This document shows, one piece after another, positions 1 through 33,707 of a stretch of DNA of 33,707 nucleotides. The notes below the pieces were generated by a model. That model searched no databases. It saw nothing but the letters and a program-made list of their open reading frames with translations, and was not told the DNA's origin. Each line of letters begins with the position of its first letter. Position 1 is the first letter of the stretch. The stretch is from Curvibacter sp. GWA2_64_110 (lineage in GTDB: Bacteria > Pseudomonadota > Gammaproteobacteria > Burkholderiales > Burkholderiaceae_C), in NCBI GenBank assembly GCA_001797315.1, contig MGPC01000019.1:1-33707 (forward strand). The letters are read 5' to 3'. Position numbers and translations under genes: made by a program.

Positions 1-1282
1 GGGCGCCACCGATGCCGGCGCCGAGGCCTCCGAGGGCTGCGGCCTGAGTGTCTCGGTGCGCAAGGGCGAGCTGGAAAACGTGGAGCGCAACCGCGACAAA
101 TCGCTCGGCGTCACGGTCTACGTCGGCAACCGCCGCGGCAATGCCAGCACGTCGGACTTTTCGCGTGCCGCCATCGAGCAGACCGTGCAGGCCGCTTTCG
201 ACATCGCCCGCTTCACCGCCGAAGACCCGGTGGCCGGCCTGCCGGACGAGCAGGACATCGTGTCGCCTTCTGACGCCAGGAAGAACCTGGACCTGTTCCA
301 CCCCTGGGCCATCAACAGCGCCCAGGCGGCCGAGCTGGCGCGCGCCACCGAGGCCGCCGCACTGCAGACCGACCGCCGCATCACCAACAGCGAAGGCGCG
401 GCAGTGTCGGCCCAGCAGTCGCATTTCTTCAGCGCCCACACGCACGGTTTTCGTGGCGGTTATGCCAGCTCGCGTCACTCGGTCTCGGTCTCGCCCATCG
501 CGGGCAAGGGCGACGACATGCAACGCGACTACTGGTACAGCTCGCACCGCCACCCGGACGACCTGGCCTCGCCGCAGGCGATTGGCCGCTACGCTGCCGA
601 GCGCGCCTTGAGCCGCCTGAAGGCGCGCAAGATCAGCACGCGCGAAGTGCCGGTGCTGTTCGAGTCGCCGCTGGCCGCCGGCCTGCTGGGCGCGCTGGTG
701 CAGGCCCTGAGCGGTGGTGCGCTGTACCGCAAGAGCTCCTTCCTGCTCGACTCGCTGGGCAAGCCGGTTTTACCGAAGCACATCGACATCCTGGAAGACC
801 CGTTCGTGCTGCGCGGCAAGGGCAGTTCGCCGTTCGATGAGGAAGGCGTGCGCGTGAAGCCGCGTTCCGTGGTCGAGGCCGGCCGGGTGCAGGGTTATTT
901 CCTTAGCAGCTATTCGGCGCGCAAGCTCGGCATGAAGACCACCGGCAACGCCGGCGGTTCGCACAACCTCACCCTGACCTCGCGCCTGACCCGGGCCGGT
1001 GATGACCTGGACGCCATGCTCGACAAGCTCGGCACCGGCCTGTTCGTCACCGAGCTGATGGGCCAGGGCGTCAACTACGTCACCGGCGACTACTCGCGCG
1101 GCGCCAGCGGCTTCTGGGTCGAGAAGGGTCGCATTGCCTACCCGGTGCACGAGATCACCATTGCCGGCAACATGAAGGACATGCTCAAAGGTATCCAGGC
1201 CGTGGGGGCGGACGCCTACAACTACGGCGCCAAGACCGTGGGCTCGATTCTGTTGGGCAAGATGAAGGTGGCGGGGAGTTGA
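1..1282 (+). CDS. pmbA: Metalloprotease PmbA/TldE, C-terminal part (cut by the left edge)
   Basis: This is a TldD/PmbA family protein, the partner of TldD in a zinc-dependent protease that matures peptides such as microcins and degrades unfolded peptides in the cytosol. The open frame is continuous from base 2, so the true start lies outside the window; the GTG at 56 is internal. Recognisable family stretches are LENVERNRDKSLGVTVYVG near the left edge and, towards the end, TGNAGGSHNLTL, LFVTELMGQGVNYVTGDYSRGASGFWVE and the closing NYGAKTVGSILLGKMKVAG, all typical of PmbA rather than TldD (no HExxxH zinc motif is visible in this part). The gene ends at TGA 1280-1282. A short hairpin (CCGGCT 1291-1296 with AGCCGG 1302-1307) follows, but without a U-tract. 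I am confident of the family. Confidence 0.93.
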   Translation, partial: GATDAGAEASEGCGLSVSVRKGELENVERNRDKSLGVTVYVGNRRGNASTSDFSRAAIEQTVQAAFDIARFTAEDPVAGLPDEQDIVSPSDARKNLDLFHPWAINSAQAAELARATEAAALQTDRRITNSEGAAVSAQQSHFFSAHTHGFRGGYASSRHSVSVSPIAGKGDDMQRDYWYSSHRHPDDLASPQAIGRYAAERALSRLKARKISTREVPVLFESPLAAGLLGALVQALSGGALYRKSSFLLDSLGKPVLPKHIDILEDPFVLRGKGSSPFDEEGVRVKPRSVVEAGRVQGYFLSSYSARKLGMKTTGNAGGSHNLTLTSRLTRAGDDLDAMLDKLGTGLFVTELMGQGVNYVTGDYSRGASGFWVEKGRIAYPVHEITIAGNMKDMLKGIQAVGADAYNYGAKTVGSILLGKMKVAGS

Positions 1283-1315
1283 AGCCTCTCCCGGCTGGAT
1301 GAGCCGGTCCAGCTC

Positions 1316-1873
1316 ATGAACATTCTTGCGTTATCCGGCAGCCTCCGAGCAGGCTCGATCAATTCAGCGCTGCTTCGTGCAGCGGCGAGGCTCGCGCCGG
1401 CAGGCATGCGCGTTGAGGTTTTTGCTGGCATCGGTGATCTTCCGCTTTTCAATTTCGATCTCGAGGCATTGCCTCCCGCACCAGTACGCCGGCTTCGCGA
1501 GGCCGTTGCCGGTTCGAGCGCGCTCGTGATTGCAAGCCCGGAATACGCGCATGGCATCTCCGGCGTCATGAAGAACACCCTTGACTGGCTTGTCAGCCTT
1601 GAGGCGTTCTTCGGCAAGCCGGTTGCCATTCTCAATGCCCAACCGCGGGCGCACCTGGCGGACGCGGCACTGCGGGAAACGCTCCGCACCATGTCGGCCT
1701 GCATCGTTGAGTCGGCGTCGGTCGGCATTGCGCTGGACGCGAAGACGCTGACGGAGGACGGGATGCTGGCGTCCAGTCAGGTTTCCGGCACCATTTCATC
1801 GGCGCTCGATGCCTTGCGGGCGGCGGTGTTGAATGGTGTTTTTTCAAACGGGCCGGCGTTTCCTATCGGCTAG
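1316..1873 (+). CDS. NAD(P)H-dependent FMN reductase family protein
   Basis: A 185-residue flavodoxin-fold reductase of the NADPH-dependent FMN reductase/ChrR/azoreductase family, which passes hydride from NAD(P)H through FMN to flavins, quinones, chromate or azo compounds. The N-terminal FMN-phosphate loop GSLRAGSINSALLR (about residues 8-21) and the central SPEYAHGISGVMKNTLDWL motif (about residues 75-93) are diagnostic. The length matches the family. The start ATG at 1316 is 33 bases after pmbA and has only a weak ribosome binding site. Codon choice looks somewhat less GC-biased than in pmbA (CTT, TTT and ATT codons), which hints at recent acquisition, but I did not compute this. The physiological substrate cannot be told from sequence. 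Confidence 0.87.
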   Translation: MNILALSGSLRAGSINSALLRAAARLAPAGMRVEVFAGIGDLPLFNFDLEALPPAPVRRLREAVAGSSALVIASPEYAHGISGVMKNTLDWLVSLEAFFGKPVAILNAQPRAHLADAALRETLRTMSACIVESASVGIALDAKTLTEDGMLASSQVSGTISSALDALRAAVLNGVFSNGPAFPIG

Positions 1874-1917
1874 CCGAGGTTCACGTCCGGCCTCACCATG
1901 GAAAGATCTGCGCTGTT

Positions 1918-2709
1918 ATGAACTCATCGATTCACGACCTCGCCGACGCCAATCTGCTGCAGGCGATACGCGAACACGCACGTTGGCAGGAGCCGTGCGA
2001 ATGCGTCGAGCAAGACGGCGTGCTGATGATGGCGGGCGCGAATGCCTTCCCGGGTGTGTTTCGCAACTGCGTGGCGCGGACCGACGGCCGCATCCCTGCG
2101 GCCGAGGTGCTGGCGCGGTCGCAGGCATTTTTCTCGCAGCGGGGCCGGGGCTTTGCCGTACTGGTGCGGGGTAGCCGGGATCAGGATCTGGTCGAGGCGT
2201 TGCAGGCGGAAGGGCTGACGCCACTGGGCGACAACCCGTGCATGCTGATCGAGATGCCGGTGGCCAAACCGGTCATTCCTGCAGGCATTCGCATCGAACG
2301 CTTTGACGATGTGGCACGTGTGCAGGATGCGATGGAGATCAGCGCCGAAGCCTACGAGGCGCTCAGGTTGCCGGCAGAGGAAACCCGGGTGTTTTTCGGG
2401 AAACCAGAGGCCTTGTTGTCGCCCCAGGTGATCGGCTTTGTCGCCTACCGTGACGACGTGCCGGTGTCGACTGCGCTGACGATTCTCAGTGGCGAGGGGG
2501 CAGGGATCTATTGGGTCGGCACCACGGCTGCTGCGCGGCGCTCGGGGCTGGGGGAACTGTGCACCCGGTTGGCTACCCATGTCGGCTTTGCCAATGGCGC
2601 GCGCGTGGTCACCTTGCAGGCCAGCCCGTTTGGGGAGCCGATCTACCAGCGGCTGGGCTACCGGACCTACGACCGGTTGTTGCGCTACCGCTACCCGGCC
2701 CCAGCCTGA
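1918..2709 (+). CDS. GNAT family N-acetyltransferase
   Basis: A 263-residue protein. Its C-terminal half (about residues 120-255) has the GNAT fold, which transfers acetyl from acetyl-CoA to an amine: the stretch VIGFVAYRDDVPVSTALTI is the central beta strands, GIYWVGTTAAARRSGLGEL is the acetyl-CoA loop (a variant of Q/RxxGxG/A, here RRSGLG), and FGEPIYQRLGYRTYDRL is the typical C-terminal Y-x-R-L-G-Y/F motif. The first 115 residues form a separate domain that I do not recognise beyond its use in some larger GNAT proteins. The substrate is unknown. The ATG at 1918 has no strong ribosome binding site. The gene converges on yqeY; a GC-rich inverted repeat (GGGGC/GCCCC) near 2725-2740 lies between them. 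Confidence 0.85.
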   Translation: MNSSIHDLADANLLQAIREHARWQEPCECVEQDGVLMMAGANAFPGVFRNCVARTDGRIPAAEVLARSQAFFSQRGRGFAVLVRGSRDQDLVEALQAEGLTPLGDNPCMLIEMPVAKPVIPAGIRIERFDDVARVQDAMEISAEAYEALRLPAEETRVFFGKPEALLSPQVIGFVAYRDDVPVSTALTILSGEGAGIYWVGTTAAARRSGLGELCTRLATHVGFANGARVVTLQASPFGEPIYQRLGYRTYDRLLRYRYPAPA

Positions 2710-2753
2710 TTGAGCGCCAGGTGAGGGGCGCCCCACTCGGCGTTCTACGGCAA

Positions 2754-3200
2754 TCAGCCGGCCAGCGCGGCCTTCACGGCAGCCGACACCTGGCCCATTT
2801 CGGCCTTGCCGGCCAGGCGGGTCTTGACCACGCCCATGACCTTGCCCATGTCACCCGGGCCCTTGGCGCCGAGTTCGGCCACGATGGCTTTCACTTCGGT
2901 GGCCACTTCCTCGGCGCTCATGCGCTGCGGCAGGTAGGCTTCCAGTACCTTGATCTCGGCGCTTTCCTTGTCGGCCAGGTCCTGGCGGGCTGCCTGCACG
3001 AAGGCAGCAACCGAGTCCTTGCGTTGCTTGATCAGCTTGTCAACCACGGCGACCACGGCTACGTCGTCGAGCGTGATGCGCTCATCGACTTCTTTTTGCT
3101 TGAGCGCGGCCTGTAGCAGGCGGATGGTGCCCAGGCGTTCGCTGTCCTTGGCACGCATGGCGGCCTTCATGTCTTCGGTGATCTGGTCTTTGAGTGACAT
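2754..3200 (-). CDS. yqeY: GatB/YqeY domain protein
   Basis: A 148-residue stand-alone YqeY protein, related to the tRNA-binding tail domain of GatB (Asp/Glu-tRNA amidotransferase). Family hallmarks are MSLKDQITEDMKAAMRAKD at the start, LGTIRLLQAALKQKEVDE, IKQRKDSVAAF, EIKVLEAYLPQRMSAEEV, and the ending GKVMGVVKTRLAGKAEMGQVSAAVK. The length is normal for the family. Its exact cellular role is unproven; a part in translation is inferred from the tRNA-binding fold and from its frequent position after rpsU. It follows rpsU on the same strand, separated by an intrinsic terminator (3211-3253), so its expression probably depends on read-through. Confidence 0.95.
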   Translation of the reverse strand: MSLKDQITEDMKAAMRAKDSERLGTIRLLQAALKQKEVDERITLDDVAVVAVVDKLIKQRKDSVAAFVQAARQDLADKESAEIKVLEAYLPQRMSAEEVATEVKAIVAELGAKGPGDMGKVMGVVKTRLAGKAEMGQVSAAVKAALAG

Positions 3201-3210
3201 GGTTGTATCT

Positions 3211-3253
3211 CCGGAAAAAACAAAACCCGCGCCTGGCGTCCCGAGCGCGGGTT
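3211..3253 (-). terminator. Intrinsic terminator between rpsU and yqeY
   Basis: A perfect 9-bp stem (AACCCGCGC 3224-3232 pairing with GCGCGGGTT 3245-3253) with a 12-base loop. Read on the minus strand it is followed by TTTTGTTTTTT (3223 down to about 3215). It lies directly after rpsU and just before the yqeY ribosome binding site, so it should end most rpsU transcripts and leave a minority reading into yqeY. Confidence 0.88.
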
Positions 3254-3291
3254 GTTGGATTGCTTGGAGGTCTCGGACCCCGGCGGCGCGA

Positions 3292-3504
3292 TCAGTACAG
3301 CTTCTTGGGCAGCTGCATCGAACGGATGCGCTTGTAGTTGCGCTTCACAGCGGCAGCTTTCTTGCGCTTGCGCTCGGCGGTCGGCTTCTCGTAGAACTCG
3401 CGTGCGCGCAGGTCGGTCAGCAGGCCCAGTTTTTCAATGGTGCGCTTGAAGCGGCGCAGTGCCACGTCAAACGGCTCGTTTTCTTTAACACGAATGGTCG
3501 TCAT
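3292..3504 (-). CDS. rpsU: 30S ribosomal protein S21
   Basis: A 70-residue S21 of the small ribosomal subunit. The sequence opens [21 protein letters not shown] and continues through [23 protein letters not shown] to the C-terminal [11 protein letters not shown], as in betaproteobacteria. A longer open frame runs upstream to about 3813, but homology, length and codon 1 (ATG at 3502-3504) fix the start here. A -10/-35 pair and a stable leader hairpin lie upstream (see separate entries). yqeY follows behind a terminator. Confidence 0.97.
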
Positions 3505-3579
3505 TACGTCTTGATTTCCGAAATGTGCGGTCAGAGGGAGGGCAGGAAGATCGGGCCTGCACGCCGTGTACCGCGAAGT

Positions 3580-3612
3580 GCCCCGCCTGTAACTAGTATT
3601 GGCCGGCGGGGC
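3580..3612 (-). promoter_or_regulatory. Leader hairpin in the rpsU 5' untranslated region
   Basis: An 8-bp GC-only stem, GCCCCGCC (3580-3587) with GGCGGGGC (3605-3612), sits within the predicted rpsU leader of about 120 bases. Ribosomal protein leaders often carry regulatory structures; here only the stem is visible and its role is an inference. Confidence 0.5.
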
Positions 3613-3631
3613 TATGCCAGCAAAGTCCAGC

Positions 3632-3659
3632 ATTATAGCCGTTTGGCCAGCGCCGGCAA
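3632..3659 (-). promoter_or_regulatory. Sigma-70 type promoter of rpsU
   Basis: On the minus strand TTGCCG (3659-3654) and a perfect TATAAT (3637-3632) are separated by 16 bases. Transcription would start near 3625 and give a leader of about 120 bases before rpsU. Confidence 0.7.
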
Positions 3660-3679
3660 CCAGCCCGGCTTCCAACCAG

Positions 3680-3748
3680 GGCCACGTGCCACGTGGCCTG
3701 CCCCCGGATGGGGGCAGACGGCCTACACGAAGTGAGGCCGTCCGGGGG
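3680..3748. repeat. GC-rich intergenic inverted-repeat cluster
   Basis: Nested inverted repeats: GGCCACGTG (3680-3688) with CACGTGGCC (3690-3698); CCCCCGG (3701-3707) with CCGGGGG (3742-3748); and, inside the second, ACGGCCT (3718-3724) with AGGCCGT (3735-3741). It lies between the divergent-sided rpsU promoter and the 3' end of the flavoprotein gene. The style matches the multi-copy intergenic repeats of Comamonadaceae as I remember them; only one copy is seen here. Confidence 0.55.
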
Positions 3749-3755
3749 CGAAGCC

Positions 3756-4994
3756 TTAGTGCGCCCCTTGGGCGACGGCCATGCCTGCGGCATGGCCGCT
3801 CGCCCATGCCCACTGGAAGTTGTAGCCTCCCAGCCAGCCGGTCACGTCCACCACCTCGCCGATGAAGTACAGGCCGGGCTGTTTGGATTCCATGGTCTGG
3901 CTGGACAGTTCGCGCGTGTCCACGCCGCCGGCGGTGACCTCGGCCTTGGCATAGCCTTCGGTGCCGGTGGGGGTGAGTTCCCAGGCCGACAGGCGGGTCG
4001 CCAGTGCGGCCAGCGCCTTGTCGGAGGCCTCGTTGACCGGGCGCTGCCAGGCGGCGTCCTGCTGCACCCAGGCATCGGCCAGCCGGCTCGGCAGTTGCGT
4101 GGCGAGTTCATTGACGATCAGTTTGCGCGAGCGCGCCTTGGCGTCCTGCAGGAACTGCAGCAGGTCTTGCTCGGGCGCCAGGTTGAGGCGGATCGGTGTG
4201 TTGGCGCGCCAGTAGCTGGAGATCTGCAGCACCGCCGGGCCCGACAGGCCGCGGTGAGTGAACAGCAGGTCTTCCAGAAAGGCTGTGCGCTCCTTCTTCG
4301 TGCCAGTCTCGATCTGCACCTGCAGCGCCAAGCCGGCCAGGCCGGCGTAGGGCGCCCAGGCGGCACCGTCGAAGGTCAGGGGCACCAGTGCCGGGCGCGG
4401 CTCGATGAGCTTCAGGCCGAACTGCTTGGCCACCCGGTAGCCGAAATCGGTGGCGCCGATCTTCGGGATCGACAGGCCGCCGGTGGCCACCACCACGGCG
4501 CGGCACTGGATCGTGCCCTGATCGCTATCGATTTCATAGCAACCAGCGCTGTTTCCATCGGGGCTGGAGGCTGAAAACCGGATGGCTTTGACGCCGCAGG
4601 GTTGCCAGCGCGTGACGCCGCCGGCCTCGCACTCGCGCAGCAGCAGCTGGACGATGTCGTCGGCCGAGCGGTCGCAGAACAGCTGGCCCTTGTGCTTTTC
4701 GTGAAACGGCACACCATGGCGCTGCAGCAGGGCGATGAAGTCCTGCGGCGTGTAGCGCGACAGGGCGGAGCGGCAGAAATTGGGGTTGTCGCTGAGGAAG
4801 TGTTTTTGCGGCGCCCGCACATCGAGCTCGCGGTTGGTGAAGTTGCAGCGCCCGCCGCCGGAGATGCGGATCTTTTCTGCCACTTTCGGGCTGTGGTCCA
4901 GCACCAGCACCTTGCACCCGCGCTGGCCTGCCACCCCCGCACAAAACAGGCCGGCCGCGCCGGCGCCGATCACAACGACATCGAATTTCTGCAT
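3756..4994 (-). CDS. HI0933/YhiN family FAD-dependent flavoprotein
   Basis: A 412-residue flavoprotein of the HI0933/YhiN (BaiN-like) family, predicted NAD(P)/FAD oxidoreductases with poorly known substrates. The N-terminal Rossmann motif is GAGAAG (residues 10-15), followed by the family signature [12 protein letters not shown] (about 44-55), [17 protein letters not shown] in the middle, and the C-terminal FAD loop [27 protein letters not shown]. The length is typical. Residues about 140-157 ([15 protein letters not shown]) are encoded by a copy of a Comamonadaceae repeat (see 4524-4577) in a part of the protein that varies between relatives. It stands alone between rpsU and the nitrate locus. 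Confidence 0.92.
4524..4577. repeat. Comamonadaceae-type short repeat, copy A, inside the flavoprotein gene
   Basis: GCTAT-CGATTTC-ATAGC followed by CAGCGCTGTTTCCAT and GGGGCTGGAGGC. It shares its blocks and their order with copies at 7305 (B), 11195 (C) and 20001 (D). It is read in frame and adds about 18 residues to the host protein. Confidence 0.7.
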
Positions 4995-5039
4995 GGCCCG
5001 AGTTTATTAGCCCCACGCTCCCTCACTGCGTGTGGCCGC

Positions 5040-5215
5040 TGCCCCTCCGGGGGCCGGCATCGCCTTGGGGCGGCCCGGCGGCGATGTGGCCGCTGATGCG
5101 GCGCCTGAGCTGCGACGCACGAAATAGTCTAAGAGCCCGCAGTCTCTAAACGGGGAACGCCGTGGAACCGGCTCTGCCGGTCCACTGGCGTTGCCCCCTG
5201 CAAGGGGGGTGGCGT
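5040..5215. repeat. Intergenic repeat region with strong inverted repeats
   Basis: The 250-base gap between the flavoprotein gene and the PilJ/MCP-like gene holds no gene that I can support. It contains a GC-rich block (about 5040-5097), a near-perfect 17-bp inverted repeat at 5156-5192 (AACGCC-TGGA-ACCGGC arm, TCT loop) and a CCCCCT/AGGGGG hairpin at about 5194-5209. I recognise this wording as a common intergenic repeat of Comamonadaceae. No U-tract is present, so it is not a classical terminator for the minus-strand operon ending here. Confidence 0.55.
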
Positions 5216-5253
5216 AGCGACATGCAGTGCGCGCAGCCTGGGGGTGTTCAACA

Positions 5254-5955
5254 CTACGCGGCGAACTTGCTGCGGTCGGCCAGCAGCATGGCCTTGCGCG
5301 TCAGGCCGTCGATCTCGCCGGTGATGTTGGACAGTACGGTGGCCACCACGGCGAATTCGCGCCCGTGCTGGCCGGCACGCGCCGCCATGACCTGGGCGTT
5401 GAAGCTCACCACCTTGGCCTCCTTGGCCACGCTCTGGATGTCGCCCACGATGCCGCTGAGCTCGTGCATCATGGCGTCCGCCTTGGCTTTGGTGATCTCG
5501 TCGAAAGCGGTGGTGGCGGTGTTGAGTGCCGCCAGCACCCGGTCGGTGTGGCTCACCAGTTCGGCCAGCGTGTCGGCCTGGTGTGCATCGCGGCGTGCAA
5601 TGTGTTCCAGCGTGGTGCGCACCAGAGTGATGAAGGCCTCGATCACGTGCGCGACGCCCTGCGCGCCGTGGTAGGTGGTTTCAATCCGGCGCGCGTTGCT
5701 GCTTTCCAGATGGCGCGGCGTGGCCTGCAGATGCTGCTGGCTTTCGGTGAACACCTGCAGGGATTTTCTGGCCTCTTCGAGCTTGACGTCATCACCCTGG
5801 GCCGCCAGCACGGTCTGCAGGATCATGCGCTGTGACAGCATGCGCTGGCGCGCCGCCAAGTTGACGAGTGACAGGCCGGCCGTGGAAGCCGGCGCTGCGG
5901 CGGCTGGCGTGGTGTGGGTAGAGGGAGTGTTGACGATGGAAAACTTGTGGTGCAT
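5254..5955 (-). CDS. Soluble PilJ-type sensor with truncated methyl-accepting signalling domain
   Basis: A 233-residue protein starting at ATG 5955 (ribosome binding site GGGAG; an ATG 10 codons upstream is less well placed). The N-terminal part has a PilJ_N/type IV pili transducer domain with the hallmark LAARQRMLSQRM (about residues 33-44), a motif related to the nitrate-binding P-box region of NarX-like sensors. After a helical linker the C-terminal part carries a chemoreceptor tip-like segment, VSFNAQVMAARAGQHGREFAVVA (about 182-204), and then stops. No transmembrane segment, HAMP or long coiled coil is seen, so this is a small cytoplasmic protein. As last gene of the nirBD-nasA-ybiB-cobA group it may sense or signal nitrate/nitrite, but that is inference. 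Confidence 0.8.
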   Translation of the reverse strand: MHHKFSIVNTPSTHTTPAAAAPASTAGLSLVNLAARQRMLSQRMILQTVLAAQGDDVKLEEARKSLQVFTESQQHLQATPRHLESSNARRIETTYHGAQGVAHVIEAFITLVRTTLEHIARRDAHQADTLAELVSHTDRVLAALNTATTAFDEITKAKADAMMHELSGIVGDIQSVAKEAKVVSFNAQVMAARAGQHGREFAVVATVLSNITGEIDGLTRKAMLLADRSKFAA

Positions 5956-5994
5956 GAGGGACTCCCGCTTCAAGGCGGGGCCCAACAGCCCCGC

Positions 5995-6810
5995 TCAAGT
6001 TCCCCAAGCAAAGGACGGGCCAGTTTCCTGCTGAAGTTGCAACAAGCCTTGCAGCACGTCGCCCACCACGATGACGCAGGGGCTGCCGAGCTCTTCGCGC
6101 ACCAGCGTGGCGTGCAATTCGGCCAGCGTGCTGACGGCGTGGCGCTGCGTCGGCAGCGAGGCGTTCTGGATCAGCGCCACCGGCGTGCTGCCGGGCAGGC
6201 CGGACAGCAGGCCGTGCTCGATCTGCTGCGCGCCGCTGACGCCCATGTAGATCACCAGCGTGAGCCTGGCCGCGCGTGCCGTGGCGGCAATCGCGGCCCA
6301 GTCGGGTCCGCTGTCGCCGGGCTTGGCGTGGCCGGTGAGGAACAGCACGCCGTGCGCGTGGTCGCGGTGGGTCAGCGGCACACCGAGCGAGGTGACGGCG
6401 GCCAGGCCCGAGGTGATGCCGTTGATCACGTTTACCTGGATGCCGGCTTGCTGCAGGTGTTCCACTTCCTCGCCGCCGCGGCCGAAGATGAAGGGATCGC
6501 CGCCCTTCAGGCGCACCACGCGCTCGCCCTCATTCACGGCGGTGATCATGAGTTTTTCGATAAAGGCCTGCGGCGTCGATTTGCAGCCGCCGCGCTTGCC
6601 CACGTGCACGATGCGCGCTGTCGGTGCGGCATGGGCGACGATGACCTCGTTCACCAGGTCGTCGACGAACAGCACGGTCGCGTTCTGGATTGCCTTGAGC
6701 GCCTTGAGCGTGAGCAGCTCCGGGTCGCCCGGGCCGGCACCCACCAGGGTGCACGACCCATGCGCGACCAGGGTGCGCGTGCCGAGGGATGTGAAAGGGT
6801 GCTGAGACAT
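5995..6810 (-). CDS. cobA: Uroporphyrinogen-III C-methyltransferase (SUMT)
   Basis: A 271-residue single-domain SUMT that methylates uroporphyrinogen III twice with S-adenosylmethionine to give precorrin-2, the branch point to siroheme. Siroheme is the cofactor of NirB encoded in the same locus. Motifs are CTLVGAGPGDPELLTLKAL near the N terminus, VVRLKGGDPFIFGRGGEE in the middle and GITSGLAAVTSLGVPLTHR. There is no CysG-type dehydrogenase/ferrochelatase domain, so those steps must be encoded elsewhere. GGAGGT at 6820-6815 decides for ATG 6810; an ATG at 6822 overlaps that ribosome binding site. It begins 20 bases after ybiB on the same strand. Confidence 0.95.
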   Translation of the reverse strand: MSQHPFTSLGTRTLVAHGSCTLVGAGPGDPELLTLKALKAIQNATVLFVDDLVNEVIVAHAAPTARIVHVGKRGGCKSTPQAFIEKLMITAVNEGERVVRLKGGDPFIFGRGGEEVEHLQQAGIQVNVINGITSGLAAVTSLGVPLTHRDHAHGVLFLTGHAKPGDSGPDWAAIAATARAARLTLVIYMGVSGAQQIEHGLLSGLPGSTPVALIQNASLPTQRHAVSTLAELHATLVREELGSPCVIVVGDVLQGLLQLQQETGPSFAWGT

Positions 6811-6829
6811 CGTGACCTCCATGGTCGGG

Positions 6830-7732
6830 TTAAAGCTGCTTCACCAGACGCAAGATGTGTTCCACCTGTACCGCAATCGGTGCCGGCACTTCGCTGCGAC
6901 CGGCCAGCACGTCGCGGATGTAAGCGGCGGTGGCGGCGGCATCGGTGCTTTGCGGCAGGCCGGGCAGCGCCAGCAGCGAGCCGCTTTGCGTTTCCTGCAA
7001 GCTGCTGCGCTGGCCGGCGATGAAACCATCCATCTGCGGCATGCGGCGCGCATCGGCCACGGCTTCGCCTTCGGTACCGCGCAGCAGCAGCGCATTGGCC
7101 TGGATCAGCTCGAAGGTGGCGGCCATCGATTGCGCGTACTCGGGGTGGGTATAGCTGCTGACGATCAGGGCCGGGCCGGCCACCGGGTTCATCAGTTTGA
7201 CCAGGCTGTGTGCAGGGTTGCGCAGACCGACCACGCGGCGCACTTCCAGCAGGCGCTGCAGGCCGGGGCTCAACAGCGCGGTGGGCACGAACTGCACCTC
7301 GCCATTTGCTATTGTTTTGATAGCTGTATGGGCAGGAATATCAAGCGCTTTCAGCACTTCGGATGTGTAAACCCGGGCCGACTCGGTGGGCGTGCCGTGC
7401 ACCAGCACGGGCAAGCCTTCGCGCGCCAGCAGCCGGGCCAGCAGCGGCAGCAGGCCGGGCAGCTTGCGCGCGCCGTTGTAGCTCGGCAGCACCACCACCG
7501 GCTGCTGAGCCGGCACATGCTGCAGACGGGCGTGGGTGGCATCGAGAAAACCGGCCATCTCTTCCGGTGTTTCGCCCTTGATGCGCATGGCCAGGCAGAA
7601 GCCGCCCACCTCCAGGTCGGTGACGGTGCCGTCGAGTACCTGGCCGAACAGATCGGCCGCTTGCACGCGCGACAGCGACCGCGCACCTTCCTTGCCGCGG
7701 CCGATTTCCCGGATGTACTTGCTGATACTCAT
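6830..7732 (-). CDS. ybiB: YbiB/TrpD2-like DNA-binding protein
   Basis: A 300-residue protein of the YbiB family, which shares the fold of anthranilate phosphoribosyltransferase (TrpD) but binds nucleic acids instead. Features are the N-terminal helical domain (MSISKYIREIGRGKEGARSL, LFGQVLDGTVTDLEVGGFCLAMRIKGETPEEMAGFLDA), VVVLPSYNGARKLPGLLPLLA where TrpD has its phosphoribosyl site, and the LVKLMNPVAGPALIVSSYTHPEY segment. Residues about 126-143 (IPAHTAIKTIANG) are encoded by a repeat copy (7305-7355). It sits between nasA and cobA, an unexpected place for a nucleic-acid-binding protein; a promoter-like pair at 7753-7782 may give it separate expression. A role in nitrate metabolism is not shown. 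Confidence 0.88.
   Translation of the reverse strand: MSISKYIREIGRGKEGARSLSRVQAADLFGQVLDGTVTDLEVGGFCLAMRIKGETPEEMAGFLDATHARLQHVPAQQPVVVLPSYNGARKLPGLLPLLARLLAREGLPVLVHGTPTESARVYTSEVLKALDIPAHTAIKTIANGEVQFVPTALLSPGLQRLLEVRRVVGLRNPAHSLVKLMNPVAGPALIVSSYTHPEYAQSMAATFELIQANALLLRGTEGEAVADARRMPQMDGFIAGQRSSLQETQSGSLLALPGLPQSTDAAATAAYIRDVLAGRSEVPAPIAVQVEHILRLVKQL
7305..7355. repeat. Comamonadaceae-type short repeat, copy B, inside ybiB
   Basis: TTTGCTATTGTTTTGATAGCTG is nearly identical to the start of copy D at 20001, followed by a diverged middle and an AGCGCTT block. It is translated in frame in ybiB. Confidence 0.6.
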
Positions 7733-7752
7733 GCCTTAATTCTGAACCTGTT

Positions 7753-7782
7753 GTTATAAATTTCGGTAATAAGCTGATTCAA
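7753..7782 (-). promoter_or_regulatory. Possible internal promoter before ybiB
   Basis: On the minus strand TTGAAT (7782-7777) and TATAAC (7758-7753) are 18 bases apart in an AT-rich stretch of the 87-base nasA-ybiB gap. A GCCTGT/ACAGGC hairpin lies just upstream. This would allow ybiB-cobA expression without the nirB promoter. Confidence 0.4.
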
Positions 7783-7819
7783 GGTTTTGCTGCCTGTTGC
7801 GTCACAGGCCGACGCCAAC

Positions 7820-10687
7820 TCAAGCCGCCTGTTGCAAGGGCGTGCTGGCGCGCACCAGGCGCTGCAGCTCGGGCACGCAGGAGCCGCAGTTGGTGCCGCA
7901 GCGCAGGGCCTGCTGCAGCTGGGTCAGTCGTTCGCTGTCCGGGCCGCGGCACTGCGCCAGTTGCGTGTGGATCGCGCTTTCGCTGACGTTGAAGCAGGTG
8001 CAGACCTGGCGGCTGCGCGCTGCCAGTGCCACCGGGGCGGTGGCACTGCCTTGCAGCAGTGCGCGGCCGAAGTCCTGCGCCGGCAGCTCGTCCTGCAGCA
8101 GGGTCTTGAGCCAGGCTTCGGCGCGCGTGTCGCCGGCCAGCAGAAAACCTTCCACCGTGGTGCGTTCCGGCGCGCGCTGCAGCTTGACGGCACGGCGCTG
8201 GCCGCGTTTGGGGTCGGCATAGTGCAGGACATGGGCTTCGTCGAGCCCGATCAGTTGCTCGATCTCGGCCAGCAATGCGGACGCGGGCGCTTCATGCGCA
8301 GCGGCGCGCAGCAGCACGCCCGCGCGATCGCGCCCGAACGGCACGCAGCTGGCAAAGGGAAAACGCGCCATCAGGCGGCGCAAGGCCTCGCGCGTGCGCA
8401 GCGCGCTGCCGGTCGGCAGCCAAGCCATGGCCAGGAGCGTCCACGGCAGTTCGGCCTTGAGGATCTTGACCGCCGCGTGCTTGAGCTCGGGTTGTTTGGA
8501 GTCCGGGCAGAAGGCCGAGGTGGTGAGCGCGTTGACGCCGGCCAGGGGCAGGCCGGTGCTGCTCATGCCGCTCAGGTACTCCTCGCCCCAGTGCATGGCC
8601 ATGAAGGCTTGGCCGGCGGCCACTTCCGCGCTGGCCTGCAGCGGCACCACGATGGAGCCGCGCTTGCTCGTCACATGCACCAGTTCGCCCTCCAGCAGGC
8701 CGCGGCGCGCCATGTCCTGCGCATTCATCTGCAGCGCCGGTTCGGCCACGTGGCCGAACAGCCGGCCCAGGGTGCCGGTGCGGCTCATGCCGTGCCAGTG
8801 GTCGCGCAGGCGGCCGGTGGTGAGCGAGAAGGGGTAGCGTGACTCGCGCGGTTCGGCGACTTCTCTGTAGACCGTGTTGGCGAAGCGGGCACGGCCGTCG
8901 GGCGTGGGGAAGATGCCGTCTTCGTACAGACGTGCCTTGCCCGTGGCCTGGCCTTCAGGACACGGCCACTGTTGCGGGGCTTGTTCGAGTTGGGCGTAGC
9001 TCAGGCCGGTGATGTCGAGGTCGCGGCCGCGGGTGGACTCGCGGTGCTCGTTCCAGATCGATTCGGGGCTGTCGTAAGGAAAGAGGGTGCGCTCCGGAGA
9101 CCGCGCCAGCGGGGTCAGAGCCGAATTTCGATTAGCGCTGTTGGTGACCTCATCGGTTGCTGTCCTGAATTCGGATCCGACCCCGATGGCTTTTCCAAAT
9201 TCTTTCTCCAGGCGGCGGGCGAAATCCACCGCGATCTGCCAGTCGTGGCGTGCTGCGCCCGGGGCCGGCACGGCCGCGCGCACGCGCGAGATGCGGCGTT
9301 CGCTGTTGGTGACGGTGCCGTCCTTTTCGCCCCAGGTGCTGGCGGGCAGCAGCAGGTCGGCATAGTCGCAGGTGGCCGGCGTGGCGAAGGCTTCCTGCAC
9401 CACGACGAACTCGGCGCGCTGCAGCGCGCGGCGCACGGTGGCCTGGTCAGGCATGGATTGGGCCGGGTTGGTGCAGGCGATCCACAGTGCCTTGATCTCG
9501 CCGTCGGCGGCGGCCTGGAACATTTCCACCGCCGTCTTGCCGGGTTTCTCGGGCACGGATGGCACACCCCACAGCGCGGCGACTTCGGCGCGGTGCTGCG
9601 GGTTGGCCAGGTCACGGTGGGCCGACAGCAGGTTGGCCAGGCCGCCGACCTCGCGCCCGCCCATGGCATTGGGCTGTCCGGTGAGCGAGAAGGGGCCGGC
9701 GCCGGGTTTGCCGATCTGGCCCGTGGCCAGGTGCAGGTTGATCAGCGCCGCGTTCTTGGCCGTGCCGCTGCTGGATTGGTTGAGGCCCTGGCAGTACAGG
9801 CTGAGCGTGGCTTTCGAGGTGGCAAAAAGCCGTGCTGCCTCGTACAGCGCCTGCTTGTCGATGCCGCAGGTCTGCGCCACCAAGTAAGGCGTGTAGTCCT
9901 GCAGCGTGGCCTTGAGGGCGTCGAAGCCGCGGGTGTGGGCAGCGATGTAGGCGGGATCGAGCCAGCCCTCCCACAACATGATGTAGAGCAGGCCGTTGAA
10001 CAGCGCGACGTCGGTGCCGGGCTGGATCGGCAGGAACAGGTCGGCGCTGCCGGCGGTGTCGGTGCGGCGCGGGTCGGCCACGATGATCTTCAGCGCCGGG
10101 TTGGCCTTCTTCGCTTCTTCGATGCGGCGAAACAGAATGGGGTGGGCCCAGGCCGCATTCGAGCCGACGATGAACAGGCAGTCGGCGTGATTCACGTCGT
10201 CGTAGCAGGCCGGCGGCGCATCGGCGCCCAGCGTCTGCTTGTAGCCGGCCACCGCGCTGCTCATGCACAGGCGCGAGTTGGTGTCGATGTTGTTGGTGCC
10301 GATCAGGCCCTTGGCCAGCTTGTTGAAGACGTAGTAATCCTCGGTCAGCAACTGGCCCGAGATGTAGAAGCCCACCGCATCGGGGCCGTGGGTACGGATG
10401 ATGTCGGCAAAGCGCGTGCTGGCCAGGTCGAGCGCATCGTTCCAGTTGACGGGCTGAGGGGCATCGCCGCGATGCAGGCGCTGCATCGGTTGCAGCAGGC
10501 GAACCTGCTGCGTGATGTCCGGCGCGGCCGTCAGGTGCAGCGTCGAGCCCTTGGAGCACAGGCGGTCGAAATTGGCCGGGTGTGCCGGGTCGCCCCGGAC
10601 CCCGGTGATCTGCTCACCCTGCGACTCGATGATGACACCGCAACCTACACCGCAGTAGGGACAGGTGGAGCGAGTTTCCGTTGGCAT
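7820..10687 (-). CDS. nasA: Assimilatory nitrate reductase catalytic subunit
   Basis: A 955-residue molybdenum enzyme that reduces nitrate to nitrite in the cytoplasm. The N-terminal [4Fe-4S] site has Cys9, 12, 16 (CPYCGVGC) and Cys44; the Mo-bis-MGD ligand is Cys141 in TNSRLCMSSAVAGYK. Long MopB-type domains follow, then the dinucleotide-binding C-terminal part with YPFSLTTGRLRDHWHGMSRTG. A BFD-like [2Fe-2S] tail (Cys896, 898, 930, 934, 937) should accept electrons. No separate NasB/NasC reductase gene is in the window. Around residues 502-526 the protein contains a stretch (ATDEVTNSANRNSALTPLAR) encoded by a REP/MITE-like element at 9111-9184; relatives run straight from the DFARRL region to LFPYDSPE. 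The frame is intact. A remnant of another nasA N-terminus lies upstream (10690-10800). Confidence 0.95.
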   Translation of the reverse strand: MPTETRSTCPYCGVGCGVIIESQGEQITGVRGDPAHPANFDRLCSKGSTLHLTAAPDITQQVRLLQPMQRLHRGDAPQPVNWNDALDLASTRFADIIRTHGPDAVGFYISGQLLTEDYYVFNKLAKGLIGTNNIDTNSRLCMSSAVAGYKQTLGADAPPACYDDVNHADCLFIVGSNAAWAHPILFRRIEEAKKANPALKIIVADPRRTDTAGSADLFLPIQPGTDVALFNGLLYIMLWEGWLDPAYIAAHTRGFDALKATLQDYTPYLVAQTCGIDKQALYEAARLFATSKATLSLYCQGLNQSSSGTAKNAALINLHLATGQIGKPGAGPFSLTGQPNAMGGREVGGLANLLSAHRDLANPQHRAEVAALWGVPSVPEKPGKTAVEMFQAAADGEIKALWIACTNPAQSMPDQATVRRALQRAEFVVVQEAFATPATCDYADLLLPASTWGEKDGTVTNSERRISRVRAAVPAPGAARHDWQIAVDFARRLEKEFGKAIGVGSEFRTATDEVTNSANRNSALTPLARSPERTLFPYDSPESIWNEHRESTRGRDLDITGLSYAQLEQAPQQWPCPEGQATGKARLYEDGIFPTPDGRARFANTVYREVAEPRESRYPFSLTTGRLRDHWHGMSRTGTLGRLFGHVAEPALQMNAQDMARRGLLEGELVHVTSKRGSIVVPLQASAEVAAGQAFMAMHWGEEYLSGMSSTGLPLAGVNALTTSAFCPDSKQPELKHAAVKILKAELPWTLLAMAWLPTGSALRTREALRRLMARFPFASCVPFGRDRAGVLLRAAAHEAPASALLAEIEQLIGLDEAHVLHYADPKRGQRRAVKLQRAPERTTVEGFLLAGDTRAEAWLKTLLQDELPAQDFGRALLQGSATAPVALAARSRQVCTCFNVSESAIHTQLAQCRGPDSERLTQLQQALRCGTNCGSCVPELQRLVRASTPLQQAA
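9111..9184. mobile_element. REP/MITE-like element inserted in nasA
   Basis: A 74-base unit with imperfect inverted ends: GGGGTCAGAGCCGAATT on the left, and GGGGTCGGATCCGAATT as the reverse complement of the right end (15 of 17 match). GGGGTCAGAGNCGAATT termini are, in my experience, typical of repeats tied to REP-associated tyrosine transposases (RAYT) in betaproteobacteria. No transposase gene is present. The unit is translated through, adding residues to NasA without a stop. Confidence 0.65.
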
Positions 10688-10689
10688 GT

Positions 10690-10800
10690 TCAGTCCCTAC
10701 GGAGGTGTTTCACGTTGCTCGCAGAGCGATCTGCAGCACCTGCTGCGAGATCGCAGTAGGGACAGGTTGATTTGGTCTCTCTGACGGGGCCAGGGCTCAT
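10690..10800 (-). pseudogene. Remnant of a nasA N-terminus (36-codon ORF coupled to nirD)
   Basis: An ATG at 10800 overlaps the nirD stop (ATGA) and opens a 36-codon frame ending at 10690. Its start reads MSPGPVRETKSTCPYC, clearly the beginning of a nitrate reductase, then leaves homology (DLAAGAADRSASN) because a hairpin sequence follows. The intact nasA begins 3 bases after this ORF's stop with the similar TETRSTCPYC. The two copies share 16 identical bases (ACCTGTCCCTACTGCG) but differ at synonymous positions just before, so this looks like a fossil of an older or related nasA rather than a recent tandem copy. It might now serve as a coupling leader ORF. Confidence 0.6.
10693..10763. repeat. 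Hairpin structure in the nirD-nasA junction
   Basis: GCGATCTGCAGCA (10726-10738) pairs with TGCTGCGAGATCGC (10741-10754) with a single bulged base and almost no loop. Around it GTCCCTAC (10693-10700) and GTAGGGAC (10756-10763) form an outer inverted repeat. In RNA this would be a strong stem just before the nasA start; it may set the relative amounts of NirD and NasA, or be the footprint of the rearrangement there. Confidence 0.65.
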
Positions 10801-11183
10801 GCGCAAGCCGTCTTTCTCTGGCACGGCCCGGCCACCGGGGGCTGGACGTCGATCGCCAGCGTGGCGAGTTCCTGGGCGTCGAGCTGCACCACGCCGTTGG
10901 TCACCTGCACGGCAAAGCGCGGCGTGCTGCCCTCGTCGGGCGCGCGGGCGCAGCCCGTGTCGAGGCCGATGGTCCAGTTGTGCAGTGGGCAGGCGACGTG
11001 GGTGCCGAACACGATGCCCTGGCTGAGAGGCCCGCCCTTGTGCGGGCAGCGGTCGAGCAGGGCGAAGACCTGGTCCTGGTCGTTGCGGAACACTGCCACG
11101 TCCATGCCTTGCGGGCGTGCCACGCGGCGCGAACCGAGGACCGGGATGTCTTCCACGCGGCAGATGGTTTTCCATTCACTCAT
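10797..11183 (-). CDS. nirD: Nitrite reductase (NADH) small subunit
   Basis: A 128-residue NirD, the small partner of NirB in assimilatory NADH-nitrite reductase. It has a Rieske fold with complete cluster ligands, CPHKGG (Cys46, His48) and CPLHNW (Cys65, His68), so it probably binds a [2Fe-2S] cluster, unlike the enterobacterial NirD proteins that lack these residues. It starts at ATG 11183, about 58 bases after the nirB stop; a short repeat (copy C) fills that gap. Its own ribosome binding site is weak. Its stop overlaps the start of the nasA remnant ORF. Confidence 0.94.
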   Translation of the reverse strand: MSEWKTICRVEDIPVLGSRRVARPQGMDVAVFRNDQDQVFALLDRCPHKGGPLSQGIVFGTHVACPLHNWTIGLDTGCARAPDEGSTPRFAVQVTNGVVQLDAQELATLAIDVQPPVAGPCQRKTACA

Positions 11184-11194
11184 GATGTACTCAC

Positions 11195-11243
11195 TTTTTT
11201 GTAGCTGTTGGCGCTTATTTCATAGGGGCTGGAGGCCGATTTC
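11195..11243. repeat. Comamonadaceae-type short repeat, copy C, between nirB and nirD
   Basis: TTTTTTGTAGCTGTTGGCGCTTATTTCAT followed by AGGGGCTGGAGGCCGATTTCA (split here into its two blocks). It matches copy D at 20001 over most of the GGCGCTTATTTCA...CTGGAG...GATTTC part. It reaches the nirB stop codon at 11242-11244. Confidence 0.7.
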
Positions 11244-13707
11244 ATGCGGACAGTTTTTCGAACTGGCGCGTGTCCACCGTAGCCTTATCGAATTCGAACC
11301 AGGGATCGGGCTCACCGTCGAGCGCGAACTGCAGCCGCTCCCACAGCGCCTTGCGGCCTGCGGCGTCGTCCAGGATCTTTTTCTTCACATAGTCCAGGCC
11401 GACCCGGTTGACGTAATGCACGGTGCGTTCCAGGTACCAGCCTTCTTCGCGGTAGAGCTGCATGAAGGCGCCGGTGTACTCCAGCACTTCCTCCGCGGTC
11501 TTGAGCTTGGTGAAGAAGTGCGCCACCTCGGTCTTGATGCCGCCGTTGCCGGCGATGTGCATCTCCCAGCCGGAATCGACGCCGATGATGCCGACGTCCT
11601 TGATGCCGGCCTCGGCGCAGTTGCGCGGGCAGCCGCTGACGGCGAACTTCACCTTGTGCGGCGCGTACATGCGCCACATGGCCTTTTCCAGGTCCTTGCC
11701 CATCTGCGTGCTGTCCTGCGTGCCCATGCGGCACCACTCGCTGCCGACGCAGGTCTTCACCGTGCGCAGCGCCTTGGCGTAGGCGTGGCCGCTGGGCATG
11801 CCAATGTCTTTCCACACCGCCTGCAGGTCTTCCTTCTTCACGCCCAACAGGTCGATGCGCTGGCCGCCGGTGACCTTGACGGTCGGGATCTGGTACTTGT
11901 CCACTGCGTCGGCGATGCGGCGCAGCTCGTCGGCCGTGGTCTCGCCGCCCCACATGCGCGGGATCACGCTGTAGGTTCCGTCCTTCTGGATGTTGGCGTG
12001 GCTGCGTTCGTTGATGTAGCGGCTTTGCGGATCGTCCTTCGCCAGCTTGGGCCAACTGCTGATCAGGTAGTAGTTGACGGCCGGGCGGCAGGAGGCGCAG
12101 CCGTTGGGGGTGCGCCATTCCATGAATTTGAAGACGTCGGCAATCGTCAGCAGCTTGTTGGCGACGATGGCCTCGCGCACCGCCTGGTGGCCATGCTCGG
12201 TGCAGCCGCACATGGCCTTGGTCTTGGGTGTGGCCGAGTAGTCGCCGCCGGCGGTGAACATCAGAATCTGCTCCACCAGCCCGGTGCAGGAGCCGCAGGA
12301 GGCGCTGGCCTTGGTGTGCTTGCGCACCTCGTCGAGCGTGAACAGGCCCTTTTCCTTGATGGCCTTGCAGATGGTGCCCTTGGTGACGCCGTTACAGCCG
12401 CACACTTCGTCGGTGTCGGCCATGGCGGCCGCCTTGCTGTGGCCTTCATGGCCGGCGTCGCCGATGTTCGATTCGCCGAACATCAGCTTGTCGCGGATGT
12501 CGGCCACCGGGCGGCCGTCGCGCAGCAGCTTGAAGTACCAGCTGCCGTCCACCGTGTCGCCGTAGAGGCAGGCGCCGACCAGCTTGTCGTCCTTGATGAC
12601 CAGCTTCTTGTAGACGCCGCCGGCGGGGTCGCTCATCACGATCTCTTCGGTGTCCGCGTCCTCCGGGCGCCCCGATGACGCGCCCATGAAGTTGCCGGCA
12701 GAAAACAGGTCGATGCCGGTGACCTTGAGCTTGGTCGAGGTGAGCGAGCCGGTGTAACGACCGATGCCGAACTGCGCCAGGTGGTTGGCCAGCACCTTGC
12801 CCTGCTCGAACAGCGGCGCCACCAGACCGTAGGCAATGCCGCGGTGCGCGGCGCATTCGCCCACGGCGTAGATGCGCGCGTCGGTGGTGGTCTGCAGCGT
12901 GTCGCTGACCACGATGCCGCGGTTCACGTGCAGATGCATGGCTTCGGCCAGCGCCGTGTTGGGGCGGATACCGACCGCCATCACCACCAGATCGGCCGGC
13001 ACTTCGCTGCCGTCCTTGAACTTGATGACCTTGACACGGCCATCTGCGCCGCCCACCAGCTCCTGCGTCTGCGCGCCCATCAGGAACTGCAGGCCGCGGT
13101 CTTCCAGCGACTTCTGCAGCAGTTTGCCGGCCACGTCGTCGAGCTGGCGTTCCATCAGCCAGGGCATCACGTGCACCACGCTGACCGTCATGCCGCGTTT
13201 CATCAGGCCGTTGGCCGCTTCCAGCCCGAGCAGGCCGCCGCCGATGACCACGGCGTGCTTGTACTTGCCGGCGGCGTCGATCATGGCTTGCGTGTCGGCG
13301 ATGTCGCGGTAGGCCAGCACGCCTTGCAAGTCCTTGCCCGGCACGGGCAGGATGAAGGGGTTGGAGCCGGTGGCCATGATCAGGCGGTCGTAGGGGGCGC
13401 TGATCGTTTCCCCGGCAGCATTGCGCGCGTGCACCACGCGCTTGACGCGGTCGACCTCGGTCACGGTCCAGCCGGCATGCAGGGTGATGCCGTTGTCCTG
13501 GTACCAGGTCCAGTCGTTGAGGACGATGTCCTCCAGCTTCTGCTCGCCGGCCAGCACCGGCGACAGCAGGATGCGGTTGTAGTTGGGGTGCGGCTCGGCA
13601 CCGAAGACGGTGATGTCGTACAGGTCAGGGGCGATCTTCAGCAGTTCTTCCAGCGAGCGCACGCCGGCCATGCCGTTGCCGATCATCACCAGTTTGAGTT
13701 TTTTCAT
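11242..13707 (-). CDS. nirB: Nitrite reductase (NADH) large subunit
   Basis: An 821-residue siroheme enzyme that reduces nitrite to ammonium with NADH. It has an N-terminal FAD/NAD reductase module (MKKLKLVMIGNGMAGVRSLEELL; GGGLLGLEAANGL for NAD), two BFD-like [2Fe-2S] segments (VCGCNGVTKGTICKAI...CGSCTGLVEQIL and MCGCTEHGH...NGCASCRPAVNYYL), and a C-terminal NIR/SIR module with siroheme/[4Fe-4S] ligands Cys653, Cys659, Cys693 and Cys697 (CVGSEWC and SGCPRNC). The frame is open upstream to 13812, but that part crosses the leader terminator. ATG 13707, the start of the conserved sequence, is the real start. It is first gene of nirB-nirD-nasA-ybiB-cobA and is controlled by a sigma-54 promoter with an ANTAR-type leader. 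Confidence 0.97.
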   Translation of the reverse strand: MKKLKLVMIGNGMAGVRSLEELLKIAPDLYDITVFGAEPHPNYNRILLSPVLAGEQKLEDIVLNDWTWYQDNGITLHAGWTVTEVDRVKRVVHARNAAGETISAPYDRLIMATGSNPFILPVPGKDLQGVLAYRDIADTQAMIDAAGKYKHAVVIGGGLLGLEAANGLMKRGMTVSVVHVMPWLMERQLDDVAGKLLQKSLEDRGLQFLMGAQTQELVGGADGRVKVIKFKDGSEVPADLVVMAVGIRPNTALAEAMHLHVNRGIVVSDTLQTTTDARIYAVGECAAHRGIAYGLVAPLFEQGKVLANHLAQFGIGRYTGSLTSTKLKVTGIDLFSAGNFMGASSGRPEDADTEEIVMSDPAGGVYKKLVIKDDKLVGACLYGDTVDGSWYFKLLRDGRPVADIRDKLMFGESNIGDAGHEGHSKAAAMADTDEVCGCNGVTKGTICKAIKEKGLFTLDEVRKHTKASASCGSCTGLVEQILMFTAGGDYSATPKTKAMCGCTEHGHQAVREAIVANKLLTIADVFKFMEWRTPNGCASCRPAVNYYLISSWPKLAKDDPQSRYINERSHANIQKDGTYSVIPRMWGGETTADELRRIADAVDKYQIPTVKVTGGQRIDLLGVKKEDLQAVWKDIGMPSGHAYAKALRTVKTCVGSEWCRMGTQDSTQMGKDLEKAMWRMYAPHKVKFAVSGCPRNCAEAGIKDVGIIGVDSGWEMHIAGNGGIKTEVAHFFTKLKTAEEVLEYTGAFMQLYREEGWYLERTVHYVNRVGLDYVKKKILDDAAGRKALWERLQFALDGEPDPWFEFDKATVDTRQFEKLSA

Positions 13708-13736
13708 CACAACTCCATCATCCAAACAGGTCTGAA

Positions 13737-13794
13737 AATAAAAAAGGCGCCTGCACAAGACCATGCCTTTGGGGCATGCCCGTGTAGACGCCTT
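13737..13794 (-). terminator. Leader terminator of the nirB operon (antitermination target)
   Basis: In the RNA, AAGGCGTCTACAC (13794-13782) pairs with GTGCAGGCGCCTT (13756-13744), 11 Watson-Crick pairs and two G-U, enclosing an inner CATGCC/GGCATG hairpin. TTTTTTATTTT follows at about 13746-13737. It ends about 30 bases before the nirB ATG, so without antitermination nirB should not be transcribed. Confidence 0.9.
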
Positions 13795-13807
13795 CGTCCT
13801 TGCTTTC

Positions 13808-13854
13808 ACCAATCCGCCATTGCATTGGTAGAAGCTACGGCCAACCTCGGCCGT
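13808..13854 (-). promoter_or_regulatory. Two-hairpin ANTAR target in the nirB leader
   Basis: Hairpin P1 (13854-13837): arm ACGGCC, six-base loop GAGGTT, arm GGCCGT. Hairpin P2 (13829-13808): arm ACCAATGC, six-base loop AATGGC, arm GGATTGGT, with one G-G mismatch in the stem. ANTAR proteins recognise paired hairpins with six-base loops having A at position 1 and G at position 4; P2 fits fully, P1 has G at both positions. P1 begins at about +3 of the predicted transcript and the terminator follows P2. The linked NasR is the obvious ligand. Confidence 0.75.
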
Positions 13855-13866
13855 TTGAATGGAATC

Positions 13867-13882
13867 AGCAAGAAGCGCGCCA
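13867..13882 (-). promoter_or_regulatory. Sigma-54 promoter of nirB
   Basis: Minus-strand TGGCGC-GCTTC-TTGCT (13882-13867) matches the -24/-12 consensus TGGCAC-N5-TTGCW with one difference. With the C of the GC doublet at -12 the start would be near 13856, putting the ANTAR hairpin P1 at about +3. A TGAGG-N4-CCTCA dyad at 13956-13969, roughly 100-113 bases upstream, is a possible but non-canonical activator site. Confidence 0.8.
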
Positions 13883-14015
13883 ACATCCGGGCCGCTTGAT
13901 TGACGCTGAAGTTGTTCTTTTCCCCAACTTGGGGTGCCAATTTGGTGCGTTGCCGTGAGGTGTGCCTCAAATCGGGCGTGTCACATCCTGGCCGGTTGCC
14001 GGCGGTGCTGATCCC

Positions 14016-15752
14016 CTAGCGGTGGGTGAGGTGCCACCCCAGCAAGACAAGGAACAGGACGAGCAAGGTGAAGGACACGGATTTCCAGAACGCCACCGGG
14101 TTGCGTTCGATCAGCGGCGGGTTGCGCCGGCTGAGAAACTCGCGGTTCGGATGGCGCAGGTCGTAGGCCAGTTCAGAGGCCTCGTCGTAGCGCTGGTGCG
14201 GGTCGGGGCTGAGTGCCTTGCGCAACGCACCGTCGACCCAGATGGGAATCCGACGGTCATGATCCCGCACCGGGGTGTAGACCAGCTTGCGCAAATCGGT
14301 GCGGGTGCGCAGACGGGCGACCAGGGTGCCGTAAGGCAAACGTCCCGTCAGCATCTGGTAGGCGATCACGCCAAGGGAATACACATCGGAGTGGAAAGAA
14401 CCGCCTTCCCCAACAAAGTACTCTGGCGCGCTGTACTGGACCGTCCCCAGCACCTCGTTGCGCGCCTCCTCGGGCAGCGATTCCATCAGGCTGGCAATCC
14501 GGGTGGCGCCAAAGTCGATGATCTTGAGCGTGCCCTGGGTGTCGATCATGATGTTGTCGGGCCGCAGGTCCTGGTGCAGCATTTCAAGGCGGTGAAACGC
14601 CTGCAGTCCGCGGGCGATCTGCTCGATCATGTCCCGCACGCTGGCCAGTTCGAGTGCGGGGTGGTCTGACATCCATTGCGCCAGTGTTTGCCCCTCGATG
14701 TATTCCAGGGCCACATACAACGCGCTACGTGGGCGGGTTTGGGGAAAAGATTTCAGCACGTGCGTGTTATCGATGCGCCGCGCCACCCATTCCTCCATGA
14801 GGAATCGCTCCAGGTAAGCCGGATCCCCGCGCATGTCGATGGAGGGTATCTTGACGACCAGACGCTGGCCGGTCTCCGCGTCCTGTGCCAGGTAGAGGTG
14901 GCTGCGAAAGCTGGCATGCAGCTCGCGCACGATGCGGTAGCCGTCGATGACCGTGCCCGTGTCCGGCAGGGGCGGCGGCGCCAGGTGGGCCGACTGCTGC
15001 AGGACCTCGACGGCCTCGGGGGCCGGCAGTTCGTCAACGCGGATGATCTGGACGGTCAGGTTGTCGGCGCTGCCGCGTTGCAAGGCCTCGGCGACGATGG
15101 CGCGGGCGGCCTGTTCAAGGTCATCGCCGCACTGACGGATCAGGGTGCTCACGAAAGCCGGGTCGACGTACTCGTAAACGCCATCGGTGGCCAACAGAAA
15201 GATGTCATGGACCTCGACGGGCAGAGCCACATAGTCGAGCTCCAGCTGCGGCTGGATGCCCATGGCGCGGCTCAGGTAGCTCTGGTCCTGCGCCAGGATT
15301 ACGCGGTGGTCCGTTGTCAGCTGTTCCAGCGAATGGCCTTGCAGGCGGTAGATCCGCGTATCGCCGACGTGGAAGAGGTGGGCCGTGGTCGACTTGAGGA
15401 TCAGGGCGCTGAACGTGCACACATAACCCTTGTCCTTGTCATAGCGCCCCTGGCTTTGCTGGGTCTGGGAGTGCAGCCAGGCGTTGGTGGCGGTCAGGAC
15501 ACGCTGGGCCGAGCGTTTGACCGACCAAGCGTCCGAGGTGCAGTAGTAGTCGGAGAGGAAACCCTTGACCGCGGATTCGCTGGCGATGTGGCCAACGTCG
15601 CTGCTGCTGATGCCGTCGGCCAGCGCAATGGCGATGCCTTTGCCGCTGAGCTGCGGTTCACGGGGAATGCACAAGCCGTGAAAATCCTGGTTGGCCGTCT
15701 TGCGCCCCTTGTCGCTGTACTGGCCGAGGGTGATCCTGAGTTGTGCGGGCAT
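14016..15752 (-). CDS. Bifunctional PP2C phosphatase / Ser-Thr protein kinase, membrane-anchored
   Basis: A 578-residue fusion. Residues about 1-250 form a PP2C-type phosphatase with metal-binding motifs LADGISSSDVG, GDTRIYRL, LLATDGVYEY and GSADNLTVQ. Residues about 270-535 form a Hanks-type kinase: VVKIP (ATP lysine), catalytic HQDLRPDN (His393-Gln-Asp395, in place of HRD), IDFG (Asp413), APEY and DVYSLGVIAYQMLTGRLPYG. The glycine-rich loop is degenerate (RELHASFRSHLYLA). A single transmembrane helix closes the protein (about 553-573, FTLLVLFLVLLGW). It is the last gene of nrtABD-FNT-kinase. From memory, Pseudomonas aeruginosa has a kinase gene (PA1782) in the same place next to nirB and a nitrate transporter. 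Its target in nitrate uptake or reduction is unknown. Confidence 0.9.
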   Translation of the reverse strand: MPAQLRITLGQYSDKGRKTANQDFHGLCIPREPQLSGKGIAIALADGISSSDVGHIASESAVKGFLSDYYCTSDAWSVKRSAQRVLTATNAWLHSQTQQSQGRYDKDKGYVCTFSALILKSTTAHLFHVGDTRIYRLQGHSLEQLTTDHRVILAQDQSYLSRAMGIQPQLELDYVALPVEVHDIFLLATDGVYEYVDPAFVSTLIRQCGDDLEQAARAIVAEALQRGSADNLTVQIIRVDELPAPEAVEVLQQSAHLAPPPLPDTGTVIDGYRIVRELHASFRSHLYLAQDAETGQRLVVKIPSIDMRGDPAYLERFLMEEWVARRIDNTHVLKSFPQTRPRSALYVALEYIEGQTLAQWMSDHPALELASVRDMIEQIARGLQAFHRLEMLHQDLRPDNIMIDTQGTLKIIDFGATRIASLMESLPEEARNEVLGTVQYSAPEYFVGEGGSFHSDVYSLGVIAYQMLTGRLPYGTLVARLRTRTDLRKLVYTPVRDHDRRIPIWVDGALRKALSPDPHQRYDEASELAYDLRHPNREFLSRRNPPLIERNPVAFWKSVSFTLLVLFLVLLGWHLTHR

Positions 15753-15816
15753 GGCGGAAAAGAATGTACCCCGATCCGGCTGGATCGGGGCAGGCAGGCA
15801 CGGGGCGGTCTACGCC

Positions 15817-16629
15817 TTAGCGGGTCGCGCGCTTCGGCGCGGTCTTGTAGTGGGTCGAGTAGAGGGTGGCACCGACGAACGTCAGCCCGCCCACCAGATT
15901 GCCGATGACGGTGGGGATTTCGTTCCAGATGAAGTAGTCCATCAGCGTGAACTTGCCGCCCAGCATCAGGCCGGAGGGGAACAGGAACATGTTCACGATC
16001 GAATGCTCGAAGCCCATGTAGAAGAACACCAGGATGGGCATCCACATGCCGATCACCTTGCCCGACACCGACGTGGACATCATGGCGGCAACGACGCCGG
16101 TGGAGACCATCCAGTTGCACATCACGCCGCGAATGAAGAGCGTGAGCATGCCGGCAGCGCCGTGGGCGGCATAGCCCACGGTGCGGCTCTCGCCGATGAC
16201 GCCGAGCTTCAGGCCGACGGCATTGGGTGCTTCGGTGAAGCCGAAGGTCACGATGATGGCCATGAAGACGGCGACGGTCAGGGCGCCCGCGAAATTGCCC
16301 ACAAAGACGAGTCCCCAGTTGCGCATCACGCCGCCCCAGGTGGCGCCAGGGCGCTTGTCGAACACCGCCAGCGGCGCGAGGGTGAACACCCCGGTGAGCA
16401 GGTCGAAGCCCATCAGGTACAGCATGCAGAAGCCCACAGGAAACAGCAGGGCGCCGAGCAGCGGGTTGCCCGTGTTGACGGTGACTGTCACGGCAAAGGC
16501 GGCGGCCAGTGCCAGAATGGCGCCGGCCATGTAGGCACGGATGATGGTGTCACGTGTCGACATGAAGATTTTGGATTCACCGGCGTCAACCATCTTGGTG
16601 ACGAATTCGGCGGGGGCGAGATAAGCCAT
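15817..16629 (-). CDS. Formate/nitrite transporter family channel (NirC-like)
   Basis: A 270-residue FNT family membrane protein with about six hydrophobic helices (for example AYMAGAILALAAAFAVTV, LGALLFPVGFCMLYLMG, GLVFVGNFAGALTVAVFMAII, IGMWMPILVFFYMGFEHSIVNMF). Family marks include DLLTGVFTL, the MCNWMV helix break and FEHSIVNMFLFPSGL. In this setting it most likely moves nitrite (import, or export of excess) across the inner membrane. Start ATG 16629 has the ribosome binding site AAGGAAG. It lies between nrtD and the kinase; the 87-base nrtD-FNT gap holds a CCGC-GGGG/CCCC-GCGG stem without a U-run. Confidence 0.92.
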   Translation of the reverse strand: MAYLAPAEFVTKMVDAGESKIFMSTRDTIIRAYMAGAILALAAAFAVTVTVNTGNPLLGALLFPVGFCMLYLMGFDLLTGVFTLAPLAVFDKRPGATWGGVMRNWGLVFVGNFAGALTVAVFMAIIVTFGFTEAPNAVGLKLGVIGESRTVGYAAHGAAGMLTLFIRGVMCNWMVSTGVVAAMMSTSVSGKVIGMWMPILVFFYMGFEHSIVNMFLFPSGLMLGGKFTLMDYFIWNEIPTVIGNLVGGLTFVGATLYSTHYKTAPKRATR

Positions 16630-16716
16630 GTTGTCTTCCTTGCTTTATTGTGGTGGGTGAGTGGTATTCCGCGGGGTTGGGGTCCCCTGCGGTAAAAACG
16701 TGTGGGGCTGGGGCGC

Positions 16717-17553
16717 TCAGGCCGCCTTCTCGACGTGCGCCTGGCGCGTGTAGAGGAAGTCGATCACCGCCTTGCGGTAGTTGATGTAGCGTGGGTCTTC
16801 GGCCAGCTGCACGCGGTTGCGCGGGCGCGGCAGGTCGACGGCCAGCACCTCGCCGATGGTGGCGGCCGGGCCGTTGGTCATCATCACGATCTTGTCGCTC
16901 AGCAGCACGGCTTCGTCGACGTCGTGCGTCACCATCACCACCGTGCTCCTGGTGCGCGCTACGATCTCCAGCAGCTCGTCCTGCAGCTTGGCGCGCGTCA
17001 GCGCATCCAGGGCGCCGAAGGGCTCGTCCATCAGCAGCACTTGCGGCTCCATGGAGAGGGCGCGGGCAATGCCGACGCGTTGTTTCATGCCGCCCGATAT
17101 TTCGCCCGGGCGCTTCTGCGCCGCCGCGCTCAGGCCCACCAGTTCGAGTGCCGCTTCGGTGCGCGCCTTGAGCTGGGCCTTGTTCTCCGCCGGGGCGCCG
17201 GTGCTCTTGCTGGCGGCGCCGAAGACGCGTTCCACCGCCAGGTAGACGTTCTCGAAGCAGGTCAGCCAGGGCAGCAGCGAATGGTTCTGGAACACCACCG
17301 CGCGCTCGGGGCCGGGGCCGGCGATCTCGCGGTTGGCGCACAACAGGGTGCCGGCGGTGGGGGTGGTCAGGCCCGCGATCAGGTTGAGCAGGGTGGACTT
17401 GCCGCAGCCCGAGTGGCCGATCAGCGCCACGAACTCGCCCTTGGCAATCGTCAGGTTGATGTCGCGCAGGGCGGGGAACAGGCCCTTCTTGGTGCGGAAG
17501 GTCTGCTCGACCCCCTGGACCTCGATGAACTTGGTGGTGTGGGATGCATTCAT
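16717..17553 (-). CDS. nrtD: Nitrate ABC transporter ATP-binding protein
   Basis: A 278-residue ATPase of the nitrate/sulfonate/taurine ABC family that drives nitrate import. Walker A is GHSGCGKST (residues 46-54), the signature is EISGGMKQRVGIARAL, Walker B is VLLMDEPFGALD, and the switch histidine sits in MVTHDVDEAVLL. It ends soon after the ATPase domain, so it is NrtD-like; no NrtC with a fused binding domain is present. GGAGGT 6 bases before ATG 17553 supports the start. It follows nrtB by 52 bases. Confidence 0.93.
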   Translation of the reverse strand: MNASHTTKFIEVQGVEQTFRTKKGLFPALRDINLTIAKGEFVALIGHSGCGKSTLLNLIAGLTTPTAGTLLCANREIAGPGPERAVVFQNHSLLPWLTCFENVYLAVERVFGAASKSTGAPAENKAQLKARTEAALELVGLSAAAQKRPGEISGGMKQRVGIARALSMEPQVLLMDEPFGALDALTRAKLQDELLEIVARTRSTVVMVTHDVDEAVLLSDKIVMMTNGPAATIGEVLAVDLPRPRNRVQLAEDPRYINYRKAVIDFLYTRQAHVEKAA

Positions 17554-17605
17554 TTCATGACCTCCATGCTTCGCATTGCGGTGTTAGGGGCAGTCGGGCG
17601 GGGGC

Positions 17606-18538
17606 TCATGACTTCACTTCCTCGAACGTGAAGGCGCTGGCCAGTTTGATCAGGGCGTACTCGAGCACCAGGCCGACGATGCCGATCACGAAAATGGCGA
17701 TGATGATGTTCTTGACGTTGAGGTTGTTCCACTCGTCCCAGACCCAGAAGCCGATGCCCACGCCGCCGGTCAGCATCTCGGCCGCCACGATCACCAGCCA
17801 GGCGGTGCCTACCGCCAGCCGTACGCCGGTCAGCATGTAGGGCAGCACGGCGGGGAACAGGATCTTGGTGAAGATCTTCCATTCCGACAGGTTGAGCACG
17901 CGCGCCACGTTCATGAAGTCGCTCGGCACGCGCTGCACGCCGACCGCGGTGTTGATGATCATGGGCCAGATCGAGCAGATGAAGATGGTCCAGATGGCGG
18001 CCGGGTTGGCGCCCTTGAAGACCAGCAGGCCGATCGGCAGCCAGGCCAGCGGCGAGACCGGGCGCAGCAGGCTGATGAGCGGGTTGAACATGCGGCTCAG
18101 GAACTCGAAGCGCCCGATCATGAAACCGGCCGGGATGCCGACGGCTGCCGCCAGACTGAAGCCCAAAGCGACACGTTCCAGCGACATCAGCACGTTCCAG
18201 CCCACGCCCTGGTCGTTCGGGCCCTTGCGGTAGAACGGGTCGCTGAATACGTCCAGCGCCTGCTTGAAGGTCTCTGCGGGGCTGGGGATGCTGCTGCTGC
18301 TGGTGATCGTCACCAGCGCCCAGATGCCGACCAGCAGGGCCAGGCCCAGCAGCGGCGGAATCACGCGCAAGGCCAAGCCGCGCCAGTCGTAGCCGATCGT
18401 CTGCGGTGCTGCGCTTTCACGAGGTTTTTCGGTCTTGGTCCTCATGGAATATACGGCAGGCGCTATCTTTTCCGTAGCGTTCGGCAGGGTGGCGGGGCTG
18501 ACCCGATCCACCGGGGGATGAAACACGGCGCTGACCAT
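17606..18538 (-). CDS. nrtB: Nitrate ABC transporter permease
   Basis: A 310-residue inner-membrane permease of the BPD_transp_1 type, with an N-terminal cytoplasmic stretch of about 50 residues, hydrophobic segments (VIPPLLGLALLVGIWALVTI, LGFSLAAAVGIPAGFMIG, AIWTIFICSIWPMIINTAVG, LVIVAAEMLTGGVGIGFW, IIAIFVIGIVGLVLEYALI) and the EAA-like loop around RVLNLSEWKIFTKILFPAVLPYMLTG that contacts the ATPase. LLRPVSPLAWLPIGLLVFKG is characteristic of NrtB. It starts 18 bases after nrtA with ribosome binding site AAAGGAA. Confidence 0.94.
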   Translation of the reverse strand: MVSAVFHPPVDRVSPATLPNATEKIAPAVYSMRTKTEKPRESAAPQTIGYDWRGLALRVIPPLLGLALLVGIWALVTITSSSSIPSPAETFKQALDVFSDPFYRKGPNDQGVGWNVLMSLERVALGFSLAAAVGIPAGFMIGRFEFLSRMFNPLISLLRPVSPLAWLPIGLLVFKGANPAAIWTIFICSIWPMIINTAVGVQRVPSDFMNVARVLNLSEWKIFTKILFPAVLPYMLTGVRLAVGTAWLVIVAAEMLTGGVGIGFWVWDEWNNLNVKNIIIAIFVIGIVGLVLEYALIKLASAFTFEEVKS

Positions 18539-18556
18539 GATGCGTTCCTTTTTGCT

Positions 18557-19801
18557 TCAGGCTTTGATCTTGAAACTGTCGGCGTATTTCTTCGGGTCCT
18601 TGCCGTCCCAGACCACGCCGTCGATGAGCTTGCTGGTGCGCATGACGTCCTTGGGCACAGGTACCTTCATGGCCGAGGCGACCTGTTTGTACAAGTCGAT
18701 CTGGTTGATCTGCTTGGCGACAGTCAGGTAGTCCGGGTGCTCTTTGATCAGACCCCAGCGCTTGTGCTGGGTCAGGAACCACATGCCGTCGGACAGGTAA
18801 GGGAAATTCACCTGGCCGTCGTTGTAGAACTTCATGTGGTTGGGGTCGTCCCAGGTCTTGCCCAGCCCGTTCTGGTAGCGCCCCAGGATGCGCTGATTGA
18901 TGGCGTCGACGCTGGTGTTGATGTAGGACTTCTGCGCCACCGTCTCGGCCATCTTCATCTTGTTCGACAGGCTGGCGTCGATCCACTGGCTGGCTTCGAG
19001 CACCGCCATCATCACGGCACGGGTAGTGTTGGGGTACTTCTTGACGAAGTCGGCCGTGGTGCCCAGCACTTTTTCCGGGTGGTCCTTCCAGATGTCCTGC
19101 GTGGTGTTGGCGGTAATGCCGATGCCGTCCATGATGGCGCGGTGGTTCCACGGCTCGCCGACGCAGAAGCCATCCATATTGCCCACACGCATGTTGGCCA
19201 CCATCTGCGGCGGCGGCACGGTGATCAGCTTGGCACCACTTAGCGGGTTGATGCCGGCTGCAGCCAGCCAGTAGTGCATCCACATGGCGTGGGTACCGGT
19301 GGGGAAGGTGCCGGCAAAGGTGTATTCCCGTTTTTCCTTGGCCATCAGCTTGGCCAGCGAGGGGCCGTCCACGGCGCCTTTGTCGGCCAGGGCTTTGGAC
19401 AGTGAAATGGCCTGGCCGTTGTTGTTGATGCTCATCAGCACCGCCATGTCCTTCTTCGGGCCGCTGATACCCAGGTGCACACCGTAGACCAGGCCGTACA
19501 GCACATGGGCCATGTCCAGTTCGCCGTTGACCAGTTTGTCGCGCACGCCGGCCCAGCTGGCTTCCTTGCTGGGGGTGATCTTGACGCCGTACTTCTGGTC
19601 GAAGCCCAGCACCGAGGCCATCACCACGCTGGCGCAGTCGGTCAGCGGGATGAAGCCGATCTTCACTTCCTTCTTCTCCGGGGCATCGGAGCCGGCGGCA
19701 TAGACGGCGGCGCGCAGGGCGGGGTCGATGCCGAGGGCACCGACAGCGGCGGTTTGCAGCACGGTGCGGCGGCTGAGTTTGGCATTCAGAAGATCAGGCA
19801 T
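18557..19801 (-). CDS. nrtA: Nitrate ABC transporter substrate-binding protein, Tat-exported
   Basis: A 414-residue NrtA that binds nitrate in the periplasm and delivers it to NrtB/NrtD. The N terminus carries a twin-arginine signal (LSRRTVLQTAAVGALGI, Arg11-Arg12). The mature part shows NrtA-type blocks: KIGFIPLTDCASVVMAS, ELDMAHVLYGLVYGVHLG, FAGTFPTGTHAMWMHYWLAAAG, NMRVGNMDGFCVGEPWNHRAI and SDGMWFLTQHKRWGL. AAGGAG six bases upstream favours ATG 19801 over the adjoining GTG at 19804. It is first gene of the transport operon, behind a sigma-54 promoter, twin hairpins and a terminator, so its expression should need both nitrogen limitation and nitrate. Confidence 0.95.
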   Translation of the reverse strand: MPDLLNAKLSRRTVLQTAAVGALGIDPALRAAVYAAGSDAPEKKEVKIGFIPLTDCASVVMASVLGFDQKYGVKITPSKEASWAGVRDKLVNGELDMAHVLYGLVYGVHLGISGPKKDMAVLMSINNNGQAISLSKALADKGAVDGPSLAKLMAKEKREYTFAGTFPTGTHAMWMHYWLAAAGINPLSGAKLITVPPPQMVANMRVGNMDGFCVGEPWNHRAIMDGIGITANTTQDIWKDHPEKVLGTTADFVKKYPNTTRAVMMAVLEASQWIDASLSNKMKMAETVAQKSYINTSVDAINQRILGRYQNGLGKTWDDPNHMKFYNDGQVNFPYLSDGMWFLTQHKRWGLIKEHPDYLTVAKQINQIDLYKQVASAMKVPVPKDVMRTSKLIDGVVWDGKDPKKYADSFKIKA

Positions 19802-19825
19802 CACAAGCTCCTTGAGTCAACGAAG

Positions 19826-19894
19826 AAAACAAAAAAGGCGTCCTCACGCGACTTGCACGTCATGCAGACGGTGCAAACCTGTGGGGACGCCTTT
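19826..19894 (-). terminator. Leader terminator of the nrtA operon (antitermination target)
   Basis: In the RNA, AAAGGCGTCCCCAC (19894-19881) pairs with GTGAGGACGCCTTT (19847-19834), 13 of 14 bp, with an inner TTGCAC/GTGCAA hairpin. TTTTTTGTTTT follows (to about 19826). It ends about 25 bases before the nrtA ATG. The lower stem GGCGTC/GACGCC resembles that of the nirB leader terminator. Confidence 0.92.
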
Positions 19895-19902
19895 GTCCGG
19901 AT

Positions 19903-19954
19903 TCGGCAGTCCCATCCGCCGTTGGATGGCCCTGCCGAGTGACCTTCATTGGTC
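19903..19954 (-). promoter_or_regulatory. Two-hairpin ANTAR target in the nrtA leader
   Basis: P1 (19954-19941): GACC, loop AATGAA, GGTC. P2 (19929-19912): CCATCC, loop AACGGC, GGATGG, on a lower stem TCGGCAG/CTGCCGA (19938-19932 and 19909-19903). Both loops have six bases with A at position 1 and G at position 4, the known ANTAR signature. P1 begins at about +4 of the predicted transcript. Binding by NasR should prevent formation or action of the terminator at 19826-19894. Confidence 0.88.
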
Positions 19955-19965
19955 TTGTTTAAGAC

Positions 19966-19983
19966 AAAGCAATGTTTGTGCCA
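19966..19983 (-). promoter_or_regulatory. Sigma-54 promoter of nrtA
   Basis: Minus-strand TGGCAC-AAACA-TTGCTTT (19983-19966) is a full match to the -24/-12 consensus. With C19969 at -12 the transcript starts near 19957, three bases before the first ANTAR hairpin. Confidence 0.9.
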
Positions 19984-20000
19984 GATATATTGAGCGCTGT

Positions 20001-20058
20001 TTTGCTATTGTTTCTATAGCGTATGGCGCTTATTTCACATGGCCTGGAGCCAGATTTC
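20001..20058. repeat. Comamonadaceae-type short repeat, copy D, upstream of the nrtA promoter
   Basis: TTTGCTATTGTTTCTATAGC, then GTATGGCGCTTATTTCACAT, then GGCCTGGAGCCAGATTTC. It is the most complete copy in the window and lies between the nrtA promoter and the NtrC-like site at 20077. Confidence 0.75.
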
Positions 20059-20076
20059 TTGCCCAGGTCGCAGGGG

Positions 20077-20093
20077 TGCACCTGTTTTGTGCG
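20077..20093. promoter_or_regulatory. NtrC-like enhancer site for nrtA
   Basis: TGCAC-CTGTTTT-GTGCG fits the NtrC dyad TGCAC-N7-GTGCA with one mismatch. It lies about 120-136 bases upstream of the predicted nrtA start, a usual distance for NtrC acting on a sigma-54 promoter. Confidence 0.65.
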
Positions 20094-20129
20094 GCGCACC
20101 AAAAGTGAAAAGGCGGCCGTGCGTTGTGC

Positions 20130-21401
20130 TTACAGCAGATCGGCTGCGTCGAGCATGAGCTGCGCCACTTCCACCAGCTTCAGTCCCTTGTCCATGGCGG
20201 TTTTGCGCAGCTTGTCGTAGGCGGCCTGTTCGCTCAAGGCCTGACGCTGCATCAGCAGGCCCTTGGCCCGGTCGATCAGTTTGCGTTCGTTGAGGCTGGC
20301 TCGCACGGTGTCGAGCTCGTCGCCCATGGTCTGCAGGCGCCGGGCCTGTTCCTGCACCAGTTCCAGGATCGAGCGCTCCAGCTGCAAGCCGTAGCCCTGG
20401 GCCGGCACACCAAAGCCGGGTGTCGCCGCCCCCGGGGCGCTGGCGGGCGTGGCCGCATCCCGGAAAAAAGACAGCGCATCGGCTTCGCGGGTGGTGGTGG
20501 CGTCGAGTGCCTGGTAGGCCTGCAGGTCGCGGCTGGCAGCGGTGATTTTTTCTTCGCAGACCCGCAACAGGTCGTGTGCGAGCTGGTCTTCCACGACTTT
20601 CATGCAATCGATCCGCTGGCTGCAGCAGTTGAACCAGACCTGGCTCTGGCCGGCGTCGAGTGCGGCGCCGTCCGCGGCCGTGCCCAGGATGCGTCGCATG
20701 CGCTCCAGCTCCGCCAGCGTCGCGCGGTCCTGGCTCTGCGCCCACAAGGCGCCGACCTGGGCGTTGGAGAACTCGGCGAACACCTGCAGGCAGCGCTCCT
20801 GGGACTCGATCAGGTGCAGCAGGCGCTGTTGTTCGCCTGCCGTGGCATGCCCCGAGGCGAACAGGGCCGAGCCGACGGCGCGCTCCTGGCCAGCGAATTC
20901 CTTGCCCTGCATGAAATTGAACAGGGCCACCAGCAGGCGCGAGACCTCGGGGTCGCAGGCGCTGTCGGCGGCTTCGAACACCACCGCCAGCAGCCCGGCG
21001 ATCAGCCGGACATAGGCATCGGTGGCCTGCCGGGCGGTCCAGCGCAGGGCGTCGATCTGCTGGCGCAGCGCAGGCAGGGCGTCCAGCCCGTGCAGCACAT
21101 AGGCGATCCGGCTGAACAGCCGGGCCCCATGGCCCACGCGGTCGGATTCGGTGTCCAGCTTGTCGAAACAGGCGCGCAGCTCGGCTTCGATCTGCCGGCA
21201 CTCGTCGATCTGCTGCGCGCGTGCCTTGGCAAAGCGCGTTCCCTGGGAGCCCAGGTAGAGGTTGGACAAGCCGCGTTCGCGCTGCAGGCCGTGCACCAGG
21301 CGCCCGGACACGTTCACCAGCGCGCTGGTGAGCGCGAGCTGCTGCAGCTCGGCGATTTCGCAGCGTTTGGCTGCAACCAGAAAATTAAGACCCGATTTCA
21401 T
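20130..21401 (-). CDS. nasR: Nitrate-responsive antiterminator, NIT-ANTAR protein
   Basis: A 423-residue NasR-type regulator. Residues about 40-290 form the all-helical NIT domain that senses nitrate/nitrite (GLQRERGLSNLYLGSQG near its start), and residues about 335-420 the RNA-binding ANTAR domain (LNERKLIDRAKGLLMQRQALSEQAAYDKLRKTAMDKG). In Klebsiella, NasR with nitrate stops termination in the nasF leader. Here two matching leaders, before nrtA and nirB, are present in the same locus. The start is either ATG 21401, which overlaps the stop of a 33-codon upstream ORF, or TTG 21407; neither has a clear ribosome binding site, so coupling via ATG 21401 is preferred. The gene runs in the same direction as nrtA, 328 bases upstream of it. 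Confidence 0.93.
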   Translation of the reverse strand: MKSGLNFLVAAKRCEIAELQQLALTSALVNVSGRLVHGLQRERGLSNLYLGSQGTRFAKARAQQIDECRQIEAELRACFDKLDTESDRVGHGARLFSRIAYVLHGLDALPALRQQIDALRWTARQATDAYVRLIAGLLAVVFEAADSACDPEVSRLLVALFNFMQGKEFAGQERAVGSALFASGHATAGEQQRLLHLIESQERCLQVFAEFSNAQVGALWAQSQDRATLAELERMRRILGTAADGAALDAGQSQVWFNCCSQRIDCMKVVEDQLAHDLLRVCEEKITAASRDLQAYQALDATTTREADALSFFRDAATPASAPGAATPGFGVPAQGYGLQLERSILELVQEQARRLQTMGDELDTVRASLNERKLIDRAKGLLMQRQALSEQAAYDKLRKTAMDKGLKLVEVAQLMLDAADLL

Positions 21402-21499
21402 GCGCAATGGAACAAAGTGTGGCGATGGAGCTTAGCAGCAAGGGTGACCACGCCGGACTGCGCTTCGACCACGATGACGAGATGCACCAGATCCATCAT
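21398..21499 (-). CDS. Possible 33-codon upstream ORF coupled to nasR
   Basis: ATG 21499 is preceded by a good ribosome binding site (AGGAAAG, 21507-21502) and opens a 33-codon frame (MMDLVHLVIVVEAQSG...) whose TGA overlaps the nasR ATG at 21401 (ATGA). nasR has no ribosome binding site of its own, so translational coupling is plausible. I do not recognise the peptide. A sigma-54-like match at 21511-21526 would start transcription right at this ATG and remove the ribosome binding site, so the two readings compete. Confidence 0.4.
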   Translation of the reverse strand: MMDLVHLVIVVEAQSGVVTLAAKLHRHTLFHCA

Positions 21500-21510
21500 G
21501 GCTTTCCTGC

Positions 21511-21526
21511 CGCAAGATTCGCGCCA
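21511..21526 (-). promoter_or_regulatory. Possible sigma-54 promoter of nasR
   Basis: Minus-strand TGGCGC-GAATC-TTGCG (21526-21511) has the same -24 box as the nirB promoter and differs from consensus only at -22 and the last base. It would start near 21500, about 100 bases before nasR. It conflicts with the ribosome binding site of the 33-codon ORF, and no enhancer site was found, so confidence is limited. Confidence 0.4.
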
Positions 21527-21546
21527 GCGCCTGGGGCCGATTGCCT

Positions 21547-21552
21547 TAGAAT
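21547..21552 (+). promoter_or_regulatory. -10 box of the thiamine-regulated operon
   Basis: TAGAAT just upstream of the riboswitch is a good -10 hexamer; no clear -35 is seen 16-18 bases before it. Transcription would start near 21559, at the first base-paired stem of the riboswitch. Confidence 0.45.
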
Positions 21553-21557
21553 CAGGC

Positions 21558-21656
21558 GTGCTCCGGGGTGCGATCCTGCCGTGATGGCGGGATGGCTGAG
21601 ATGGTGAAGCCGAACCCGCGAACTTGACTCGGATCATGCCGACGTAAGAAGAGCTG
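21558..21656 (+). promoter_or_regulatory. TPP (THI-element) riboswitch
   Basis: The conserved thiamine pyrophosphate aptamer is plain: CCGGGGTGC (21563-21571), GATGGCTGAGATGG (about 21591-21604), GAACCCGCGAACTTGA (about 21612-21627) and CTCGGATCATGCCGACGTAAG (about 21628-21648, closing part), with a short P1 stem GCTC/GAGC (21560-21563 and 21651-21654). It precedes the LuxE-like gene by about 75 bases. No U-run terminator follows, so control is likely at translation start or through Rho. TPP should lower expression of the whole operon. Confidence 0.93.
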
Positions 21657-21731
21657 TCAGGAACAAGCGTCCCGCCCTGCCACCCCTTTCGGAGCACCCG
21701 TGCGAAGCACACCACCGGAAGAAGGGCGAAC

Positions 21732-22862
21732 GTGAACGAAACCTCCACAGCGACACAAGCCAAGGCCAGCGGTCTGGATGACGCGCTGGTGGCCGATCTG
21801 CTGGCCTTCATCGCGCAGCCCGACTCGACCGACGACACCTTCAACGCGCTGGCCCTGCGCCTGTTTGCCCACCAGTTCCAGCACAACGCCGCCCTGCAGC
21901 GTTATTGCCAGCAGCGCGGCCGCACGCCGCGTACCGTGAAAAGCTGGCGCGACATCCCGGCCGTGCCGATCAACGCTTTCAAGGACCTCACCTTGAGCTG
22001 CGTGCCGCCGCGGGACTGCGCGCGCGTCTTCATGACCAGCGGCACCACGCGCGGCGACATCAAGGGCCGGCACTACCATCCGCATCTCGCGGTGTACGAC
22101 CGCTCCATGACGCTCAATTTCCGCCAGCGTTTCATGGCCGGGCAGGACAGGCTGCGCTTCGGGCTCCTGTTCCCCGACGAACAGCTCATGCCCAATTCCT
22201 CGTTGGCGCATTACCTGGCGCTCGCCTTGCAGCAGTTCGGCACAGCCGAGAGCCGCTACTTCCTGGATCAGGACGGCCTGCAGCTCGAAGACCTGTGCGA
22301 GACGCTGACGCAGGTGCAGCGCACGGGCGAGCCCTTCGCCTTGCTCGGCGCCAGCTACAGCTTCGTGCACCTGATGGACGCGCTGCAGGCGAGTGGCCTG
22401 CAATTCCAGCTGCCGGCCGGCAGCCGGCTGCTCGACACCGGCGGTTTCAAGGGCCAGTCGCGCGAGATGGACATGGACGCGTTCTACGTCCAGCTCTCGG
22501 CCACCTTCGGCGTGCCGCGCAGCCAGTGCATCAACATGTACGGCATGACCGAGCTCAGCACCCAGTTCTACGACAACGGCAACGCCGTGCTGCCCGCCGT
22601 CAAGTCCGGCCCGCACTGGATCCGCTCGCGCCTGCTCGACCCCTTGAGCGGGCAGGAGGTGCCGTTTGGCGAGCGCGGCATCCTGGCGCATTGCGACCTG
22701 GGCAACTTCAATTCGGTCACCACCATCCTGACCGAGGACGTCGGCGTGGCCGTGGAGGGGGGCTTCCTGCTGCTGGGCCGCGCCCAGGGCGCGCAGGCCA
22801 AGGGTTGCTCGATTGCGGTGGACGATTTCCTGCGGGCGGCACAGAGCGGAGCCGCGGCATGA
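21732..22862 (+). CDS. LuxE-like acyl-protein synthetase
   Basis: A 376-residue member of the LuxE/acyl-protein synthetase family, relatives of adenylate-forming enzymes that activate a carboxylic acid with ATP and hold it as a protein thioester for a reductase. Motifs: phosphate loop MTSGTTRG (Thr102-Thr106 region), LLDTGGFKGQSRE (about 233-244), and NMYGMTELSTQFYD (Tyr270 region). Cys359 in KGCSIAVDDFL near the C terminus is the likely acyl acceptor by analogy with LuxE. The start is GTG 21732, with GAAGG upstream. The gene follows the TPP riboswitch and overlaps the next gene by ATGA. Luminescence genes are absent, so the acid is not expected to be a luciferase substrate; a thiamine-related carboxylate is my inference. 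Confidence 0.88.
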   Translation: MNETSTATQAKASGLDDALVADLLAFIAQPDSTDDTFNALALRLFAHQFQHNAALQRYCQQRGRTPRTVKSWRDIPAVPINAFKDLTLSCVPPRDCARVFMTSGTTRGDIKGRHYHPHLAVYDRSMTLNFRQRFMAGQDRLRFGLLFPDEQLMPNSSLAHYLALALQQFGTAESRYFLDQDGLQLEDLCETLTQVQRTGEPFALLGASYSFVHLMDALQASGLQFQLPAGSRLLDTGGFKGQSREMDMDAFYVQLSATFGVPRSQCINMYGMTELSTQFYDNGNAVLPAVKSGPHWIRSRLLDPLSGQEVPFGERGILAHCDLGNFNSVTTILTEDVGVAVEGGFLLLGRAQGAQAKGCSIAVDDFLRAAQSGAAA

Positions 22863-24316
22863 CGATGAAAACCGTCGCGGCTTATCTGCCGGGCTTGCCG
22901 GCCGATCAGGTGCAGTGGCAGATGCTGCGCTTTGGTGCGGGCGCGGACGGTGTCGAAGTGGCGGTGCCGCAGCTGACGCCGGCGCAGCTGACGGCCCTGG
23001 CCGCGCATGTGCGCGAGGCCGGCCGCGAACGCCTCAAGCGCATGCCGGTGTCTCAGATCATCGCAGCCATCGACCGCGCCATCGCTCGCCTGCTGGATGC
23101 CGACGACCCCTACCGCATCGAGGCCGAGCGCTTGCTGCCCTGGGTGAGTGGCTTCGATGCCGAGATGGTGCGCCTGGGCCTGAATGCCTACCTGAAGACC
23201 TTCCGCGCGCCGCAGCTGCAGCGCTTCGTGGCCGAGGACTTCGCCAACCCCAAGCTGCTCGACGAGTTCCAGCCGCGTCCCAAAGGCGGCATGGCACGGG
23301 CACTCGGGCCGGAACTGCTGGTGCACGTCTGGGCCGGCAATGTGCCGGGCCTGCCGCTGTGGAGCCTGGTCTGTGGCCTGCTGGTCAAGGCACCGGGCAT
23401 CGGCAAGGTGGCCAGTGCCGAGCCCGTGTTCGCCGCGCTGTTCGCGCGTTTGCTGGCCGAGGTCGAGCCGCAACTGGCCGATTGCCTGGCCGTGCTCTGG
23501 TTCAAGGGCGGCGATACGGTGAGCGAGAAAACCTTGTTTGGCGAAGCCGATGTGGTGCTGGCCTACGGCGGCAACGACACGCTGAGCCAGCTGCGCCAGC
23601 AGGTGACGATCGGCACGCGCTTCCTGCCGCACGGCCACAAGCTCAGCCTGGGCCTGGTGTCCAGTGCGGTGCTCGATGCCCAGCATGCCCAGGCGGCAGC
23701 GCGCCAAGCCGCACTCGACGTGGTGCGCTACGAGCAGCAGGGCTGCTACTCGCCGCATGTGTTTTATGTGGCCCGCGGTGGCCGTGTGACGCCGCGCGAG
23801 TTCGCTCAGGCACTGGCCGGCGAACTGGCCGCGCTGCAGCACAAGTTCGCGCGTCGCACGCTGTCGCTGGAAGAAGCCGCCAGTGTGGCCGGCTGGCGCG
23901 AGCGGCAGGAACTCCAGGGCTTTTCGCAAGCTGGCGTGGAACTCATCGGCGATGCCACGGCACCGTGGTGCGTGGCCTATACGGAGGAGGCCGGTGCACT
24001 CCAGCCCTGCGCCCTCAACCGCACGGTGCAGGTGCAGGCGGTGGAGCGGCTGGACGATGCCATGCCGCTGGTCGCTGCACAGCGCGAGATCCTGCAGACG
24101 GTGGGGCTGGCCGCGGCGCCGCACGAGTTGTACGCCCTGGCGGAAGCACTGGGGCAGGCCGGTGCCACCCGCATCTGCGCCCTGGGTGCCATGACCGCGC
24201 CCGAGGCCGGCTGGCACCACGACGGGCGCTTCAGCCTGCTCGACCTGGTGCGCATGGTCGAGCTGGAGCAATCGGCCGAGAACGCGGCCGAGGCCTACGC
24301 GCCGTATCGGGATTGA
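22859..24316 (+). CDS. LuxC-like acyl-CoA/acyl-protein reductase
   Basis: A 485-residue LuxC family protein, which reduces an activated acyl group (thioester) to the aldehyde with NAD(P)H on an aldehyde-dehydrogenase-like fold. Visible are HVWAGNVPGLPLWSLVCGLLVK (nucleotide-binding region), VVLAYGGNDTLSQLRQQV, and the catalytic cysteine Cys296 in YEQQGCYSPHVFYVA. The start ATG 22859 overlaps the LuxE-like stop (ATGA), which points to translational coupling and a LuxE-LuxC complex as in luminous bacteria. The downstream gene begins 5 bases after its stop. A longer frame upstream is only read-through of another frame. The substrate is unknown. Confidence 0.9.
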   Translation: MTMKTVAAYLPGLPADQVQWQMLRFGAGADGVEVAVPQLTPAQLTALAAHVREAGRERLKRMPVSQIIAAIDRAIARLLDADDPYRIEAERLLPWVSGFDAEMVRLGLNAYLKTFRAPQLQRFVAEDFANPKLLDEFQPRPKGGMARALGPELLVHVWAGNVPGLPLWSLVCGLLVKAPGIGKVASAEPVFAALFARLLAEVEPQLADCLAVLWFKGGDTVSEKTLFGEADVVLAYGGNDTLSQLRQQVTIGTRFLPHGHKLSLGLVSSAVLDAQHAQAAARQAALDVVRYEQQGCYSPHVFYVARGGRVTPREFAQALAGELAALQHKFARRTLSLEEAASVAGWRERQELQGFSQAGVELIGDATAPWCVAYTEEAGALQPCALNRTVQVQAVERLDDAMPLVAAQREILQTVGLAAAPHELYALAEALGQAGATRICALGAMTAPEAGWHHDGRFSLLDLVRMVELEQSAENAAEAYAPYRD

Positions 24317-24321
24317 ATGCC

Positions 24322-25077
24322 ATGGCCTTCCTCGACATGCAAGGCGTGAGCTACACCTACCCCGGCTGGCCGCCGGTGGTGCAGCGCGTGGACTGGGACA
24401 TAACGCAGGGCGAGTTCCACTGTCTGGTGGGGCGCAGCGGCTGCGGCAAGACCACGCTGCTGAAGCTGGCCGCTGGCCTGCTGCAGCCCGACGAGGGCCA
24501 GGTCAGCCTGCAAGGACAGGCGGTGCGCCAGCCCGGGCCGGGCACGGGTTTCGTGTTCCAGGCCCCCACGCTGCTGGACTGGCTGACCGTGCTGGACAAC
24601 GTGCTGCTGCCCGTGACCTTGCAGCGCCAGCCCACGGCGCAGGACGTGGCGCGCGCCGAACAGTTGCTGGCGCAGATGGGCCTGGTTGCTCATGCCGGCC
24701 ATTACCCGCGCCAGCTGTCGGGCGGCCAGCAAAGCCGCGTGGCGATTGCGCGCGCGCTGGTGCTGGAGCCGCCCATCCTGCTGATGGACGAGCCCTTTGC
24801 CGCACTCGATGCCATCACGCGCGAGGAGCTGCAGGATGAGCTGCAGGCCATGTGCCGCGCGCGCGGCACCTCGGTCTTTTTCGTCACGCACGACATCGCC
24901 GAGGCGGTGTACCTGGCCGACCGGGTGGCGGTGATGGAGGGCGGGCGCATCCGGCACGACATCCGCGTCGAACTGCCGCGTTCGCGCACGCAGGACGTGC
25001 GCTACAGCGCCGCCTTCAACGCCCTCTGCGCTGAGCTGCGGCGGGCCATGGACATGGACGAGGAGGTGGCCGCTTGA
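24322..25077 (+). CDS. ABC transporter ATP-binding protein (nitrate/taurine/ThiZ-like)
   Basis: A 251-residue ATPase of an importer. Walker A is GRSGCGKTT (37-45), signature LSGGQQSRVAIARAL (from Leu132), Walker B ILLMDEPFAALD (Asp156-Glu157) and the switch region FFVTHDIAEAVYLADR. Together with the permease and NMT1/THI5-like protein downstream it matches the ThiXYZ type of transporter, predicted to bring in hydroxymethylpyrimidine or a related thiamine precursor. The riboswitch upstream supports that. It starts 5 bases after the LuxC-like gene. Confidence 0.92.
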   Translation: MAFLDMQGVSYTYPGWPPVVQRVDWDITQGEFHCLVGRSGCGKTTLLKLAAGLLQPDEGQVSLQGQAVRQPGPGTGFVFQAPTLLDWLTVLDNVLLPVTLQRQPTAQDVARAEQLLAQMGLVAHAGHYPRQLSGGQQSRVAIARALVLEPPILLMDEPFAALDAITREELQDELQAMCRARGTSVFFVTHDIAEAVYLADRVAVMEGGRIRHDIRVELPRSRTQDVRYSAAFNALCAELRRAMDMDEEVAA

Positions 25078-25835
25078 AATACCCGCGTCTCCTCGCTTTC
25101 GCGCTGCTGGTCGTCCTGCTCGCACTCTGGGAAGCTGCCGTGCCGGCCTTCCGCTTCTCCGCGCTCGTGCTACCCGCGCCCAGTGCCATCGGCACAGCCC
25201 TGTGGCGCGGCTTTGCGACCGGCTACTTCTGGCCGCACATCGGGCAGACCCTGCTGGAGCTGGCGCTGGGCCTGGGTCTGGGCGTGGTGCTGGGTTTTGC
25301 CGGCGGCGTGCTGCTGGGCGAATCGGCCGCGCTGCGCCGCGTGTTCATGCCCTATGTGGTGACCAGCCAGGTCGTCCCGAAGCTGGCGCTGGTGCCGCTG
25401 TTCATCGTCTGGCTGGGCTTCGGCACCGCGCCCACGGTGCTCATCACCGCGCTGATCTGCTTCTTCCCCCTGCTGGAGAACACGCTGACCGCTGTGGCGC
25501 AGGTGGATGCCGCACGGCTCGAGCTGTTCCGCATGCTGGGCGCGAGCCGCTGGCAGACCTTGTGGCGACTCAAGATTCCGGCCGCATTGCCAACGATCCT
25601 GGCCGGCCTGCGCGTGGCCGTGGTGCTGGCGCTGGTGGGTGCCGTGGTGGGCGAGTTCATCGGTGCCAGCCGCGGCCTGGGTGCGCTCATCATCGCCTCG
25701 CAGGCGTCCATGGACACGGCGCTGATGTTCGCTGCGCTGGTGCTCATCACGGGCATCGGTCTGCTGCTGTACGAAGCCGCACTGCTGCTGGAGCGGTGTC
25801 TGCTCCAACCCTATTCCAACCCCAAGTCAAACTGA
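25074..25835 (+). CDS. ABC transporter permease (ThiX-like)
   Basis: A 253-residue integral membrane protein of the BPD_transp_1 type with about six helices (LLAFALLVVLLALWEAAV, LLELALGLGLGVVLGFAGGVLLG, VLITALICFFPLLENTLTAV and more) and the EAA loop LGASRWQTLWRLKIPAALPTILAGLR. It starts at TTG 25074, overlapping the ATPase stop (TTGA), with an ideal AGGAGGT six bases before, so the unusual start codon is well supported. It should import the ligand of the next gene's binding protein. Confidence 0.92.
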   Translation: MKYPRLLAFALLVVLLALWEAAVPAFRFSALVLPAPSAIGTALWRGFATGYFWPHIGQTLLELALGLGLGVVLGFAGGVLLGESAALRRVFMPYVVTSQVVPKLALVPLFIVWLGFGTAPTVLITALICFFPLLENTLTAVAQVDAARLELFRMLGASRWQTLWRLKIPAALPTILAGLRVAVVLALVGAVVGEFIGASRGLGALIIASQASMDTALMFAALVLITGIGLLLYEAALLLERCLLQPYSNPKSN

Positions 25836-25857
25836 ACCCGAAAGAGGACACAAGGAT

Positions 25858-26853
25858 ATGAAACGCAACACCCTGCACATGCTGGCCGCCATCGCGCTCG
25901 CCGCCCTGGGCGCCGGCACGGCCCTGGCCGATGAACCCAAGCTGGAGAAAGTCACCATTGCCGGCTGGGGCGGTCCGATTTCCGAGATCACCAACATCCT
26001 GGTCGAGCCCGACAAGGGCTTCTTCCGTGCCCGCGGCATCGAGCTGGTCTACATGCCCGGCGCGGGCGGTGGCGACGCGGTGCGCAACCTGCTCAGCGGC
26101 CAGGCCGACGTGGCCTTCACCGATCCCGGCTCCTTCTACGGCGGGCTGGACAAGGGCGAGAAGCTGCGCGCCGTCTACGACATCTACCCGCAGAACGTCT
26201 TCAACGTGGTCTCGCTCAAGAGCGCCAACATCAGCAAACCGGCCGACCTCAAGGGCAAGAAGATCGGCGTCTACAGCCTCTCCAGCGGCACCCTGACCAA
26301 CTTGCAGCTGCTGCTCAACCAGGCGGGTCTGAGCACCAAGGACGTGACCATCGTCGTCACGGGTCTGCTGAACTTCGCGCCGCTCATGCAGGGGCAGGTG
26401 GACGCCACCGCCGCCACCGACACCGGCCTGCTCGTGGCGCGCGCCAAGGGCGTGGGCGATGTGAACGTGATGGAGGTGCGCCACTCGCTCAACCTCTCCA
26501 GCGATCTCTTCATCGTGCGCGAGGACACCTTCCAGCAGAAGAAGGACCTGCTCAAGCGTTTCCTCGCCGCCTACCGCGACAGTGCGCAGTGGATGATCGA
26601 CCACCCCGAGGAGGCCGCCAAACTCGCCGTCAAGCGCGCCATCAACGGCCAGAACGAAGCCGTGAACCTGGAGGTGATCAAGCTGCGCAACGCCACCAGC
26701 ATTTCGCCGCTGACGCAGCAGAAAGGCCTGGGCGCGATCGACGTGGACATGCTGCAGAAGGGCGCCCGGGCCTGGAAGCAGATCGGCCTGATCGAGCGCG
26801 ACCTGGACATGAAGGCCGTGGTCAGCCAGGACCTGCTGCCGGGCCGGAAGTAA
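25858..26853 (+). CDS. NMT1/THI5-like periplasmic substrate-binding protein (ThiY-like)
   Basis: A 331-residue binding protein with a Sec signal peptide (MKRNTLHMLAAIALAALGAGTALA, cut before DEP). The mature part shows the NMT1/SsuA pattern: VTIAGWGGPISEITNILVEPDKGFFRARGIEL, LLSGQADVAFTDPGSF, LKGKKIGVYSLSSGTLTNLQLLL. This family binds pyrimidines, sulfonates or other small anions. Position under a TPP riboswitch points to a thiamine precursor or breakdown product. There is no cysteine in the mature part, so it is not a lipoprotein or a THI5-type HMP synthase. The start ATG 25858 has AAGGA/GAGGA upstream. Confidence 0.92.
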   Translation: MKRNTLHMLAAIALAALGAGTALADEPKLEKVTIAGWGGPISEITNILVEPDKGFFRARGIELVYMPGAGGGDAVRNLLSGQADVAFTDPGSFYGGLDKGEKLRAVYDIYPQNVFNVVSLKSANISKPADLKGKKIGVYSLSSGTLTNLQLLLNQAGLSTKDVTIVVTGLLNFAPLMQGQVDATAATDTGLLVARAKGVGDVNVMEVRHSLNLSSDLFIVREDTFQQKKDLLKRFLAAYRDSAQWMIDHPEEAAKLAVKRAINGQNEAVNLEVIKLRNATSISPLTQQKGLGAIDVDMLQKGARAWKQIGLIERDLDMKAVVSQDLLPGRK

Positions 26854-26856
26854 GCC

Positions 26857-27624
26857 ATGGACTTCAAGGGCCAGGTCATCCTCGTCACCGGCGCCAGCCG
26901 CGGCATCGGCGCGGCCATCGCGCAGGCTTTCGCGGCCGAAGGCGGCTTCGTGATCGTCAACTACCTGCGCAACGAGGCCGCGGCTGAAGAAGTCGTCGCG
27001 CGCTGCAAGGCGTTGGGCGGCGACGCCTGGGCCATCCGGGCCGACGTCAATGACCCGGTGCAAGTGCAAGCCATGGTGGCGCAGGTGCTGGCCGAGGTGG
27101 GGCGCATCGACGTGCTGGTGAACAACGCCTTCGCGCCCTACCGCTTCGACCCGGAGCAGCGCAAGCGCTTCTGGGAACTGGACTGGAGCGACTACCAAGG
27201 CCAAGTGGACGGCGCCGTGCACGCGACCTACAACCTGTGTCAGGCCGTGTTGCCGCACCTGCGCCAGCGTGCGCAGGGTTGCATCGTCAACCTGGCGAGC
27301 GACCTGGTGGCGCGGCCGGTGGTGCCGTACCACGATTACGCGACCGCCAAGTCGGCGCTGGTGGGCTTTTCCCGCAACCTGGCGGCCGAGCTGGGACCCT
27401 TGGGCATCCGCGTCAACTGCGTGGCGCCGGGCCTGGTCTATCCGACCGACGCCAGCCGTGCGACCAAAGAGGACGTGAAAGAGGCGATCGTGGCGCAGAC
27501 CCCGCTACGCCGCATCGCCACGCCGGCCGACGTGGCCGGGCCGGTGCTGTTCCTCGCCTCCGACTGGAGCCGCTTCATGACCGGGCAGGTGCTCTATGTG
27601 GACGGCGGGCTGGTGATGCAGTGA
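26857..27624 (+). CDS. Short-chain dehydrogenase/reductase, last gene of the thiamine-regulated operon
   Basis: A 255-residue classical SDR. The cofactor loop is TGASRGIG (11-18), the second motif is NNAF (89-92, usually NNAG), and the catalytic set is Ser148, Tyr161 and Lys165 (YATAK). The C terminus TGQVLYVDGGLVMQ is FabG-like. It starts 3 bases after the binding-protein stop, so it belongs to the operon. I infer that it reduces the aldehyde made by the LuxC-like enzyme to an alcohol. From memory, an SDR near THI elements has been noted before in comparative work; this was not checked. Confidence 0.92.
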   Translation: MDFKGQVILVTGASRGIGAAIAQAFAAEGGFVIVNYLRNEAAAEEVVARCKALGGDAWAIRADVNDPVQVQAMVAQVLAEVGRIDVLVNNAFAPYRFDPEQRKRFWELDWSDYQGQVDGAVHATYNLCQAVLPHLRQRAQGCIVNLASDLVARPVVPYHDYATAKSALVGFSRNLAAELGPLGIRVNCVAPGLVYPTDASRATKEDVKEAIVAQTPLRRIATPADVAGPVLFLASDWSRFMTGQVLYVDGGLVMQ

Positions 27625-27634
27625 TCGCCGTCGC

Positions 27635-27661
27635 GTTGCGCATAATCGATCCCGGCGCAAC
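27635..27661. promoter_or_regulatory. Inverted repeat in the SDR-amidohydrolase gap
   Basis: GTTGCGC (27635-27641) and GCGCAAC (27655-27661) flank CATAAT (27641-27646), a -10-like hexamer. It may be an operator/promoter of the amidohydrolase gene; no clear -35 is seen and no U-run follows. Confidence 0.4.
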
Positions 27662-27687
27662 GCCGTCCATCCGAAGGAGTCAGCCTG

Positions 27688-28737
27688 ATGCGAAATAGGA
27701 TGCTGGGGTCCCTGGTTCTGTTGTTCAGTGTCACGGTGGCGCAGGCCGAAACCTTGCCCATGATCGATACCCATATGCACTTCGAGTCGGTGCCGTACAT
27801 GGACTTGGACGGCTCGCGCAAGACCGCCTTGGTCGAGATGGACCGCCGTAACATTCGCATGTCCCTGCTGATGTCGCCGCCGCGTGACAGCTTTGTCGCC
27901 AAGCGCAATCAGGATGTTGAGGAGCTGATGCCGGCTGTCAAAGCCAATCCCGACCGCTTTGCCGTGCTGGGCGGGGGTGGTTCGCTCACCATCATGATCA
28001 ATGCCACGCCGGCCGATACGGTGAACGACGAGCGGCGCAGCGAGTTCCGCAAGCGGGCCGAGCGCATTCTGGCGCTGGGCGCGGTGGGCTTCGGCGAGAT
28101 GTTCATCCAGCACTTGTCGCTGCCAGCCATGGGGCCGGGACACGCCTATGAGAACGTGCCGGCCGACCACCCTTTGCTCATGCTGCTGGCCGACATCGCG
28201 GCCGAACACGATGTTCCGATCGACATGCATTTCGACATGGTGCCGCAGGACATGCCGCTGCCGCCCAACCTCATGAGCCACAGCCCGCCCAATCCGGCAC
28301 AACTGACGGGCAACCGGGCCGCCTTCGAGGCGCTGCTGTCGCACAACCCCAAGGCGAAGTTCGTCTGGGCCCATGTCGGCTTCGAACCGTTGCTGACACG
28401 CGGGCCGACGATAGTGCGCGAGATGCTGCAGGCCCATCCCAACCTCTACATGAGCTTTCGTCTCAACCGTGGCGGTCCCAAGCAACCCATGGCCATGGAC
28501 GCAGAAGGGCGGCTCAAGGACGAATGGTTGGTGCTGATACGCGAGTTCCCGGACCGCTTCATGTTAGGCAGCGACGCCTTCTACGCCGCCGGCGAACGGG
28601 TGGCGCGCGGCGCAAGCGGCCAGGGGCTGGACAATCTGCGCGGATTGGTCGACCAACTGCCGCCGGATCTGGCGCGCCGCGTGGCCAGCGACAATGCAGC
28701 CTTGATCTACAAACTGAAATTTTCATCCGGGAACTGA
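27688..28737 (+). CDS. Exported amidohydrolase family protein
   Basis: A 349-residue TIM-barrel amidohydrolase (amidohydrolase_2 type) with a Sec signal peptide ([10 protein letters not shown], cleaved before Glu21). Metal ligands are seen in IDTHMHFE (His29, His31), [17 protein letters not shown] and the late Asp of [11 protein letters not shown]. Members hydrolyse or decarboxylate various ring compounds; the substrate is unknown, and the periplasmic location is less common for this family. ATG 27688 has AAGGAG. It lies 63 bases after the SDR and probably has its own promoter, so membership of the thiamine regulon is open. Confidence 0.87.
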
Positions 28738-28760
28738 ATGGCGTGCGCGTGCAAGAAACA

Positions 28761-29801
28761 ATGTTGATTCTGGGGATCGAGTCCTCTTGCGATGAAACCG
28801 GCGTCGCCCTGGTTCAGTCGAGCGATGCCCCCGTGCCGGTGCTGCTGTCGCACGCCCTGTACAGCCAGATCGAGATGCACCAGGCCTATGGCGGGGTGGT
28901 GCCCGAGCTGGCCAGCCGCGACCACATCCGCCGCGTGCTGCCGTTGACCACCCAGGTCATGCAAGAGTCCGGCAAGTCACTGCAAGACATCGACGTGGTG
29001 ACCTACACGCGCGGCCCCGGCTTGGCCGGTGCGCTGCTGGTGGGCGCCGGCGTGGCCTGCGCGCTCGGTGCGGCCCTGGGCAAGCCGGTGCTGGGCGTGC
29101 ACCACCTGGAAGGGCACTTGCTGTCGCCGTTCCTGAGCGCCGACCCGCCGGAGTTCCCCTTTGTCGCGTTGCTGGTGTCGGGTGGCCACACCCAGCTGAT
29201 GCGGGTCGACGGCGTCGGGCGCTACGCCATCCTGGGCGAGACGATCGACGACGCCGCCGGCGAAGCCTTCGACAAGTCGGCCAAGCTCATGGGCCTGGGT
29301 TATCCCGGCGGGCCGGCCTTGTCCCGGCTGGCGGAGCAGGGCGATGGCACGGCCTTCAAGCTGCCGCGCCCGCTGCTGCACAGCGGCAACCTGGACTTTT
29401 CCTTTGCCGGTTTGAAAACCGCGGTACTGACGCAGGCCCAGCGCCTGGGTGATGAATTGCAAGGCCGCAAAGCGGATCTCGCCGCATCCACGCAGGCCGC
29501 CATCGTGGAAGTGCTGGTGAAGAAGTCGCTCGCTGCGTTGGACCAGACCGGCATGAAGCGGCTGGTGGTGGCCGGTGGCGTGGGGGCCAACCGGCACCTG
29601 CGCGAGCAACTGAATGCGCAGTGCGCCAAGCGCAAGGTGCGCGTGCACTACCCGGAACTGCACCTGTGCACCGACAACGGCGCCATGATCGCCATGGCCG
29701 CCGCCATGCGGCTGCAGGCCGGCATGCAAGAGGCCAGCCGTGCCTACACCTTCGAGGTCAAGCCACGCTGGCCGCTGGATGCGATCAGTCAGTCGGTGTG
29801 A
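28761..29801 (+). CDS. tsaD: tRNA N6-threonylcarbamoyladenosine transferase TsaD
   Basis: A 346-residue Kae1/TsaD protein that, with TsaB and TsaE, transfers the threonylcarbamoyl group to A37 of tRNAs reading ANN codons. The start [17 protein letters not shown] is diagnostic; the metal-binding HHLEGH (His115, His119) and the ATP-binding [13 protein letters not shown] and [13 protein letters not shown] follow. ATG 28761 is chosen by homology; the frame is open further upstream within the amidohydrolase gene. It starts 23 bases after that gene. Confidence 0.97.
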
Positions 29802-29940
29802 GATTCTGGCTCTGCACCTTTGCTTTGTGTCGTGGGGTGCGGATGCACCCTTGGCCGGGTTTGTGAATGGTTTCACCAGTATGGTCAGCGAAAGACAGGC
29901 TGATATAAATCAGATACTGACAGCACAGAACGGGAGGACG

Positions 29941-29998
29941 ACTTGATGCACTCGAACTTTGTTTGTAAGACAGGTTTTCTGTCCATATCAAGTTAGGC
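29941..29998 (+). other. attC-like left boundary ending in a GTTAGGC core
   Basis: Nested inverted repeats ACTTGAT (29941-29947) with ATCAAGT (29987-29993), and GACAG (29969-29973) with CTGTC (29979-29983), run into GTTAGGC (29992-29998), a perfect fit to the integron core GTTRRRY. The next gene's ATG is 7 bases further on, as in gene cassettes. No integrase is in the window. Confidence 0.5.
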
Positions 29999-30005
29999 AA
30001 ACGCA

Positions 30006-30299
30006 ATGTCAGCTAATCACACTAAATATCGCTACAGCATTACGTGCAGCACCTCTGATGCAACTGTATTGCACTGTCTACGCGCTATCGCCCAATGTGT
30101 TGAGAAAGGGGCGTACCCCCAAATTGGATGGGGTGGTACAACAAGAGCATTTTGGCTAAAAAATAACAACCAATTTACTGTGCGCTTTACTGACCCCAAC
30201 TACAGAAGTGATTTCGTGAGAGAGGCTAACCGCCTCTTATCCGGGCACTGGTCTCAAATCTCGACAAACAATAATGATCCTGCCTCTCCGCAAAGGTAA
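30006..30299 (+). CDS. Small hypothetical protein in a cassette-like insert
   Basis: A 97-residue protein (start MSANHTKYRYSITCSTSDAT) that I do not recognise. It is polar with several aromatics (GWGGTTRAFWLKNNNQF) and no signal peptide or membrane segment. Its DNA is visibly AT-richer than the surroundings, with codons such as AAA, AAT, ACT and TTT, unlike tsaD and hsp20. It sits between a GTTAGGC core with its ATG only 7 bases away and an attC-like hairpin 3 bases after its stop, the arrangement of an integron gene cassette. Cassette ORFs of this size are commonly orphan genes. No function is proposed. Confidence 0.7.
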   Translation: MSANHTKYRYSITCSTSDATVLHCLRAIAQCVEKGAYPQIGWGGTTRAFWLKNNNQFTVRFTDPNYRSDFVREANRLLSGHWSQISTNNNDPASPQR

Positions 30300-30302
30300 T
30301 CC

Positions 30303-30362
30303 GCCTAATCCATCCATTAAGCGGGACGCGCTAAAGCGCGCCCCTTATGTCAAACGCTGAGA
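30303..30362 (+). other. attC-like recombination site after the small gene
   Basis: About 60 bases beginning GCCTAAT (30303-30309; consensus RYYYAAC, one mismatch). The hairpin has left arm AAGCGGGACGCGC and right arm GCGCGCCCCTT. The left arm has two extra unpaired bases (C and A), as in attC sites. The 3' core is degenerate (GCTGAGA at 30356-30362 against GTTRRRY), so the site may be inactive. Confidence 0.55.
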
Positions 30363-30366
30363 CCAT

Positions 30367-30402
30367 AACAAAAAGGCCGCGAGATTCGCGGCCTTTTTTG
30401 TT
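30367..30402. terminator. Bidirectional intrinsic terminator
   Basis: AACAAAAAGGCCGCGA (30367-30382) pairs with TCGCGGCCTTTTTTGTT (30386-30402) around a 3-base loop, with A and T runs on both sides. It can stop transcription of the plus-strand genes and of the converging hsp20. Confidence 0.93.
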
Positions 30403-30413
30403 GTCGAACAAAC

Positions 30414-30788
30414 TCAGTTGATGGTGAGCTTGGTGACTTTGCTCTCCGGCTGCACCTTGGCCAGCTTGAGGGTCAGCACACCGTTTTCCAGCTTGGCAAC
30501 GCTGGAGGCGGCATCAATGTCCTGCGGCAGTTCGTAGGCGGCCTTGTACTGGCGCGCGGCTTCCGGCAGGCTTTCCAGGCGTACCACATTGCCTTCGATG
30601 CCGATCGACAGCTGGTCGCGCGTCACGCCCGGCACATCGAAGCCCAGGGTGAAGGCCTTGTCGTCCTGTTCGATGCGGCAGCTGTTGGTCGGGATGGCGG
30701 GGGCTTGCAGAGCGGCGTCGAAGAAGCGGTCCAGCGAACGCAGGGACGGGTTGAACGCGGAACGACGGATGACGGGGGTGAACAACAT
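30414..30788 (-). CDS. Small heat-shock protein, Hsp20/alpha-crystallin family
   Basis: A 124-residue holdase chaperone. After an N-terminal part (MLFTPVIRRSAFNPSLRSLDRFFDAAL) comes the alpha-crystallin domain (FTLGFDVPGVTRDQLSIGIEGNVVRLE, then YELPQDIDAASSVAKLENGVLTLKLAK with the conserved A-x-x-x-N-G-V-L), ending KVTKLTIN. It is short for the family. ATG 30788 is favoured by AGGAGC seven bases upstream; the frame is open further up, without support. The gene is monocistronic and ends at a bidirectional terminator. No convincing sigma-32 promoter was found. Confidence 0.94.
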   Translation of the reverse strand: MLFTPVIRRSAFNPSLRSLDRFFDAALQAPAIPTNSCRIEQDDKAFTLGFDVPGVTRDQLSIGIEGNVVRLESLPEAARQYKAAYELPQDIDAASSVAKLENGVLTLKLAKVQPESKVTKLTIN

Positions 30789-30942
30789 GATCAAGCTCCT
30801 GGTAGGCATAAACAATGACACGTAACTGGGTCTGCAAGAGATGGAGAATGAGCGCATCCCTTACACTGCGCGGCCTTCTTTTCCGATTGCCGCCTGGATC
30901 GAAATTGCGAGCATCTTCTTTGTTTTCAAGAGCCGTTTCCTC

Positions 30943-32220
30943 ATGAATATTTTTCGCCGTCCGGTATTGAAATCGTTGGCACTGGCTTTATCTCTGCCCG
31001 TCGCCTTGCTGGCCCAGGCCCGGCCGGCCCCCATCAAGATCGCGATGATCGAAGGCCTGAGCGGCCCCTTTGCCAACACCGGCGAGGCGGTCTATCGCAA
31101 CCTGGTGTGGGCAACGGAGCGCGTCAATGCGCGCGGCGGCGTCAAGCTGCCGGCCGCAGCAGGCGGCAGCCGCCCGTTGCAGATCGAGCGTTACGACAGC
31201 AAGGGCCAGAACGAGGAGGCGTTGGCCGTGCTGCGCGCCGCCATCGACGATGGCGCCCGCTTTGTGATGCAGGGGAACTCCTCGGCTACCGCGGCGGTGC
31301 TGATCGATGCCATCAACAAGCACAACGAACGCGAACCGGGCAAGCGTGTGCTGTTCCTCAACTATTCGGCGGTCGATCCGATCCTGACCAACGAGAAATG
31401 CAGCTTCTGGCATTTCCGCTTCGACGCCCATGCCGACATGCGCATGGCGGCGCTGATGGATGTCCTGAAGGGCGACAAGTCGGTCAAGAGCGCCTACCTG
31501 ATCGGGCAGGACTACAGCTTCGGCCAGGCCGTGGCGCGCGAGGCGCGGCGCCAGCTGGGGCAGCAACGCCCCGACGTGAAGGTCGTTGGCGATGAGCTGC
31601 ACCCGATGGGGCGGGTCAAGGACTTCATGCCCTACGCGGCCAAGATCAAGACCAGCGGTGCGCAGGCCGTCATCACCGGCAACTGGGGCAATGACCTGAC
31701 GCTGCTGGTGAAGGCGGCGCGCGAGGCCGGCTATGAAGGCAAGTTCTACACCTTCTACGGCAATGCGCTGGGCGCGCCGGCGGCGCTGGGCGATGCTGGC
31801 GTTGGCCGCGTGATCGCCGTGGCCGACTGGCTGCCCAACGCGCCGGGCGCGCCCAGCGAGGTGTTCTACCAGTCCTTCCGCCAGCGCTTCCCGAAGCCGG
31901 CCGACGACTACGTCCACATGCGCATGCAACTGATGGTGGAGGCGCTGGTGCAGGCGATCGAGCGCGCCGGTTCGCTGCAGGTGGTGGACGTCGCCAGCCA
32001 GCTGGAAAAAGCCGATGTGTTGCTGCACGGTCAGCACGGCGCCATGCGCGCGCTGGACCACCAGTTCCAGCAGCAGTTGATGGTGGGCCTGATGGAGCGC
32101 CAGGGCGCTGCGGGCGTGAAGTTCGACGTCGAAGGCTCGGGTTACGGCTTCCGCGTCATCAAGGTCCTGCCCGCTGCCCGTGCCGAGCAGCCCAGCAGCT
32201 GCAAAATGCAGCGTCCTTGA
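30943..32220 (+). CDS. Branched-chain amino acid-type ABC transporter substrate-binding protein
   Basis: A 425-residue periplasmic binding protein of the LivJ/LivK class (Peripla_BP_6). The signal peptide is MNIFRRPVLKSLALALSLPVALLAQA, followed by IKIAMIEGLSGPFANTGEAVYRNLVWATERVNARGG, the start of the ligand domain, and YLIGQDYSFGQAVAREARRQL in the middle. The ligand could be an amino acid, amide or aromatic acid; no transporter partners are nearby. ATG 30943 is preferred over the frame opening at 30841 because it gives a proper signal peptide. An aminotransferase gene follows 16 bases later, which suggests an amino acid-related role. Confidence 0.88.
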   Translation: MNIFRRPVLKSLALALSLPVALLAQARPAPIKIAMIEGLSGPFANTGEAVYRNLVWATERVNARGGVKLPAAAGGSRPLQIERYDSKGQNEEALAVLRAAIDDGARFVMQGNSSATAAVLIDAINKHNEREPGKRVLFLNYSAVDPILTNEKCSFWHFRFDAHADMRMAALMDVLKGDKSVKSAYLIGQDYSFGQAVAREARRQLGQQRPDVKVVGDELHPMGRVKDFMPYAAKIKTSGAQAVITGNWGNDLTLLVKAAREAGYEGKFYTFYGNALGAPAALGDAGVGRVIAVADWLPNAPGAPSEVFYQSFRQRFPKPADDYVHMRMQLMVEALVQAIERAGSLQVVDVASQLEKADVLLHGQHGAMRALDHQFQQQLMVGLMERQGAAGVKFDVEGSGYGFRVIKVLPAARAEQPSSCKMQRP

Positions 32221-32236
32221 TTTTTTGAGATTACCC

Positions 32237-33400
32237 ATGCGTGACGTCATCCACCAGCTGCAGGAATCGAAAATCCGCGAGGTGGCCAATGCCGGCCTGA
32301 ATCGCCCTGACGTGCTGGCCTTCTGGTTCGGTGAGGGCGACGAGGTTACGCCCGACTTCATCCGTCAGGCGGCCATCGAGTCGCTGCAGAAGGGAGAGAC
32401 CTTTTATGCCCACAACCTCGGCCTTCCCGAGTTGCGTGAGGCCATTGCGGCGCACATGAGCGCCCACCATGGGCCGATCGGGGTGGAGCGCATCGCCGTT
32501 ACCTCCGGCGGCGTGAGTGCGCTGATGCTGGCGATGCAGGCGCTGGTGGCGGCGGGCGACGAGGTGGTGGCCGTCACGCCGGTGTGGCCCAACCTGACGG
32601 CGCAGCCGGTCATCATGGGCGCTCGACTCACCTGCGTGTCGCTCACGCCGGTCGCGGGGGCCTGGACGCTGGATATCGAGAGCCTGCTGGCCGCCGTGAC
32701 GCCGGCGACCAAGGTGCTGATCCTCAACGCACCCAACAACCCGACCGGCTGGACGCTGACGCGCGCCGAGCAGCAGCGCATCCTGGAGCATTGCCGCCGC
32801 ACCGGCACCTGGATCGTGGCCGACGAGGTGTACTCGCAGCTGTACTACGAACCTAGCCCGAACGGATGCGCCCCGAGTTTTCTGGATGTGGCGGCAGCGG
32901 ACGATCGGTTGATCGTGGTGCACAGCTTCTCCAAGAGTTTCCTCATGACGGGCTGGCGCCTGGGCTGGCTGGTGCTGCCGGCTTCCCTGACGCACGACAT
33001 GGGCAAGCTGATCGAGTTCAACACCTCGTGCGCCAGTGTCTTTACCCAGCGTGCCGCCATGGTGGCGCTGCAGCGTGCCGGCGAGGTGACGCCGCGGGTG
33101 GTGGCGCAGCTCAAGGCCGGCCGCGATACCCTGCTGCCGCTGCTGCAGGCCGTGCCTGGCGTGCAGGTGGCCACGCCGGCGGGCGGCATGTACGCCTTTT
33201 TCCGGCTGGCCGGCTACCCGGACTCGCTGGCCACGGCCAAGCGCCTGGTGGTGGAGGCCGGCCTGGGCCTGGCGCCGGGCGAGGCCTTCGCCCCCGAGGC
33301 GCAGGGCTGGCTGCGCTGGTGTTTTGCCTCCCGCGACCCGCAGCGGCTGGTGCTGGGGGTGGGGCGGCTGCGGGCCTGGCTGGCTCAACAAAAGGCCTGA
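32237..33400 (+). CDS. Pyridoxal-phosphate aminotransferase, class I/II
   Basis: A 387-residue fold-type I aminotransferase. Motifs are FYAHNLGLPELREAIAAHM, ITSGG-like VTSGGVSALMLAMQ, NAPNNPTGW, the Asp-x-x-Tyr of VADEVYSQLYY, the Schiff-base lysine Lys233 in HSFSKSFLMTGWRLGW, and the late arginine in WLRWCFAS. The family moves amino groups between amino and keto acids; the substrate pair is not readable from sequence. ATG 32237 is set by homology. It is probably co-transcribed with the binding-protein gene upstream. Confidence 0.92.
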   Translation: MRDVIHQLQESKIREVANAGLNRPDVLAFWFGEGDEVTPDFIRQAAIESLQKGETFYAHNLGLPELREAIAAHMSAHHGPIGVERIAVTSGGVSALMLAMQALVAAGDEVVAVTPVWPNLTAQPVIMGARLTCVSLTPVAGAWTLDIESLLAAVTPATKVLILNAPNNPTGWTLTRAEQQRILEHCRRTGTWIVADEVYSQLYYEPSPNGCAPSFLDVAAADDRLIVVHSFSKSFLMTGWRLGWLVLPASLTHDMGKLIEFNTSCASVFTQRAAMVALQRAGEVTPRVVAQLKAGRDTLLPLLQAVPGVQVATPAGGMYAFFRLAGYPDSLATAKRLVVEAGLGLAPGEAFAPEAQGWLRWCFASRDPQRLVLGVGRLRAWLAQQKA

Positions 33401-33410
33401 AACCAGCGGT

Positions 33411-33427
33411 TTCGGCTATAATCCGAA
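33411..33427 (+). promoter_or_regulatory. Promoter of rpsO
   Basis: A perfect TATAAT (33417-33422) lies inside a TTCGG/CCGAA inverted repeat (33411-33427 region). The -35 is weak. The leader of about 120 bases contains a CGGCCG-AAT-CCGGCCG type hairpin near 33501-33517, possibly part of S15 feedback control. Confidence 0.6.
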
Positions 33428-33546
33428 GGTTTTGCAATTCAGCAAGACGCACGCCGGCAGCAGTTCCAGCCACCGGCGCAAGTTGACAACCTGGGACGTC
33501 ACGGCCGAATCCGGCCGGTGCCGCCCCGCATGACAGGAAGAATGAA

Positions 33547-33707
33547 ATGATCGCATCCAGCATCAAGGCTGAAGTTGTTAAAGCCAACGCCCGCAGCGCC
33601 ACCGACACCGGCAGCCCGGAAGTCCAGGTCGCCCTGCTGACCGCTCGCATCAACGAACTCACCCCCCACTTCAAGACCCACGCCAAGGATCACCACGGCC
33701 GTCGCGG
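33547..33707 (+). CDS. rpsO: 30S ribosomal protein S15 (cut by the right edge)
   Basis: The first 53 residues of S15, starting [18 protein letters not shown] and running through [26 protein letters not shown], which binds 16S rRNA in the small subunit. GAAGA/AGGAAG upstream of ATG 33547 is the ribosome binding site; the ATG five bases earlier is out of frame. The gene continues beyond the window, where pnp is the usual neighbour. Confidence 0.95.

Follow-up and report, generated by a model that had tools for sequence, protein, structure and literature searches.

A TPP-riboswitch luxE-luxC-importer-SDR operon as a candidate route for reductive salvage of the thiamin pyrimidine

What could LuxE- and LuxC-like enzymes do in an operon that stands behind a TPP riboswitch and also encodes an ABC importer? 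The question is raised by a locus within a stretch of 33,707 nucleotides from Curvibacter sp. GWA2_64_110 (contig MGPC01000019.1), the whole of which is called the window here. The original prediction, made from this stretch, was that an oxidised fragment of thiamin is taken up and reduced under TPP control. Downstream of the riboswitch the gene order is luxE-luxC-ATPase-permease-SBP-SDR (SBP, substrate-binding protein; SDR, short-chain dehydrogenase/reductase), with the following features.

21554..21667, + strand: THI element, the aptamer of a TPP riboswitch; Rfam RF00059 at 52.8 bits, E 8.9e-10
21690..21697, + strand: candidate switch, an exact 8-base complement of the aptamer's 5' P1 strand at 21558-21565
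21732..22862, + strand: luxE-like gene, acyl-adenylating, acyl-protein synthetase; Pfam LuxE 4.8e-23, C-terminal Cys359
22859..24316, + strand: luxC-like acyl reductase; Pfam LuxC 7.2e-88, Cys295
24322..25077, + strand: ABC transporter ATPase; Pfam ABC_tran 9.9e-34
25074..25835, + strand: ABC transporter permease; Pfam BPD_transp_1 2.6e-29
25858..26853, + strand: SBP of the NMT1/THI5 family with a ThiY-like fold; Pfam NMT1 9.4e-49
26857..27624, + strand: SDR, proposed aldehyde reductase; Pfam adh_short_C2 9.1e-62

Riboswitch, operon and their conservation

The predicted TPP aptamer, which was to fall with a failed covariance-model search, is upheld by a match to RF00059 over all 105 positions of the model (52.8 bits, E 8.9e-10) and by the presence of the element upstream in 76 of the best 80 relatives. 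Its score lies 1.5 bits below the Rfam gathering score of 54.3, so that a default Rfam scan of the window reports nothing; riboswitches at the same place in relatives exceed the gathering score. A genome-wide search returned three TPP elements including that of the window (E 2.2e-9), and the thiC gene of this genome also carries a TPP riboswitch. The complementary stretch at 21690-21697 may serve as the expression switch, with a putative polarity. Free folding of the leader was dropped as support for an expression platform, the folding energy of the whole leader being no better than that of shuffled sequences (z -0.20). The junction letters agree with the claimed six-gene run throughout (in order, an ATGA overlap, a 5-base gap, a TTGA overlap, a 22-base gap and a 3-base gap), the ATPase starting with the ATG at 24322. 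An amidohydrolase gene lies 3' of the SDR gene (27688-28737); it occurs in only two of the 80 best loci (L025, L026) and is thus not counted in the module.

The relatives considered are the best 80 of at least 387, none of which was used in building the riboswitch search model. Of the four loci outside the 76 with a riboswitch, three run out of upstream DNA, and at E <= 1e-3 the count with the riboswitch is 73; at L081 a riboswitch was looked for and none was found. A first Rfam scan of 14 loci, from which L021 and L022 were left out, had found the TPP element in 10, and the remaining L010, L012, L013 and L017 gave a match with model R1. Where 5.3 kb or more of sequence follows luxE (66 loci), the six-gene order is kept in 64, which together with the riboswitch in 76/80 places the arrangement beyond chance. 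Absence of LuxE and LuxC from most relatives had been named as an observation that would speak against the prediction; the two genes adjoin each other in 80/80. We therefore regard the luxE-luxC-importer-SDR set as confirmed to be a conserved TPP-riboswitch module. It is found in both Proteobacteria and Bacillota, and the riboswitch and luxE-luxC-SDR are retained in Pantoea, Niallia and lactobacillus plasmids; in Niallia and the lactobacilli an NCS2 nucleobase permease, assigned by Pfam and NCBIfam, replaces the ABC importer. The neighbour scans covered 10 (Pfam) and 5 (NCBIfam) selected proteins, and the tree has the 46 rows left after manual thinning of the available loci, its bootstrap not being settled.

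The reductive enzymes and the binding protein

LuxE and LuxC of the window are clear members of their Pfam families (82.1 bits against PF04443, cut-off 24.9; 295.6 bits against PF05893, cut-off 21) and fall outside the luminescence equivalogs (69.9 bits for NF052244, cut-off 550; 92.5 bits for NF052251, cut-off 750). Cys359 of LuxE is invariant in alignments of 13 and of 21 sequences and aligns with the GCS motif (KGCSL) of the solved LuxE 7xc6; we take this C-terminal cysteine to be the acyl-accepting residue. Likewise Cys295 of LuxC, invariant among 16 sequences, is presumably the nucleophile. The module thus resembles the luminescence LuxC-LuxE fatty acid reductase (7xc6) in its Pfam families, its adjacent genes and the C-terminal Cys motif of LuxE, but differs from it in scoring far below the NCBIfam cut-offs, in its TPP control and in the importer and SDR genes that replace those for luciferase. 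The best Foldseek matches of the LuxE model are PaaK aromatic-acid ligases, at a modest TM of 0.57, and 7xc6 is absent among the 50 matches listed. Weaker matches (TM about 0.5) are the phenazine biosynthesis proteins 3l2k, 3hgv and 3hgu, presumably all EhpF. The EhpF/EhpG pair reduces a heteroaromatic acid and, like the module, combines an activating gene with one of the aldehyde dehydrogenase family; it differs in belonging to secondary metabolism and, to our knowledge, is not under TPP control. A section of PMC11278526 places the AMP-binding ehpF next to the aldehyde-dehydrogenase-family ehpG in one cluster.

The SDR is 51-76% identical across eight loci from Proteobacteria and Bacillota, including members without the common ABC importer. 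Tyr161, Lys165 and T11-G12...G16-I17-G18 are invariant in these eight sequences and correspond to what we take to be the classical SDR motifs, TGxxxGxG and YxxxK.

The SBP belongs to the ThiY/THI5-like family (166.7 bits against PF09084, cut-off 20.5). For its predicted structural model (pLDDT 89), Foldseek ranks two proteins highest: 4nmy, an SBP with thiamin bound, and 3ix1, which binds formylaminopyrimidine; the fold of the latter, ThiY, is close (TM 0.81/0.88) but the identity in the structural alignment is just 16%. Sulfonate and taurine binders belong to the same fold group by Foldseek, and the best match by sequence is 3qsl, whose ligand is unknown. The relatedness to thiamin and pyrimidine binders favours a pyrimidine substrate. 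As in the ThiXYZ/ThiY importers of formylaminopyrimidine (FAMP) with TenA salvage, a thiamin pyrimidine would be taken up by a TPP-controlled ABC system; unlike these, the module would couple uptake to reduction by LuxE, LuxC and SDR.

Linkage to thiamin biosynthesis genes

A thi gene adjoins the module in 28 of the 80 best loci, with thiE downstream in several loci of the Ramlibacter type. In nine of the 80, and also in G240 / L014, thiD lies between the riboswitch and luxE, its identity checked by Pfam on L103 and L014. This operon gene is the sole ThiD match above 300 bits in five genomes of that type, and ThiC was not found in any of the five operon-thiD genomes tested. Among 30 module genomes, a subset of our own choice from those found, ThiG is present in all and ThiC in 23 (missing in 7).

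The expected co-variation of the module with loss of thiC holds only in part. In tests that ignore kinship and assembly gaps, on 299 genomes of one family drawn without completeness figures, thiC absence alone did not set module genomes apart (9/27 against 98/272 of the others, Fisher p 0.84); nor was module presence associated with thiC absence within 60 Ramlibacter genomes (27/46 vs 6/14, p 0.36), and a plain association was rejected. Given thiG, the co-variation does appear: the module occurs in 8 of 13 genomes with thiG and without thiC against 18 of 188 with both (p 2.3e-5), and in 1 of 98 without thiG. With the genome at the centre of the draw removed, 7 of the 12 remaining genomes with thiG and without thiC carry it (p 1.1e-4). 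The genome of the window itself has thiC, so that here the module would be an accessory salvage route.

Proposed pathway and alternatives

We consider it probable that the module is a TPP-controlled salvage system that imports a pyrimidine carboxylate and reduces it to hydroxymethylpyrimidine (HMP). The ThiY-like ABC importer, or the nucleobase-type permease of Niallia and lactobacilli, would bring in the acid, most likely 4-amino-2-methylpyrimidine-5-carboxylate. LuxE would activate it at the expense of ATP and load the acyl group onto its own C-terminal cysteine; LuxC would take the group over onto its own cysteine and use NAD(P)H to reduce it to the aldehyde, which the SDR would convert to HMP for phosphorylation by ThiD and joining to the thiazole by ThiE. 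Comparative genomics supports the prediction of reductive salvage under TPP control well, while the individual reactions and their direction are inferred. Of the three substrates that the prediction had left open, the pyrimidine carboxylate is favoured over other fragments by the thiD gene in the operon, the thiG-present, thiC-absent pattern and the relatedness of the SBP. HMP as the product is fairly firm, more so than the identity of the acid. The ThiC (HMP-P synthase) route feeds the same pyrimidine branch and is often riboswitched by TPP as well, but is a de novo synthesis rather than import and reduction; both occur in 23/30 module genomes.

Reduction of an oxidised thiazole fragment such as 4-methylthiazole-5-acetate to hydroxyethylthiazole would agree with ThiW, a thiazole-type S component, in the Niallia operon, with thiM in that of Metabacillus and with the module adjoining thiO-thiG in many Comamonadaceae. 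It is nevertheless very doubtful, since all 30 module genomes have ThiG and 7 of them lack ThiC, since genomes without thiG almost never carry it (1/98) and since the operon gene in 9/80 loci is thiD, not thiM. Slightly less doubtful, and still improbable, is a whole-thiamin acid, thiamine acetic acid, reduced to thiamin: the top match of the SBP is thiamin-bound and the acid is reportedly a known metabolite, according to the title of a 1970 paper, yet this route needs neither the ThiD that heads the operon nor the ThiE found downstream, leaves the thiG/thiC pattern unexplained and sits poorly with permeases of the nucleobase type.

A genuine fatty-acid reductase operon with an incidental riboswitch would account for the family names, for the public annotation of the genes as long-chain fatty acid--CoA ligase and acyl-CoA reductase and for the SDR exceeding the NCBIfam cut-off for 3-oxoacyl-ACP reductase (301.3 vs 292 bits). 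We give it hardly any credence in view of the distance of both enzymes from the luminescence equivalogs, the near-constant riboswitch, the frequent thi neighbours and five divergent LuxE loci at which no TPP match was found. Other chemistry within the HMP branch, that is a different pyrimidine acid or a precursor in a new route instead of a salvaged vitamer, is unlikely, though the least so of these readings: the genomic evidence sets the branch and not the compound, but the full operon includes an importer and the acid-to-alcohol steps would be fewest from the HMP carboxylate.

The TPP-switched module occurs in many bacteria that are not related to one another, and the salvage of a pyrimidine carboxylate that it seems to provide appears to be a route not described before. 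Searches of the open-access literature listed no title on LuxE/LuxC in thiamin metabolism and gave no paper naming the proposed acid; PMC3219970, the only paper that mentions LuxE, LuxC, thiamine and riboswitch together, has the lux genes as a reporter and as array probes in the passages concerned. If true, the proposal extends the known pathways of thiamin salvage by one that is reductive, assigns a part in vitamin metabolism to enzymes best known as families of bioluminescence and provides a likely function for genes now labelled as long-chain fatty acid--CoA ligases and acyl-CoA reductases. It would also define a new vitamer to seek in water and soil; the proposed carboxylate is not among the vitamers measured in the B1 survey PMC10881298. 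The chances seem evenly balanced that the LuxE/LuxC/SDR relay on 4-amino-2-methylpyrimidine-5-carboxylate is a widespread, horizontally shared, ThiC-independent pyrimidine supply on which HMP "auxotrophs" partly live. Freshwater and soil bacteria of this kind, such as carriers without thiC in Limnohabitans and Ramlibacter, would then draw in part on a vitamer outside that survey. Limnohabitans lacks thiC and relies on imported pyrimidines according to a part of PMC12637900 (2025), and one module of our set (L037) belongs to a Limnohabitans genome that yielded no ThiC match.

The riboswitch and its operon

The TPP riboswitch originally predicted upstream of luxE was recovered with the Rfam covariance model (52.8 bits, E 8.9e-10); its score lies 1.5 bits short of the Rfam gathering score, so that a default Rfam scan of the window returns no entry. 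Eight bases downstream are the exact complement of the 5' P1 strand of the aptamer and, by base complementarity, would suit a candidate switch; shuffled versions of the full leader fold equally well (z -0.20). The aptamer is followed by luxE, luxC, ABC ATPase, permease, THI5-like substrate-binding protein (SBP) and SDR genes, in this order, and the junction sequences agree with the intergenic junctions first read for this six-gene operon.

Features of the window
21554-21667, + strand: TPP aptamer
21558-21565: 5' P1 strand of the aptamer
21690-21697: 8-base complement of the P1 strand
18557-21407, - strand, upstream: nitrate-type binding protein (NMT1_2) and nitrate-sensing ANTAR regulator (NIT plus ANTAR)
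27688-28737, + strand: amidohydrolase, starting 63 bases past the SDR gene; adjoins the module in only 2 of the 80 loci described below (L025, L026)

The riboswitch and the six genes form a conserved module. Two outcomes would have spoken against the original prediction, relatives lacking LuxE and LuxC and failure of the riboswitch under a covariance model. Instead, LuxC is present at all 80 loci taken from the genome scan with LuxE (the best 80 of at least 387 relatives), and the riboswitch is detected in 76 of them (73 at E <=1e-3) by a covariance model whose 13 training TPP elements all come from outside these loci. Two of the misses (L048, L055) start at most 26 bases from luxE and a third (L096) starts within a thiD fragment; L081 is a true miss, with a best score of 5.8 bits under the covariance model with filters off. 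Of these best 80 loci, 66 include 5.3 kb or more of sequence downstream of luxE, and 64 of the 66 keep the six genes in the order of the window, the exceptions (L058, L093) both being without the ATPase. Five divergent LuxE loci (24-28% identity) gave no TPP match at E <= 1. Among plasmids, tblastn with LuxE gave 37 matching records that fall into two sets without intermediate identities: 27 are at least 43% identical, and the other ten reach about 28% at most.

Proteins and proposed pathway

Cys359 of LuxE is invariant in aligned sets of 13 and 21 rows, as is Cys295 of LuxC in 16 aligned rows. Against PDB sequences LuxE has a single match at E <= 0.001, to 7xc6, whose Cys motif aligns with that of LuxE, and the LuxE structure model (pLDDT 82) best matches PaaK phenylacetate ligases (TM 0.57). 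LuxE and LuxC both score far under the NCBIfam cut-offs of the luminescence enzymes; the SDR lies above that of the model named 3-oxoacyl-ACP reductase. The top structural matches of the SBP model (pLDDT 89) are 4nmy, an SBP with bound thiamin, and 3ix1, which binds formylaminopyrimidine and to which the model aligns at TM 0.81/0.88. Judged from this model, the ligand is not fixed by the fold alone, because 3qsl (no known ligand), sulfonate binders, taurine binders and Thi5 follow among the lower matches, and 3qsl is the top match by sequence profile.

We consider it moderately probable that the module serves the TPP-controlled import of 4-amino-2-methylpyrimidine-5-carboxylate, this very acid, and its reduction to hydroxymethylpyrimidine (HMP). 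TPP would repress the operon, and the ABC importer would take up the pyrimidine carboxylate. LuxE presumably converts it via the adenylate to a thioester on LuxE itself, LuxC would reduce this thioester to the aldehyde and the SDR the aldehyde to HMP, from which ThiD and then ThiE would complete the thiamin pathway. The acid named would be the one reaching HMP in the fewest steps by this chemistry. The genome of the window has thiC, and the module would therefore be an accessory, sparing route there.

Searches of the open-access literature gave no paper that connects LuxE or LuxC with thiamin metabolism and none naming this acid; the B1 vitamers that PMC10881298 lists as measured include no pyrimidine acid. 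According to the respective papers, TPP-regulated transporters occur in almost all lineages surveyed save Burkholderia, Ralstonia and three others (PMC3766115), contiguous TPP elements precede HMP ABC transporters in Bacillota (PMC12452182), and Limnohabitans is without thiC and has ThiV, ThiY and/or CytX (PMC12637900). We guess that such surveys might class the module SBP as ThiY.

Relation to other thi genes

The original prediction proposed to check whether LuxE/LuxC pairs beside THI elements co-vary with absence of thiC or thiG. Co-variation with absence of thiC failed for thiC alone (absent in 9/27 carriers vs 98/272 others, p 0.84) and in 60 Ramlibacter genomes (luxE in 27/46 without vs 6/14 with thiC, p 0.36), kinship and assembly gaps being ignored in both, and held among genomes with thiG. 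Across 299 genomes of one family the module occurs in 8/13 with thiG and without thiC, in 18/188 with both and in 1/98 without thiG; the thiG+ contrast gives a Fisher p of 2.3e-5, kinship and assembly gaps again ignored, and 1.1e-4 (7/12) without the genome on which the draw was centred. Five of the 13 lack the module. Across the order it occurs in 8/399 genomes, the window's own counted. In a hand-picked sample of 30 module genomes, five further plasmid records not being counted, ThiG was found in all 30 and ThiC in 23; operon thiD is present in five of the seven ThiC-less genomes (G240, G401, G407, G409, G411, G420, G421). The thiC-less carriers that were tested are split on the LuxE tree into two or more distinct groups, one joining Ramlibacter and G240 and another joining Limnohabitans and MOLA814.

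Nine of the 80 loci (L070, L076, L079, L083, L084, L087, L097, L102, L103) have a thiD gene between the riboswitch and luxE, as does L014; L103 and L014 were the two checked against Pfam. This operon thiD is the sole ThiD match above 300 bits in G240, G407, G411, G420 and G421, four of which have a second match of about 110 bits. A thi gene adjoins the module in 28 of the 80 loci. A ThiE homologue lies a short way 3' of the SDR gene in six (L070, L084, L096, L097, L102, L103); at this place L072 has thiO, thiG and thiE, and Metabacillus (L101) has thiM-thiD-thiE.

The window's genome holds three TPP elements in a genome-wide search, that of the window, one ahead of thiC and one in the thiD-thiO-thiG-thiE region (thiO and thiE identified from sequence; thiC, thiG and thiD backed by homologue overlap with Pfam matches).

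Further TPP elements
L004 (own genome, contig C13), 6116-6222, + strand: between a ferredoxin-reductase-like gene and thiD, oriented into the thiD antisense strand; thiO-thiG-thiE further on
L068, 14816-14913; L074, 13269-13366; L075, 14776-14873: second element about 7 kb past the first, directly ahead of thiO

The L004 layout is conserved, since 4/6 fetched relatives share it (L167, L168, L171, L172), and the element may drive thiO via a leader that runs antisense to thiD. The exact position of this element is taken by the luxE operon in L037 and in nine loci like it.

Spread and variants

The module is carried by Comamonadaceae, Alcaligenaceae, Azospirillum, Geobacillus, Metabacillus, Domibacillus and one Priestia plasmid. 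Bacillota LuxE proteins with the ABC-type operon are 61-64% identical to that of the window, and on the LuxE tree (midpoint-rooted, bootstrap not settled) their five rows form one starred clade inside an unresolved comb of proteobacterial lineages, a placement that suggests transfer. Pantoea has TPP-luxE-luxC-SDR without importer, two lactobacillus plasmids have TPP-permease-luxE-luxC-SDR, and in Niallia two TPP elements precede thiW, permease, luxE, luxC and SDR. The Niallia and lactobacillus permeases are of the NCS2 nucleobase type, above the purine/pyrimidine and below the xanthine permease cut-off. On a Pseudomonas silvicola plasmid (L022:8001-11252) luxE, luxC and SDR matches downstream of a TPP element are fragmented and shifted in frame, either by decay or by sequencing errors. 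Divergent LuxE-LuxC pairs without a TPP element lie among fatty-acid and transketolase genes in Rhizobium (L173), near acyl carrier protein and sugar transferase in Deinococcus (L174) and near a phenylacetate--CoA ligase family protein in Streptomyces (L175); the pair may serve more generally as a unit for reducing acids.
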